Shown: positions 1-64,000 of the stretch, piece by piece | Position numbering within the stretch: the stretch's first letter is position 1 | Layout: every line of letters starts with the position of its first letter | Notes under the pieces: generated by a model | Seen by the model: the letters and a program-made list of their open reading frames with translations, nothing else | The model's database searches: none | Told to the model about the DNA's origin: nothing | Position numbers and translations under genes: made by a program | Origin: an uncultured Actinomycetes bacterium | GTDB taxonomy: Bacteria; Actinomycetota; Actinomycetes; Nanopelagicales; Nanopelagicaceae | Reading direction: 5' to 3' | Length of the DNA: 64,000 nt | Assembly (NCBI GenBank): GCA_903822425.1 | Contig: CAIJOY010000029.1 | Span: forward strand, 1-64,000

Positions 1-153
1 CTCGAATGAAACTGACTGACCCTCTTCAAGGGACTTGTAACCGTTTCCTTGAATTGCTGAGTAGTGAACGAATACATCTTGTCCGCCACCGTCAACTGCA
101 ATGAAACCGAAACCCTTTTCAGAGTTGAACCACTTAACTGTACCTGTTGCCAT
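1..153 (-). CDS. Cold-shock protein, CspA family (3' part missing)
   Basis: Small single-stranded nucleic-acid-binding protein that acts as an RNA chaperone. The 51 visible codons start [18 protein letters not shown] and continue through DVFVHYSAI, so both RNP motifs of the cold-shock domain (KGFGFI and VFVHY) are present. The window edge cuts the gene; the family is usually 65-70 residues. The ATG at 153-151 follows an AAGGA ribosome-binding site on the minus strand. A hairpin lies just upstream in the probable leader, as in other csp mRNAs. Identification is certain; the exact paralogue (cspA, B and so on) is not. Confidence 0.95.
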
Positions 154-178
154 GTTTTACTTTTCCTTCGATATGTGG

Positions 179-203
179 GGTGAAAGAGAAATCCTCATTC
201 ACC
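179..203 (-). promoter_or_regulatory. Hairpin in the csp mRNA leader
   Basis: On the minus strand GGTGAA pairs with TTCACC, and an inner GAG pairs with CTC around a GATTT loop, with one mismatch between. It sits about 10-15 bases before the csp ribosome-binding site. Leaders of csp mRNAs often fold in a temperature-dependent way; that role here is inferred. Confidence 0.4.
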
Positions 204-428
204 AGTCATCCTCTTGCGCCAGCGATACCGAGCAAAGCACTACTGCCATGAAACGGGTACTGATTAAGCGTCCGACTGGAATAAAGGGTACTAGGTAAAG
301 GAGGTATTGCCTAAAGGGATTTTGCATGCAAAAATAAGCATCACATTCATGTAATTCTCATGGGTTTCGCGCTTTTGGTGGGCTGGGGAAGGTCAAACCA
401 ACGCTTAGCGGGCCTTACTAGGAGAATC

Positions 429-950
429 ATGGATCGTCTTAACGCTCAACCCTCCAAGGGTCCCATTACCTTGTCGCGGGGCTATCTCACTATTCATTCA
501 GTGCCTAGCGCTTTAACGCGCCATGTCGAGTGGGCATTGCACAATCTCTTAGGTCAATCAGCGCAAGTGCAATGGCAACAACAACCCTTGTTAGCTGCAA
601 CATTTAGAACAACTGTGGAATGGCGTGATTGTCAGGGTGTTGGTGCTGAGATTGCAAGCTCACTTCGAGGGTGGCATTACTTACGCTTTGAAATTCGTGA
701 AGAAAGTGCACATGAAAGCGTTCTCTACCGGTATACGCCAAACTTAGGAATTCACCGCGCAGTAATAGATGGCGCAGGCAGCATCATGATCAATGAAAAC
801 CAGATCTCTAGCGCGCTCGCAACGAGCAATGTGAATGAGGAAGCGTTACGAAACGCGCTAGAGAATTTGCTGGGAAGTCAGTGGGACCAAGAGCTCGAAC
901 AATTTAGGCGAGTGGAATTGGAAGGTATTTCACAGAGCCGTGCTATTTGA
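429..950 (+). CDS. DUF3145 family protein
   Basis: Actinobacterial protein of unknown function. The body (YLTIHSVPSALTRHVEWAL, then SLRGWHYLRFEI and a C-terminal LLGSQWDQELEQFR) matches my memory of DUF3145 proteins from Streptomyces, which are about 165 residues. No signal peptide or membrane segment is seen. The ATG at 429 has a TAGGAG site five bases upstream and gives 173 residues. A TTG at 471 (MSRGYLTIHS) would match the usual family length better and is the main alternative. The frame is open back to an ATG at 360, but that extension looks unlike the family. It is monocistronic and upstream of a SIMPL-domain gene. Confidence 0.8.
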   Translation: MDRLNAQPSKGPITLSRGYLTIHSVPSALTRHVEWALHNLLGQSAQVQWQQQPLLAATFRTTVEWRDCQGVGAEIASSLRGWHYLRFEIREESAHESVLYRYTPNLGIHRAVIDGAGSIMINENQISSALATSNVNEEALRNALENLLGSQWDQELEQFRRVELEGISQSRAI

Positions 951-967
951 TCTGGCCCAGCTTCAGG

Positions 968-973
968 TAATAT
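968..973 (+). promoter_or_regulatory. -10 element of a leaderless SIMPL-gene transcript
   Basis: TAATAT ends six bases before the ATG at 980, so transcription should start at or next to the start codon. No ribosome-binding site is present. Confidence 0.55.
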
Positions 974-979
974 TTAGCC

Positions 980-1741
980 ATGAGCCAATTAAATGAAAGT
1001 CCCATCATCACCATTGAACGCCGCAAGGCGATCACCATCATCATCTCCTCGGTTATCGTTGCAATAGCACTCGGTGGGGGACTGACAAAAGTTGGTGCGG
1101 GCTTTGCGGCACGAAGCAATTCTGGAATCACTGTTACCGGTTCTGCCAAAGTATCTGCAACGGCCGATAACGCAGTGTGGACACTGAATGTGCAGGCATC
1201 AACCCCTAGAGTCGCAGATGCAATTGCAAAAGTTGGCGCTGATGTAGAAGCAGTGAGCGCATACCTTATTAACGGTGGAATTCCGGCAGATGCACTCACA
1301 CTGGGTGCCGTATCAACTTATGCTAATCCCGAATACGTTAATGGTAATTCCACCGGCCGAATTCTTTCCCACAATGCTTCACGTGATGTTGTGGTTCGCA
1401 CCAAGGATGTTCAGTTAGTTTCTAAATTAAGCCAGAGCATTGGCACACTTTTGCAAACAGGAGTGAACGTCAATAACTACGGACCTCAGTATTACGTCTC
1501 AACCTTGCCAACTCTTCGCCCACAACTTTTGGGTGAAGCGATGAAAGATGCTCAAGTTCGTGCAGTTGCACTCACCGAAGCTGTTGGTGGAAAAGTTGGG
1601 GCAGTGATTAGTGTGACTGCCGGACCATTCCAAGTCACGAGTCCGGATTCTACGATGACTGATGCTGGTGGTTTCTACGATACGACGACAATCGAAAAGA
1701 CTCTCACTTCAACAGTTTCAGTGACCTTTAAGACTAAATAG
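980..1741 (+). CDS. SIMPL (DUF541) domain protein, membrane-anchored
   Basis: Protein of 253 residues. A hydrophobic stretch at about residues 18-40 looks like an uncleaved signal anchor, followed by the SIMPL/DUF541 domain beginning ITVTGSAKVSATADNAVWTLNVQA. The family is widespread in cell envelopes (BP26, OMP28 and related) and its molecular role is poorly known. The domain continues to the C-terminus (KTLTSTVSVTFKTK). The ATG is preceded by a leaderless-type -10 element. Its stop codon ends at 1741 and the convergent accD stop begins at 1742, leaving no terminator space. Confidence 0.85.
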   Translation: MSQLNESPIITIERRKAITIIISSVIVAIALGGGLTKVGAGFAARSNSGITVTGSAKVSATADNAVWTLNVQASTPRVADAIAKVGADVEAVSAYLINGGIPADALTLGAVSTYANPEYVNGNSTGRILSHNASRDVVVRTKDVQLVSKLSQSIGTLLQTGVNVNNYGPQYYVSTLPTLRPQLLGEAMKDAQVRAVALTEAVGGKVGAVISVTAGPFQVTSPDSTMTDAGGFYDTTTIEKTLTSTVSVTFKTK

Positions 1742-3121
1742 CTACAGCGGAATATTTCCGTGATTGCCGCGGCGCTGAGGCGCGGCAGCAATAGCACGGG
1801 CTAAAGCAGATCGTGTCGACGTAGGTTGGATAATCTCATCAACTGCGCCTATTTCTATCGCGCGCTGAACTCCGCCTGAAACTTTGTCATGTTCTGCCGC
1901 CAGCTCTAACTCCATGGCATCTCGTTGATCGGCAGGGATATCTGCAAGTAAACGCCTATGTAATACACGCACCGCAGCCACTGCACCCATAACTGAGACC
2001 TCTGCGGTGGGCCAAGCAAATACCTTTGTTGCACCGAGAGATTTTGAATTCATTGCTACATAGGCACCGCCATATGCACGACGTGTAATCAAGGTAATAC
2101 GTGGAACAACTGCTTCACCAAAAGCGTGTAGTAACTTTGCTCCTCTGCGCACTGCGCCTTCCCATTCTTGACCAGCACCGGGCAAGAATCCTGGAACATC
2201 GGCAATCACAATCAGTGGGATTCCAAAAGCATCACAGGTGCGAACAAATCGAGCGGCTTTTTCTGCTGCTGCAGAATCCAAAGCTCCACCTAAGTGTTGC
2301 GGATTATTGGCAACAACTCCAACAGTTCTTCCGCCAAGTCGACCGATACTTGTGACCATACTTTCGGCCCACATCGGTAGCATTTCTAAAGATTCGCTAT
2401 CTTTATCTAGGACCGCATTGACTAGAGGGTGAACTTCATAGGTGCGTTGAGTGACATCAGGGACAAGTAGAGCCAAATCTAATTCGACTAAGTCAGTTTT
2501 AATATGACCCTGGTTTGCAAAAAGTGAAGTGAGGTCGCGGATTTTTCTAAATGCCTCATCTTCGCTGTGAGCAATTACATGAGCAACACCACTATTTTTC
2601 CGATGAGCATCAGGTCCACCAAGTGTTGCGATATCTACTTTTTCTCCAGTGATACTTTTAACCACATCAGGACCTGTCACAAAGATGCGACCTTCAGGTG
2701 CAAGAACCACAACATCAGTGAGAGCTGGCCCATATGCACCACCACCTGCTGTGGGTCCAAGCACTAAAGATAATTGTGGAATCTTTCCACTTGCCATAAT
2801 CATTGATTGAAATACTTCGCCAAAAGCGCTGAGCGATGAAACTCCATCGCGTAAGCGAGCACCTCCGGAATGCCAAATACCAATTATGGGTAGTTGTGAC
2901 GCCATTGCTGCGCGGTATGCAGTATTGATGACATGTGCACCTTCAACTCCCAGCGCACCACCTTGGATCGTGGCATCGGATGCAAAAATTACAACGCGAT
3001 TTCCAGCAACACTTGCCGTTGCTGCCAACATGCCAGATGAATCGCGAGGTGTAATAAGTTCTACAGAATCAGGATCTGCCAAGTGCTCAATGCGAACTTG
3101 AGGATCGCGGGTATCCATCAT
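1742..3121 (-). CDS. accD: Acyl-CoA carboxylase carboxyltransferase beta subunit (AccD6-like)
   Basis: Transfers the carboxyl group from biotin to acetyl-CoA (or propionyl-CoA) to make malonyl-CoA (or methylmalonyl-CoA). The 459 residues have two crotonase-like halves. The N-terminal half contains HSGGARLRDGV at about 84-94 and GGGAYGPALTD at about 127-136; the C-terminal half contains GGAYVAMNSKSLGA. It is the last gene of the fabD-fabH-acpP-fabF operon, six bases after fabF, as accD6 is in mycobacteria, so malonyl-CoA supply for FASII is the likely job. Two ATG codons are adjacent; AAAGG is better spaced for the second (3118). Substrate choice cannot be read from sequence alone. The biotinylated alpha subunit is not in the window. 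Confidence 0.9.
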   Translation of the reverse strand: MMDTRDPQVRIEHLADPDSVELITPRDSSGMLAATASVAGNRVVIFASDATIQGGALGVEGAHVINTAYRAAMASQLPIIGIWHSGGARLRDGVSSLSAFGEVFQSMIMASGKIPQLSLVLGPTAGGGAYGPALTDVVVLAPEGRIFVTGPDVVKSITGEKVDIATLGGPDAHRKNSGVAHVIAHSEDEAFRKIRDLTSLFANQGHIKTDLVELDLALLVPDVTQRTYEVHPLVNAVLDKDSESLEMLPMWAESMVTSIGRLGGRTVGVVANNPQHLGGALDSAAAEKAARFVRTCDAFGIPLIVIADVPGFLPGAGQEWEGAVRRGAKLLHAFGEAVVPRITLITRRAYGGAYVAMNSKSLGATKVFAWPTAEVSVMGAVAAVRVLHRRLLADIPADQRDAMELELAAEHDKVSGGVQRAIEIGAVDEIIQPTSTRSALARAIAAAPQRRGNHGNIPL

Positions 3122-3127
3122 GAGCCT

Positions 3128-4363
3128 TTAGTAGGAACGAAAAGCAAGAACAACGTTGTGGCCGCCAAAGCCAAATGAATCATTGAGCGCGGCAATATCT
3201 CCAGCAGGGAGGGCTCTGGGTTTGTCACCCACGACATCGATCGTGACTTGCGGATCCAGGTTATCAATGTTGATTGTTGGGGGAGCCATACGTTCTTGTA
3301 GTGCTTTAACAATGAAGACAGTTTCAATTGCGCCTGCCCCGCCAAGAAGGTGACCAGTCATAGATTTTGTGGCAGAAACTGCAACATGGTCCGCATCTTT
3401 GCCAAGGGCCGCGCGTAGAGCATTTGCTTCTGCGACATCGCCAGCTGGAGTGGAGGTTGCATGAGCATTCAAGTGCACGACATCGCGCGTTGTTAAACCT
3501 GCATCGGCAAGTGCGTAGGCGATTGCGCGCTGCACTCCGCTGCCATCTGGATTAGGTGCTGCAATGTGGTATCCATCAGATGTTAAACCTTGCCCAACAA
3601 TTTCTGCATAAATCTTGGCACCGCGGGCTTTTGCATGTTCTAATTCTTCAAGAACAACAATGCCTCCGCCTTCACCCAGAACAAATCCATCACGGTCAAG
3701 ATCATAAGGTCGGGATGCACGGGTAGGGTCATCATTGCGAGTTGAGAGCGCTTTCATCGCAGCAAAGGCGGCCATAGGAAGTGCGTGTACAGCTGCTTCA
3801 ACACCACCGGTAACAATAATTTCCGCACGGTTGTTTCGAATCATCTCCATTGCATACCCGATTGCTTCGGCACCTGAGGCGCATGCACTTACGGGTGTAT
3901 GTACGCCAGCTCGTGCCTTGAGTTCAAGACCAACATTTGCAGCGGGGCCATTCGGCATTAACATCGGCACGGTATGTGGGCTGACAAAACGTGCGCCTTT
4001 TTCTTTCAAAATATCGTATTGATCCAGCAACGTAGTTACTCCACCAATACCAGAGGCGATAACAACACCTAAGCGTTCAAGATCAACGTCAGGTGAACCC
4101 GCATCTTTCCAAGCCTCGCGTGCAGCAATAACGGCAAATTGTTCAGAGCGATCCAGACGGCGCATTTCTACGCGATCCATTACATCGGATGGTTCTACTG
4201 CTATTCGCCCCGCAATAGTTACTGGAATGGTGGATGCCCACTCCTCATTAAGAGTGCGCACACCACTTTTGCCAGCAAGAAGTGCTGACCAAGAAGTTGC
4301 GACATCTCCACCTAAGGGAGTGGTTGCACCGAGCCCAGTGACTACAACGCGACGACGAGTCAT
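3128..4363 (-). CDS. fabF: 3-oxoacyl-[acyl-carrier-protein] synthase II
   Basis: Condensing enzyme that elongates acyl-ACP with malonyl-ACP in type II fatty acid synthesis. The 411 residues are full length. The catalytic triad is visible: Cys161 in VSACASGAEA, His300 in NAHATSTPAGD, and His337 in TGHLLGGAGA, with Lys332 just before it. It lies between acpP and accD on the minus strand with an 18-base gap to acpP. The start MTRRRVVVTGLGATTPLG is the usual KAS II N-terminus. Confidence 0.96.
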   Translation of the reverse strand: MTRRRVVVTGLGATTPLGGDVATSWSALLAGKSGVRTLNEEWASTIPVTIAGRIAVEPSDVMDRVEMRRLDRSEQFAVIAAREAWKDAGSPDVDLERLGVVIASGIGGVTTLLDQYDILKEKGARFVSPHTVPMLMPNGPAANVGLELKARAGVHTPVSACASGAEAIGYAMEMIRNNRAEIIVTGGVEAAVHALPMAAFAAMKALSTRNDDPTRASRPYDLDRDGFVLGEGGGIVVLEELEHAKARGAKIYAEIVGQGLTSDGYHIAAPNPDGSGVQRAIAYALADAGLTTRDVVHLNAHATSTPAGDVAEANALRAALGKDADHVAVSATKSMTGHLLGGAGAIETVFIVKALQERMAPPTINIDNLDPQVTIDVVGDKPRALPAGDIAALNDSFGFGGHNVVLAFRSY

Positions 4364-4381
4364 CTTTTTACTATAAGAAAC

Positions 4382-4630
4382 TTAAGCGGAGGCTTTAACG
4401 ATGAAGTTCACGGCATCGCCAACGGTGACGAGTTCGGAAACTTGATCATCAGGAATTTTTACGCCAAAGCGTTCTTCTGCGGCGACAACAACTTCCACCA
4501 TGCTCAATGAATCTACATCGAGGTCATCAGTGAAGTTCTTACCCATTTCGATCGATGCAGCAGGAATACCTGCAACCTCTTCAACGATCTCCTTGATGCC
4601 TGCGAGTACTGCGTCTTGTGTCAGCGCCAT
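4382..4630 (-). CDS. acpP: Acyl carrier protein
   Basis: Carries growing acyl chains on 4'-phosphopantetheine. It is an acidic 82-residue protein with the DSL motif at residues 40-42 (LDVDSLSMVEVV); Ser41 is the attachment site. Its position between fabH and fabF is the classical actinobacterial order. AAGGC precedes the ATG at 4630. Confidence 0.96.
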   Translation of the reverse strand: MALTQDAVLAGIKEIVEEVAGIPAASIEMGKNFTDDLDVDSLSMVEVVVAAEERFGVKIPDDQVSELVTVGDAVNFIVKASA

Positions 4631-4670
4631 TATGTAGTGCCTTTCATTGCGTGGTTGATGTGTTGGGGGT

Positions 4671-5675
4671 TTAGGGCTTGGGCGGTAGTTGGACTACCTG
4701 TCCTGCATAGACCAATCCTGCGCCATAACCGATGAGTAACGCCAATCCGCCATGCAGATCGGGGCGTTCCTCGAGTAAAGCGGCCATAGCTAGAGGGATT
4801 GAAGCAGCAGAGGTGTTGCCAGATGTCCGAATACTTTGAGCAATAACCACAGAATCTGGGATTCCGATCTCTTTGGCCATTGTTTCGATAATCCGGAGAT
4901 TTGCTTGGTGGGGAATAAATGCAGCGAGTTCATCAGGTCGCACACCTGCTGCTGCAAGTGCCCGAGCTGCTGCTTTGCTTACAGAATAAACGGCCCATCG
5001 AAAAACAGCTTGACCTTGTTGGGAAATATTTGGCCACTTAACTCCCTGAGCATCATTGCGGAAAGAATTCCAGGAAGGTTCCATAACAATTGCATCACGT
5101 GAATCAGCATCAGATCCCCACTCCATGGGGCCGATCTGTGGAGTTTCAGATGGACCAACAATGACAGCACCAGCTCCATCGGCAAAAATAAATGCAGTTG
5201 CGCGGTCATCTGGATCAGTGAAATCTGAAATCTTCTCAACTCCAACAACCAACACATGTTTGGAAGTTCCAGTGCGGACTAAATCACTTGCCATCCCAAG
5301 GCCATAACAAAATCCAGCACATGCTGCATTGATGTCAAAGGCAGCGGCTTTGGGATTTCCAAGTCGAGCAATGAGAGCTGTTGCAGCGCTCGGCGCCTGA
5401 TATGGATATGTGATTGTCGCAACGATGACGGTATCAATATCTGCCATAGTCAATTTGGCGCGTGATAAAGCTTGGATGCATGCCGTTTCTGCCATATCCA
5501 GAACACTTTCATCTGGACCAGCAAAGCGACGCTCTTCAATCCCAGTGCGTTGTCGAATCCATTCATCTGTTGAGTCAATACGTTGGATAATCTCTGAATT
5601 GGGTACGACTCGTGATGGTTGGTATCCGCCCACACTCATGATGCGGCTATTAGTGCCAGCAGGAAGTTGAATCAC
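4671..5675 (-). CDS. fabH: 3-oxoacyl-[acyl-carrier-protein] synthase III
   Basis: Starts fatty acid chains by condensing an acyl-CoA primer with malonyl-ACP. Thiolase-fold protein with the active-site Cys119 in NAACAGFCYG, the His in IPHQANLRI and the Asn in RTSGNTSAASIP. I place the start at a GTG (5675) that overlaps the fabD stop as GTGA and follows AAAGG by about ten bases, which implies translational coupling. A TTG at 5696 is possible and would add seven residues. The GGYQPSRVVPN region matches Streptomyces FabH, so the primer may include branched acyl-CoA; that is inference. Confidence 0.93.
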   Translation of the reverse strand: MIQLPAGTNSRIMSVGGYQPSRVVPNSEIIQRIDSTDEWIRQRTGIEERRFAGPDESVLDMAETACIQALSRAKLTMADIDTVIVATITYPYQAPSAATALIARLGNPKAAAFDINAACAGFCYGLGMASDLVRTGTSKHVLVVGVEKISDFTDPDDRATAFIFADGAGAVIVGPSETPQIGPMEWGSDADSRDAIVMEPSWNSFRNDAQGVKWPNISQQGQAVFRWAVYSVSKAAARALAAAGVRPDELAAFIPHQANLRIIETMAKEIGIPDSVVIAQSIRTSGNTSAASIPLAMAALLEERPDLHGGLALLIGYGAGLVYAGQVVQLPPKP

Positions 5676-6601
5676 TGAGTTGCAACCTTTCGACAATGTC
5701 TCGAGATGAGATCTCTGGCAGCACCCAAATCATCTGGAGATTTCAAAGCCAAAGTTTCAACACCGGCAAGGGTGCGTTTAATTAAACCGACAAGTGTTCC
5801 TGCAGGTGGAATTTCAATTACGGCCGTTACGCCTAATTCGGCAAGCGTTTGCATACACAGATCCCATCGAACGGGATTGGCTACTTGGCTCACAATGCGC
5901 GTAAGCGCTTGGGCTCCACTTGATACTTGTTGGCCATCCTTATTGGAAAGCAGGCTCATGTTCGGGTCTTGAACAGAGATGGCTTGGGCAAAGTTATCCA
6001 AGTGGCTAATGGCAGGTTGCATGTAATGAGTATGGAATGCGCCAGAAACTGCCAGTGCTCTTACTCGCGCCCCAGTCGGTGGATTATCTCCCAATTGCGC
6101 CAAAGCGATGAGATCCCCGGCAGCAACTATCTGGCCTGAACCGTTGTCATTGGCTGCAACCAAGCCCAACTCTGCGATGGATGCAAGAACTGCTTCGCGC
6201 TCGCCACCCAAAACTGCCGACATTCCAGTTTCTGATTGAGATGCGGCAACTGCCATTACTAGTCCGCGTTCGCGAACAAGTGTCATGGCATCTGCATACG
6301 AGAAGACACCTGCAATAGCTGAGGCTGTAATTTCTCCGACAGAATGTCCAGCGCTAATATCAAAGTTCGCATCGATACCTAAAGCTTGCACACCAATTAA
6401 ACCTGCAGCAACAATGAGTGGTTGGGCATTTGCGGTGTTTCGAATTTCATCACCGTCAGCTTGTGTTCCTAGATATTCTAAATCTAAACCAATTGATTCA
6501 GACCATTCACCAACACAATTTCTCAGAGTTGCATCCTCAAGCCATGAGGCGAGAAAACCTGGGGTCTGTGAACCTTGACCAGGGGAGAGGATTGCAAGCA
6601 T
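5672..6601 (-). CDS. fabD: Malonyl-CoA:ACP transacylase
   Basis: Loads malonyl groups onto ACP. The 309 residues include the N-terminal motif LSPGQGSQTPGF, the nucleophile Ser87 in GHSVGE and the catalytic His in SGAFHTHYM. It is the first gene of the minus-strand FASII operon. The ATG is preceded on that strand by TAAAAT and a six-base spacer with no ribosome-binding site, so the operon mRNA is probably leaderless. No FasR-like regulator gene lies upstream, unlike in streptomycetes. Confidence 0.95.
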   Translation of the reverse strand: MLAILSPGQGSQTPGFLASWLEDATLRNCVGEWSESIGLDLEYLGTQADGDEIRNTANAQPLIVAAGLIGVQALGIDANFDISAGHSVGEITASAIAGVFSYADAMTLVRERGLVMAVAASQSETGMSAVLGGEREAVLASIAELGLVAANDNGSGQIVAAGDLIALAQLGDNPPTGARVRALAVSGAFHTHYMQPAISHLDNFAQAISVQDPNMSLLSNKDGQQVSSGAQALTRIVSQVANPVRWDLCMQTLAELGVTAVIEIPPAGTLVGLIKRTLAGVETLALKSPDDLGAARDLISRHCRKVATQ

Positions 6602-6607
6602 TGGATG

Positions 6608-6613
6608 ATTTTA
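6608..6613 (-). promoter_or_regulatory. -10 element of the leaderless fab operon
   Basis: TAAAAT on the minus strand lies six bases (CATCCA) before the fabD ATG at 6601. It is the only strong -10-like match close to the start. Confidence 0.6.
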
Positions 6614-6970
6614 CGGTGCCTCAGGCGTACTTACGAGTATCAGCGCGAAACGAGCCAGACGCGCGCGCTGTGTTGGGCGATTTTCACTTGCGACGATGGG
6701 TGATCAATCACTGGGTTATCGGTTGATGTGACTTTGCTCGCATCAAAAACCGTTCAAATAATTTCATCTACAAAAAGAAAAAATAAGTGCAATGCCTGCA
6801 TTTCAACCGCGTGATGCGTCGTTAAAAACAACATCGAGAATTACTTCTATCCCCACGATGAAGTTCCTCCGCATGAGCCAGAGTTGCCCTGAGAAAATGG
6901 GGATCTGCTGGTTGTATCGCGCCATCTTGTTCTGAATCGCTTGTAAATTGTCGCAGCCGCTACCTCCTAG
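6614..6970. other. Divergent intergenic region between fabD and etfB
   Basis: This is the only gap above 300 bases in the window. It should hold the upstream promoter parts for fabD and etfB. A short inverted repeat, GTGATCAATCAC, lies at 6700-6711 and an A-rich patch at about 6770-6786. The short open frames inside have no recognisable domains and no good ribosome-binding sites. I see no RNA gene. Confidence 0.5.
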
Positions 6971-6976
6971 TAACAT
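6971..6976 (+). promoter_or_regulatory. -10 element of leaderless etfB
   Basis: TAACAT ends six bases (AGGGTT) before the etfB ATG at 6983. Confidence 0.6.
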
Positions 6977-6982
6977 AGGGTT

Positions 6983-7753
6983 ATGAAGATCGCGGTTTGT
7001 GTTAAGCAAGTTCCTGACTCGTGGGCCGAAAAGAAAATGGTCAACGGTTTACTCGATCGCGATGGAGTGGATGCAGTTCTTAATGACCTCGATGAGTATG
7101 CCGTTGAAGAAGCGCTTCGAATTCTTGAAGCACATGGAGAAGGCCACAGCATTACTTTGATTTCGATGGGACCAGAGCGCACTACTGAAGCGGTCCGTAA
7201 AGCACTTTCAATGGGAGCCGATGATGCAATCGTTGTAACAGATCCTGCCTTGGTAGGCGCTGATGCGCTCACGACATCGCAGGTATTAGCTACTGTTATT
7301 TCCGAGGGAAAGTTTGATTTAGTTTTGTGTGGAACCGAATCCACTGATGCGCGTATGAGCGTTGTTCCAGCGATGTTGGCTCAAAGACTGGGTTGGGCAC
7401 AGCTCACTTTCGCAGGTTCTGTTGTAGTAGATCCAACATCAAGCAGCGTAACTATCACACGCGTTACCGAAGCAGGCGTTGACACGATGAAAGCACAATT
7501 TCCGGCAGTGATTAGCGTGATAGAAAAAATTAACGAACCGCGTTACCCATCATTTAAGGGCATCATGGCGGCAAAGAAAAAAACGATTGAGGTTCGCACA
7601 CTCGCACTCCTCGGAGTTAGCGCTACCCAGTCATGGAGCGCTGTTAAGGATGCCCTTCCTCGTCCAGCAAAACTTGCCGGTATTAAAGTTCTCGATGAAG
7701 GCAAGGGTGGCGCAGAACTGGTCAATTTCTTAGCAGAGAAGAAATTGATATGA
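6983..7753 (+). CDS. etfB: Electron transfer flavoprotein, beta subunit
   Basis: Partner of EtfA that carries electrons from acyl-CoA and other dehydrogenases toward the quinone pool. The 256 residues begin MKIAVCVKQVPDSWAEK and contain the AMP/nucleotide-binding region GTESTDARMSVVPAMLAQRLG. The stop overlaps the etfA start by ATGA. The etfBA-cysteine desulfurase-mnmA order matches mycobacteria. Confidence 0.94.
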   Translation: MKIAVCVKQVPDSWAEKKMVNGLLDRDGVDAVLNDLDEYAVEEALRILEAHGEGHSITLISMGPERTTEAVRKALSMGADDAIVVTDPALVGADALTTSQVLATVISEGKFDLVLCGTESTDARMSVVPAMLAQRLGWAQLTFAGSVVVDPTSSSVTITRVTEAGVDTMKAQFPAVISVIEKINEPRYPSFKGIMAAKKKTIEVRTLALLGVSATQSWSAVKDALPRPAKLAGIKVLDEGKGGAELVNFLAEKKLI

Positions 7754-8703
7754 GCGAAATCTTTGTCTTGGCAGAATTTAGTGACAATAAAATTTCAAAG
7801 ACAACGGCAGAACTTGCAACCTGTGCTGCTCGTGCCGGCACGGTTACCGTAATAGTTTTAGCAGCGCCTTCGGCAGGTGCAGCTATGGCTTCGCAAGTAG
7901 TAGTCGGGCCGATCGCAAGTGTTCTTATCGTTGAAAGTGATTCCTTTGCTCGCTTTGGTGTACCTGCTGCAGCAGATGCAATTTCTCAACTGGTGGCAAC
8001 CAAAAAACCTGTTGCCATCTTGATCGCATCGAGCGCATTCGGAAAGGAAGTTGCTGGACGAGTTGCCGTGGCCACAGAATCTGGCCTCATTACAGATGCG
8101 GTAGATGTTGCAGCGGACTTAACCGCTACACAGTTGGTATTTGGTGGCTCAACTACGGTGCACTCTCAAGTCACACATGGCACACCAATTATTACGGTGC
8201 GACCAAACTCTGTAAATGCAGATTTGTCACCGTGCACACCTGCAGTCAGCAATGCTGAGTTTGTGTTAAGTGAAAGTGCACAACGAGCAGAGATTATTTC
8301 TAGCGCACCATTTGTCAAAGGTGGGCGCCCTGAATTAACAGAAGCGCAAATTGTTGTATCGGGTGGTCGCGGTACTAACGGAGACTTTGCTCCTGTTGAA
8401 ACTTTCGCTGATTTATTAGGTGCAGCAGTAGGTGCATCGCGCGCGGCAACTGATGCTGGTTGGTATCCACATTCACATCAAGTGGGACAAACTGGAAAGA
8501 CAGTGAGCCCTCAGCTCTATGTCGCGTGCGGCATCTCTGGAGCAATCCAGCACCGCGCAGGAATGCAGACAAGCAAAATGATCGTGGTCATCAATAAAGA
8601 TCCAGAAGCCCCCATCTTTGAAATTGCAGATTTTGGCGTAGTCGGAGATCTCTTTGCGGTCCTGCCTCAAGCCAGCGAAGGCGTGCGAGCCAGCAAGTCC
8701 TAG
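7750..8703 (+). CDS. etfA: Electron transfer flavoprotein, alpha subunit
   Basis: FAD-binding subunit of the ETF dimer. In the 317 residues the C-terminal FAD domain is clear: GGRGTNGDFAPVE, then GASRAATDAGWYPHSHQVGQ, VSPQLYVACGISGAIQH and INKDPEAPIFEIADFGVVGD. It is coupled to etfB by an ATGA overlap. The electron donors and the ETF:quinone oxidoreductase are not in the window. Confidence 0.94.
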   Translation: MSEIFVLAEFSDNKISKTTAELATCAARAGTVTVIVLAAPSAGAAMASQVVVGPIASVLIVESDSFARFGVPAAADAISQLVATKKPVAILIASSAFGKEVAGRVAVATESGLITDAVDVAADLTATQLVFGGSTTVHSQVTHGTPIITVRPNSVNADLSPCTPAVSNAEFVLSESAQRAEIISSAPFVKGGRPELTEAQIVVSGGRGTNGDFAPVETFADLLGAAVGASRAATDAGWYPHSHQVGQTGKTVSPQLYVACGISGAIQHRAGMQTSKMIVVINKDPEAPIFEIADFGVVGDLFAVLPQASEGVRASKS

Positions 8704-8706
8704 ACT
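8701..8706 (+). promoter_or_regulatory. -10 element of the leaderless desulfurase transcript
   Basis: TAGACT includes the etfA stop codon and ends six bases (TAGGCC) before the ATG at 8713. Confidence 0.55.
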
Positions 8707-8712
8707 TAGGCC

Positions 8713-9851
8713 ATGTCCATCTATTTAGATCACGCGGCGACCACGCCGATGGTCGGGGCTGCCATCGATGCCATGGTTACTCAACTGAGTACTTTAGGAA
8801 ATCCATCGAGTTTGCACACTCCAGGACGAGCAGCACGTAAAGATATTGAGCAAGCTCGTGAGGAATTATCAAAAATTATTGGTTGCGCACCAAGTGAAAT
8901 TATCTTTACAGGTTCTGGCACAGAAGCAGATAACACTGTCCTCAAGGGTTTTTACTGGCAAGGGACAAAGCAGTCAAAGAAAGTAGTTGTGATCTCCGCA
9001 GTTGAGCATCATGCAATTCTGGATCCAGCTCATTGGCTCGCCGAACATGAAGGTGCTGAAATTATTGAAATTGCAGTCGAAAAAAATGGAGTTATCGATC
9101 TTGTCCAACTGCAAGAGTTGGTAGCGACGCGAGGTAAAGAAATTGCGGTTATCTCCATCATGCACGCCAACAATGAAACTGGTGTGCTTCAGCCGATGGC
9201 TCAAGTCGTTGAAATAGCTCGCACATTTAACATTCCCGTGCATAGTGATGCGGTTCAAAGTTTTGGCAAAGTCAGTATCAATTTTCACGAGTTAGGCCTG
9301 ACAGCACTTACATTAAGTGCCCACAAGATTGGTGGACCATTAGGAATCGGAATCTTGGTGTTGAAACGGGGATTGGAATTACCTGCACTTTTACATGGCG
9401 GAGGACAAGAGCGCGAAATTCGAAGTGGCACTCTTAACGCGCCAGCAATTGTTGCTTTTGCTGCAGCTGCCAAAGCGCACATTCCCTCAGATGAAATTCG
9501 TCAACTTCGCGATCACTTAATAGCCGGAATTATGAAAGCAGTGCCGGATTGCTACATCAATGGCGCTGGAGATCGTTTACCCGGAATCGTTAATGCAACT
9601 TTCCCCGGGACAGAAAGTGACACATTGCTTCTACTGCTAGATGGTGAAGGTATTGCTGCATCCACTGGCTCTGCTTGCAGTGCTGGTGTGCAACGACCTA
9701 GTCATGTGCTCTTGGCTATGGGACATTCGGATCGGACAGCGCGTTCGAGTTTGCGTTTTTCTCTAGGAGCAACAACTACACGTGCTGAAATAGACCGCGT
9801 CATCGCTATTTTGCCCGCTGTCATTGAACGTGCTCGAGCGGCGAATTTACG

Positions 9852-9855
<4 letters not shown>
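8713..9855 (+). CDS. Cysteine desulfurase (IscS/NifS type)
   Basis: PLP enzyme that takes sulfur from cysteine for tRNA thiolation and Fe-S clusters. In the 380 residues the PLP lysine is in TLSAHKIGGPLGIG, the PLP-contacting His in SAVEHHAILDP, and the catalytic Cys in STGSACSAGVQRPSH. It overlaps mnmA by ATGA, so it very likely feeds persulfide sulfur to MnmA. It resembles the class I (IscS) rather than the SufS group. Confidence 0.93.
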
Positions 9856-13483
<3,628 letters not shown>

Positions 13484-13497
<14 letters not shown>

Positions 13498-13858
13498 AGC
13501 AGTAATTAAAAGTACTCACATTGCGGCCCTTGCAGTTTTAGATAAATTAGGGACAGATCTTGTAGCAATAGATCTCTCTGGGCAATTGGTTTTGTCAGAA
13601 GTTTTCCTTATAGCAACAGGGCAGAATGCACCTCAAGTGAGTGCGATTGCCGATGAAGTTGAGCGCAAATTGCATGAAGTAGGGCAGAAGCCAGTACGTC
13701 GCGAAAATGGTGCAGAGTGGATTTTGATCGATTACAGCGATCTCGTTGTGCACATCCAAAGTGCTGAACTTCGCCGTTATTACATGATTGATCGACTCTG
13801 GAATGATTGTCCGAATATCCCGCTCAATATTGTTGCTGAGAGTGCATCAAATGCCTAA
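13484..13858 (+). CDS. rsfS: Ribosomal silencing factor RsfS
   Basis: Binds L14 on the large subunit and blocks subunit joining under starvation. The 124 residues have the family core DLVAIDLSGQLVLSEVFLIATG and LIDYSDLVVHIQSAELRRYY. The ATG at 13484 (MPASKAV) follows a GGAGAAG site inside nadD. nadD-rsfS-phosphatase is the usual actinobacterial order. Confidence 0.92.
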
Positions 13859-14513
13859 AGCAAACCGTGTTCTTTTATGGCGTCACGGTCAAACTGATTG
13901 GAACACCGCAAACCGCTTTCAAGGCCATTCTGATATTCCACTCAATGAAGTGGGGTTGTATCAAGTGCAACGTGCCGCACAGCTATTAGCTGGCATGAAA
14001 CCCACTGCAATCATTTCAAGTGATTTAGGACGCGCTCGAGTTACCGCGCAAGCTTTAGCTGATCTGGTTAAGTTACCTGTCGGAATAGATCCAGATTTGA
14101 GAGAAACCAATGGTGGACATTGGGAAGGTCGCACTGGTGAAGAAAACCGCAAAGAAGATTTTCAGAACTTTGTTCGCTGGATTGATGGTGATGACAGTCC
14201 AGCTGGAACGATAGGCGAGCGACGCACTGAAGTTGCATCACGTGCTGTTGGTGCAATAAATCGTGCACTTTCCAAGGGTGCAGATGGCCAACTTTTGGTT
14301 GTAGCAACGCATGGCGGAACTTCTCGGTGTGTTTTAGGACAATTACTAGAGTTACCACAATCACATTGGGGCGTCATCGGTGGACTTTCCAACGCAGCAT
14401 GGTCAATTTTGCAATCTGGCCCGCGGGGTTGGCATCTTTTAGAACATAATGCTGGCTCAATTCCAGAGCCTATTTATGGAGAAGAAAGTGGCGCCGAGCC
14501 AAACCTGCGATAA
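13851..14513 (+). CDS. Histidine phosphatase family protein (phosphoglycerate-mutase-like)
   Basis: The 220 residues contain the phosphohistidine motif VLLWRHGQTDWN near the N-terminus and the second catalytic His in VVATHGGTSRCV. The mycobacterial gene in this position (after rsfS) is glucosyl-3-phosphoglycerate phosphatase, but general phosphatase activity cannot be excluded. The ATG at 13851 overlaps rsfS by eight bases. tRNA-Ala follows. Confidence 0.85.
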   Translation: MPKANRVLLWRHGQTDWNTANRFQGHSDIPLNEVGLYQVQRAAQLLAGMKPTAIISSDLGRARVTAQALADLVKLPVGIDPDLRETNGGHWEGRTGEENRKEDFQNFVRWIDGDDSPAGTIGERRTEVASRAVGAINRALSKGADGQLLVVATHGGTSRCVLGQLLELPQSHWGVIGGLSNAAWSILQSGPRGWHLLEHNAGSIPEPIYGEESGAEPNLR

Positions 14514-14536
14514 GGTCGCCCTCTCGTAAGTAATTC

Positions 14537-14609
14537 GGGGCTGTGGCGCAGCTGGTAGCGCACCTGCATGGCATGCAGGGGGTCAGGGGTTCAAGTCCCC
14601 TCAGCTCCA
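14537..14609 (+). tRNA. tRNA-Ala (anticodon GGC)
   Basis: A 73-base cloverleaf. Acceptor GGGGCTG pairs with CAGCTCC and includes the G3-U70 pair that identifies alanine tRNA. The anticodon loop is ATGGCAT with anticodon GGC, and the T arm carries GGTTCAAGTCC. The 3' CCA is not encoded. Confidence 0.95.
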
Positions 14610-14652
14610 CAAATAATGAATTCAGTGAAGTCTTCACAAGAAAGAGTGAAAC

Positions 14653-15585
14653 ATGGCAACGATTTCTCCACGTTGGAAGGCAACTCAAATGGGGAACCTT
14701 TCTGGAAAGAAATTTCTTATCACCGGTGGCACAAGTGGTATAGGTAAAGAAGCTGCCCGAGAATTATTTCGCGCTGGTGGGGACGTTACTTTCACTGCAC
14801 GAAGCGCAGAAAAAGGTGAATCAACGGTTGCCGAGATTGGCAAAATTGGCAGCGGTAAAATTTCATATGGAATTCTTGATTTAACTAATTTAGATTCGGT
14901 AAGGCAATTCGCAGCAAAATTTACACATGATTTTGACACCCTCATTCTCAATGCTGGAGTCATGGCAACCCCCTTGGGACATACTCGTGATGGATTTGAA
15001 TTGCAGTTTGGCACCAATCACCTTGGACATTTTGCCCTTGCTGGATTGCTTCACAAGCAAGTGAAAGGTCGGATCGTTTCGGTCTCAAGCCAAGCCCATA
15101 GGTTTGGAAATTTTGGCGATAACAGCGTTGCTACGATTCGAGCACAAGCTTTAGCGCAAGGAAAATACAAACCATGGAGTGCTTATGGTGCGAGCAAACT
15201 TGCCAATCTAAATTTTATTCAAGAACTGCATCGTCGCAGCCAAGCTAATAATTGGGGGATAGCCTCATTCGCAGTTCATCCTGGATGGTCATCAACACAT
15301 CTACAAAGTGTTGGACCTGAAATGCGAGGAGCTAATCTTGAGGAGAAAATTACCTCAGCCATGAACTCCCTATTTGCCCAGAGTGCCTCTCAAGGAGCAC
15401 TTCCAACTTTATGCGCAGCTACACACCCTGGTATCCCAAGTTCTTCTTATATTGGACCAGATGGCCTTTTTGAAATGCGCGGATATCCCAAAATTACTCG
15501 TGGTATGTCTAAGGCTTACGACCAAACTCTGGCGACAAATCTCTGGAGCGTGAGTGAAGAACTCACGGGTGTTCAATGGCTGTAA
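14653..15585 (+). CDS. Short-chain dehydrogenase/reductase (retinol-dehydrogenase-like)
   Basis: NAD(P)-dependent oxidoreductase of unknown substrate. The 310 residues have a Rossmann start TGGTSGIGKEAA, the NAG motif in LILNAGVMATPLG, catalytic Ser in VSVSSQAHRFG and the YGASK active-site motif. Overall layout, with a long C-terminal loop region, resembles the WW-oxidoreductase/retinol-dehydrogenase group. An ATG at 14689 could also serve, but the 12 extra residues are typical of this group. No operon partner is apparent; leuS follows with its own promoter. Confidence 0.85.
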   Translation: MATISPRWKATQMGNLSGKKFLITGGTSGIGKEAARELFRAGGDVTFTARSAEKGESTVAEIGKIGSGKISYGILDLTNLDSVRQFAAKFTHDFDTLILNAGVMATPLGHTRDGFELQFGTNHLGHFALAGLLHKQVKGRIVSVSSQAHRFGNFGDNSVATIRAQALAQGKYKPWSAYGASKLANLNFIQELHRRSQANNWGIASFAVHPGWSSTHLQSVGPEMRGANLEEKITSAMNSLFAQSASQGALPTLCAATHPGIPSSSYIGPDGLFEMRGYPKITRGMSKAYDQTLATNLWSVSEELTGVQWL

Positions 15586-15588
15586 CCT
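15583..15588 (+). promoter_or_regulatory. -10 element of leaderless leuS
   Basis: TAACCT begins at the stop codon of the SDR gene and ends six bases (TGGAAC) before the leuS ATG at 15595. Confidence 0.55.
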
Positions 15589-15594
15589 TGGAAC

Positions 15595-18084
15595 ATGTCC
15601 ACCGATAATACGCGCGATAACGTTCATGAAGGATATGACGTTTCATACGTGCAAGAAAAATGGTTACCGGTTTGGGACAAGATAGCTCCATTTAAATCTG
15701 GTCGGCCTGATGATCCTCGCCCGAAGAAATACGTTCTGGATATGTTCCCTTATCCTTCCGGGGATCTACATATGGGTCATGCTGAGGCATACGCACTTGG
15801 CGATGTAATTGCTCGCTACTGGGTACAAAAAGGATTCAACGTTATGCATCCAATTGCATGGGATGCATTTGGATTGCCCGCTGAAAACGCCGCTATTAAG
15901 CGCAACAGCGATCCGGCAATTTGGACCTATGAAAATATTGCAGTGCAGAAGGCATCTATGCGTCGCTACGCATGTTCCTTCGACTGGGACCGCACCTTCA
16001 ATACATGCGACCCCGAGTATTACCGCTGGAATCAGTGGCTCTTCATTCAAATGTTTGAGCGCGGTCTTGCGTATCGTAAAGCGTCCAAAGTTAACTGGTG
16101 TCCTTCATGTCAAACGGTTTTAGCTAATGAACAAGTCGTTGCAGGAGCCTGTGAGCGTTGTGATACTGCGGTAACTAAAAAGAAGTTGACGCAGTGGTAT
16201 TTCAAGATCACCGATTACGCCGATCGCTTGCTCGATGACATGTCTCAACTTGAAGGACAATGGCCTGAAAAGGTTTTAACAATGCAACGCAATTGGATTG
16301 GTCGCTCAACTGGTGCCAACGTTAAATTTCAGATTGAAGGGCGGGATGAGCCAGTCACGATTTACACCACACGCCCCGACACTTTGTATGGTGCGACTTT
16401 CTTTGTTGTTGCTGCAGATAGCGATTTAGCAGCCGAACTTGCTCAAGGCAGTGCCGTCGAAGGAGCATTTAAGGCTTATCTTGAAAAGATTAAAGCCGAT
16501 AGCGATATCGATCGATTGGCCACGGATCGACCAAAGAGCGGCGTATTCCTTGAACAATATGCAATCAATCCCGTTAACGGAGAGAAGTTGCCAATCTGGG
16601 CTAGTGATTATGTCCTTGCTGATTACGGAACTGGGGCAATCATGGCAGTTCCTGCCCATGATCAACGCGACTTAGATTTTGCTCGGGCCATGAAATTACC
16701 CGTGCGCGTTGTTGTCGATACCGGCGAGGAAGATCCATCAGTTACTGGGATTGCTACAACGGGAGATGGTGGTCTAATCAACTCTGGCCCACTCAATGGC
16801 AAGAGCAAAGATGAAGCCATTGCATTTATCAATACACAGCTTGAGAAAGACGGTCTAGGCAAAGCAGGGCGTAACTATCGCTTGCGAGATTGGCTTATTT
16901 CACGTCAGCGGTATTGGGGCACCCCAATTCCAATTATCCATTGCCCACAATGTGGAGATGTAGCTGCACCTTTAGATACCTTGCCCGTGAAATTGCCTGA
17001 TGCAAAAGGTTTAGATCTCAAACCCAAGGGAACTTCACCACTTGGTGCCGCAACTGATTGGGTCAACGTTTCCTGCCCTAAATGCGGCGCCGCAGCGCAA
17101 CGCGACACAGACACAATGGATACTTTCGTGGATTCATCCTGGTATTTCTTGCGCTATCCCAGCAATACCGATCACACGCAAGCCTTCAGCCGAGAAGCTG
17201 TCGATACGTGGTTGCCCGTAGACCAATACGTTGGTGGGGTAACGCACGCAATCTTGCACTTGCTCTATAGCCGATTCTTCACAAAAGTTTTGCACGATAT
17301 GGGCATGCTTTCTTTTAACGAACCATTTACGCGTTTGCTCAATCAAGGAATGGTTGTGATGGATGGCTCAGCAATGAGTAAAAGCCGCGGTAATTTAGTT
17401 CGCTTATCAGATGAATTAGCCAATCACGGTGTAGATGCAATCCGTTTATCGATGGTCTTTTCTGGTCCACCAGAAGATGATGTGGATTGGTCAGATGTTT
17501 CACCTGCTGGGTCAGTGAAGTTTCTCAATCGTGCATGGCGTTTATCGGGTGACATCACGAGTGCACCCGGTGTGGATTTTGCACAAGGTGATATCTCGCT
17601 ACGCAAAGCAACACATAAGGCACTGCATGATGCAGGTTTTGCGGTGGAATCTTTCCGCTTCAATGTCGCCGTTGCGCGCGTGATGGAATTAGTGAATGCC
17701 ACTCGTAAAGCAATTGACTCAGGGTGTGGGCCAGCAGATCCAGCAGCTCGTGAAGCAGTTGAAGCAGTTGCCATCATGCTCTCACTTGTTGCACCGTATA
17801 CAGCCGAGGAGATGTGGGAGCGTCTTGGCCACAATCCTGCCATTGCCCTTGCAGGCTGGCCCGAAGTTGATCCAGCACTTCTCATCGCTGATTCAGTAAT
17901 TGCGATCGTTCAAATCAATGGCAAAATCAAAGAGCGCATAGAGGTTTCACCAACTATTACCGATGCTGAATTAGAGGCGCAAGCTTTAGCGCTACCGGCT
18001 ATCGCCAAAGAAATGGCAGGGGCGCAGATTAGTAAAATCATCACACGTGCTCCCAAGATGGTTAACGTCGTTATCTCAGGCTGA
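15595..18084 (+). CDS. leuS: Leucyl-tRNA synthetase
   Basis: Charges tRNA-Leu. In the 829 residues the HMGH form of the HIGH motif is at 59-62 ([13 protein letters not shown]) and the KMSKS-like loop is [12 protein letters not shown]. The CP1 editing domain lies between them, with [14 protein letters not shown], and zinc-type CPxC pairs are present. The C-terminal anticodon-binding region ends in KMVNVVISG. Full length for bacterial LeuRS. Confidence 0.96.
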
Positions 18085-18149
18085 TTTTTTGATCCTTATA
18101 AGCGGATTATCTACCCATACATTAAGACTGGATTTTCGATGAATCCTTT

Positions 18150-19157
18150 TTATCTCTTTACCTTGTAACCCACGGGACATTTGGGAGTATTACCAGATAC
18201 TCGCTTCACTAGTTTTCCTTTATGGCAACTCATAGTTGTTTTCTTCATGGGAGCCTTGTCGGTAACAGACTTTTTAGGTAAGGAATTGGGAACAGAGTCC
18301 TTTGCCAATGCTATAAATTGGGAATATCTTCCAACCTTTACAAATTGAGCTAGAAAATAATCCGAGTCTGTTTTCATTCCGCAAAACTGATTTGGATTGT
18401 AAAGCAAACTGCTCATACCTATGAGTAATTCCTTTTTATCGAGAACTGCAGTTACAGGTCCGCCACTATCACCAAGACAACTTGATGCAATTTTCGAACG
18501 CACCACGGCTCCGGTTTTTGAATCATCTATAGGTGGGCTGGCCGTTCCCTCATAACTTTGCACGTTACTTGGGGCATCTGAATTCGTATCTGAGATTGGC
18601 CCGTATCCGTAGACTCTCAAAGCGCTGGCATTTTTGATTATGCTTTCTATTTGACCAGAATTGGCGATCGATAGGTATGAAGCTAGCGGGTGATCTGACT
18701 TAAGTATCAAATATGCAATATCTTCAGAATTTGGATTTGGCAAATGACCATCAATATATTGTGGATTTAGATTGATAGATAAAGGGTGTTCACCATTAGG
18801 AATTGAGGTATTGCCAGTGCTGTTTATAAATATTTCATCTACTGTAAAAATATCGTTGTTAACTTCAGAATAGAAGCAATGGGCTGCCGTTAAAACAACA
18901 CGAGCGCTAATCTGAACCCCAGTGCATCTAGCGCTGATCGAAGTAGTAGTCGTTGTCACTGTTGTCACAGAGTCAACGGTAGAATCTGATGTCTCAACAA
19001 TTTCACTATGTAAGTCAATTCTTACCGTAAATTTATTGCTAACATCAGATTGACCGTTTTCAATTGCTTGAGCTGGTAAAGACATGGACAACAAAACAAG
19101 AACGGGTAGCGCTACAAAAAAGAGACCTTTTAGCGAGCTAATTTCGCGTCGGGGCAT
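18150..19157 (-). CDS. Secreted trypsin-like serine protease with Cys/Lys-rich C-terminal tail
   Basis: The 335 residues start with a signal peptide (basic MPRREISSLK, hydrophobic core, cleavage near PAQA-IENGQ). The chymotrypsin-fold triad is complete: His93 in LTAAHCF, Asp146 in NSEDIAYL, Ser231 in CLGDSGGP. A Thr-rich insert lies at about 62-73. The last 30 residues form a separate basic module with Cys311 and Cys327 (MSCHKGKLVKRV ... PKCPVGYKVKR), probably an envelope-binding or sorting tail. An AGGAT site precedes the ATG. A hairpin with GGGAC/GTCCC arms (19173-19191) lies in the leader. Substrate unknown. Confidence 0.88.
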   Translation of the reverse strand: MPRREISSLKGLFFVALPVLVLLSMSLPAQAIENGQSDVSNKFTVRIDLHSEIVETSDSTVDSVTTVTTTTTSISARCTGVQISARVVLTAAHCFYSEVNNDIFTVDEIFINSTGNTSIPNGEHPLSINLNPQYIDGHLPNPNSEDIAYLILKSDHPLASYLSIANSGQIESIIKNASALRVYGYGPISDTNSDAPSNVQSYEGTASPPIDDSKTGAVVRSKIASSCLGDSGGPVTAVLDKKELLIGMSSLLYNPNQFCGMKTDSDYFLAQFVKVGRYSQFIALAKDSVPNSLPKKSVTDKAPMKKTTMSCHKGKLVKRVSGNTPKCPVGYKVKR

Positions 19158-19282
19158 AAATCAAATCCTATTGGGACAGACTCACAGTCCCGTAGTTATG
19201 ACTCTCACACATTCTCGAGGAGTAGCAGGCACCTATCTCAAAATATTAGATCGCAACGCATTACTTAATAACACTCGTTCAG

Positions 19283-20521
19283 CTACCTACCCTGCCCAAG
19301 GATCAGTGCCACACCTCCCAAAGCGGTGGCTTGGTCTCCCAAGCTACCGGCCACAAGTTTCACATGTGAATTTAGAGGGAGCGTGTGCGATTCGAATTTT
19401 TTAGTGATGAGTTGTAAAACATCGGGATGCAAGGCGATCAATTCGCCACTAAAAATAATTTGCTCAGGATTGAGTACTCGACTTAGGACGGCAGCTGCTT
19501 CACCCAATTTTTCTGCACCATCATGGAGAATTCGCAATGCAACTGAATCGCCTTTTTCAATCAGCGACCGAAAATGGGGAAGATCAATGTCATGGCCGAA
19601 AGTGACTGACGCACTGCTAGTCATTGCTTGGATACTTGAATATGTGTCCAAGCAGCCGCGCTGACCGCATCGGCAGACGGGCCCATTTGGATCCAAAATC
19701 AAGTGTCCAAACTCGCCGACACCACCACGAGAACCAGTTATCACTTCATGGGACATGACGACGGCACCCCCAATGAGATTATCAGATTTGAAATAAAGAA
19801 AATCTCTTAGGCCGAATCCGTTACCCCAAAGAAGCTCGGCATAGGCAGCAAGATTTGCACTGTTTTCCAGTGTTGTCGAAAATCCAGTGATTCGCGAAAG
19901 GTTTTCAGCAAAATTTCGGTTCAAGACATTTTGTGATTCTGATTCGTCTGCAGTTACTTCTTCTGGTTGATAAAGCACAGCAGCTATTCCTAAGCCAATG
20001 CCAATAATTCTGCTGGGAGTTATGCGTGTAACAGAAAGCAAGTGGTTAACAATGTCTTCGGCTGTCTTGAGCGCAACCTCTACGCTGTAGTTAGGAAGAA
20101 GGGATACTTCAAACTCGGAGAGAATCTCATGAGATAAATCTCCGATCACTCCGATCATTCTATTTACGCCAAATTCAATTCCTATGGCCGCACCTGAACT
20201 TGGATCAATTTCGACAAGTTCGCCGGGTCTTCCTTTCACAGATTTACTTCGATTGTTGGAAGTCGCTCGGATAATTTGCACAGAATGTTCAACTGCAAGT
20301 TGATCTACAAGTACTGAGATGGAAGATTTGGCAATGCCTGTCGCGCGGGAAATTTCTGCTCGAGTCATTGGGCCACGTTGCCGAAGTAGCGATAAAATTC
20401 TCTGTTTGCGTTGATCACCGAATAGAAGATTGATGCCGCTGGGTGAAAGCGTTCCGGCACCGAGGTTTCTATTCAAAAGAGGCGACCTCCATTGTTGGGG
20501 AATGACTACTGCCCACGGCAT
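19283..20521 (-). CDS. ROK family transcriptional repressor (NagC/XylR type)
   Basis: Sugar-responsive regulator of 412 residues. An N-terminal winged helix-turn-helix (QRKQRILSLLRQRGPMTRAEISRATGIAKSSISVLVDQL) precedes a ROK sugar-binding domain with the zinc motif CRCGQRGCLDTY and the substrate-contacting EFGH. It is divergent from the sugar transporter operon at 20732, which it very likely controls in response to a (phospho)sugar from that pathway. The ATG at 20521 lacks a clear ribosome-binding site. Confidence 0.88.
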   Translation of the reverse strand: MPWAVVIPQQWRSPLLNRNLGAGTLSPSGINLLFGDQRKQRILSLLRQRGPMTRAEISRATGIAKSSISVLVDQLAVEHSVQIIRATSNNRSKSVKGRPGELVEIDPSSGAAIGIEFGVNRMIGVIGDLSHEILSEFEVSLLPNYSVEVALKTAEDIVNHLLSVTRITPSRIIGIGLGIAAVLYQPEEVTADESESQNVLNRNFAENLSRITGFSTTLENSANLAAYAELLWGNGFGLRDFLYFKSDNLIGGAVVMSHEVITGSRGGVGEFGHLILDPNGPVCRCGQRGCLDTYSSIQAMTSSASVTFGHDIDLPHFRSLIEKGDSVALRILHDGAEKLGEAAAVLSRVLNPEQIIFSGELIALHPDVLQLITKKFESHTLPLNSHVKLVAGSLGDQATALGGVALILGQGR

Positions 20522-20583
20522 TAGTTCAAGTCTGGCCGAATTCTAGAGCCAGAGAGTGGATATTACGAGGGGTAGGAGGCGCA

Positions 20584-20611
20584 GGACACCCTCATTTGTC
20601 CAATACTGGAC
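20584..20611. promoter_or_regulatory. Candidate operator between ROK repressor and transporter operon
   Basis: GGACA (20584-20588) and TGTCC (20597-20601) form an inverted repeat, and TGTCC continues into a second near-palindrome GTCCAATACTGGAC at 20598-20611. Overlapping half-sites in a divergent spacer fit an operator for the ROK regulator. This is inference from symmetry and position. Confidence 0.4.
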
Positions 20612-20731
20612 CTATTGACCCCTTGCTTCCGCGGATTTACCCTTCTAAAAACCTAAGCAAGTTTCCCGCTTACTTGCTGAGAGTTGCCGCTCGGCACTCT
20701 TTTCTAGGAGATGTTTAGAGAAAGGGATGTT

Positions 20732-22027
20732 ATGAAGAAAGCATTTCGCCAAACATGGATCGCTAGCATTGCCGCTTTTGCGCTAGTAAGCGCAGGCATT
20801 CTCGCTGGAGCTCCAGCAAGTGCGGCAGCTAAAACAACGATTACATATTGGACGCACGTTAATGGCCCAACAAACGTTTTCGAGAAAGATCTCATTGCGC
20901 AATATGAAAAAGCTAACCCAACTGTAAAAGTTAATTACTTGCCAGTTGAGTGGGGCGTATTGCCAACTAAGTTGAAGACTTCAATTGCCGGCGGTGGAGG
21001 ACCAGACCTATTCAATTTCTTTGGTGGGTATGCCTCTGAACTAATCTCCAAGAAGATGGTTTCACCAGTTGACTTTGCTGCCTTTGGATTGAAAAATGGC
21101 AAGAAAGATCTTCTTGCTAGTTATCTTCCAGCAGTTGTTAACGGATTCTCCGCAGGTGCAACTGTCTATGGAATTCCACACGAAGTTTCTAACCACGTCT
21201 TCTGGATTAATACAGATCAATTCGCAGCAGCAGGATTAACCGCTGCAGATTATCCAAAGACCTATGACGATGTAATTCGAGTTGGCAAGGCTTTGCAAGC
21301 AGCACCAAGTGGTGGCTTGAAGGAAGCACTTGTATTGCCTCAATACAACGCCATTCGTGAGACTCTGACTCTGCAGATGATGGCACGCCAAGCTGGCGGT
21401 TCACTTTTCAGTGCAGATGGAAAGAAAGCTCAACTTGATACTGCTTCTGTAGTTCGTGCACTTCAAATGTGGGGCGATTTGGCCAATGCACAAGGCCTAA
21501 ATCAACCAGCACTTGGACCAACAGCATCGAATTACCCAGAAGATCTCTTTGGTGCTGGAACAGCAGCGATGAATAACACAGGTGGACCTTGGGTTGTTCA
21601 AGTTCTCAAAGATACTTACCCAACTGTCAAGTACAAGGTTTTACAGCAACCAACCTTTAAGGGTGGAATTCAAGCCGGTGGAACTCTCTATGGCTTCGGA
21701 TTGTTCGTTCCTACAACCTCAAAGCAAAAGGCTGCAGCATGGAAGTTCGCAGCATTCCTTGAGTCAAAGGGACAGGACTACTTTGATAAGACTGGTGTAT
21801 GGCTAGGTGACAACGCGACTTTCAAGTCTGCTGCAACCAAGGCATATCCAAGCTGGAGTGCTTTTTCCAAGAACTTCGCAACTGGCGAATTCCTTCCACC
21901 AGTTGTTAAGTACAGCGAGTTGATCGATGTTATTGATCGTGCCATTCAACGCGTTGTTCTAGAGCACAAATCAGCCTCTGAATCGTTAGCAGTAGCGCAG
22001 TCTGAGGCCTTGCTCTTAATGCGCTAA
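20732..22027 (+). CDS. ABC sugar transporter, extracellular solute-binding protein
   Basis: Family 1 solute-binding protein of 431 residues. MKKAFRQTW plus a hydrophobic stretch ends in GAPASAAAK, a type I signal-peptidase site. The mature part shows the usual TYWTHVNGP ... FEKDLIAQYEKANPTVKVNYLPV and GGGGPDLFNF. No cysteine lies near the signal end, so there is no lipobox, which is unusual for a monoderm binding protein. GAAAGGGA supports ATG 20732 over 20711. It is the first gene of a putative amino-sugar uptake operon; the ligand cannot be read from sequence. Confidence 0.88.
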   Translation: MKKAFRQTWIASIAAFALVSAGILAGAPASAAAKTTITYWTHVNGPTNVFEKDLIAQYEKANPTVKVNYLPVEWGVLPTKLKTSIAGGGGPDLFNFFGGYASELISKKMVSPVDFAAFGLKNGKKDLLASYLPAVVNGFSAGATVYGIPHEVSNHVFWINTDQFAAAGLTAADYPKTYDDVIRVGKALQAAPSGGLKEALVLPQYNAIRETLTLQMMARQAGGSLFSADGKKAQLDTASVVRALQMWGDLANAQGLNQPALGPTASNYPEDLFGAGTAAMNNTGGPWVVQVLKDTYPTVKYKVLQQPTFKGGIQAGGTLYGFGLFVPTTSKQKAAAWKFAAFLESKGQDYFDKTGVWLGDNATFKSAATKAYPSWSAFSKNFATGEFLPPVVKYSELIDVIDRAIQRVVLEHKSASESLAVAQSEALLLMR

Positions 22028-22033
22028 GGCTTT

Positions 22034-22061
22034 CCATCCAACTTCCGGGGGAAAGTGATGG
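22034..22061 (+). promoter_or_regulatory. Stem-loop 1 after the binding-protein gene
   Basis: CCATC pairs with GATGG and an inner ACTTCC faces GGAAAGT around a short G loop. It lies just after the stop codon, where such hairpins commonly protect the upstream mRNA and raise binding protein over permease. There is no U-tract, so it is not a clear terminator. Confidence 0.45.
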
Positions 22062-22063
22062 AC

Positions 22064-22091
22064 GGGGGGAGCGCTTTTACAGGCTCCTCCC
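22064..22091 (+). promoter_or_regulatory. Stem-loop 2 before the permease gene
   Basis: GGGGGGAGC pairs with GCTCCTCCC (one G-U) around a 10-base loop. It is very stable and directly follows stem-loop 1. It probably attenuates or stabilises the transcript between binding protein and permeases. Confidence 0.5.
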
Positions 22092-22150
22092 GCTACCTTT
22101 AATGAGATAAACGGCAGCAGATTATTGAGATTCGGGGTGATTCCAGCAGC

Positions 22151-23056
22151 ATGAGTGTCAAGTCCAAAGGTGCGAATGTGCCACAAGGTAAAGGGGCAAA
22201 TTCTCAAAAAATCTCAGGGCTTGGATCTTCAGGTTGGATTTTTGTATCTCCCATACTCATTATGCTTTTTGTATTCTTCCTTATTCCACTCATCGGAGTT
22301 ATTTACCTGAGTTTGACTGAGTGGTCATTAATGGGAACGCCAACCTATAAAGGCACCTCGAATTATCATGAGATCTTTGCTAATCCCCAGTTTTGGAGTG
22401 CAGTGCGTGTAACTGGAAAACTTTCACTAGAAATGGCAATTCCCGGAGCACTTATAGCATTCATCCTCGCCATCATGATCAATGAAGGTAAACGAACTAA
22501 CTATGTTTCAACAGTTCTTCTTTTCCCTTTGGTTTTCCCGAGCATAGTTGCAGTATTTATCTGGGAGGCCATGTTCAAAGGCGACGGAATCTTAAATTCT
22601 ATGCTTGGTACGCAGATCAATTGGGTTACAAGTTCTAGTTGGGCCCTGCCTTCACTCGTGATGATGATGCTTTGGACCAATTTAGGTTATTACACGATCA
22701 TCGCACTTGCCGGTGTTCGTGATCTACCGGCAGAACTTTTTGATGCAGCAAGCATTGATGGAGCTGGATATTTCTCGAAGATTCGGTGGATCACAATTCC
22801 ATTGATGAAACCCATACTTCTGTTTCTATTGATGGTCGGCACTTCAGATGCGCTCACACTTTTTATCCAGCCGTATCTGCTCACTGGCGGAGGCCCTGGA
22901 GATTCCACGCGGACTTTATCCCAATTGATTTATCAGACTGCCTTTATGTACACCGATATTGGCAAGGCTTCAGCTATTGCTGTCACGCTCTTAGTTGTCG
23001 CACTTGTTGTCGCTGGTATGCAATTTAGAGTTTTTAGTAAAGAACGAGAGATTTGA
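22151..23056 (+). CDS. ABC sugar transporter permease, MalF-like
   Basis: Inner-membrane permease of 301 residues with about six hydrophobic segments. The ATPase-contacting EAA loop reads AASIDGAGYFSKIRWITIPLMKPI. It pairs with the permease encoded six bases downstream. No ATP-binding subunit gene lies in the locus, so a shared MsmK/UgpC-type ATPase elsewhere is likely. Confidence 0.92.
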   Translation: MSVKSKGANVPQGKGANSQKISGLGSSGWIFVSPILIMLFVFFLIPLIGVIYLSLTEWSLMGTPTYKGTSNYHEIFANPQFWSAVRVTGKLSLEMAIPGALIAFILAIMINEGKRTNYVSTVLLFPLVFPSIVAVFIWEAMFKGDGILNSMLGTQINWVTSSSWALPSLVMMMLWTNLGYYTIIALAGVRDLPAELFDAASIDGAGYFSKIRWITIPLMKPILLFLLMVGTSDALTLFIQPYLLTGGGPGDSTRTLSQLIYQTAFMYTDIGKASAIAVTLLVVALVVAGMQFRVFSKEREI

Positions 23057-23062
23057 CCTAAC

Positions 23063-23881
23063 ATGGTGAAAACTTTTGCTCGCTATCTCAATCTGACATT
23101 TCTAGCTCTTATTACGTTTATGGTCCTGATCCCAATTATTTGGGCACTAAAAGCGGTATTTACTCCAACAGGCGAGATTTTCACTACTGGAATTTTCGGC
23201 TTGCCAACTCATTTTTCCCTCGACAATATTCGTAACGGTCTAGCAACAGCTCCCTTTTTAACCTATTTCAAGACAAGTTTGCTTGTGGCCCTTGCCGTCA
23301 CATTTTCCATAGTTATCACTAGCGCTATGGCTGGATTTGGGTTCGCTAAGTTCCACTTCAAAGGCAAGAATTTACTTTTTGCCTTTGTGATTATGGCAAT
23401 GCTAATGCCCTTCCAAGCAATTCTGATTCCACTATTCATTGAAGTTAAATATTTTGGATGGTTGGATTCTTTAAAAGGCCTCATTATTCCTGGGGCAGTG
23501 AGCGCGTTTGGCATATTTATGATGAGACAGTTCATGTTTTCTATTCCAAATGAACTGATCGAGGCTGCACTTATCGATGGTTGTTCGCCCCTGAAGGTTT
23601 TTCGCAAAATAATACTTCCGATGGCAAAGTCACCGCTTTCTGCACTGGGTGCACTTGCTTTCTTATCGAGTTGGAATAATTACCTTTGGCCATTGGTCGT
23701 TGTGCAAAGTGAGTCTTCGTTGACTATTCCACTTGGCCTTCAACAATTTAGAGGTAATAACGCCACGGCTTACGGTGAGATATTTGCGGTATCACTGATA
23801 GCAGCAATCCCTGTAGCGCTTCTCTTTATTGTCATGCGTCGACAGATTGTTAGTAGCTTCGCAACGAGTGGCATAAAATGA
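23063..23881 (+). CDS. ABC sugar transporter permease, MalG-like
   Basis: Second permease of 272 residues, six hydrophobic segments, EAA loop EAALIDGCSPLKVFRKIILP. The stop codon overlaps the ROK kinase start by ATGA, so uptake and phosphorylation are translationally linked. Confidence 0.92.
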   Translation: MVKTFARYLNLTFLALITFMVLIPIIWALKAVFTPTGEIFTTGIFGLPTHFSLDNIRNGLATAPFLTYFKTSLLVALAVTFSIVITSAMAGFGFAKFHFKGKNLLFAFVIMAMLMPFQAILIPLFIEVKYFGWLDSLKGLIIPGAVSAFGIFMMRQFMFSIPNELIEAALIDGCSPLKVFRKIILPMAKSPLSALGALAFLSSWNNYLWPLVVVQSESSLTIPLGLQQFRGNNATAYGEIFAVSLIAAIPVALLFIVMRRQIVSSFATSGIK

Positions 23882-24789
23882 CGAAATCCACGCAGCGCGC
23901 AAACCCGACTGGTCGCACAATGGGTATAGATGTTGGGGGAACCCACATCAGATCTGTGGTGAGTGATGGCGTGACGTTTGATGAGATTAGTCTTGAAAAA
24001 ACTCCGAAAACTTATGACGGGTTATTAAGCGCCCTAGTGCGAATAATTGAATCCGAAAAATCTCATGACCCTTTGCACAGCGTTGGTTTGGGTTTACCCG
24101 GCAGAAGTGATCCGGAAAAACCAATATGGATTCCAAAATTACCGTTTTTAAACCAGTCGCATCTCATGGTGGATTTGGAACGTCAGACGCATTTGCCAAC
24201 AACGTTGATAAATGATGCGCAAGCCGCTCTGGTTGGCGAAGTGAATTTTGGTGCTGCAAAGGGTTGTCGAAATGTAGTGCTTGTAACTTTAGGTACAGGT
24301 ATTGGTGGTGGAGTAATGATTGATGGGAAAATTTATGTCGGTCACAATGGCACGGCCGGATCATTCGGTTGGCTCCTTGCCCCAGTTCGCGTATATCCAA
24401 ATCCAGAATTGGGACCATGGGAACGATGGGCTTCTGGTAATTCTTTGCAAAATGCTGCGCAAGATCTGGGGCTTAGCGTCACGCAGTTGCTTCGAGAATC
24501 AAGTGAATCTCCAGAATCTCAGGCACGCGGAGTGCTTGAAGATTTTGCTACACGCATTGGGAAAGGGCTGGGTTCATTGGCTTCTTTATTTGATCCCCAA
24601 GTAGTTCTTGTTAGCGGAGGGCTTGTTGATTCTTGGCCATTGCTGAGCGATGGCGTTGAAGAAGGATTCAAGAGCACGGCGTCTCCTTCAGTGAGAAATA
24701 CTGCAATAAAAGTTGCAATTCTTGGATCTGATGCAGGTGCCGTTGGCGCATCAGTCACAGCTCGTAACTATTTCAATGATCACAACTAA
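23878..24789 (+). CDS. ROK-type sugar kinase lacking the zinc motif
   Basis: Likely phosphorylates the imported (amino)sugar. The 303 residues have phosphate-binding MGIDVGGTHIRSVV, the catalytic Asp in LINDAQAALVGE, and the adenosine motif VTLGTGIGGGVMIDG. The usual ROK segment ExGH followed by CxCGxxGC is missing: after HNGTAGSFGWLLAPV there are no cysteines. That points to an unusual substrate pocket or a BadF/ROK-like subgroup. It is coupled to the permease by ATGA and followed by the SIS gene. Substrate unknown. Confidence 0.85.
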   Translation: MTKSTQRANPTGRTMGIDVGGTHIRSVVSDGVTFDEISLEKTPKTYDGLLSALVRIIESEKSHDPLHSVGLGLPGRSDPEKPIWIPKLPFLNQSHLMVDLERQTHLPTTLINDAQAALVGEVNFGAAKGCRNVVLVTLGTGIGGGVMIDGKIYVGHNGTAGSFGWLLAPVRVYPNPELGPWERWASGNSLQNAAQDLGLSVTQLLRESSESPESQARGVLEDFATRIGKGLGSLASLFDPQVVLVSGGLVDSWPLLSDGVEEGFKSTASPSVRNTAIKVAILGSDAGAVGASVTARNYFNDHN

Positions 24790-24816
24790 CCACGTAAACC
24801 AACCGAGAGGAACACA

Positions 24817-25590
24817 ATGCCAGAGAAATCCTTCATTCAACACATAGTTGGATTCATCACCGCAATCGAAAAGGAACAGGGCCCTTTACTTGACGAGCTT
24901 GCCTTAAAATGTGCGCAAGTTCGAAAGTCCGGAGGCTTGATCCACCTTTTCGGAAGTGGGCATTCTGTGATTCCTACGATGGATGCTTACCCTCGCTATG
25001 GCACTTTTGTTGGGATTCACCCAATTTTCGATCCGCGTCTTATGTGGCACAACGTGTTAGGCCCTGGTGGCGTACGAGAGTTGCTTTGGCTTGAACGGAC
25101 TGAAAATTATATTTTTCAAGTACTTCAAAATGAGCCAATAAACAAAGGTGACATCCTGATCGCCCTTTCTCACGGTGGAACAAATATTGCTGCGATTGAA
25201 GCTGCCGAGTACGCAAAGAAAAAGGGTTGCTTCACAATCGGCGTTACTTCGATGAAGAACGCGGGCGCTGCTTCCAAGCATTCCCGTGGATTAAAACTTT
25301 CTACAGTTGTAGATCAAGTAATTGATACTGGAGTGCCGATCGAGGATGCAGTTTATAACGTAGAAAGTTGGAGTAGGCCTGTTGGAGGTAGCTCGACCAT
25401 CGTGGCAACGGTAATTGTTCAAGAGTTAATTACTCGAATTGCCAAGGCCCTGGGAGATATGGGAATTGAAGTCCCTACCTTCGTTTCTCCGACTGTTCCT
25501 GGAGCTTCGGTCTCATCTAATGACGAGGTTTTCCTCGAGCATGCTAAATACCTACATCATGCAATGGGTATCAGTTTAGGAATTAAATAA
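24817..25590 (+). CDS. SIS domain protein (UPF0309-like)
   Basis: Sugar-phosphate isomerase/binding fold of 257 residues. Motifs are IHLFGSGHSVIPTMDAYPR at the N-terminal part and LIALSHGGTNIAAIEAAEYA in the phosphate-binding loop. SIS proteins act as sugar-phosphate isomerases, deaminases or MurNAc-6-P etherases; which one applies here is not visible. With the kinase upstream and the deacetylase downstream, a step in amino-sugar-phosphate breakdown is a fair inference. GAGAGGAA is a strong ribosome-binding site. Confidence 0.82.
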   Translation: MPEKSFIQHIVGFITAIEKEQGPLLDELALKCAQVRKSGGLIHLFGSGHSVIPTMDAYPRYGTFVGIHPIFDPRLMWHNVLGPGGVRELLWLERTENYIFQVLQNEPINKGDILIALSHGGTNIAAIEAAEYAKKKGCFTIGVTSMKNAGAASKHSRGLKLSTVVDQVIDTGVPIEDAVYNVESWSRPVGGSSTIVATVIVQELITRIAKALGDMGIEVPTFVSPTVPGASVSSNDEVFLEHAKYLHHAMGISLGIK

Positions 25591-25599
25591 TTCCCTAAA
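25575..25599. terminator. Candidate bidirectional hairpin between convergent genes
   Basis: TTTAGGAATT pairs with AATTCCCTAAA (one bulged C) across the stop of the SIS gene and just before the convergent deacetylase stop. It is AT-rich with no long U-tract, so termination is likely but not certain. Confidence 0.45.
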
Positions 25600-25603
25600 C
25601 GAA

Positions 25604-26284
25604 CTACAGCAAAGGCGAAAGCGGTAATGGATCCTTCATCATGCCAACTGCGCGAGTGCTGTCTGCTAAGCACCCACGCATTGTCATGAGCGCTGTGTAG
25701 TAATCGATGTATCGAAAGCCACTTGTTTGCCCGTGAGCGAACTCGTGGCTTTCGATTGCTTTGCGCCAGAGCGCGAAAGATGAATCTGAAATCGCCCTAG
25801 CCTGCGTGACTTCAAAGCCTGTCATGTCCTCCCAGTTTTCTGAAAATGTAATGCTTGTTCGAAACGGAGGGTGTTCTTCATTTTCCAAAGGTAGATTCGC
25901 TAGGAAGACAGCGCGTTTAACCAATAAATGTGCATTCCGATGATCTGGGTGGAAACTTCCCGACCAGTGTGTCAATATCTCTTGAGGACAAAGTTCCCTG
26001 ATTATTCGCGCGACCCTGGTTGCTGCCTCATCATTTGCGACTAGGAATCCATCTCGATAATCTTCAAATATCAGCGATTGCACCCCAATAGTTTCGCAAA
26101 ATATGCGATTTTCACTAATCTTCTGTGTTCGATATTTAGCCGCAGAAACTTTTGGGTTACCGAGTTCACCTGGGGTAAGTGCGAGCAAAGTGGCTTTATT
26201 ACCGAGTGAAACTTCTTCCGTGAGCAGCGGTCCTGCCATCAGTTCGGCGTCGCCAATATGAGCTCCGATTGCCAGAATATGCAT
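25604..26284 (-). CDS. PIG-L (LmbE-like) family deacetylase
   Basis: Zinc-dependent amidohydrolase family that removes acetyl groups from GlcNAc-type sugars. The 226 residues show GAHIGDAELMAGP (the HxDDxE-like metal motif near residue 8) and HPDHRNAHLL, the second metal-binding site. It converges on the sugar operon, so an N-acetylated sugar is a plausible substrate; archaeal diacetylchitobiose deacetylases belong to the same family. The metal motif is HIGDAE rather than HPDDxE, keeping the catalytic Asp and Glu. The start MHILAIGAHIG is the family-typical N-terminus. Confidence 0.85.
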   Translation of the reverse strand: MHILAIGAHIGDAELMAGPLLTEEVSLGNKATLLALTPGELGNPKVSAAKYRTQKISENRIFCETIGVQSLIFEDYRDGFLVANDEAATRVARIIRELCPQEILTHWSGSFHPDHRNAHLLVKRAVFLANLPLENEEHPPFRTSITFSENWEDMTGFEVTQARAISDSSFALWRKAIESHEFAHGQTSGFRYIDYYTALMTMRGCLADSTRAVGMMKDPLPLSPLL

Positions 26285-26327
26285 GGCTTAATTCTCTCGT
26301 ATTTTCCTAATTCTGGGAAGTCTTCTG

Positions 26328-26372
26328 ATGAAGGTCATGAAGGTCATGAAGGTCATGAAGGTCTTGAAGGTT
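26328..26372. repeat. Tandem repeat, 9-bp unit x 5
   Basis: Four perfect copies of ATGAAGGTC are followed by one variant, TTGAAGGTT. The array sits between the deacetylase and comEA, both reading away from it. The unit keeps reading frame, but no supported gene covers it. It could be a protein-binding array or a slippage-prone locus. Confidence 0.85.
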
Positions 26373-26472
26373 GTAAAGGCCATTAAGAGTCTGGATTATC
26401 AACAAGGACTTCTTCTGAACACGCAAGCTCTGAGTTTCCAGTAAAAGCAAAAATGCGCCCTTGGATTGGCGC

Positions 26473-27093
26473 ATGAATGAACTACTCGATGACTATCGCA
26501 ACCGCCTAAGTCAGTGGTTGGCAGAATTAAACTTCACACGTCAGCATAAAAGAGCTTTGCTGATCCTTATCATCCCCATCATCGCTGTTTCAAGCTTCGT
26601 CGTTCTGCGATCAAATACACAACCCACTCCTATCTCTGAACCAATCGGTATACCAGCACAAGTTTTGATTCCAGAAGTTATGGTCGATGTTGCCGGTGGG
26701 GTTAAAACCCCTGGCGTTTACTCTTTATCTGCAGATTCGCGGGTATCCGATGCAATCACCGCTGCAGGTGGGGCTAGCGCCGGAACTGATCTGAGCAATT
26801 TGAATTTAGCTCGCATCATCAAAGATGGCGAGCAAATTTACGTTGAGCCAGCAGGTACTACAAGTAAATCCATTGTTGGCAAGGTAGCAAGCAAGAAAAT
26901 AGGTCCGATAAACATAAACCGCGCAACGAAATCTGAGTTCGATTCACTCCCTGGCATTGGCCCAGTCCTGGCTCAACGGATCTTTACCTATCGAAGACTG
27001 CATGGTCCTTTCACAACACTCGAAGACTTACAGAAAGTTTCTGGGATTGGAAGTTCTAAATTCGCAGCGCTCAAGAGCAAGATTCAAATTTAG
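26473..27093 (+). CDS. comEA: Competence protein ComEA (membrane DNA receptor)
   Basis: Binds double-stranded DNA at the cell surface for uptake. The 206 residues have a basic N-terminus, one membrane segment (about 27-42), an SLBB domain (VDVAGGVKTPGVYSLSADSR) and two helix-hairpin-helix motifs (INRATKSEFDSLPGIGPVLAQRI; LEDLQKVSGIGSSKFAAL). I use ATG 26473; a TTG at 26461 is in frame. comEC and holA follow, the standard order. Confidence 0.92.
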   Translation: MNELLDDYRNRLSQWLAELNFTRQHKRALLILIIPIIAVSSFVVLRSNTQPTPISEPIGIPAQVLIPEVMVDVAGGVKTPGVYSLSADSRVSDAITAAGGASAGTDLSNLNLARIIKDGEQIYVEPAGTTSKSIVGKVASKKIGPININRATKSEFDSLPGIGPVLAQRIFTYRRLHGPFTTLEDLQKVSGIGSSKFAALKSKIQI

Positions 27094-27179
27094 TCGATCA
27101 TCGGGCACTTGTTCTAGGAAGTGCGATTTGGTTAGGTGCGCTGGCTCAAAGCTGGGTAGCACCATGGCGTGCAACTGCA

Positions 27180-29378
27180 TTGTTATTAGTAATAACGCTC
27201 ATTGCAATGTATCGGAAATCTGGTTTAGCTGTAGTTATTGTTTCGGCAGTTTTATTAGGCTCTGGTGCGATGTCACTTCGCCAGAGCGCTATCGATCACT
27301 CTCGCATTCAAGGCTACATGGGTTCATCTGCACTCATACGGGTCCAAGTAACCACAGATCCGCATCAAAGTGATCCAAGAGTATTTGGGTCAAATCTTGC
27401 ACCTGCCAGTTACTCATTCTTAGGAAGCGCACTCGCGGTCGGCCAAACAAAATTAGAGTTTCGATTGCGGGTTCCGATACGGGTTATTTCACAGGACTCA
27501 AATATGGGTTTGTTATTACCAGGTCAGATATTTATCGCGCGTGGCAATTTAGAATTGAGCAACGAAGCCCGTGGTGCAGCCCTTTTCTTAGTGCGATCTG
27601 AGGTCGTGATTACATCTACTCCCTCGCGTTGGGCACGAACTTTAGGTTCTATTCGAACGCACTTACGGGACTTGTCGCCAAAAAATGATGCCGGATCATT
27701 GATTCCTGGAATGGTTTTGGGAGATACCTCGCAACAAAGCTCACAATTTCGAATCGCTATGAGGCGCTGCGGGCTCACGCACCTTACTGCGGTGAGTGGT
27801 GCCAATTTTGCGATCATCTCCTTATTTGTTCTTTGGTGCATGCAATGGATTATTCGCACTTTGAAATGGCGCATATTGCTCACTGCCATTGCGCTATCCG
27901 GCTTTATTGCACTTGTCAGACCATCACCTTCGGTACTTCGAGCTGCAGCAATGGCCAGTGTTGTACTTTTTGCACGCGCAGTTGGAGAACGCAGCAGTCC
28001 CTTGCCTGCCTTAGGTTTTGCAATCGCAGCCGTTGTCATTGGCGATCCTTGGCAAGCGCGTGATCCAGGTTTCGCACTCTCGGTGCTAGCAACAGCAGGA
28101 CTTTTATTGCTGGCCCCAAGAATTTCCACATGGCTATCTCGCTTTCTCCCGTCTGCTATTGCTGCAGCGCTGAGTCCGCCAATGGCAGCGGTAGTGATGT
28201 GCGCACCGATACTTGTTGCCTTATCTGGCTACATCGGACCAATGACTGTGATTGCTAACTTATTGGTTGCTCCCGTAGTGGCACCTATTACGGTTCTTGG
28301 TTTTATAGCAGCTCTTGCATCACCTATATTTCCGCCCTTGGCAACGATCTTGCTTTTCTTTGCCGAATTTCCAGCTTGGTGGATCGCATCAGTTGCACAC
28401 TGGGCCGCACGATTTCCTGTCGTTACCTTTACCACTGACCTTGTCGGCTTCATTCTTGCTCTCAGTGTTCTGATCGGCCTCATAGCTGCGTTTATGACTA
28501 GTAAGAAATTACTGATTTGTTCGATCGCATTACTTCTATTGCTTACTTGGTTTGGAAGATGGCCCGGCGGTGACTGGCAAATCGCAAATTGTGATGTTGG
28601 ACAAGGAGATTCACTCGCAATCAACTTGGGTCACCATCGAGCCATTCTTATCGATTCGGGACCAGATCCCGTTCTTGTTGACCGATGCCTGAGTCAATTA
28701 GGAGTCAGGGAAGTTTCACTTCTGGTGCTGACACATTTTCATGCAGATCACGTTGAAGGTCTCAGCGGGGTCCTTAATCATAGAAAGATTAGGCAAGTAT
28801 GGATTTCCAATAACTCAGATCCTCAGCTCGAGAGCGATCGTGTTAAGCAGTTGCTCGGTCCAGTTGCAACCAATGTTGTTGTCCGTGGAATGCAGACACA
28901 GGTCAATAGCGCCAGAGGTCTCATCCAGTTGAGAGTGTTATGGCCCAATGCATCTCTAGGAAGTTTTGATGTACTGCCTGGAGATGGTTCTGCCATTAAT
29001 AACTCGAGCATTGCACTTTTGATCACTGCGCCGGATTTCACCCTCTTTGCAGCGGGGGATGTGGAACCAGCAGTCCAAAGTGAAATTCGCGATGCAATAG
29101 GGAAAGTTGATATCTATAAAGTTTCACATCATGGTTCCCTCTATCAAGATGAGGGGATGCTCGAGCGCCTTTCACCGGCGGTATCCATCATTAGCGTTGG
29201 CGCGGGCAATACCTACGGCCATCCTGCTCCACAAACGTTGGCGCTGCTGGCTAGACTTCCGAGTGCGATCTATAGAACTGATATCAGTGGAGCGATAGCG
29301 ATTACCGCACGAGCCCACCACTTAAAAGTTCGTGTGAGCAATTCAGGTGCATGGTGGCAGAAAGTGAGGCTGGGATGA
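27180..29378 (+). CDS. comEC: ComEC/Rec2 DNA-uptake channel
   Basis: Forms the membrane channel for single-stranded DNA. An N-terminal DUF4131-like part precedes the Competence domain (SLIPGMVLGDTS ... HLTAVSGANFAII) with many membrane segments, and a C-terminal metallo-beta-lactamase domain has DVGQGDS and THFHADHVEG. The first usual start codon is TTG 27180, but the frame is open from 27060 and encodes hydrophobic ComEC-like sequence (ALVLGSAIWLGALAQSWVAP) before it. The true start is therefore probably upstream at a rare codon such as ATT 27060 or 27126. holA overlaps the stop by ATGA. Confidence 0.93.
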   Translation: MLLVITLIAMYRKSGLAVVIVSAVLLGSGAMSLRQSAIDHSRIQGYMGSSALIRVQVTTDPHQSDPRVFGSNLAPASYSFLGSALAVGQTKLEFRLRVPIRVISQDSNMGLLLPGQIFIARGNLELSNEARGAALFLVRSEVVITSTPSRWARTLGSIRTHLRDLSPKNDAGSLIPGMVLGDTSQQSSQFRIAMRRCGLTHLTAVSGANFAIISLFVLWCMQWIIRTLKWRILLTAIALSGFIALVRPSPSVLRAAAMASVVLFARAVGERSSPLPALGFAIAAVVIGDPWQARDPGFALSVLATAGLLLLAPRISTWLSRFLPSAIAAALSPPMAAVVMCAPILVALSGYIGPMTVIANLLVAPVVAPITVLGFIAALASPIFPPLATILLFFAEFPAWWIASVAHWAARFPVVTFTTDLVGFILALSVLIGLIAAFMTSKKLLICSIALLLLLTWFGRWPGGDWQIANCDVGQGDSLAINLGHHRAILIDSGPDPVLVDRCLSQLGVREVSLLVLTHFHADHVEGLSGVLNHRKIRQVWISNNSDPQLESDRVKQLLGPVATNVVVRGMQTQVNSARGLIQLRVLWPNASLGSFDVLPGDGSAINNSSIALLITAPDFTLFAAGDVEPAVQSEIRDAIGKVDIYKVSHHGSLYQDEGMLERLSPAVSIISVGAGNTYGHPAPQTLALLARLPSAIYRTDISGAIAITARAHHLKVRVSNSGAWWQKVRLG

Positions 29379-30313
29379 GTATCTATCTCTTGCTCGGGCC
29401 TGAAAGTGCCATTGCAGATCGCGCGTTAGCTAAATTGTTGGCACATCTCAAAGAAGAGAACACGGAAATTACAACAATATTTGCAGCCGATGCAATCATC
29501 GGTGATATTTCTGATGCGCTAGCACCGTCACTTTTTTCAGAAAAGCGGGCTCTAGTTATTCGCGATCTTCAAGATTTATTAATGGAAGTCCAAGATGAAG
29601 TTTCACGCTATTTAGATAATATGGATCCAACGATAACCGTCATCTTTGTGCACAAAGGCGGCATTAAAGGCAAGGCGCTGCTGGATCGCATTAAAAAGGC
29701 CAAACCAGAAATTTTGGCATGCGAGACGTTGAAGAAGGAATCAGAGAAGCAAGAATTCGCCAAGAATATATTTCTTGATCTTGGCCGCAAAGCAACTCCA
29801 GGAGCTATAGCAGCGTTGGTTAATGCTGTGGGAAGTGAGCTTCGTGAATTAGTTGCAGCGTGTACACAAATTGCGTCAGATACCAAAGGCGTAATTGATG
29901 AGGAAATGATCGATACTTTCCATCAAGGAAGAATTGAAACAACCGGTTTTGATGTTGCCGATGCGACGTTAGATGGCAACATCTCTCAAGCTCTCATGGC
30001 ATTGCGTTCGGCTATCGCAACAGGTACCGACCCTGTAATGGTCACTAGCGCAATCGCATCTGGACTTCGCGCCCTTGCCAAAGTTTCCGGGGCAAATCGT
30101 GGAACAAAGTCATTTGAATTAGCAGGCTCACTCGGGATGGCTCCGTGGCAGATTGATAAAGCACGACGCCAATTATCTGGATGGAGCCCGCGAGGTATCT
30201 CTGTTGCCGTGGCAGCAATTGCTCAAGCAGATGCTGCTGTTAAAGGCGCTGCGGTTGATCCGATCTATGCTCTTGAGCGGGCAGTAATGGATATTGCCCG
30301 AGCGCGCTCATAA
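29375..30313 (+). CDS. holA: DNA polymerase III, delta subunit
   Basis: Opens the beta clamp in the clamp loader. The 312 residues begin MSIYLLLGPESAIADRALA and contain the family core (DISDALAPSLFSEKRALVIRD and the C-terminal LARLRALAKV-like helices). I start at ATG 29375, overlapping the comEC stop as ATGA; the frame also opens eight codons earlier. comEA-comEC-holA-rpsT is a common order. Confidence 0.9.
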   Translation: MSIYLLLGPESAIADRALAKLLAHLKEENTEITTIFAADAIIGDISDALAPSLFSEKRALVIRDLQDLLMEVQDEVSRYLDNMDPTITVIFVHKGGIKGKALLDRIKKAKPEILACETLKKESEKQEFAKNIFLDLGRKATPGAIAALVNAVGSELRELVAACTQIASDTKGVIDEEMIDTFHQGRIETTGFDVADATLDGNISQALMALRSAIATGTDPVMVTSAIASGLRALAKVSGANRGTKSFELAGSLGMAPWQIDKARRQLSGWSPRGISVAVAAIAQADAAVKGAAVDPIYALERAVMDIARARS

Positions 30314-30355
30314 TTCGCGGCTGATCTATCCCTCTGTGATCCAAATCTGACCAAT

Positions 30356-30385
30356 TTGAGCCTCAACGCACCTGACTGGTAGCCT
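30356..30385 (+). promoter_or_regulatory. Promoter of rpsT
   Basis: TTGAGC (30356-30361) and TAGCCT (30380-30385) are separated by 18 bases. The start should lie about 50 bases before the rpsT GTG, leaving a structured leader. Confidence 0.5.
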
Positions 30386-30392
30386 TCACCCC

Positions 30393-30413
30393 CTTAGGTC
30401 GGCTTCGACTAAG
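30393..30413 (+). promoter_or_regulatory. Hairpin in the rpsT leader
   Basis: CTTA/TAAG and GTCG/CGAC stems around a GCTT loop, with one bulged G. S20 represses its own translation in other bacteria, so an autoregulatory role is possible but only inferred. Confidence 0.4.
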
Positions 30414-30443
30414 AATCAACGAAATAAGACAGGACAAGCGCAC

Positions 30444-30713
30444 GTGGCAAATATCAAGTCTCAAATCAAGCGGGTTAAGACCAATGAGAAGGCACGCCTT
30501 CGCAACAAGTCCGTCAGCTCATCAATTAAGACAGCTGTACGTCGATTCCGCGATGCGGTTACCGCAGGAGATGCCAAGACAATTACCACTGAACTTCGCA
30601 CTGCTTCACAGGCACTTGATGTTGCTGTGGCAAAAGGTGTCCTTCATAAGAATGCAGCAGCCAACAAGAAATCTTCCATGGCTAAATCGGCTAACAAAGC
30701 CGGCGTTCGTTAA
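30444..30713 (+). CDS. rpsT: 30S ribosomal protein S20
   Basis: Primary 16S rRNA-binding protein of the small subunit. The 89 very basic residues begin [21 protein letters not shown], the standard S20 N-terminus. It uses a GTG start (30444) with an AGGAC site eight bases upstream. Confidence 0.96.
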
Positions 30714-30745
30714 TTTTCTCTTCACACTAAAGCGAGGCTAGGTTC

Positions 30746-32617
30746 ATGCCTGCAATCTCGATAGAGAAGGCGCCTCAACCAGCATCTACAGATCCTTCAC
30801 AGATCCGTAATTTTGCCATCATCGCTCATATTGATCACGGTAAATCCACACTTGCCGATCGCATGCTTGGAATCACTGAAGTTGTTGACCCACGTCATAT
30901 GCGCGCGCAATATCTGGATCGTATGGATATCGAACGCGAACGAGGCATCACGATCAAATCTCAAGCAGTGCGTCTTCCTTGGAGATCTGGGATTGATGGC
31001 AAGGAATACATCCTTAATATGATCGATACGCCCGGACATGTGGACTTTACGTATGAGGTTTCGCGCTCGCTGGCTGCAAGTGAAGGTGCAATTTTATTGG
31101 TGGATTGCGCACAAGGCATTGAAGCCCAAACTTTAGCCAACCTCTATTTAGCGATGGAAAACAATCTCAAAATCATTCCGGTTCTCAACAAGATTGATTT
31201 ACCAGCTGCCCAACCAGATAAATTTGCTGCAGAACTTGCCAAGCTCATCGGGTGTCAGCCAGAGGATTGTTTACGCGTTTCTGGCAAAACAGGCGATGGC
31301 GTTGCAGATCTGCTTGACCAAATCATTGAGCAGATCCCAGCGCCACAAGGTGATGCAAATGCACCAGCGCGCGCACTCATCTTTGACTCGGTCTATGACG
31401 TGTACCGCGGCGTAGTTACCTACGTTCGCGTGATGGATGGCCACTTATCAGCTAGAGACCAAATTCAAATGTTTTCAACGGGTGTTCGCCATGAAATGTT
31501 AGAAGTTGGCGTTATTTCTCCAGAACCTATTTCCAGCAAAGGATTAGGTGTTGGTGAAGTGGGATATTTGATCACAGGAGTAAAAGACGTACGTCAATCT
31601 CGCGTTGGCGACACAGTTACCAACTACAACAACCCCACCAAAGTGGCACTTGCTGGGTATAAAGATCCTAAGCCGATGGTTTTTTCCGGCCTTTATCCGC
31701 TAGAGGGTTCTGACTATCCGTTGTTGCGCGAGGCACTCGATAAATTGCAACTCAATGATGCGGCTTTGGTCTATGAACCAGAGTCCTCCGCTGCTCTCGG
31801 TTTTGGATTCCGATGTGGTTTTCTTGGCCTGTTGCACATGGAGATTGTGCGTGAAAGATTAGAACGCGAATCAAACTTGAGTTTGATTTCTACAGCCCCA
31901 AACGTTGTTTATAACGTGAAGCTGGATGATGGCAAATCCATCATTGTGACAAACCCCAGCGAATTTCCAGATGGCAAGATTATGAGTGTAGAAGAGCCGA
32001 TTGTGCGATCCACGATTCTGGCCCCGAGTGAATTTATTGGCGCCATTATGGAGTTGTGCCAACAGCGCCGTGGATTGCTTTTGGGGATGGATTATTTATC
32101 TGAAGATCGTGTTGAGATTCGATACACCCTTCCTCTTGCAGAAATCGTTTTTGATTTCTTTGATAAGTTGAAATCCAGCACACGTGGATATGCCTCTTTA
32201 GACTACGAAGCAATCGGGGATGCTGAAGGAGATCTAGTCAAGGTAGATATCTTGTTACAAGGTGAAGCAGTAGACGCATTTAGCGCAATCGTTCACCGCG
32301 ATAAAGCTTATGCATATGGATTGATGATGACTGGAAAATTACGCGAACTCATCCCTCGTCAGCAATTTGAAGTACCTATTCAGGCTGCAATCGGTGCTCG
32401 AATTATCGCACGCGAAAATATCCGAGCCATTCGCAAAGATGTGCTTGCTAAGTGTTATGGCGGAGACATATCCCGAAAGCGCAAACTGTTAGAAAAGCAG
32501 AAAGAGGGCAAGAAGCGTATGAAGATGGTGGGTCGTGTTGAAGTCCCACAAGAAGCATTTATCGCAGCTTTAGCCACAGATGCTGATATTGAAAAGGCGA
32601 AAGCCGCTCGAAAGTAA
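30746..32617 (+). CDS. lepA: Elongation factor 4
   Basis: Ribosome-associated GTPase that acts on stalled or misassembled ribosomes. In the 623 residues the G1 loop is [13 protein letters not shown]2/G3 are RGITIKSQ and DTPGHVDF, and G4 is NKIDLP. The LepA-specific C-terminal domain ends in [18 protein letters not shown]. Two extra bases separate it from hemW. Confidence 0.96.
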
Positions 32618-32619
32618 AC

Positions 32620-33762
32620 ATGAAGGAAACGTCCTTTTATGTTCACATTCCGTATTGCGTGAAGCGATGTGGTTATTGTGATTTCAATACATATACCCCT
32701 ACCGAACTTCGAGATGGTGGGACTTTAGAAACAGTGTCGGGTGATTACATCGATGCAGTTTTACGCGAATTAGAAATCGCTCACACCCAAAGCTCAGGTT
32801 CTGTTCCAACAATCTTCTTTGGCGGAGGCACGCCAAGTTTGCTTAAAGCAAAGGATTTAGGACGAGTTATTAGCACCATCAAAGAAAAGTGGAATGTTGC
32901 TCCAGATTGCGAAATAACGCTAGAGGCTAATCCTGATTCGGTTGATGTGGCTAAGCTGCAAGAATTTAAAGCAGCAGGTTTTAATCGCATCTCCTTTGGA
33001 ATGCAGTCTGCAGTGCCACATGTATTGGCAACTCTTGATCGAACACATAACCCAGATAACGTCGAGCGAGCTGTGAGGGCAGCAAGGACTGCAGGATATG
33101 AGAGTGTGAGCGTTGATCTAATTTATGGAACCCCTGGGGAAAGCTTGGATGATTGGCGTACCTCAGTAAGCGCTGCGCTTTCCCTTGGCGTTGATCACAT
33201 CAGCGCATACGCACTCATTGTCGAAACCGGCACTAAGTTAGCGGCGCAGATTAAACGTGGTGACTTGACGATGCCAGATGATGATCTGATGGCTGATATG
33301 TATTTGCTTGTAGATGAAATGGCGCAGAATGCTGGGATGTCTTGGTATGAGCTAAGCAATTGGTCAAAACCTGGACATGAGTCTCGACACAACATTGCTT
33401 ACTGGCGAAATGCTAATTGGTGGGGCTTGGGACCTGGTGCGCATTCACACCTTGATGGCGTTCGTTGGTGGAACGTAAAACATCCCACGGCGTATAAGAG
33501 CGCTCTTTTTGCAGGAAATAGTATTGAACAAGAGCGCGAAGTTCTGACAGAACAACAACTTAAAGATGAAGCGATAATGTTAGCAATTCGTATGCGTGAT
33601 GGAATCTCTCTGAACAAACTTAATAAAGATCAAGTTTCACGCATTTCTGGTTACTGCCAGAGTGGACATCTTGATCAAGCCCAATGGTCCAACGGGACCT
33701 TGCAACTAACCGCACAAGGTCGCCTGATCGCCGATCGAATCGTGCGCGAATTAGTTGTGTAG
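32620..33762 (+). CDS. hemW: Radical SAM protein HemW
   Basis: Heme chaperone, formerly called oxygen-independent coproporphyrinogen oxidase-like. The 380 residues have the radical SAM cluster motif CVKRCGYC (CX3CX2C) in YVHIPYCVKRCGYCDFN, followed by FGGGTPSLL and a C-terminal HemN-like domain (YELSNWSKPGHESRHNIAYW). It lacks the extra N-terminal residues of true HemN. Confidence 0.92.
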   Translation: MKETSFYVHIPYCVKRCGYCDFNTYTPTELRDGGTLETVSGDYIDAVLRELEIAHTQSSGSVPTIFFGGGTPSLLKAKDLGRVISTIKEKWNVAPDCEITLEANPDSVDVAKLQEFKAAGFNRISFGMQSAVPHVLATLDRTHNPDNVERAVRAARTAGYESVSVDLIYGTPGESLDDWRTSVSAALSLGVDHISAYALIVETGTKLAAQIKRGDLTMPDDDLMADMYLLVDEMAQNAGMSWYELSNWSKPGHESRHNIAYWRNANWWGLGPGAHSHLDGVRWWNVKHPTAYKSALFAGNSIEQEREVLTEQQLKDEAIMLAIRMRDGISLNKLNKDQVSRISGYCQSGHLDQAQWSNGTLQLTAQGRLIADRIVRELVV

Positions 33763-33768
33763 TAACGT
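33763..33768 (+). promoter_or_regulatory. -10 element before hrcA
   Basis: TAACGT lies eight bases before the hrcA ATG at 33777, with no ribosome-binding site between. No CIRCE inverted repeat is seen here. Confidence 0.4.
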
Positions 33769-33776
33769 GTAGCCCT

Positions 33777-34790
33777 ATGTCCTCCCGTCGCCTAGAAATC
33801 CTTCGCGCTATCGTCGATGAATATGTCACGACGCAAGAGCCCGTGGGGTCGAAATCAATTGCCGATCGCCATGGCCTGGGAATTTCACCTGCCACGATTC
33901 GCAATGAAATGGCAGTCCTGGAGGAAGAAGGACTTATCACCCACCCGCACACAAGTGCTGGGCGTATTCCGACAGATTTAGGGTACCGAGTTTTCGTCGA
34001 CAAACTCGCCACTGTAAAACCACTTTCTAGCGCTGAACGTCGAGCAATTGAAACTTTCCTTGAAGGCGCTCTTGATTTAGATGATGTCGTAATGCGCACC
34101 GTTCGCTTATTGGCTGATGTCACTAAGCAAGTAGCCGTCGTGCAGTATCCATCGATAGTGAAATCTCGCGTACGACATATCGAGCTTGTCTCTCTGACAC
34201 CATCTAGATTGATGCTCATCCTGATTACCGATGCTGGTCGGGTAGAACAACGTATTTTGGAATTCTCACATGATATACCTGAAAATTTCTTAGCCAATCT
34301 GCGTACTCAAATAAATCAAACTACTGTGGGGCAGCGATTACCCGATGTTGCAGCAAAATTAAGTGTTCTTCTTGCTGGTATTACAACAGGGGACCGACGA
34401 GATGTTGGTGTAATTATTACAACCCTTGCAGAGATGTCCATGGAAAAGCCAGAGGAGAAAGTTGTTCTGGCCGGAACTGCAAACTTGGCACGATTCCGAG
34501 AAGATTTTACCGCGCAGATCCATCCAATTCTTGAAGCTTTGGAGGAGCAAGTAGTTTTGTTGCGCCTGCTGGGAGATGTTGGCGAAACTGTGCAAGTACG
34601 TATCGGTCACGAACAAAGTGAAGAAAATCTGCGGCAAACAAGTTTGGTTACCGTTGGCTATGGCAGCGAATCCAATCCATTGGGCGCACTAGGAATCATT
34701 GGACCTACACGAATGGACTATGCAGGTTCGATTGCTGCCGTCTCAGCTGTTGCTAGGTATGTAGGCAGATATATGAATGAGGGCGTGTAG
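33777..34790 (+). CDS. hrcA: Heat-inducible transcription repressor HrcA
   Basis: Represses heat-shock operons by binding CIRCE. The 337 residues have an N-terminal winged helix (RRLEILRAIVDEYVTTQEPV; LGISPATIRNEMAVLEEEG) and the HrcA core ending VGPTRMDYAGSIAAV-like. I use ATG 33777; an upstream frame reaching into hemW is not family-like. dnaJ starts on its last base. Confidence 0.94.
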   Translation: MSSRRLEILRAIVDEYVTTQEPVGSKSIADRHGLGISPATIRNEMAVLEEEGLITHPHTSAGRIPTDLGYRVFVDKLATVKPLSSAERRAIETFLEGALDLDDVVMRTVRLLADVTKQVAVVQYPSIVKSRVRHIELVSLTPSRLMLILITDAGRVEQRILEFSHDIPENFLANLRTQINQTTVGQRLPDVAAKLSVLLAGITTGDRRDVGVIITTLAEMSMEKPEEKVVLAGTANLARFREDFTAQIHPILEALEEQVVLLRLLGDVGETVQVRIGHEQSEENLRQTSLVTVGYGSESNPLGALGIIGPTRMDYAGSIAAVSAVARYVGRYMNEGV

Positions 34791-35890
34791 TGGCTGATCA
34801 CTATTCAATCTTGGGCGTCGAACGTGATGTAGACCAAGATGAGATCAAGCGTGCATATCGCAAACTTGCTCGAGAACTGCACCCGGATGTCAATCCAGAT
34901 CCGAAGGTTCAAGACCGCTTTAAGGAAATAACCGCTGCCTATGAAGTTTTGAGTGACCCACAAAAGCGCCAGAACTACGACATGGGTGGAAGCGGCAATT
35001 TCTCGCAAGGTGGCTTTGGTTTTGGCGACATTATGGATGCATTCTTTGGCGGCGGAGGAGGCAATCGCGGTCCGCGTCCACGTATGCGCGCTGGACAAGA
35101 TGCACTCATTCGCATTGAAGTAGATCTCAATGAAGCATGTTTTGGTACTGAGCGCGAGATCAGTGTTGAAAGTGCGGTTCGTTGCACTAAGTGCGATGGA
35201 TCTGGTTGTGCTAATTCTTCGAAACCAAAAATGTGCGAAATCTGTAAAGGGCGTGGTGAAACCCAACAAGTAACCCGCTCATTCCTGGGTCAAGTAATGA
35301 CTAGTCGCCCATGTGCTAATTGCCAAGGATTTGGAAGTGTTATTGCCGATCCTTGCCGTGAGTGTGCTGGCGATGGTCGCGTGCGATCGCGGCAAACAAT
35401 TTCTGTAAAGATTCCTGCTGGAGTTGAAACGGGAAATCGAATTCAACTTTCGGGTCGTGGCGAAGTTGGTCCAGGTGGCGGGCCTGCGGGAGATCTCTAT
35501 GTAGAGATAGTGCAAAGTCCACACGAGTTCTTAGTACGTGACGGAGACACCTTACATTTAGCTTTAGGAATAACCATGGCAGCAGCTGCACTTGGAACGA
35601 CAATTACAGTGGATACTCTGGATGGACCAGTACCAGTGATTGTAAAAGCCGGAGTTCAAAGTGGGGCGACGATTCCTATTAAACAAAAGGGCGTAACCCA
35701 CCTTCGAGGAGGTGGGCGCGGAGACTTGATCGTGCATATAGAGGTACATACGCCCACAAAACTCAACCGAGAGCAGGAAACTCTTTTGAAGAAGTTTGCA
35801 CAATTGCGCAATGAAAAAGATGGCGAATCGGTAGTTGAGAGACACGATGGCGGTTTCTTCAATAAATTTCGCGATGCTTTTGGTCGCTGA
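34790..35890 (+). CDS. dnaJ: Chaperone DnaJ
   Basis: Hsp40 partner of DnaK. The 366 residues contain a J domain (HPD in ARELHPDVNPD), a Gly/Phe-rich linker with MDAFFGGGGG, four CxxCxGxG zinc repeats (CTKCDGSG, CEICKGRG, CANCQGFG, CRECAGDG) and the C-terminal substrate domain. The GTG start shares a base with the hrcA stop. This hrcA-linked copy corresponds to the actinobacterial dnaJ2 position. Confidence 0.95.
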   Translation: MADHYSILGVERDVDQDEIKRAYRKLARELHPDVNPDPKVQDRFKEITAAYEVLSDPQKRQNYDMGGSGNFSQGGFGFGDIMDAFFGGGGGNRGPRPRMRAGQDALIRIEVDLNEACFGTEREISVESAVRCTKCDGSGCANSSKPKMCEICKGRGETQQVTRSFLGQVMTSRPCANCQGFGSVIADPCRECAGDGRVRSRQTISVKIPAGVETGNRIQLSGRGEVGPGGGPAGDLYVEIVQSPHEFLVRDGDTLHLALGITMAAAALGTTITVDTLDGPVPVIVKAGVQSGATIPIKQKGVTHLRGGGRGDLIVHIEVHTPTKLNREQETLLKKFAQLRNEKDGESVVERHDGGFFNKFRDAFGR

Positions 35891-36606
35891 TGCTGACACT
35901 ATTTTTAGCCTCACATGTCCCAACAAAAGTTGGGGAAAAGTATCTTTTATCTGGAGATGAAGGCCACCACGCAGCACGTGTATTACGTACCGAAATAGGT
36001 GATCAACTTCTTTTATCTGATGGCAAGGGATCATGGTCACGTGTGCGTGTCCTCAGCGTGGGCAAAAGCTCACTTGATCTTGAGGTTATGGAAAGTGGTT
36101 TTCAAGAAGCGATGGGTATTAATTTCACGGTCATCCAGGCATTACCTAAGGGGGATCGCAGCAAGGAAGCCATTGAGCTGCTGACCGAAGCTGGTGCCGA
36201 TCGCATCATTCCCTGGAACTCTGCGCGCACAATTGGAAAAGGTAGTGTAGAAAAATTGCAAGTGACTGCGCGAGAGACAAGTAAGCAAGCTCGTCGATTC
36301 TGGGTACCTGAAGTCCATGAGATCGCCACTTCGGCGCAGATTTTAGAAATAGTGCGAGAGGCAGATTTGGCCATCGCATTTCATGAAAGTGCGACCAAGA
36401 AGTTATCTGAACTTATTATCGACAAGAAAGCTATCTCTAGCGTTGTGCTGGTCATCGGACCAGAAGGCGGACTCAGTGATGAGGAAATTAACGCACTCAG
36501 TCAGGCAGGGGCCGAAGTTTGCCTCCTTGGTCGTCCAGTTTTGCGATCGGCGCATGCAGGAATTGCGGCAATTTCAGCATTGAATGTTCTCTTAGGATTA
36601 TGGTAA
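35890..36606 (+). CDS. rsmE: 16S rRNA (uracil1498-N3)-methyltransferase
   Basis: Methylates U1498 of 16S rRNA. The 238 residues have the N-terminal PUA-like region (FLASHVPTKVG ... GDEGHHAARVLR) and the SPOUT knot with VIGPEGGLSDEEI and LGRPVLRSAHAGIAAIS. The start overlaps the dnaJ stop as TGATG. Confidence 0.94.
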   Translation: MLTLFLASHVPTKVGEKYLLSGDEGHHAARVLRTEIGDQLLLSDGKGSWSRVRVLSVGKSSLDLEVMESGFQEAMGINFTVIQALPKGDRSKEAIELLTEAGADRIIPWNSARTIGKGSVEKLQVTARETSKQARRFWVPEVHEIATSAQILEIVREADLAIAFHESATKKLSELIIDKKAISSVVLVIGPEGGLSDEEINALSQAGAEVCLLGRPVLRSAHAGIAAISALNVLLGLW

Positions 36607-36610
36607 ATCT

Positions 36611-36958
36611 ATGGCGCTAGATATTAATTGTCTTTTTTGTAAGATCATCGAAGGTGAAATTCCAGCGGACATTATTTTTCGTAATGCAAATGTTGTGGCT
36701 TTTCGTGACATCACCCCGCAAGCACCCACACATGTCCTTTTAGTTCCTACAGTGCATGTAGAAAACGCAGCAGCTTTAGCAAAAATTTCTTCGGTGGTTA
36801 CTGCAGCACTTTTTAGCGCGGCAGATGAGATCGCCTTGGCCGAGGGTCTAGACGGATACCGAACCGTTTTTAATACTGGTGCCTCGGTGGGGCAAAGCGT
36901 ATTTCACGCCCATTTACATCTTTTAGGCGGGCGTGCCTTTACTTGGCCGCCCGGTTAA
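36611..36958 (+). CDS. HIT family nucleotide-binding protein
   Basis: Purine nucleoside phosphoramidase family (Hint-like). The 115 residues show CLFCKIIEGEIPADI, then the histidine triad in QSVFHAHLHLLGGR. It lies between rsmE and phoH, as in mycobacteria. Confidence 0.92.
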   Translation: MALDINCLFCKIIEGEIPADIIFRNANVVAFRDITPQAPTHVLLVPTVHVENAAALAKISSVVTAALFSAADEIALAEGLDGYRTVFNTGASVGQSVFHAHLHLLGGRAFTWPPG

Positions 36959-36970
36959 AGCCTCAAGACC

Positions 36971-36976
36971 TACACT
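36971..36976 (+). promoter_or_regulatory. -10 element of leaderless phoH
   Basis: TACACT ends seven bases before the phoH ATG at 36984. Confidence 0.55.
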
Positions 36977-36983
36977 AGGCCTA

Positions 36984-37976
36984 ATGGAAAGAACTCTCTT
37001 CGCGATACCCAATGCGATCCCCATGGTTGCTCTGCTTGGCGCTGCCGATGTAAATCTAAGAATTATCGAAGAGGCTTTTCCTGCGCTTTCAATCACGGTG
37101 CGTGGCAATGAAATATCTTTTTCTGGAAAATTAGAAGAAGGCGCACGCCTTGAAGCCCTTATCAACGAACTCCTTGTCGTTATTCGATCTGGTCAAGTTT
37201 TATCAACCGATCTTGTGACTCGTTCAATTTCTATGCTGGAACATGTTCCTCAAGAACATCCAGCAGAGGTTCTTTCTCTTAACATCGTGAGCAATCGCGG
37301 TCGAAGCATTCGCCCAAAAACTGCCAATCAGAAGCATTATGTTGATGCAATTGATGAAAATACGATTACTTTTGGAATTGGTCCGGCAGGAACAGGAAAA
37401 ACTTATTTGGCGATGGCTATGGCGATTTCGGCTTTGCAAGCTAAAAGTGTGAATCGTATTATTTTGACTCGTCCTGCTGTTGAGGCCGGTGAGCACTTAG
37501 GCTTTCTACCTGGAACGCTTTCGGAGAAGATAGACCCTTACCTCCGTCCGCTCTTTGATGCCCTGCATGACATGATCGACCAAGACTCGATTCCTCGCTT
37601 GATGCAAACTGGCATTATCGAAGTTGCTCCGTTGGCATATATGCGAGGGCGCACACTTAATGACGCTTTCATCATCCTTGATGAAGCGCAGAACACATCT
37701 CCCGAGCAAATGAAGATGTTTCTTACTCGTTTAGGATTTGGATCCAAGATGGTAATCACAGGCGATGTCACCCAGATTGATCTTCCATCTGGACAGAAAT
37801 CTGGTTTGAATGTCATCCGAGATATTTTGACAGGCCTAGATGACATTGCCTTTATTGATTTATCTGCTCACGATGTTATCCGCAATAGCTTGGTGGGAGA
37901 TATCGTCGAAGCTTATGGAAAGTTTGACGAACTTCGAGCAGCAAGTGCTCCACGCCAGCTACGTCCTGGCAAATAA
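36984..37976 (+). CDS. phoH: PhoH-like ATPase
   Basis: Cytoplasmic P-loop ATPase linked to RNA metabolism, nearly always next to ybeY. The 330 residues have Walker A GPAGTGKTYLAM, TRPAVEAGEHLGFLPG, and Walker B AFIILDEAQNT. I use ATG 36984; an upstream start at 36933 would overlap the HIT gene. Confidence 0.92.
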   Translation: MERTLFAIPNAIPMVALLGAADVNLRIIEEAFPALSITVRGNEISFSGKLEEGARLEALINELLVVIRSGQVLSTDLVTRSISMLEHVPQEHPAEVLSLNIVSNRGRSIRPKTANQKHYVDAIDENTITFGIGPAGTGKTYLAMAMAISALQAKSVNRIILTRPAVEAGEHLGFLPGTLSEKIDPYLRPLFDALHDMIDQDSIPRLMQTGIIEVAPLAYMRGRTLNDAFIILDEAQNTSPEQMKMFLTRLGFGSKMVITGDVTQIDLPSGQKSGLNVIRDILTGLDDIAFIDLSAHDVIRNSLVGDIVEAYGKFDELRAASAPRQLRPGK

Positions 37977-37979
37977 CTT

Positions 37980-38414
37980 ATGAGTGTTGAGTTAGATAAT
38001 CGCTCAAAGATCGGGTGCGCAAGCGCCAATCTTGAATCTTTGTTGAACTTTTCACTTGCAGAGCTAGGTTTGCACCCAGAATGCGAACTCAACCTTCTCT
38101 TAGTCGATGAAGATGAAATGACTGATCTACATATTAAGTGGATGAATGAACCCGGACCCACCGACGTACTTTCATTCCCAATGGATGAAGTAGAACCCGG
38201 GTGGAGTGAAATCGCTATTTTAGGTGACATAGTTCTTTGTCCTGCCGTTGCTGCAAGGCAAGCATCAGATGCTGGACATTCCGTAGAACATGAGTTAGCA
38301 ATTTTGAGCGTGCATGGACTCCTTCATATCGTTGGTTATGATCATCTTCTCAAAGAAGAAGAGGAAGAGATGTTTTCCCTGCAAGAATCGTTAGTGAAAC
38401 GGTGGAGCAAATGA
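37980..38414 (+). CDS. ybeY: Endoribonuclease YbeY
   Basis: Zinc-dependent RNase for 16S rRNA maturation and ribosome quality control. The 144 residues end with the metal motif HGLLHIVGYDH. phoH precedes it and the CBS/CNNM gene overlaps by ATGA. Confidence 0.94.
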   Translation: MSVELDNRSKIGCASANLESLLNFSLAELGLHPECELNLLLVDEDEMTDLHIKWMNEPGPTDVLSFPMDEVEPGWSEIAILGDIVLCPAVAARQASDAGHSVEHELAILSVHGLLHIVGYDHLLKEEEEEMFSLQESLVKRWSK

Positions 38415-39697
38415 TTTGGCTTCATGTACTCCTCATCATTGTCTTGCTGGCGATTGCTGGATTTCTCGCAGGAAGTGAATCAGCTTTGACCTCGATTTCT
38501 CGCGTCATGGTGGAGGAACTTGAAGGCCATCGCGGTGGTAAATCTTTGCGCCGCGTCAGTAAAGATCCAGCCCGATACCTCAATGTTGTTCTCTTAGTGC
38601 GCAAAGCCGCCGAACTTTCTGCAACAGTTTTACTTGCAGTCATTATGTTTGCACGACTAGATGGAGCTATCGCGCTGAGTCTTACGGTAATAATTATGGT
38701 GATTGCTTCCTACGTCATAGTCGGTGTCGGACCGCGCACTTTAGGAAAGCAAAATCCGCGAAATTGGGCACCCATTGGCGCGGTCGTCGCAGTTTTTCTT
38801 GCAAGTATTTTGAGTCCGATTACCTCGTTGTTGATTGCAGTCGGAAATGCAATCACGCCCGGGAAAGGTTTTCGTCATGGCCCATTCGCAAATGAAGCAG
38901 AACTGCGCGATTTAATGGATCAAGCTCACGAGCGCGGCTTAGTTGAATCAGATGAGCACGAAATGATTCACTCTGTATTTGAGTTGGGTGACACTTTGGT
39001 GCGTGAGTTAATGGTTCCTCGCACTCAAATGGTCTGGATTGAAAAAGATAAATCGTTGCGACAAGCTCTTTCCTTAGCGCTGCGGTCAGGTTTTTCTCGA
39101 GTGCCCGTCATTGGCGAGGATATCGATAACATCATCGGTTTGGCTTACGTTAAAGATTTAGCCAAGCGCACATTGGATCATCACGATTCCGAGCAGAATG
39201 AAAACGTAGAGCAACATATGCGTCTAGCAACCTTTGTGCCTGAAAATATGATGGCGGCGGAGCTGCTTAAGCAGATGCAACGCGACCAGATTCACTTGGC
39301 GATAGTCGTTGATGAATATGGTGGAACTGCTGGCATCATCACCATCGAAGATATTCTTGAAGAAATTGTGGGAGAAATCGAAGATGAGTTTGATGATGGA
39401 GAAGATCCGTTTGTTTGGCTAAGTGAGGATAAGGCTCGCGCTCAAGCTGGTATTCATGTGGAAGATCTCGCGCAAGAATTGAAAATTACTATCGCCGAAC
39501 AGGATTATCACGATGTTGATTCCATCGGTGGAATGATGGCAAAGAAGCTAGGAAGAGTTCCTATTCCTGGAAGCACGATTAGCTTGCATGGATGGAGTAT
39601 TACTGCTGAGCGCCCTATTGGACGTCGACGCAGAATTAGCAGCGTTCTTGTTGTCCGTGAAGCCAGCGCGACGAATGATGAAATAATCGCGCTCTAA
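38411..39697 (+). CDS. CNNM/CBS domain membrane protein (hemolysin C/CorC family)
   Basis: Likely Mg/Co ion efflux or transport-regulating protein. About three or four N-terminal membrane segments (CNNM domain) are followed by a CBS pair ([16 protein letters not shown] ... [29 protein letters not shown]) and a C-terminal CorC_HlyC domain. ATG 38411 overlaps the ybeY stop; a GTG three codons earlier is possible. The hemolysin label of the family is historical. Confidence 0.88.
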
Positions 39698-39704
39698 GGC
39701 GCGA

Positions 39705-39710
39705 TACTCT
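39705..39710 (+). promoter_or_regulatory. -10 element of the leaderless FAH gene
   Basis: TACTCT ends six bases (TGGCCT) before ATG 39717. Confidence 0.55.
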
Positions 39711-39716
39711 TGGCCT

Positions 39717-40514
39717 ATGCGTATTGTTCGTTTTTCTCCAGCAGCAGCTGATCCCAATCTAGATTTAGGACAGGATCCGTTATTCGGGCTGCTCAATGAT
39801 GATGACACGATTGCTGTTATCGCTGGAGATCCGCTTTATGCGGGAATTGCTCCCACAGGCAAAGCAGTCCCGCTTTCACAAGTTCGTTTGTTAGCGCCAG
39901 TATTGCCTCGCAGTAAAGTTGTCTGCATTGGGAAAAATTATGCCGATCACGCAAAAGAGATGGGCGGAGAGGTGCCCACCGAACCAGTCATATTTCTTAA
40001 GCCCAATACATCTGTCATCGGCCCTGGCGACACAATCGTTTGGCCGGCTATGAGTGATCGTGTGGATCACGAAGCAGAACTTGCCATCGTTATTGGACGA
40101 ATTTGCAAAGATGTTCCTAAGGAGCGCTACGCAGATGTGATCTTTGGCTATACCTTAGGAAACGATGTGACGGCGCGGGATCTGCAAAAGAAAGATGGTC
40201 AGTGGACTCGAGCAAAAGGTTTTGACACTTTCTGCCCACTTGGACCTTGGATTGATACTCATTTTCAGCCAGGTGATCAGGCAATCACAGCCACACTTAA
40301 CGGAGAAGTAAAACAATCTGGAAAGCTCTCTGACATGATTTTCGATATTCCAACAATCATTAATTTTGTTTCGCGAGTAATGACTTTACTTCCGGGAGAT
40401 GTGATTCTCACAGGTACTCCTGCCGGAATTGGCCCGATGCCTGAGAAATCAACGGTTACTGTGGCCATTGAAGGACTTGGCGCTCTGACCAATAAGGTAA
40501 GCAATCATGGTTAA
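39717..40514 (+). CDS. Fumarylacetoacetate hydrolase family protein
   Basis: The 265 residues have a FAH fold with [43 protein letters not shown] and GTPAGIGPM. Members hydrolyse or decarboxylate oxo-acids such as acylpyruvates or oxaloacetate; the substrate is unknown. The next gene, gltX, overlaps by eight bases, the same pair order as in mycobacteria. Confidence 0.9.
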
Positions 40515-41967
40515 GTCACAAGTACGAGTTCGTTTTGCTCCCTCACCTACGGGAGACCTTCATGTTGGCAATATTCGCACTGCGCTCTTTGACTGGGCTT
40601 ATGCCAGACATACCGGCGGCACATTCCTTTTTCGGATTGAAGATACTGACACTACGCGCGTTACTGATGAATACATTGCCGCAGCGATTGATACGTTGCG
40701 CTGGCTTGGCTTGCAATGGGATGAAGGTCCAGAAGTTGGTGGCGAATACGGACCATATTTGCAATCACAGCGCATGGATATTTATGCTCATTGGGCAGCA
40801 AAGTTCATAGAGCAAAAAGATGCTTATCATTGCTATTGCACACCTGCTGAGTTAGAAGCAGTGCGCGAAGCCCAAAGAGCTTCCAATCAAGCACCTGGCT
40901 ACAACGGACAATGCCGTGATTTAACTGCCGAACAAGTGGCTGCCTACAAGGCGCAGGGTAGGGAATCTGTTGTGCGTATGCGCATGCCAGATGGCAGTAC
41001 TACTTTTGTAGATGCTATTCGCGGCGAAGTTTCATTTGAGCATAAGTTTGTTCCGGACTTTGTTCTCGTCCGCGGTGATGGATCCCCCCTTTATACATTG
41101 GCCGTTGCGGTAGATGATATTTTGATGAAAGTTACCCATGTTCTGCGCGGTGAAGATCTACTTTCCTCCACCCCACGCCAAATTCGGGTCTACCAAGCAA
41201 TGGGTGTCGCACTTGATGATTACCCAACTTTTGCCCACTTACCTTTTGTCATGGGTCAAGACAATGCTAAATTATCTAAGCGCAACGGCGAAGTTTCTAT
41301 CGCTTGGTATCGCGAAGCTGGATTTTTGCCAGAGGCGATCTGTAACTATTTAGCACTTCTGGGTTGGTCTCCTGGAGATGATCGCGAGAACATCACGATG
41401 AAGGAGCTCACCGAATTATTTACGGTAGAGCGAGTCAATAGCTCACCTGCTCGCTTTGACATGAAGAAACTCGAAGCAATCAACGGGGATAAGATTCGCG
41501 CTCTATCCCTAGAGGAATTTCTCAAATGGGCACTTCCATTTTTATTGAATTCTAAAGTGATTTCTGGCACCGATGCTGAGATCGCACTTGTTAAATCGGC
41601 ACTGCCGATTATCCAGGAGCGCATCACACGTTTAAGTGAAGTGCCTGCGATGTTGAAGTTTCTGTTTGTAAAAGATTTTGCAGTAGAAAGTGAATCACTA
41701 TCTAAGGTGACTGATGCGGCATCTAAGGAAGTACTAAAGCGAACTTTGGCAGACTTAACACCGCTCACAGAGTGGACACATTCAACGGTTGAAGCAGTCC
41801 TTCGCGCATCTCTGATTGAAGAACTTGGCCTTAAGCCCCGCATCGCATTTGGTTCGGTACGTATTGCAGTCACCGGTAGCACCGTTTCGCCACCGTTATT
41901 TGAATCGATGGAGTTATTGGGCAAGGCAGCCTGTTTGGAGCGAATTTCCTCGGCTCTTACGCTCTAA
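40507..41967 (+). CDS. gltX: Glutamyl-tRNA synthetase
   Basis: Charges tRNA-Glu (and, in organisms using the transamidation route, tRNA-Gln). The 486 residues have HIGH-like [19 protein letters not shown] and [11 protein letters not shown] as the KMSKS motif. tRNA-Gln and tRNA-Glu genes follow within 140 bases. Whether a separate GlnRS or GatCAB exists cannot be seen here. Confidence 0.95.
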
Positions 41968-41996
41968 TTTCTGCGGTATTCTTGCGCACGCCTTCT

Positions 41997-42068
41997 TGGG
42001 GTATGGGGTAATTGGCAGCCCTGCTGATTCTGGTTCAGTAAGTCTAGGTTCGAGTCCTGGTACCCCAG
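41997..42068 (+). tRNA. tRNA-Gln (anticodon CTG)
   Basis: A 72-base cloverleaf. Acceptor TGGGGTA pairs with TACCCCA; the anticodon loop TTCTGGT gives CTG; the T loop has TTCGAGT. The first base is U paired with A72, typical of tRNA-Gln. CCA is not encoded. A possible -10 TATTCT is at 41977-41982. Confidence 0.93.
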
Positions 42069-42101
42069 CGCACTATAGTTCCACCACAACTCAATAAGCA
42101 C

Positions 42102-42174
42102 GGCCCCGTCGTCTAGCGGCCTAGGACTCTGGCTTCTCAAGTCAGCTACGAGGGTTCGAATCCCTTCGGGGCTA
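42102..42174 (+). tRNA. tRNA-Glu (anticodon CTC)
   Basis: A 73-base cloverleaf. Acceptor GGCCCCG pairs with CGGGGCT; anticodon loop TTCTCAA gives CTC; T arm GGGTTCGAATCCC. It lies 33 bases after tRNA-Gln, probably in one transcript. Confidence 0.94.
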
Positions 42175-42198
42175 CACATCTTTATTTGCACTTGCTTC

Positions 42199-42204
42199 TA
42201 CACT
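42199..42204 (+). promoter_or_regulatory. -10 element of the leaderless DinB-like gene
   Basis: TACACT ends six bases (CCATAC) before ATG 42211. Confidence 0.55.
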
Positions 42205-42210
42205 CCATAC

Positions 42211-42675
42211 ATGGAGATCATCGAATACGCGCATAACTATCAATCAGCAACTCAATATTTTGAAAAACTAGTTTCCCGTCTAAGTGCAAAAGATTTAGAC
42301 AAAGGCGAATCGGGGGAATGGACTCCTCGCCAAGTCATTCATCACATGGCCGATAGTGAGGCCCAGTCTTATGCTCGCATTCGCCGCCTTGTCGCTGAGC
42401 CCGAGGGCTCAGTCATCCAAGGCTATGACGAAGGTCTTTGGGCGCAAAGCCACATCCTTGGTTATACCGAACTCCCAGTGGAAAATTCGTTAGCGATATT
42501 TTCATCTGTTCGAGCAGGCTCTCTTGAAATTATCAAGCGCTTATCATTAGCAGATCTTGAACGATTCGGTCAGCATACCGAGGCAGGTAAGTACACGATT
42601 GCTAAATGGTTGCAGACCTACACCAATCATCCACAAGACCACGGTGGACAGATTGAGAAAGTGATTAATAATTAA
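42211..42675 (+). CDS. DinB-like (DUF664-type) protein
   Basis: Four-helix-bundle protein of 154 residues. His-rich positions HHMADSEAQSYARIRR and a C-terminal TNHPQDHGGQIEK fit the metal triad of the DinB/YfiT family. These proteins are often thiol- or metal-dependent enzymes or stress proteins; function here is unknown. Its stop overlaps the probable start of the next gene. Confidence 0.75.
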   Translation: MEIIEYAHNYQSATQYFEKLVSRLSAKDLDKGESGEWTPRQVIHHMADSEAQSYARIRRLVAEPEGSVIQGYDEGLWAQSHILGYTELPVENSLAIFSSVRAGSLEIIKRLSLADLERFGQHTEAGKYTIAKWLQTYTNHPQDHGGQIEKVINN

Positions 42676-42787
42676 GGTTCCAGAAATAGCTAAGAAGTTC
42701 GTCCGATTATTTACTAGCCGACGAGCTTGGGTTCAGCAGATCGTTGTAACTGCTGCAGCTGCGGCAACTGCTTGGCAAGTAGGTGAT

Positions 42788-43876
42788 TTGCTCTACAAAA
42801 ATGGTGGTCTAGTTGCCGCGATAGTTGCAAGTTTGACTGTGCGTATCTCCTTACACAAGTCGACCCGCGAAGGTTTTGGACAACTTCTGGGTACATCGAT
42901 GGGAGTTGCAGTTGCTTTTCTCAGTATTGGAATTTTTGGTTTCGGAGTAATTACTGTTGGAGTTACCGTGCTTTTGTGTTCGGTTGCAGCTCGAGCTCTT
43001 CACTTAGGAGAAGTTGCATCCATCAACGTTCCAGTAACTGCCCTTATTGTCATTGGTCCAGGAATTACTGAAAATAATGCAGTGCATCGTTTAGGTTCCA
43101 CCTTGGTAGGTGCTGCAGTAGCAATTCTTTTCTCTTATTGGGCACATCCCAAGTCACCTGCTGGTCGTACTATCGACCAAATTGCATCATTGGGTTTGCG
43201 CTCAGCCAAGTTGCTCGGGATTATGTCCGAAGGAGTTGCCGCAGGTTTTACTCAAGAACAGGCGGGGGATTGGTTGGCAAAAGCGCGTTTATTAGTAGAG
43301 GAAATTCCTCGAGTCCGCGCGCAAGCGCTAGAAGCACGCACTTTTGCCAAATGGTTTCCAACCGCTGAACTTGATGAAGCCGAAGAATTATATTCTCGCG
43401 GTGTTGCAGTAGAACATACGGTTGTTCAGGTGCGCACGATTGCACGTACTCTTTTTGATTCTGCAGTTGACGGCGGAATTCCTCAATCCACTACACGCAA
43501 AATCGCTGAAGCTCTATCTGCTGCTAGCTATGCTATTAGTGCCAATGTTGGCGTATTGTTAGATGATGGAGCCGGGCAAGGTGACCCACTGTTGACCGAA
43601 GACATGCGAAGTGCGGGAGCTGCACTAGTTGACTTGCTCATAGATGGCTCATCTAAGTCTGATCCAGAACAAATGGTTCGTAGCATGTCATTAGTCAGTA
43701 ATTTAGATCGTATTGCCGACTCTCTTGATCAGTCTTCCCCTGCCTTACATGATGTTGCAGTGCCAAGTGAACCAGCAGGGTCCAAAGTATTATCACTTTC
43801 GCCCTTGGAACAAGGTCGCAATTGGCGCAAACGAATTCGCAAAGTTATTCCGAAGAGATTACGTAAGTACCTTTAA
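42788..43876 (+). CDS. FUSC/aromatic-acid exporter-like membrane protein
   Basis: The N-terminal part carries several membrane segments (GGLVAAIVASLTVRIS, GTSMGVAVAFLSIGIFGF, GVTVLLCSVAARAL and a further one near ALIVIGPGI), followed by a soluble helical region and a basic C-terminus. It resembles FUSC/ArAE exporters. The first usual start is TTG 42788, but the frame is open from 42665 and encodes KKFVRLFTSRRAWVQQIVV and an Ala-rich helix, which look like the missing first segment. ATT 42671, overlapping the DinB stop, with GAGAAAG nine bases upstream, is the best start candidate. The stop shares bases with the convergent iclR stop. Confidence 0.78.
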   Translation: MLYKNGGLVAAIVASLTVRISLHKSTREGFGQLLGTSMGVAVAFLSIGIFGFGVITVGVTVLLCSVAARALHLGEVASINVPVTALIVIGPGITENNAVHRLGSTLVGAAVAILFSYWAHPKSPAGRTIDQIASLGLRSAKLLGIMSEGVAAGFTQEQAGDWLAKARLLVEEIPRVRAQALEARTFAKWFPTAELDEAEELYSRGVAVEHTVVQVRTIARTLFDSAVDGGIPQSTTRKIAEALSAASYAISANVGVLLDDGAGQGDPLLTEDMRSAGAALVDLLIDGSSKSDPEQMVRSMSLVSNLDRIADSLDQSSPALHDVAVPSEPAGSKVLSLSPLEQGRNWRKRIRKVIPKRLRKYL

Positions 43877-44589
43877 GAGTTTTTTATATATTCTGAAAGC
43901 CGTGCCGCTGTAGCTGCAACAGATGCTGCATGTAATCTTCCAGGTTGTCTGCCTAGACGTTCCATAGGTCCGCTAATGCCAACAGCAGCGATTACCCGAT
44001 TGTTGGGTCCGCGTACGGGAGCCGATACTGATGCAACTCCAGCTTCGCGCTCTCCGACACTTTGAGCCCAGCCGCGACGTCTGACAGCAGCTAACTGAGC
44101 GGCAGTGAAGCGAGCGTTGGTTAGACCGCGATGAATGCGTTCAGAATCTTCCCACGCCAATAAAATCTGCGCACCAGATCCTGCTTGCATCGTAAGTGCT
44201 GCACCAACTGGAACTGAATCGCGAAGTCCTGAAAGTCTTTCGGCAACGGCAACACAGATTCGTACATCACCTTGTCGGCGGTATAACTGTGCACTTTCAC
44301 CCGTTGCATCGCGCAACGCAGCAAGGGCAGGAGCTGCTGCAGCAAGTAAACGATCTTCACCGGCAGCGGCAGCTAATTCTCCCGAGCGAAGACCTAAGAT
44401 GAATCGACCTGATAGATCGCGTGCGACAAGGCGATGAAATTCAAGGGCGACGGCTAATCGATGAGCTGTTGGGCGGGCAATTCCGGTGGCCGCTACGAGT
44501 TCGGCAAGTGAATGTGGGCCTGATTCCAGAGTGCTCAAGATTGCTACGGCTTTATCTAATACGCCGACTCCGCTATTCTTCTTGTCCAC
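43873..44589 (-). CDS. IclR family regulator of leucine biosynthesis (NdgR/LtbR-like)
   Basis: The 238 residues have an N-terminal winged helix (VLDKAVAILSTLESGPHSLAELVAATGIARPTAHRLAVAL) and an IclR effector domain. It is divergent from leuC, exactly where NdgR of streptomycetes and LtbR of corynebacteria sit; those regulate leuCD and other amino-acid genes. The start is GTG 44589, with TAGTAT six bases upstream, so its mRNA is probably leaderless. A perfect palindrome lies just upstream. Confidence 0.9.
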   Translation of the reverse strand: MDKKNSGVGVLDKAVAILSTLESGPHSLAELVAATGIARPTAHRLAVALEFHRLVARDLSGRFILGLRSGELAAAAGEDRLLAAAAPALAALRDATGESAQLYRRQGDVRICVAVAERLSGLRDSVPVGAALTMQAGSGAQILLAWEDSERIHRGLTNARFTAAQLAAVRRRGWAQSVGEREAGVASVSAPVRGPNNRVIAAVGISGPMERLGRQPGRLHAASVAATAARLSEYIKNS

Positions 44590-44595
44590 GATGCA

Positions 44596-44601
44596 ATACT
44601 A
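44596..44601 (-). promoter_or_regulatory. -10 element of leaderless iclR
   Basis: TAGTAT on the minus strand ends six bases (TGCATC) before the GTG start at 44589. Confidence 0.6.
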
Positions 44602-44602
44602 G

Positions 44603-44621
44603 CATCTCAACTGTTGAGATG
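44603..44621. promoter_or_regulatory. Probable IclR operator between iclR and leuC
   Basis: CATCTCAACTGTTGAGATG is a perfect inverted repeat with eight-base arms and a three-base centre. It touches the iclR -10 element and lies 30 bases before leuC, so one bound dimer could control both genes. Confidence 0.65.
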
Positions 44622-44650
44622 CGCAAATCGAATGTGTAGGTGCAAACGCG

Positions 44651-46042
44651 ATGGGCAAGACTTTAGCCGAGAAGATTTGGCAGGAGCATGTTGTACATAG
44701 TGCTGCCGGTGAACCGGATCTGCTCTACATCGACTTACACCTCATTCATGAAGTAACCAGCGCTCAAGCATTTGATGGACTGCGCTTATCTGGACGCAAA
44801 GTTCGTCGCACCGATCTAACAATTGCGACTGAAGATCACAACACTCCAACACTCAATATTGACCTACCAATTGCTGATCCTGTTTCAAAATTACAAGTTG
44901 ATACCTTGCGCAACAACTGTGCTGAATTTGGCGTGCGCATCCATTCTTTAGGCGATATTGATCAAGGAATTGTCCACGTCGTGGGACCTCAATTAGGTCT
45001 AACACAACCAGGGATGACGATTGTCTGTGGAGATTCACACACATCCACACACGGGGCATTTGGAGCACTGGCTTTTGGAATCGGCACCAGCGAAGTAGAA
45101 CACGTGCTTGCAACCCAAACATTGCCTCTTGTGCGCCCAAAAACCATGGCGATAAACGTTGAAGGAACTTTGAAGCCGGGTGTGACAAGCAAAGATATTA
45201 TCTTGGCCATTATTGCCAAAATTGGAACAGGTGGCGGCCAAGGTTATGTTCTGGAATATCGCGGAAGCGCTATTCGTGCATTGTCCATGGAAAGTCGCAT
45301 GACCGTGTGCAACATGTCTATCGAAGCAGGAGCTCGTGCAGGTCTGATCGCCCCTGATGAGAAGACATTTGCATATATCAAGGGGAAAGCCCACGCACCG
45401 CAAGATTGGGATGCAGCGATGATGTATTGGTCAACGTTGTTTACCGATGCTGATGCAAAATTTGATGTTGAAGTTAACATCAATGCAGATGAATTGGCGC
45501 CTTTTGTAACGTGGGGAACCAACCCTGCTCAAGGTGCGCCATTGAATTCGAGAGTCCCAAACCCAGCCGATATCAAGGATTTAGAGGAGCGCGGAGCAGC
45601 AGAACGAGCACTTGTCTATATGAATCTCACTGCTGGAATGCCGCTCAAAGATATCTCAATCGATACGGTTTTCTTAGGTTCTTGCACCAATGGTCGCATT
45701 GAAGATTTACGCTTGGCAGCATCAATTATCGAAGGCAAAAAGATTGCGCCAACATTGCGCATGCTTGTTGTTCCTGGATCGGCTCGCGTTCGTTTACAAG
45801 CAGAAGCAGAAGGCCTGGATAAGGTTTTTCTTGCCGCTGGAGCTGAATGGCGCAATGCCGGATGCTCCATGTGCCTTGGCATGAACCCTGATCAACTGGC
45901 AGTAGGGGAGCGATCGGCATCTACAAGTAACCGTAACTTTGAAGGACGACAGGGTAAAGGTGGTCGTACCCACTTGGTCAGTCCACTGGTTGCAGCAGCA
46001 ACTGCGATACGTGGAACACTTTCTTCACCGGCAGATCTCTAG
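44651..46042 (+). CDS. leuC: 3-isopropylmalate dehydratase large subunit
   Basis: With LeuD it isomerises 2- and 3-isopropylmalate in leucine synthesis. The 463 residues have the Fe-S cysteines in [13 protein letters not shown] and [12 protein letters not shown], plus [19 protein letters not shown]. The start [15 protein letters not shown] is standard. leuD follows after 12 bases. Confidence 0.96.
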
Positions 46043-46054
46043 GGGAAATCAGAC

Positions 46055-46654
46055 ATGGATAAATTTGTCACTCATACTGGTAATGCCGTTCCACTACGTC
46101 GTAGCAATGTTGATACCGATCAGATCATCCCTGCTGTCTATTTAAAACGAGTCACACGCTCGGGATTTGAAGATGGCCTCTTTGCTGCTTGGCGCAGTGA
46201 TCCAGAATTTATTCTTAACAAACAACCCTATACACACGGCACAATTTTGGTTGCTGGAGTGGATTTTGGAACCGGCTCATCTCGCGAACATGCCGTCTGG
46301 GCACTACAGAATTACGGTTTCAAAGTAATTATCTCCAGTCGGTTTGCAGATATTTTCCGTGGGAACTCGGCTAAAGGCGGATTGCTCACTGTTGTCTTGC
46401 CTCAAAGTGAGATCGAATCACTGTGGGATGCAATCGATGCCAATCCAGAACTGCCAGTCACGGTGGACCTGGATGCGAAAATTGTGAGTTACAACGCTGC
46501 AAAAGTGGGGTTTGAAATCGATGACTACACCCGCTGGAGATTAATGGAAGGGCTTGATGACATTGGTTTGACGCTCAAATCTCTTGATTCCATTGATAAA
46601 TTCGAGAATTCTCGTCCGTTATTTAAACCGCGCACTCAAACCCTCAACGATTAG
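46055..46654 (+). CDS. leuD: 3-isopropylmalate dehydratase small subunit
   Basis: Swivelling domain of the isopropylmalate isomerase, 199 residues. Key motifs are [16 protein letters not shown] and [26 protein letters not shown] precedes the ATG. HU follows, as in mycobacteria. Confidence 0.96.
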
Positions 46655-46782
46655 TTGAGAGATTTGTAGCGTTAAATAAGGGTTTTTCTGTTGTTGATGC
46701 AATTATCTCGAAAAATAAAAAGAGGGCGACACGCGCAGGTGATGATGGACTCGCGCTCATTAGTTGCGTAACTTATAAACAC

Positions 46783-46800
46783 GTTAAGCAATTGCTTAAC
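46783..46800. promoter_or_regulatory. Perfect 18-bp palindrome upstream of HU
   Basis: GTTAAGCAATTGCTTAAC is fully self-complementary. It lies 26 bases before the HU ATG, downstream of a TTGCGT...TATAAA-like promoter, and abuts a second palindrome. It is probably a binding site for a dimeric regulator or HU itself. Confidence 0.55.
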
Positions 46801-46814
46801 TTTTACGCGTAAAA
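46801..46814. promoter_or_regulatory. Second perfect palindrome upstream of HU
   Basis: TTTTACGCGTAAAA is self-complementary over 14 bases and directly follows the 18-bp palindrome, just before the ribosome-binding site GGGGAA. Confidence 0.5.
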
Positions 46815-46825
46815 ATAAGGGGAAT

Positions 46826-47287
46826 TTGATGAATAAGGCCCAATTCATTGCCTCGTTGGCCCCACACTTCAACGACAGCAAGAAGGATGCAACACACGCC
46901 GTAGATATCATTTTTGACACAATCGTTCGCAATATGGCTAAAGGCGAAGATGTGATGATCAATGATTTCGGCAAGTTCAAGAAGGTAGATCGTAAAGCTC
47001 GCAAGGGTCGTAACCCATTTACAGGCGAGACCATTCAGATCAAAGCAAGCAAGAAGCCACGCTTCCTGCCTGCAAAGGGTCTGAAGGAAGTTATCAACGG
47101 AACTCGCAAACTTGAGCCAGCTCCAAAGCCAGCTCCAAAGGTTGTTGCAAAGCCAGCAGCTAAGAAAGCTGCTCCAAAGAAGGCCGCTAAGAAGTCAGCT
47201 AAGAAAGCTGCTCCAAAGAAGGCTAAGAAAGTAACTAAGAAAGCTGCTCCAAAGAAGGCTAAGAAAGCAGCTAAGAAGCGCAAGTAG
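46826..47287 (+). CDS. hupB: HU-type nucleoid protein with Lys/Ala-rich tail (HupB-like)
   Basis: DNA-bending, compacting protein. Residues 1-90 form the HU fold (MNKAQFIASLAPHFNDSKKDA; the arm motif GRNPFTGETIQIKASKKPRF). The remaining 60 residues are histone-H1-like AAKKAAPKKA repeats, a feature of actinobacterial HupB. The tail is encoded by near-identical DNA repeats. leuC-leuD-hupB order is conserved in actinobacteria. Confidence 0.95.
   Translation: MMNKAQFIASLAPHFNDSKKDATHAVDIIFDTIVRNMAKGEDVMINDFGKFKKVDRKARKGRNPFTGETIQIKASKKPRFLPAKGLKEVINGTRKLEPAPKPAPKVVAKPAAKKAAPKKAAKKSAKKAAPKKAKKVTKKAAPKKAKKAAKKRK
47162..47259 (+). repeat. Internal DNA repeats in the HU tail
   Basis: A 23-base unit (AAGAAAGCTGCTCCAAAGAA plus GGC) starts at 47162, 47201 and 47237, encoding KKAAPKKA. 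Such repeats often change copy number and make the tail length vary among strains. Confidence 0.8.
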
Positions 47288-47304
47288 TTTCTACGCTTAA
47301 AAAG

Positions 47305-47340
47305 CGGGGTTGGCCTTTATGGTCAGCCCCGTTTTTCTTT
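47305..47340 (+). terminator. Rho-independent terminator of HU
   Basis: CGGGGTTGGCC pairs with GGTCAGCCCCG around TTTAT and is followed by a T-rich run from 47332. It is the clearest intrinsic terminator in the window. Confidence 0.9.
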
Positions 47341-47350
47341 CCCCCCGCAG

Positions 47351-47356
47351 TAGGCT
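47351..47356 (+). promoter_or_regulatory. -10 element of leaderless plsC
   Basis: TAGGCT ends six bases (GTAACC) before GTG 47363. Confidence 0.55.
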
Positions 47357-47362
47357 GTAACC

Positions 47363-48151
47363 GTGAGTGCGCCGCAGATTCCTTATCCGCCACCCGCTGG
47401 AAAACCCCTTGGTACCAATCGAACATTTAGCATGTGCGCCGCGATTCTTATTCCCATCTTGAACGCTGTCGCCAAACGGGAGTGGCAAGGGGGCGAAAAT
47501 ATTCCTAAAAGTGGTGCGGTAATTGTCGCAAGCAATCACATGTCGTATTCAGATGTTTTGTTCTTCGCACATTTTCTCTATAAAAATGGTCGGGCTCCAC
47601 GATTTATCGGAAAGAAATCTGTTTTTGATACTCCAATAATCGGCGCTATTGCTCGGGCTGCCGGACAAATCCCAGTTGATCGGGAGAGCAAAGATGCCAG
47701 CAAGGCACTCGACCATGCAGTAGCTGCGCTTCAAGCCGGACATTGCGTCGGTATTTATCCTGAAGGAACGCTCACTCGTGATGAAGATTTATGGCCTATG
47801 GTCGCCAAAACTGGAATGGCTCGCTTGGCGCTGATCACACGAGTGCCCGTTGTGCCAGTAGTTGCGTGGGGACCACAAAAAGTTATGCCCCGTTATGGAA
47901 AGCGTATTCATCTATGGCCGCGAACTCCGATGATTTATCACGCACTCGCACCTGTAGATCTTTCTGCCTGGTATGGAAAAGAGGGCGATTCCCAGGCCTT
48001 GGCCCAAGCAACCGCAGTAATTATGAGCGCAATAACTCGTGAACTTGAGCAGATTAGAGGTCACAAAGCCCCGCTTGTACCATTTGATCCCCACTCATCG
48101 GATTTGCCAAAGACTGGCAACTTTAAAAGCAAAGGAGGCCCACAGCGATGA
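47363..48151 (+). CDS. plsC: 1-acyl-sn-glycerol-3-phosphate acyltransferase family protein
   Basis: Acylates lysophosphatidate in phospholipid synthesis. The 262 residues have the NHX4D motif in ASNHMSYSDVLFF and the second motif YPEGTLTRDEDL. The GTG start follows a leaderless -10 element. The stop overlaps gpsA by ATGA, so two glycerophospholipid steps are coupled. The family also includes other lyso-lipid acyltransferases. Confidence 0.88.
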   Translation: MSAPQIPYPPPAGKPLGTNRTFSMCAAILIPILNAVAKREWQGGENIPKSGAVIVASNHMSYSDVLFFAHFLYKNGRAPRFIGKKSVFDTPIIGAIARAAGQIPVDRESKDASKALDHAVAALQAGHCVGIYPEGTLTRDEDLWPMVAKTGMARLALITRVPVVPVVAWGPQKVMPRYGKRIHLWPRTPMIYHALAPVDLSAWYGKEGDSQALAQATAVIMSAITRELEQIRGHKAPLVPFDPHSSDLPKTGNFKSKGGPQR

Positions 48152-49155
48152 CAGCAATCTGCGTATTGGGCGCCGGCGCTTGGGGTACAACGATGGGTCA
48201 AGTTTTAGCCGATGCCAGTAATGATGTTTTGATTTGGGGGCGCAACAACTCCGTTATCGAAGAGATTAATACTGCACACACCAACAAAACGTATTTGCCG
48301 AATATATCCCTGCCGTCTCAATTGCGCGCAACGCATAGCATCGATGAGGCACTCGCGCATTCAACAATTTTTGTCCTTGCAATTCCTGCTCAAGGTTTGC
48401 GTAGCCGTTTGGTTGAATGGAAAGATGCTTTTCCAAAAGATGCAACTTTGATTAGTACCGTTAAAGGCATAGAAGTTTCGACGCTGATGCGTATGTCTGA
48501 AGTTGTGCTGGATGTCGTAAAAATCAGCCCAGAACAAGTTGCGATCATTACAGGCCCCAACTTGGCTCACGAATTAGCCCTTCGCCAACCAGCTGCGGCA
48601 GTGGCAGCAGCCAATACACAAGCGTTAGCAGAACGCGTTCAAGAACTTTTTACTACTACTTACTATCGCGTTTACACCTCTACCGACTTACTTGGCTGCG
48701 AAATGGCAGGGGCGGTTAAAAGCGTCATTGCATTAGGTGTTGGTATTGCAGTCGGAATGGATTTGGGGGAGAACACCCAATCTATGTTGATTACTCGAGG
48801 TCTCAATGAAGTTACACGCCTTGCTGCAGCACATGGAGCTAATCCACTGAGTACTGCAGGACTTGCAGGCATGGGAGACCTTGTTGCTAGTTGTTCATCC
48901 CCACTTTCTCGCAACCGTACATTTGGTGAAGCTTTAGGTCGTGGGGGTTCTATGGAATATGCCCGTGCGCAAGTGCCAAGCACGGTTGAAGGCGTAGCAT
49001 CTGCCGGAGCCGTTGTTGAACTTGCTCACCGAGTGGGTGTTGAAGTACCAGTCATTGAAGCTGTTGCTGATGTTGTAAATGGCACAGTAACTCCCATCCA
49101 AGCACTCAATCGACTCATGGAGATAAGCACACTTTCCGAAGATTTCATCAAATGA
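48148..49155 (+). CDS. gpsA: Glycerol-3-phosphate dehydrogenase [NAD(P)+]
   Basis: Makes sn-glycerol-3-phosphate for membrane lipids. The 335 residues have the nucleotide-binding motif VLGAGAWGTTMGQVL, STVKGIEV, GPNLAHEL and the catalytic Lys in GAVKSVIALGVG. It is coupled to plsC and to ddl by ATGA overlaps. Confidence 0.95.
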   Translation: MTAICVLGAGAWGTTMGQVLADASNDVLIWGRNNSVIEEINTAHTNKTYLPNISLPSQLRATHSIDEALAHSTIFVLAIPAQGLRSRLVEWKDAFPKDATLISTVKGIEVSTLMRMSEVVLDVVKISPEQVAIITGPNLAHELALRQPAAAVAAANTQALAERVQELFTTTYYRVYTSTDLLGCEMAGAVKSVIALGVGIAVGMDLGENTQSMLITRGLNEVTRLAAAHGANPLSTAGLAGMGDLVASCSSPLSRNRTFGEALGRGGSMEYARAQVPSTVEGVASAGAVVELAHRVGVEVPVIEAVADVVNGTVTPIQALNRLMEISTLSEDFIK

Positions 49156-50210
49156 ACAAAATTGCCGTCGCAATATTGTGCGGCGGACGAAGCAGTGAAC
49201 ACGAGATTTCTTGCATCTCTGCAGGAGGAATCCTCGGCGCATTAGATCGTGATCGCTACGAACCGATACTTATTGGAATTACTCGCACAGCAGGGCGCTG
49301 GGTACTTTTGCCCCTTGATACAGAACTCAGAATTATTGATGGAGTTTTACCATCGGTTCCGGAAGATGCGCCAGAAATTAATACAGATATTCAAGGATTC
49401 TCGGTGAAAGGTAGAGCACTTGCAATTGATCTGATTTTTCCGATTCTGCATGGGCCCTATGGTGAAGATGGAACGATTCAAGGGTTTTGTGAGATGGCAA
49501 ACATTCCATATGTTGGAAGTGGTGTCCTAGCTTCGGCCCTAGCAATGGACAAATCCTTCTCTAAAGCAATTTTTTCAAGTGCCGGACTCAATGTCGCCGA
49601 AGGGTTGGTCATCAATGTTGATCAATGGCAACGCAATCGAACAGGATGCGAGTCGCTGATTTCTGTTCTGAACTATCCGCTCTTCGTAAAACCCGCTCGC
49701 GGAGGATCTAGTCGTGGCACAACCAAAGTGAAATCCTTTGAAGCACTGGCCTCTGCAATCGAGGAGGCTCACCGCTTTGATGAGAAAGCTATGGTGGAAC
49801 AAGCAGTTGTTGGTCGCGAGATCGAATGTGCTGTCTTGGAAGTTGATGGACAACCCAAGGCATCTCAACCAGGTGAAGTGATTATTGATTCCCGCTTTGA
49901 GTTTTATGATTTCGAAGCAAAATATCTTGATGGTGCAACGATGACGCAAATTCCCGCCGACATACCGGCAGATAAAAAGTCAGAAATTCAACGCGAAGCG
50001 GAACTAGCCTTTAGGTCATTAGGTTGTGAAGGCTTAGCTCGAGTTGATTTCTTTTATGGACCAGACGGAACGATCACAATAAATGAAATAAATACTATGC
50101 CTGGTTTTACGCCCACATCAGCCTATCCGCGCTTGATGCAAGCAAGTGGAATAAGTTATGCGATGGTTATTGATCAGCTCATGAAGAGTGCGCTCACGCG
50201 CAGAAATTAG
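49152..50210 (+). CDS. ddl: D-alanine--D-alanine ligase
   Basis: Makes the D-Ala-D-Ala end of peptidoglycan precursors. The 352 residues have the N-terminal CGGRSSEHEISCISA, the ATP-grasp core with VKPARGGSSRGTTKV and the C-terminal NEINTMPGFTPTSAYPRL. The start overlaps gpsA by ATGA. Its stop overlaps that of the convergent RAM-domain gene. Confidence 0.95.
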   Translation: MNKIAVAILCGGRSSEHEISCISAGGILGALDRDRYEPILIGITRTAGRWVLLPLDTELRIIDGVLPSVPEDAPEINTDIQGFSVKGRALAIDLIFPILHGPYGEDGTIQGFCEMANIPYVGSGVLASALAMDKSFSKAIFSSAGLNVAEGLVINVDQWQRNRTGCESLISVLNYPLFVKPARGGSSRGTTKVKSFEALASAIEEAHRFDEKAMVEQAVVGREIECAVLEVDGQPKASQPGEVIIDSRFEFYDFEAKYLDGATMTQIPADIPADKKSEIQREAELAFRSLGCEGLARVDFFYGPDGTITINEINTMPGFTPTSAYPRLMQASGISYAMVIDQLMKSALTRRN

Positions 50211-50443
50211 TAGCTAGTTACTGGACAAGTAAGCGTGCGAGTAATTCCAGAAACTGCTTGGACTTTAGAAAGTATCACTCGACCGAAATCTTCCATGCTG
50301 GCCGCTTCTGCGCGCATGATGACATCGTAAGGACCGGTAACGCCTTCGGCGAGAGTTACTCCGGCAATGGCGGACACAGCGGTAGCAACGCTGGTGGCCT
50401 TACCAACTTCAGTTTGGATCAAGATGTAGGCCTGCACAGACAT
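50207..50443 (-). CDS. Stand-alone Lrp/AsnC ligand-binding (RAM) domain protein
   Basis: The 78 residues begin MSVQAYILIQTEVGKATSVA and form only the RAM effector domain; there is no helix-turn-helix. Such proteins bind amino acids and may partner full-length Lrp proteins. I use ATG 50443, which has GGAAA at good spacing; a GTG immediately upstream is in frame. Its promoter region holds the 12-bp repeats. Confidence 0.85.
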   Translation of the reverse strand: MSVQAYILIQTEVGKATSVATAVSAIAGVTLAEGVTGPYDVIMRAEAASMEDFGRVILSKVQAVSGITRTLTCPVTSY

Positions 50444-50466
50444 CACATTTCCTTTCCTTTTAACGA

Positions 50467-50526
50467 GTCACTTGGTAAGTCACTTGGTAAGTCACTTGGT
50501 AAGTCACTTGGTAAGTCACTTGGTAA
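50467..50526. repeat. Tandem repeat, 12-bp unit x 5, perfect
   Basis: Five identical copies of GTCACTTGGTAA lie between the RAM-domain gene and thiL, directly upstream of the RAM gene's ribosome-binding site. Perfect identity suggests recent expansion or a selected binding array. Spacers are absent, so it is not CRISPR. Confidence 0.9.
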
Positions 50527-50580
50527 GGCGACGCTATCGCATCGGCGCCTGTTGAGGCAATCGTTTTTTCCTTACCCGCG

Positions 50581-50586
50581 TAGGCT
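50581..50586 (+). promoter_or_regulatory. -10 element of leaderless thiL
   Basis: TAGGCT ends six bases (GGGGCA) before ATG 50593. Confidence 0.6.
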
Positions 50587-50592
50587 GGGGCA

Positions 50593-51528
50593 ATGGAATT
50601 CACCGAAAGCCAGGTCATCGCGGAGTTAGCGCAAGTTTTTGCGCAGACAGATAAGCGTGTGCTGGTTGGGATTGGCGATGACGCGGCTGTCCTTGCCCCT
50701 TCATCACAGAATTCAGTGATCACAACCGATATGGCAGTGGAAGGCGTTCACTTTCGCCAAGAGTGGTCAAGTAGCTATGAAATTGGCAGAAAGATTACTG
50801 CCGCAAATTTGGCGGATCTCTATGCAATGGGAGCAAGTCCTCGCCACTTAGTTGTCTCAGTGTGCTTGAGTGGTAAAGAATCGATGCAGTGGATCATCCA
50901 GCTAGCCCAAGGCATGCGCGATGAAGCACAAAAATGTAATGCTTCAATCGTTGGCGGAGATATTGTGCGTGGGCCGGTAGTGACAATTTCGATGACTGCA
51001 GTCGGTGAAGTAGATGCACCTATTCTGCGCTCAGGGGCAAAAGTGGGAGATGCTGTTTATCTTTCATCCTTACCGGGTTGGTCGGCAGCTGGCCTGCATT
51101 TGCTCAGCAATGCAATCAATATCAGTGCGCTTACATCAAATATGGAAGTAGAGCGAGCGCTCAATCAATTCAGGGCACCGGATGTGGGTTATGCAGATTC
51201 ACTAGCCTTTTCTGAAGCCCATTCGATGTGCGACATCAGTGACGGGCTCACCGAACAAGGTCGACAAATAGCCCAAGCAAGTGGCGTGAAGTTAGAGCTA
51301 GATTCGACGCTCATTCAAAACTCTGATGAATTTGCACTGTTATCAAAATTGGCCAAGGAAGTCAGCGCTGATGTCTGGGATTGGATAGGCGCAGGCGGTG
51401 AAGATCATGTATTTCTGGCAACAGGTGTAAATCTTCCTGGCTTGCGCATAGGCAGCGTTTTAGAAGGTGAAGGAATCAATTTTGTTGGTCTTGCTAAATT
51501 CCCGAAAAGTTTCACACACTTTTCTTAA
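50593..51528 (+). CDS. thiL: Thiamine-monophosphate kinase
   Basis: Phosphorylates thiamine monophosphate to the active cofactor. The 311 residues have the PurM-like motifs GIGDDAAVLAPS, TTDMAVEGVHF and CDISDGLTEQG. The convergent rpmB stop is five bases away. Confidence 0.92.
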   Translation: MEFTESQVIAELAQVFAQTDKRVLVGIGDDAAVLAPSSQNSVITTDMAVEGVHFRQEWSSSYEIGRKITAANLADLYAMGASPRHLVVSVCLSGKESMQWIIQLAQGMRDEAQKCNASIVGGDIVRGPVVTISMTAVGEVDAPILRSGAKVGDAVYLSSLPGWSAAGLHLLSNAINISALTSNMEVERALNQFRAPDVGYADSLAFSEAHSMCDISDGLTEQGRQIAQASGVKLELDSTLIQNSDEFALLSKLAKEVSADVWDWIGAGGEDHVFLATGVNLPGLRIGSVLEGEGINFVGLAKFPKSFTHFS

Positions 51529-51533
51529 AAGCT

Positions 51534-51719
51534 TTAACGAGAAACTTTGCCTGCCTTCAAGCATGAGGTGCAGACGTTCTGGCGCTTTGAAGTTCCGCCG
51601 ATGAGCGTACGTACGCGCTGAATATTTGGATTCCAGCGACGGCGAGTCTTTACTTGCGAGTGCGAGACGTTATTGCCAAAGCTGGGGCCCTTGCCGCAGA
51701 TATCGCATGTTGCTGCCAT
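51534..51719 (-). CDS. rpmB: 50S ribosomal protein L28
   Basis: The 61 basic residues have [17 protein letters not shown] and [12 protein letters not shown]. The two CxxC pairs make this a zinc-binding L28 copy. GAAGGAG precedes the ATG. A strong hairpin lies 40 bases upstream in the leader. Confidence 0.96.
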
Positions 51720-51759
51720 CGTCGTACTCCTTCAAGAATGTGGTTCGCTCCGTATGAAC

Positions 51760-51785
51760 GGGGGTAAGGCTAGCGCCTTACCCCC
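51760..51785. promoter_or_regulatory. Long perfect hairpin between rpmB and recG
   Basis: GGGGGTAAGGC and GCCTTACCCCC are exact 11-base complementary arms around TAGC. Because it separates divergent genes, it is not an end-of-gene terminator in either direction. A leader structure for rpmB, recG or both is likely. Confidence 0.6.
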
Positions 51786-51827
51786 TACCAACGCTAATTG
51801 GCCTCATGTACAGGAGAGAATAAGCCC

Positions 51828-53999
51828 ATGGCCACCCTCGATACCAAGTTGGTAGATGTTGTGGGCGATCGCACTGTGAAAGTCCTCGAATCGGCAATCG
51901 GCGTTAAAACGGTGGGCGATCTTCTTCGTCACTACCCACGTCGTTACGTTGTTCGTGGAGAACTTACAGATATTTCAGCGCTGCAAGAAGATGATGAAGT
52001 AACCATTCTTGCCGAAATCTTTAGCGCCAATACTCGTACGTTGCAGGGACGAAAAGGAACAATTCTGGAAGTAATCGTCACCGATGGTAAGTCAAAACTT
52101 TCCCTCACCTTTTTTAATCAAGCCTGGCGCGAGCGAGAAATGCGCGTTGGGCGGCAAGGACTCTTTGCGGGCAAAGTCGGAGTTTTTAAAGGCAAGCGAC
52201 AATTATCGCATCCAGATTATGAACTCATTGCAGATGGCAGCGACGTTGATAGCGCGATTGATCAATTTGCTGGCAAGTATTTGCCACTTTATCCCGCCAC
52301 TGCCAAGTTGCCTTCGTGGAAAATTGCTCAATGCATGGAGCTTGCAATTGGCGCATTGGATGAAGTAGAAGATTTTCTCCCAGAACAAATTCGCCAAGAA
52401 CATGGCTATCCCAGCCTTAAGGAATCACTGGTTACTCTGCATCAACCGCAAGATCTAGAACAAGCCGAGTTAGCTCGAGAGAGACTTACTTTTGATGAAG
52501 CTTTCCTTCTGCAACTTCTCTTAGTAGTGCGCCGCGAGGAATTACGAGCCCTTAAAACGACTGCACGCGTTGTGCGCTCTGGGGGATTGTTGGATGCCTT
52601 TGATCAAGGGTTGCCATTTGAATTGACACCGGGACAACGAGAAGTTTGTAGTGAAATCGAAAGTGACTTGGCTGCCTCACATCCCATGCATCGATTGCTG
52701 CAAGGTGAAGTAGGTTCTGGAAAAACTGTTGTCGCCATTCGAGCAGCACTTGCCGTTGTTGATAGCGGTGGGCAAGCAGCGCTGTTGGCTCCCACCGAAG
52801 TACTGGCACAACAACACCTAAGGACTTTAGAGAAACTTCTCGGACCACTTGCTCAAGGCGGAAAGTTAGGTGCAAATGAGCACTCCACTCAATTAACTTT
52901 AATCACTGGTTCACAAAACGCTGCTGGGAGAAAAGAATCGCTTGCACTTGCTGCTTCTGGAGATGCGGGGATCGTTATTGGTACTCATGCGTTGCTAGGT
53001 GAGAAAGTCGCATTCCAGGATCTAGGTTTAATCATTGTTGATGAGCAACACCGATTCGGTGTAGAACAACGTGATGCACTCAAAAGTAAAGCAGAGACTC
53101 CACCACATTTACTTGTAATGACTGCAACGCCAATTCCGCGAACGGTAGCGATGACCGTTTTTGGAGATTTAGACATCTCCACTTTGCGTGAACTTCCTTT
53201 GGGCAGACAAGCAATTACGACGCATGTGATTCCAGTACTTGAAAAACCGGCATTTATGGATCGAGCTTGGTCGCGTATTTTGGAAGAAGTTTCGCAAGGA
53301 CATCAGGCATATGTCGTTGCACCTCGCATTAGTGCGAGTACTCCAGAGAATTCAGATATGGATTTTCTTTTTGGTACAACTAGTGCCGAACTCTCCAGCG
53401 TAGAAGAACTAGCTCCAACTCTGCATTCTGGACCACTCAAAGGTTTGCGCATCGCCATTTTGCATGGTCAGCTAGCAACAGATGTAAAAGATGCCACGAT
53501 GCAAGCATTTAGTGCTGGCGAGATTGATGTTTTAGTCTCCACAACAGTCATTGAAGTAGGAGTGGACGTTCCGAACGCAACGATCATGGTGATTATGGAT
53601 GCTGATCGTTTTGGAGTTTCACAACTTCATCAGCTGCGCGGTCGCGTGGGTCGAGGCACTTCACCGGGTCTTTGTCTCTTGGTTACACAAGCAAATGCTG
53701 AGGCACCATCTCGGGCTCGTTTAGATGCCGTTGCAGCAACAGTTGATGGTTTTGAACTTTCGCGCATTGATCTTGAACAACGCAGAGAAGGAGATGTTTT
53801 AGGCGCCAATCAATCTGGCACACGCTCTCATCTTCGCTTATTACGAGTTTTACGCGATGAAGGATTAATCGATTTAGCGCGCAAAGATGCAATTGCCACG
53901 ATCGCAGACCCTGAATGGGCCAAACACAATCTGGCATTGGCTAAATCCCTAGCACTCCTGCAAGATGATGCAGCATCGCAATACATCGATAAAGGTTGA
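51828..53999 (+). CDS. recG: ATP-dependent DNA helicase RecG
   Basis: Reverses stalled replication forks and branch-migrates junctions. The 723 residues have an N-terminal wedge/OB domain, Walker A LLQGEVGSGKTVVAI, DEQH box IVDEQHRFGVEQRD, TATPIPRT, and motif VI QLRGRVGRG. I use ATG 51828 (MATLDTKL), with GGAGAG nine bases upstream. The DAK-domain gene that usually lies between rpmB and recG is absent. Confidence 0.95.
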   Translation: MATLDTKLVDVVGDRTVKVLESAIGVKTVGDLLRHYPRRYVVRGELTDISALQEDDEVTILAEIFSANTRTLQGRKGTILEVIVTDGKSKLSLTFFNQAWREREMRVGRQGLFAGKVGVFKGKRQLSHPDYELIADGSDVDSAIDQFAGKYLPLYPATAKLPSWKIAQCMELAIGALDEVEDFLPEQIRQEHGYPSLKESLVTLHQPQDLEQAELARERLTFDEAFLLQLLLVVRREELRALKTTARVVRSGGLLDAFDQGLPFELTPGQREVCSEIESDLAASHPMHRLLQGEVGSGKTVVAIRAALAVVDSGGQAALLAPTEVLAQQHLRTLEKLLGPLAQGGKLGANEHSTQLTLITGSQNAAGRKESLALAASGDAGIVIGTHALLGEKVAFQDLGLIIVDEQHRFGVEQRDALKSKAETPPHLLVMTATPIPRTVAMTVFGDLDISTLRELPLGRQAITTHVIPVLEKPAFMDRAWSRILEEVSQGHQAYVVAPRISASTPENSDMDFLFGTTSAELSSVEELAPTLHSGPLKGLRIAILHGQLATDVKDATMQAFSAGEIDVLVSTTVIEVGVDVPNATIMVIMDADRFGVSQLHQLRGRVGRGTSPGLCLLVTQANAEAPSRARLDAVAATVDGFELSRIDLEQRREGDVLGANQSGTRSHLRLLRVLRDEGLIDLARKDAIATIADPEWAKHNLALAKSLALLQDDAASQYIDKG

Positions 54000-54002
54000 A
54001 AG

Positions 54003-54008
54003 TAGTAT
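54003..54008 (+). promoter_or_regulatory. -10 element of leaderless rsmD
   Basis: TAGTAT ends six bases (CTGCCA) before ATG 54015. Confidence 0.55.
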
Positions 54009-54014
54009 CTGCCA

Positions 54015-54590
54015 ATGAGAATTATTGCCGGTGTTGCTAAGGGCCGAACTCTGTCATCTGTGGCGGGGGCAACTCGTCCAACATCTGATCGTGCACGCGA
54101 AGGTTTATTTTCATCTTTGATCTCAGAGTTTGGCGATTTCTTAGGGCTAAATTTTTTGGATCTTTTTGCGGGGTCAGGTGCGATTGGACTCGAGGCGCTC
54201 TCGCGAGGTGCCAACATCGTGCATAGCGTGGAGAAGGATGAAAGTGCGTGTCGCACCATTACAACTAATGCAACTCTAGTCAAAGCCAGCAAAGCCGTTG
54301 GTGATTTTCATTTGTATTCGATGTCTGCACAGAAATTCCTCGAAGGGTCAGCGCCGACGAGTTATCACATTATTTATATTGATCCTCCCTATGATTTTCC
54401 CGATGGCGATCTTTACAAATGCCTTGAGCAATTACACAACGGTGGATTTGTGCACGAGGATGCGGTGATCGCAGTTGAGCGCCCAAGCAAGAGGTCGGCG
54501 TTTTCTTGGCCGGCAGGCTTTGAGGCACTTCGAGAGCGAAATTACGGACAAGCGGTGATTTATTACGGAAACCCCGCGCAGAATGGATAA
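54015..54590 (+). CDS. rsmD: 16S rRNA (guanine966-N2)-methyltransferase
   Basis: The 191 residues begin MRIIAGVAKGRTLSSVAG and have RPTSDRAREGLFSSL, SAM motif LDLFAGSGAIGLEALSRGA and catalytic IDPPYDF. recG-rsmD-coaD is the common order. Confidence 0.93.
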   Translation: MRIIAGVAKGRTLSSVAGATRPTSDRAREGLFSSLISEFGDFLGLNFLDLFAGSGAIGLEALSRGANIVHSVEKDESACRTITTNATLVKASKAVGDFHLYSMSAQKFLEGSAPTSYHIIYIDPPYDFPDGDLYKCLEQLHNGGFVHEDAVIAVERPSKRSAFSWPAGFEALRERNYGQAVIYYGNPAQNG

Positions 54591-54606
54591 CCCGTCGAAT
54601 CATTGC

Positions 54607-54612
54607 TAGCGT
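54607..54612 (+). promoter_or_regulatory. -10 element of leaderless coaD
   Basis: TAGCGT ends seven bases before GTG 54620. Confidence 0.45.
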
Positions 54613-54619
54613 TTGCGAT

Positions 54620-55099
54620 GTGAACAGCGCTGTGTGTCCTGGATCTTTTGACCCAATGACTTTTGGACATCTCGACATCATTGAGCGCGCAAGTAAGCAT
54701 TTTGATCAAGTGATCGTTGCAGTTCTGGAAAACCGAACTAAATCTTCTCTTTTTACCGTTGAAGAGCGAATTGCCCAGATCAGCGAAAATACAAAGAAAT
54801 TTCCTAATGTAGTCGTGGCTTCCTGGCATGGATTGCTTGTGGATTATTGCAAGACCAACAAAATTAAAACTATCGTTAAAGGCCTTCGTGCAGTAACTGA
54901 CTTTGATTACGAATTGCAGATGGCCCAAGTCAACTTGCAAGCTGCAGGTATTGAGACGATGTTTATGGCAACAGCCCCGTCGCATTCATTTTTATCATCA
55001 TCTCTCGTTAAAGAGCTTGCGCATTATGGTGGAGATGTTTCCACGATGGTGCCGGCCAATATTGATCAAGCGCTACGCAATGCAAGTAAAGGGAAGTGA
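54620..55099 (+). CDS. coaD: Phosphopantetheine adenylyltransferase
   Basis: Fourth step of CoA synthesis. The 159 residues have CPGSFDPMTFGHLDII (nucleotidyltransferase motif) and SFLSSSLVKELAHYGGD at the C-terminal end. GTG start. Confidence 0.95.
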   Translation: MNSAVCPGSFDPMTFGHLDIIERASKHFDQVIVAVLENRTKSSLFTVEERIAQISENTKKFPNVVVASWHGLLVDYCKTNKIKTIVKGLRAVTDFDYELQMAQVNLQAAGIETMFMATAPSHSFLSSSLVKELAHYGGDVSTMVPANIDQALRNASKGK

Positions 55100-55102
55100 C
55101 TT

Positions 55103-55585
55103 ATGGAATCCGTCGAGAAACTCATCACTGCGATCACAATTGTTGAAGAGGCAAGAAGCGTTCCGCTGTCGGCCTCATGCGTAGTTCACCGAGGTGAGCT
55201 ACTTGAAATTCTTGACGGAGCACGCAGCGCGCTTCCTCACGACTTAGCAGAAGCTCAAAATGTTATTGCGGGAAGAGATGCAATTGTTGCTCAAGGTCAA
55301 GACAGTGCAGAAAATCTTGTTGCATTAGCTCGTGAGGAAGTCGCTCGAATGGTTGAGCAAACTTCGATCGTTCAAGCTGCCCGAGATGAAGCGCAAAGAA
55401 TTATGGATGAAGTCCGAGAGACCGCAGATCGCGAGCGCGATGAGGTCGAGGCCTATATCGATTCACGGTTGGCCACTCTTGAAGTCATCTTGAATAAGAC
55501 CAGTGATGCAGTCGCACGCGGCCGTGAACGCTTAGCTGGAGCGCATGACAATGATGCGCTTTCAGAGCTTTCAGCCGATAAGTAA
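55103..55585 (+). CDS. SepIVA-like coiled-coil cell-division protein
   Basis: The 160 residues are mostly alpha-helical coiled coil: an N-terminal ITIVEEARSVPLSASCVVHRG region, then long charged helices (AREEVARMVEQTSIVQAARDE and DEVRETADRERDEVEAYIDS). Position directly before DUF177-rpmF-rnc matches mycobacterial SepIVA, a DivIVA-domain septation factor. The clear DivIVA N-terminal signature is weak, so ortholog status is inferred from context. Cytoplasmic; no membrane segment. Confidence 0.78.
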   Translation: MESVEKLITAITIVEEARSVPLSASCVVHRGELLEILDGARSALPHDLAEAQNVIAGRDAIVAQGQDSAENLVALAREEVARMVEQTSIVQAARDEAQRIMDEVRETADRERDEVEAYIDSRLATLEVILNKTSDAVARGRERLAGAHDNDALSELSADK

Positions 55586-55601
55586 GTCGAGTAGTACTCA
55601 C

Positions 55602-56192
55602 ATGGCTCGACCATCAGATGTATTTCTTTTTAACTCACATGACTTGCCGCGACGACCGGGGGAGATGAAGGAATATTCCTTCGATATCACTATCCCCGAA
55701 CGCGTGGGCATCGATGTGATTGCGGTTTTACCCGGTGAAGATATTCATTGCGAGATGCGTTTGGAATCAGTTTCACAAGGGGTATTAGTCAGTGCGGAAA
55801 TTTCTGCCATTGCAGATGGTGAATGCATGCGCTGTCTTGAACCAATCGAATTAGATATCAATCGCCACATTCAAGAGCTTTATCGATACGAACCACAAAA
55901 AGCTCACACCAAAGCAGAGCGTAAGCGGGCTCGCGAAGAAGAGGATGATCTCGATGAAGATGATGATTTGATGATGGATGGTGACATCATCAATTTGGAA
56001 ACCCCGATACGCGATGCAATCGTCTTGGATCTTCCAATTAATCCGTTATGCGCGCTAGATTGCCAAGGGCTTTGCCCTGGGTGCGGGGTGAAGTTCAGCG
56101 CGCTTGCCCCCGATCATGCTCATGAACTCATCGATCCACGTTGGGCAGGGCTCCAAGGGTTGAGCGCGCCTGAAGATGGCGGCCCTGCTTAG
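55602..56192 (+). CDS. YceD/DUF177 family protein
   Basis: Implicated in 23S rRNA accumulation and always near rpmF. The 196 residues have ECMRCLEPI, an acidic segment EEEDDLDEDDDLMMDG, and NPLCALDCQGLCPGCGVKF. The cysteines suggest metal binding. I use ATG 55602; the earlier ATGs overlap the previous gene. Confidence 0.88.
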   Translation: MARPSDVFLFNSHDLPRRPGEMKEYSFDITIPERVGIDVIAVLPGEDIHCEMRLESVSQGVLVSAEISAIADGECMRCLEPIELDINRHIQELYRYEPQKAHTKAERKRAREEEDDLDEDDDLMMDGDIINLETPIRDAIVLDLPINPLCALDCQGLCPGCGVKFSALAPDHAHELIDPRWAGLQGLSAPEDGGPA

Positions 56193-56279
56193 CCGATTTT
56201 AAGAATTGGCCTCTTTAGTGGATACTTACCCCCTGATGAATTTCAGAAGAAATTTCACCATCGAGTAAGGACGCATCCA

Positions 56280-56453
56280 GTGCCAGTACCAAAGCGAAAA
56301 ATGTCGCGTTCAAAGACGCGCTCACGTCGTAGCCAGTGGAAAACAACTGCTGCCGCACTAGCTGCATGCCCACAATGCCAGCAACCAAAATTGCAACACA
56401 CTGCTTGCCCAACATGTGGCATGTACAACCGCCGTCAGGTAATCGAGGTCTGA
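56280..56453 (+). CDS. rpmF: 50S ribosomal protein L32
   Basis: The 57 residues read MPVPKRKMSRSKTRSRRSQW at the start, the standard L32 N-terminus, then CPQC and CPTCG zinc ligands and the end RRQVIEV. It starts at GTG 56280. The stop TGA is followed one base later by the likely CTG start of rnc. Confidence 0.93.
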   Translation: MPVPKRKMSRSKTRSRRSQWKTTAAALAACPQCQQPKLQHTACPTCGMYNRRQVIEV

Positions 56454-56454
56454 T

Positions 56455-57138
56455 CTGTACTCTTCGCTAGCAAAACAGTTAGGGGTTGAGTTTGACTCAC
56501 AACTGCTCGAGTTAGCATTGACGCATCGCTCGCACGCGTACGAATCTGGATCTACCGAAACAAATGAACGCCTCGAATTTTTGGGTGATTCTGTTTTAGG
56601 TTTAATCGTTACTGAAGAGCTCTATCGCCGCTACCCAGATTTAGATGAAAGCCGCCTTTCTCCGCTGCGCTCGGGTGTTGTAAATATGCGCGCACTTGCT
56701 GATATTGCTCGTACTCTCAAATTGGGCGAATACATTCGCTTGGGCAAAGGTGAAGAAGTTACGGGCGGGCGAGATAAAAATTCACTGCTGGCAGATGCGT
56801 TAGAAGCATTGATTGGCGCGATTTATCTTGAAACGGGAATTGAAAAGACAACAAAAATTGTCACAGATCTGATCCATGACACCCTCGAATCCGCGCTGGC
56901 TCGCGGGGCTGGACTCGATGGAAAAACTGCTCTTCAAGAGTTAGTTGCGGCTCAAGGAAAAGGTGCACCCGAATATGTGGTCACCGAGTCTGGTCCAGAC
57001 CATGACAAGAGTTTTGTTGCAGTAGCAATGGTGGCTGGGCAGGCTTTAGCCCAGGGAGAAGGAAAGTCCAAGCGCGAAGCCGAACAATTCGCCGCCCGCA
57101 ACGCCTTTGATATTTTGAGCGTGACATCTACCGACTGA
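56455..57138 (+). CDS. rnc: Ribonuclease III
   Basis: Cleaves double-stranded RNA in rRNA processing. The nuclease motif NERLEFLGDSVLGLI and the C-terminal dsRNA-binding domain (GKTALQELVAAQGKGAPEYVV; KSKREAEQFAARNAF) are present. The first usual start (TTG 56518) would begin at LTHRSHAYES and remove the family's N-terminal helix. The frame upstream encodes YSSLAKQLGVEFDSQLLELA, clearly RNase III-like. The best start is CTG 56455, one base after the rpmF stop, with GAGG six bases before. mutM, usually next to rnc, is missing. Confidence 0.9.
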   Translation: MYSSLAKQLGVEFDSQLLELALTHRSHAYESGSTETNERLEFLGDSVLGLIVTEELYRRYPDLDESRLSPLRSGVVNMRALADIARTLKLGEYIRLGKGEEVTGGRDKNSLLADALEALIGAIYLETGIEKTTKIVTDLIHDTLESALARGAGLDGKTALQELVAAQGKGAPEYVVTESGPDHDKSFVAVAMVAGQALAQGEGKSKREAEQFAARNAFDILSVTSTD

Positions 57139-57147
57139 CCCCTGCGG

Positions 57148-57153
57148 TAGGTT
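57148..57153 (+). promoter_or_regulatory. -10 element of leaderless smc
   Basis: TAGGTT ends six bases (TGCCCC) before GTG 57160. Confidence 0.55.
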
Positions 57154-57159
57154 TGCCCC

Positions 57160-60100
57160 GTGTATTTGAAGAGCATCACGCTCAAGGGCTTTAAGTCCTT
57201 CGCCTCTGCCACCACGCTGCGCCTTGAACGAGGCATCACGTGCGTGGTTGGACCTAACGGTTCAGGTAAGTCAAACGTGGTTGATGCCCTGTCTTGGGTT
57301 ATGGGTGAGCAAGGCGCAAAAACTTTGCGCGGTGGAAAAATGGAAGATGTTATTTTCGCCGGAACAAGTGGGCGCGCACCGCTGGGTCGCGCTGAAGTAT
57401 CAGTCACCATCGATAACACTGATGGGGCACTGCCTATTGATTACACCGAAGTAACTATTTCTCGCATACTTTTTCGTAACGGTACAAGTGAATACCAAAT
57501 TAACGGGGATGCATCTCGACTCCTAGATATTCAAGAGCTGCTCAGTGATAGTGGTATTGGCCGCGAAATGCACGTCATCGTCGGACAAGGCCAACTCGAT
57601 GCGATTTTGATGGCGAACCCACAAGAGCGTCGCGGGTTTATCGAAGAAGCAGCCGGAGTTCTCAAGCATCGCAAACGCAAAGAAAAAGCAATCCGCAAGT
57701 TAGATTCCATGCAGGCCAACTTGGCGCGTATCCAAGACCTTACCGTTGAACTTCGACGCCAATTGCGCCCATTGGGGAAGCAAGCAGAAGTTGCGAAAAA
57801 AGCTGCGACGATTCAAGCCGACTTGCGCGATGCGAAACTACGTTTGCTCGCAGATGACCTTATTTCTTTAACTAAAACTCTTAACGCAGAAGTTGCTGAC
57901 GAGACGGCTCTACGCGAACGCCGCGCAATTGTGGAATCTGACTTGGATCGCGCTCGCGCACGCGAAGCTGAACTTGATGCTCAAAGTGCTATTGATAATC
58001 CTCTTTTAGTTCAAGCACAGGACATGTATCACCGACTTAACTCGCTACGCGAAAAATTCCGTGGGACTGCATCCTTAGCACAGGAGCGCTCACGCTTTTT
58101 GGCCGAAGAAGCCGAAGAAGCGCGCACTGCCGGACGTGACCCAGAAAGTCTGGATCGTGAAGCCCAAATATTGCGTCAAGAAGAAAATGCGTTGCGAGAA
58201 GCTGTGGTCAATTCGCGTACACACTTACAAGCGGCAACAACTGCACTTGCAACTGCAGAGGCAGAACTCAAATTAGAAGAAGATCGTGTTGCAGCAGCGC
58301 TGCGTGCATTGGCTGATCAACGTGAAGGTACTGCGCGCCAAGAGGGCCATATCAAATCACTTGCAGCACGCCTTGATGCAATTGCTGAAGAAATTTCACG
58401 ACTAACTAAAGCGCGCGATGAAGCTCAAAATCGCGCAGATACTGCCCAGCGAGAATATTCAACTTTCGAACTCGATATTGCCAGTGCCGACTCTGGAGAA
58501 CTTGGTTTGGACGCACATTTTGAAAGTGCTAAGAGGAACCTTGATGCCAGCAAAACTCATTTAGCGGCCCTAGTTGATGCAGAACGAACGGCAGATCGTG
58601 AGCGCAACGGTCTTGAATCCAAAGTTGAAGCTATGCGCCTGACATCTCAATCTCGCGATGGTGCAGCAGCTCTTTTGCGCGATCCCCGCGGAGTTCAAAT
58701 TCTTGGAAGCATCGCATCACTTCTGGAAATTGATAATGGATGGGAAAGTGCAGCAGCGGCTGCATTGGGTTCCCTGGCCGATGCAGTGGTTGTGCAAGAT
58801 CTTTCCAATGCGGTCACCGCGTTAACAACGTTAAGAAATGAAAATTTAGGTCAAGCAGATTTCCTTGTTGTTCGCTCTGAAAGCAGTGCAGCCCAGGGTT
58901 CGATTCCTTCGGGATTAGCACCACTGACATCTCACGTTCGCTCCTCTCAGATCGATGCCTTACTTCGCGAACTTCTCGCCACGACTGTGGTTGCAGATGA
59001 TGCACGCGCGGCCGAATCTATTATTCGCTCCCATTCACACCTGACAGTGGTCACTCGCGATGGCGATGTTTTCACGAAGTCACGTGCCCGTGGTGGCTCT
59101 AAGTCATCATCCTCACTTATTGAAATTAAGGCCCTGATCGAAGAACTCGAAGCCAAAGTAACGACTGTCACGCACAACTGTGATCGTTTGCGCTTTGAAA
59201 TCAGCACCGCAGAAACAGAACTCAACGCGCGGCAAAGTGAGTTTGATATTGCTCTATCTAAACTTAATGAGTCGGATGCTCGCATTGCGGCTTTGACTGA
59301 GCAGTTGGCAGTCTCGGGCCAACATGCAAAATCTGCACGAGCCGAAGTTGAACGCTTAGATGCTGCGATAGCTGAAGCTAGTGCTGCAAAGAATCGCGAT
59401 GAGAGCGAACTTGCGATTGCGCAAGAGCAACTCCAACATCATGGCAGCGTCGAGGAACCAAGTCACTCACGCGCTGACATTATTCGCGCTGAGGTTTCCA
59501 CAGCTCGCACTACTGAAGTTGAGGCACGTTTAGCCGTGCGCACGAGTGAGGAGCGCGTTGATTCACTGGCTGCTCGTGCTAAAGCCCTAGAAGATGCTGC
59601 AACTGCAGAACGCGAAGCTTCAGAACGCGCAGTAAATCGTCGAGGTGCTCGCGCACAGGGTGCCATTGTTTCTCAAGCGATTGCTGAATCAGCGTATGAG
59701 GCACTCATTCACATTGAACGCTCTATCGCTAAAGCTGCAACAGAACGTGGGCGGCTCGAGGAGGCTCGCTCCTCTCGTGAAGGTGAAACTTTAACTATCC
59801 GCGCCCGCGCCCGTGAACTTGCCGTTGAAATGGAACAGCTGACATCCAGTGTTCATCAAGATGAGATTGCTCGCGCAGAACAGCGCATGCGCATCGAACA
59901 ACTCGAATCTAAGGCAGTGGAAGAACTTGGCGTAGATATTGCAACACTGGTTGCTGAGTACGGTCCGGAAAATGACGTTCCAACCTTTATCGAAACCGAA
60001 GACGGTCAAATTGTGGCCACCGAACTTATTCCTTATCGCCGCGACCAACAAGAAAAGCGACTTGCAAATACAGAACGCTCGCTAGCGCTGCTTGGAAAAA

Positions 60101-60699
60101 TTAACCCATTAGCTCTTGAGGAGTACAGCTCCCTGGAAGAGAGACTTCGCTATTTGGCCGAACAACTAGAGGATCTCAAGCGGACGAAGAAAGATTTACT
60201 CGACATTATTAAGGAAGTAGATGATCGAGTGCAACAAATCTTTATGGAAGCCTATGAAGATACTTCGCGTCACTTTGAAGAGATTTTTGCACGCCTCTTC
60301 CCTGGTGGCGATGGTCGCCTGATTTTGACCGAGCCCGATGATTTGATGAATACTGGCGTGGATGTAGAAGCGCGTCCACCAGGAAAGCGTGTGAAGCGTC
60401 TTTCACTCCTTTCAGGTGGCGAGAAATCCTTGACTGCAGGTGCTCTGCTTGTGGCAATCTTTAAAGCACGTCCTTCGCCTTTCTATGTTTTGGATGAAGT
60501 AGAAGCAGCACTTGATGATGTTAACTTAGGACGTTTACTCGGTGTGCTTGAAGAACTTCGTGAAAGTTCACAATTAATCATTATCACTCACCAAAAACGC
60601 ACCATGGAAATTGCCGATGCACTTTATGGCGTGACAATGCGTGGAGATGGCGTAACTGAAGTTATTTCACAGCGCCTTCGCGACGCCGACACTGCCTAA
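57160..60699 (+). CDS. smc: Chromosome partition protein Smc
   Basis: Condensin ATPase of 1179 residues. Walker A VVGPNGSGKSNVVDAL near residue 30, two long coiled-coil arms, a hinge at about 500-640 (RGVQILGSIASLLEID ... ADAVVVQDL), signature LLSGGEKSLTAGALL and Walker B FYVLDEVEAALDD. The GTG start agrees with MYLKSITLKGFKSFA. ftsY follows after 18 bases. Confidence 0.96.
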   Translation: MYLKSITLKGFKSFASATTLRLERGITCVVGPNGSGKSNVVDALSWVMGEQGAKTLRGGKMEDVIFAGTSGRAPLGRAEVSVTIDNTDGALPIDYTEVTISRILFRNGTSEYQINGDASRLLDIQELLSDSGIGREMHVIVGQGQLDAILMANPQERRGFIEEAAGVLKHRKRKEKAIRKLDSMQANLARIQDLTVELRRQLRPLGKQAEVAKKAATIQADLRDAKLRLLADDLISLTKTLNAEVADETALRERRAIVESDLDRARAREAELDAQSAIDNPLLVQAQDMYHRLNSLREKFRGTASLAQERSRFLAEEAEEARTAGRDPESLDREAQILRQEENALREAVVNSRTHLQAATTALATAEAELKLEEDRVAAALRALADQREGTARQEGHIKSLAARLDAIAEEISRLTKARDEAQNRADTAQREYSTFELDIASADSGELGLDAHFESAKRNLDASKTHLAALVDAERTADRERNGLESKVEAMRLTSQSRDGAAALLRDPRGVQILGSIASLLEIDNGWESAAAAALGSLADAVVVQDLSNAVTALTTLRNENLGQADFLVVRSESSAAQGSIPSGLAPLTSHVRSSQIDALLRELLATTVVADDARAAESIIRSHSHLTVVTRDGDVFTKSRARGGSKSSSSLIEIKALIEELEAKVTTVTHNCDRLRFEISTAETELNARQSEFDIALSKLNESDARIAALTEQLAVSGQHAKSARAEVERLDAAIAEASAAKNRDESELAIAQEQLQHHGSVEEPSHSRADIIRAEVSTARTTEVEARLAVRTSEERVDSLAARAKALEDAATAEREASERAVNRRGARAQGAIVSQAIAESAYEALIHIERSIAKAATERGRLEEARSSREGETLTIRARARELAVEMEQLTSSVHQDEIARAEQRMRIEQLESKAVEELGVDIATLVAEYGPENDVPTFIETEDGQIVATELIPYRRDQQEKRLANTERSLALLGKINPLALEEYSSLEERLRYLAEQLEDLKRTKKDLLDIIKEVDDRVQQIFMEAYEDTSRHFEEIFARLFPGGDGRLILTEPDDLMNTGVDVEARPPGKRVKRLSLLSGGEKSLTAGALLVAIFKARPSPFYVLDEVEAALDDVNLGRLLGVLEELRESSQLIIITHQKRTMEIADALYGVTMRGDGVTEVISQRLRDADTA

Positions 60700-60717
60700 C
60701 TCTTAAGCGGTAATTCG

Positions 60718-61554
60718 ATGGGACTATTTGGCAAAATCATCGCCAAAATTAAGGGAACCGCTGATGCATCTACTGCAGACTGGGATGAATTAGAAGTTGC
60801 CTTACTCGAGGCAGACCTTGGCCCCACTCTTTCATCCGAAGTCACTGCTGCTGCACGTGCTGCACGTGCTGAAAATGCGGCAGATGCTATTTCCCAAATA
60901 TTAAGAGCATCACTATCTTCCAAGAGCCGAGAGATCCTTCGAACAGATTCTGGCCCTTGCGCAATCCTCATTGTTGGAGTTAATGGCACTGGCAAAACTA
61001 CATCGGCAGCAAAACTTGCTCATTATTTTGCCAAGCAGGATGCAAAAGTGTTGTTGGTCGCTGCTGACACTTTCCGTGCGGCTGCAGTAGAACAATTGCG
61101 TACATGGGGTGAGCGACTAGATATTGACGTTGCCTTCGGTGGAGATAAAGCCGATCCTGCTTCGGTGGTATTTGATGGCGCCCAACAAAGTATGGCGCGC
61201 CAAGATGATTTTCTGATCATTGATACTGCAGGGCGGTTACACACCAAAGATGACTTGGTTGCCGAACTTGGCAAAGTTAAACGTGTTGTTGAGAAAGTGA
61301 TGCCAGTGCGCGAAATTCTTTTAGTCCTTGATGCCACGACGGGGCAAAATGGTTTAGCCCAGGGCAAAGTTTTTGCCCAAGCCGTCGATGTAACTGGGAT
61401 CATCATCACCAAGTTAGATGGAAGTGCCAAAGGAGGCATTGCCTTAGCCATAGAAAAGGCTCTGGATATCCCAGTGAAGTTTGTTGGCACGGGGGAATCC
61501 ATCAAGGATTTCGCACCTTTTGATCCAGATATTTACATCCAGGGACTTTTGTAA
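60718..61554 (+). CDS. ftsY: Signal recognition particle receptor FtsY
   Basis: Docks SRP-bound ribosomes at the membrane. The 278 residues have an N-domain and NG GTPase motifs: GVNGTGKTTSAAKLA, DTFRAAAVEQL, DTAGRLHTKDDL, TKLDGSAKGG. The acidic A domain found in many actinobacterial FtsY proteins is missing, in keeping with a reduced genome. Confidence 0.95.
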   Translation: MGLFGKIIAKIKGTADASTADWDELEVALLEADLGPTLSSEVTAAARAARAENAADAISQILRASLSSKSREILRTDSGPCAILIVGVNGTGKTTSAAKLAHYFAKQDAKVLLVAADTFRAAAVEQLRTWGERLDIDVAFGGDKADPASVVFDGAQQSMARQDDFLIIDTAGRLHTKDDLVAELGKVKRVVEKVMPVREILLVLDATTGQNGLAQGKVFAQAVDVTGIIITKLDGSAKGGIALAIEKALDIPVKFVGTGESIKDFAPFDPDIYIQGLL

Positions 61555-61561
61555 CTCGCCC

Positions 61562-61588
61562 GTAACATACTGGGCTGAAATTCGTAAC
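61562..61588 (+). promoter_or_regulatory. Candidate nitrogen-regulator site before amt
   Basis: GTAAC occurs at 61562-61566 and 61584-61588, two helical turns apart, with GAAAT between them at 61577-61581. The elements recall the gTnAc/GaAAc half-sites of GlnR, though spacing differs from the usual pattern. Confidence 0.35.
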
Positions 61589-61649
61589 GCAGATCGGCCA
61601 TATTTGCCCCATCTCAACGGCGAGTAGATCTAGTGAAACCGCGTGAAAA

Positions 61650-64000
<2,351 letters not shown>

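Follow-up and report, generated by a model that had tools for sequence, protein, structure and literature searches.

The gene at 18150..19157 on the minus strand of the window (the whole stretch of 64,000 nucleotides that was analysed) encodes a secreted trypsin-family protease of 335 amino acids (stop codon counted in the coordinates; PF00089, E 5.6e-13), which ends in a short basic tail with two cysteines, and the question raised by this locus is what such a tail is and what it does on an exported enzyme. The signal peptide (residues 1-31, 19065..19157, minus strand) ends, as read from the sequence, in AQA followed by IENG. It was missed by a strict prediction script and called by a lenient one, and is plain despite the strict miss. 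The Pfam trypsin match covers residues 71-256 (18390..18947, minus strand), and His93, Asp146 and Ser231, which by analogy with other trypsins we take to be the catalytic triad, lie in TAAHC, EDIA and GDSGGP, respectively. These are the residues that a functional protease should have. A signal peptidase cut after AQA would leave IENG (19053-19064) as the N-terminus of the protease, and two relatives have VENG or IENG at the corresponding place; the trypsin N-terminus may be generated by signal peptidase, without a propeptide.

Behind the protease domain follow a linker (about residues 285-304, 18246..18305), the tail (residues 307-335, 18153..18239) and the stop codon (18150-18152), all on the minus strand. 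The tail is recognised as a module by its 15 copies in the genome, the consensus of C-terminal tails, a predicted beta-hairpin and the charge. Its 29 residues contain eight Lys/Arg and no Asp/Glu, and Cys311, Cys327, the many basic residues and the end PKCPVGYKVKR are all present as an earlier note on this DNA had described them. The Pfam match stops at residue 256, before the tail begins, which bears out the earlier description of the tail as a unit separate from the protease. No Pfam or NCBIfam match was found inside the last 29 residues of the protein. Two further trypsin-like loci of the same genome lack a tail match, and the tail is therefore not part of every trypsin.

When the window tail alone was used as query, it was found at 15 places in the window genome, the other 14 copies matching with E values of 1e-9 to 0.0023, and a profile built from the 15 tails (alignment A1) recovered the same 15 matches at E 1e-16 to 2.4e-14. 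The occurrence of the tail in this genome is far beyond chance. Thirteen of the 15 tail-bearing reading frames are complete and have a signal peptide by eye, the other two being broken at contig ends. A loose DNA pattern was uninformative in the same genome (174 and 294 matches, versus 338 and 167 in the reversed control).

Throughout the order, 204 of 296 genomes have a profile match, with 1 to 23 copies each; in the best-quality genomes the figures are 85 of 108 with and 23 of 108 without a match. With 92 of 296 genomes lacking a match, many of them incomplete, the module is not essential. Thirteen single-contig genomes were listed with a match, six of them with 16-23 copies (G126, G127, G128, G135, G136 and G036) and seven with only one or two (G066, G129, G238 and G255-G258). 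This split in copy number hints at two surface lifestyles or at a partner gene; draft genomes also show intermediate counts, e.g. eight in G273 and nine in G102.

Outside the order the tail is rare. In an even sample of the phylum it was found in four of 396 genomes including the window genome, i.e. in three of 395 others, none of which belongs to the window class and one of which is a weak match (E 9e-4). The class of one of these matches has the tail in seven of 296 genomes. This second class is probably Acidimicrobiia, an assignment that relies on the resemblance, by eye, of protein L236 to proteins of contigs so labelled (L131, L132). Scanning species genomes with a degenerate DNA pattern gave at least 119 stretches, and 115 of the 119 listed have a profile match; the four listed without one include L118 (labelled Falkowbacteria) and L161 (Agaribacillus). 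The other listed records are labelled as actinobacterial, including IMCC26103, IMCC19121 and Candidatus Planktophila lacus, a member of the Nanopelagicaceae, which are also taken to be the family of the window, with the exception of L141. Labels of the Bifidobacterium breve type on metagenome-assembled genomes (MAGs) named after lakes were taken to be wrong. L141 bears the label Candidatus Methylopumilus, yet a tailed trypsin is encoded on this contig, which may be due to mis-binning, gene transfer being the other explanation.

Among all loci examined we counted 221 distinct modules. The 205 carriers with at least 90 residues ahead of the module fall into 35 N-terminal clusters without any blastp link between them at E 1e-5; 121 of the 205 are in a single cluster, 21 of the 35 clusters consist of single proteins and seven of the 35 representatives are truncated at the start. 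In detail, ten representatives had Pfam matches above the curated cut-off (LRR_5, Laminin_G_3, RCC1, neocarzinostatin, subtilase, Peripla_BP_6 twice, an Ig-type domain, SGNH and Kelch), three had weaker matches only and 22 had none at E 0.01. The trypsin match of the representative of that cluster falls slightly short of the cut-off (19.6 of 20.6), while those of L110 and the window protein exceed it. The kinds of carrier include trypsin, subtilase, LRR, lectin-like, RCC1 and kelch proteins, among others. The linkers before the tail are rich in A, K, P, T and S, and their type varies among carriers.

Most carriers have a signal peptide. The strict script called a signal peptide in 142 of 158 complete distinct carriers versus 90 of 406 tail-less reading frames of at least 200 aa; the lenient script called 153 of the 158, its control also being high (272 of 509). 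Of the five carriers failing the lenient script, four seem to begin within the carrier domain, like broken reading frames, and the fifth, L204, has a signal peptide on visual inspection. Two carriers of one cluster, L074 and L147, are lipoprotein-like. The suspicion of the earlier note, that similar tails occur on other secreted proteins, has thus held, and the profile search did not give the outcome that would have refuted it, namely a tail confined to the protease and its direct orthologs.

The largest group, cluster 0 (121 members in the examined set, e.g. L096:10215-11831), is an exported family of about 550 aa whose genes often form tandem clusters. Its representative has no Pfam match. 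A structural model of a cluster 0 carrier (pLDDT 84.7, pTM 0.83) found no convincing match in the PDB, the best (E 6.4e-4, TM 0.14) not being a real one.

The consensus of the module, of about 28 residues, reads T-I-T-C-V-K-G-K-x-x-K-K-V-T-A-x-x-P-K-C-P-x-G-Y-K-K-K. Both cysteines are present in 215 of 216 C-terminal tails; the one tail without the first cysteine was left out, and in 210 of the remaining 215 the spacing is 16. The mean net charge of these 215 tails is +8.0 and 206 of them have no acidic residue. In 209 aligned tails both cysteines, the proline following the second one and the glycine are invariant, while K at +7 reaches 94% and the tyrosine 92%. Codon positions 1, 2 and 3 of the tail diverge by 0.20, 0.20 and 0.62 at an amino-acid identity of 68.5%, and the far lower divergence of the first two positions points to purifying selection on the tail as protein. 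In L237, a kelch-type protein from a locus of 72% GC, the copy contains nine Arg but not a single Lys, so that the charge was kept despite the loss of lysine. This argument rests on one protein only, and within the 215 tails (GC 39-58%) no trend of Lys/Arg with GC was seen (r 0.05).

AlphaFold2 predicts the last 35 residues of the window protein (301-335) as a beta-hairpin with strands at 7-13 and 16-22 (pLDDT 86, pTM 0.45), and in a model of a full carrier the tail is again a hairpin (pLDDT 92-95). A profile search of solved structures gave no relative (best E 0.19), and the best Foldseek match of the tail model was the NIP1 elicitor of Rhynchosporium (PDB 1kg1; E 1.2, Z 2.4), for which there is no evidence of a relation. 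The two cysteines of the module probably form a disulfide, which is inferred, no bond having been observed. A Thioredoxin_4 (DsbA-like) protein is encoded in all 14 genomes tested and VKOR in none of the 14, and the re-oxidant of DsbA is thus unidentified.

That a mobile element or gene conversion had recently spread the DNA of the tail was considered and rejected, because the mean DNA identity of 55 tails is the same within and between genomes (0.64-0.67). Tails of different carrier clusters are 0.638 identical within a genome versus 0.653 between genomes. There are exceptions, namely a pair in neighbouring genes at 0.936, which on the evidence of this identity is likely to reflect one recent exchange, and a near-copy inside a gene cluster at 0.923. 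Taken as a whole, the tail is a real, shared module.

As to its position, 211 of the 221 copies reach the stop codon or finish one residue short of it. Among the unusual copies, L103 and L240 have three each with 7 to 28 residues beyond the last, L243, a protein of the second class, has up to five with a period of about 28, and L234, a small protein, carries its only copy immediately behind the signal peptide. Of the copies in L243, three have good scores, a fourth is weak (E 0.06-0.09) and the fifth is insufficient alone (E 12-19); the module region of this five-copy protein gave only DUF7871 at E 0.042, with 14.4 bits versus a cut-off of 29.5.

The module was also found on viral contigs. Two pattern scans of IMG/VR yielded 33 distinct loci with 27 distinct bodies, and all 33 match the tail profile. 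In detail, 26 belong to one family of about 570 aa with a signal peptide, which directly follows the gene for the terminase large subunit in all three contigs tested (L246:1530-3248, L270:6557-8296 and L252:9225-10940). The other seven resemble the host trypsins of the window protease cluster; a Pfam trypsin domain was confirmed for L256 only, a contig which also encodes a CHAP-domain protein. One of them, L277, shares 66% identity with L060 and 65% with L125, both from bacterial assemblies, and as L060 sits on a contig of 3.9 kb, some of the trypsin-type carriers in MAGs may be phage DNA. That the hosts of these phages are Nanopelagicales is presumed from the tail alone. A tblastn search of INPHARED phages and PLSDB plasmids with one 35-aa tail gave no match at E 1, which is weak evidence with so short a query. 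Relatives of the 570-aa carrier were not found in INPHARED either, though there are many in IMG/VR.

The 570-aa protein has 141 relatives in the search, of which 80 were retained; 26 of the 80 match to the last residue of the query and 54 stop short. The C-termini of 66 of the 80 comprised 12 with and 54 without the tail (the other 14 match the full query), and the phage protein hence exists in both forms. A host relative at 30-41% identity was found in three of 201 genomes and is inferred from its composition to be S-layer-like. Four host proteins (L355-L357 and L363, 611-689 aa) were seen to share with the phage protein a C-terminal helix-like stretch of 34 residues (NADVLKSIVALIASINKQI...), which is strong in four of 296 genomes with one further weak match. 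Mutual exclusion between the tail and this S-layer-like helix was considered; the helix is present in only five of 296 genomes, all of them with few tails (1-5), and this number is too small to support a conclusion. Downstream of the tail bearer a second long phage protein of 810-832 aa with a hydrophobic N-terminus was noticed (L246:3366-5795, L270:9432-11927), for which only sub-threshold Pfam matches were obtained.

What the tail does can so far only be inferred. We consider it reasonably probable, though by no means settled, that it is a small autonomous cationic hairpin appended to unrelated exported proteins for their non-covalent retention at the surface, both the binding and the ligand being inferences. 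Modules of this kind are known from Gram-positive bacteria, where GW, LysM and choline-binding repeats as well as Excalibur bind the cell wall non-covalently. Like these, the tail is a small repeatable unit that secreted proteins combine with various catalytic domains; unlike them, it conserves just one pair of cysteines over its length of about 28 residues and matches no Pfam or NCBIfam model above cut-off. The mechanism proposed here, secretion followed by holding on wall polymers, resembles that of Lactobacillus surface proteins and S-layer proteins, in which a larger domain does the binding. The former reassociate with the wall electrostatically and the latter are bound via secondary wall polymers (PMC3610365). 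Of the traits of a surface-binding module, export of the carriers, attachment to many unrelated domains and tandem repeats are met, whereas surface binding itself is inferred. Tandem copies, the copy after a signal peptide and the all-arginine copy agree with a binding repeat that depends on its charge. Several observations count against this reading: the 211 copies are held to the end of their proteins more tightly than a binding domain free to sit anywhere would require, on the lipoprotein-like L074 and L147, already held by lipid, a tail for retention only would be redundant, 92 genomes of the order have no match, and the absence of VKOR leaves no identified oxidant for the disulfide.

The strict end position is what would be expected if the tail were instead a sorting signal, which an unknown enzyme recognises and cuts in order to join the protein to the envelope. 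Such a signal would also account for one tag on many unrelated proteins per genome, which is the feature that the tail shares with LPXTG, GlyGly-CTERM and MYXO-CTERM, and for single-contig genomes with either many or one to two copies, as would result from the presence or absence of a partner gene, drafts again being intermediate. The LPXTG signal consists of a motif followed by a hydrophobic segment (PMC3610365) and the MYXO-CTERM tag of a motif, a transmembrane helix and a basic end (PMC11980579). The tail has no such hydrophobic part: the maximal 17-residue hydropathy inside the module is 1.16 in the 215 tails, and only two of them have a stretch of at least 1.6 in the last 80 residues. An LPXTG-like motif is absent from the last 80 residues of all 215, as the earlier note had already seen for the window protein, and sortase (PF04203) was detected in none of 14 genomes tested, with three of 14 control genomes being positive. 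Seven of the 215 contain the letters PEP within their last 80 residues, with no helix following in the module, and the NCBIfam CTERM models matched neither the window protein nor ten further carriers. Above all, tandem internal copies and a copy behind a signal peptide could not serve as a cleaved C-terminal signal. A tag of the sortase or CTERM type is thus disfavoured by motif, hydrophobicity, absent sortase and internal copies, and we regard a sorting signal as unlikely. The earlier note had left open whether the tail is a sorting or a surface-binding tag; the tandem copies and the copy behind a signal peptide favour binding, which remains an inference, and speak against sorting.

A main rival is a module that grips anionic targets outside the cell, such as algal polysaccharide, extracellular DNA or other cells, and not its own envelope. 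The strong positive charge and the presence on already tethered, lipoprotein-like carriers would suit this, and lectin-like, LRR and protease domains may target outside substrates. Varied proteins of the host together with exported proteins of phages would, however, fit a single common docking site better, which is an inference; we hold outward binding to be improbable. Still more doubtful, and in our view hardly to be expected, is that the hairpin merely protects or stabilises the C-terminus or aids folding or export without any ligand. A very small, confidently predicted fold at a nearly always C-terminal position would be compatible with such a cap, but tandem arrays would be unexpected, the pattern is conserved over unrelated domains with different linkers and the charge was kept in the sole all-arginine copy.

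Nanopelagicales of freshwater append the tail to many unrelated exported proteins. If surface retention is correct, these would be exported, lose their signal peptide and have the cysteine pair of the module oxidised. The module would then bind an anionic component of the envelope, possibly a wall glycopolymer, peptidoglycan or a membrane lipid, and the protease and other carriers would be kept near the cell surface. A plausible, inferred benefit is that a retained protease would keep its products near a cell that lives freely in dilute water. Phages, presumably of the same bacteria, use the module on proteins with signal peptides.

Small units for non-covalent surface binding are not new as such, and what is added here is a family matching no curated model above cut-off. 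In the titles and beginnings of abstracts that were searched there is no description of the tail, and term searches of PMC11039613, PMC10202952, PMC6802176 and PMC5301498 gave no passage on it; most subscription journals are outside this coverage, so that a prior mention is possible. Within the same partial coverage, no account was found of how Nanopelagicales or freshwater Actinobacteria hold their surface proteins. It is conceivable, and proposed here only tentatively, that the most abundant Actinobacteria of freshwater have an as yet undescribed docking system, in which the tail, a cationic hairpin of 28 residues, would place up to 23 different exported proteins of a genome on one surface site, and that their phages export a tailed trypsin and a tailed relative of the S-layer-like host protein in order to occupy or remodel that surface during infection, e.g. 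by excluding rival phages. The profile of the tail provides an immediate list of candidate surface proteins of these bacteria, comprising proteases, lectin-like and LRR proteins and the family of about 550 aa, and it also flags phage proteins that may target the host surface.
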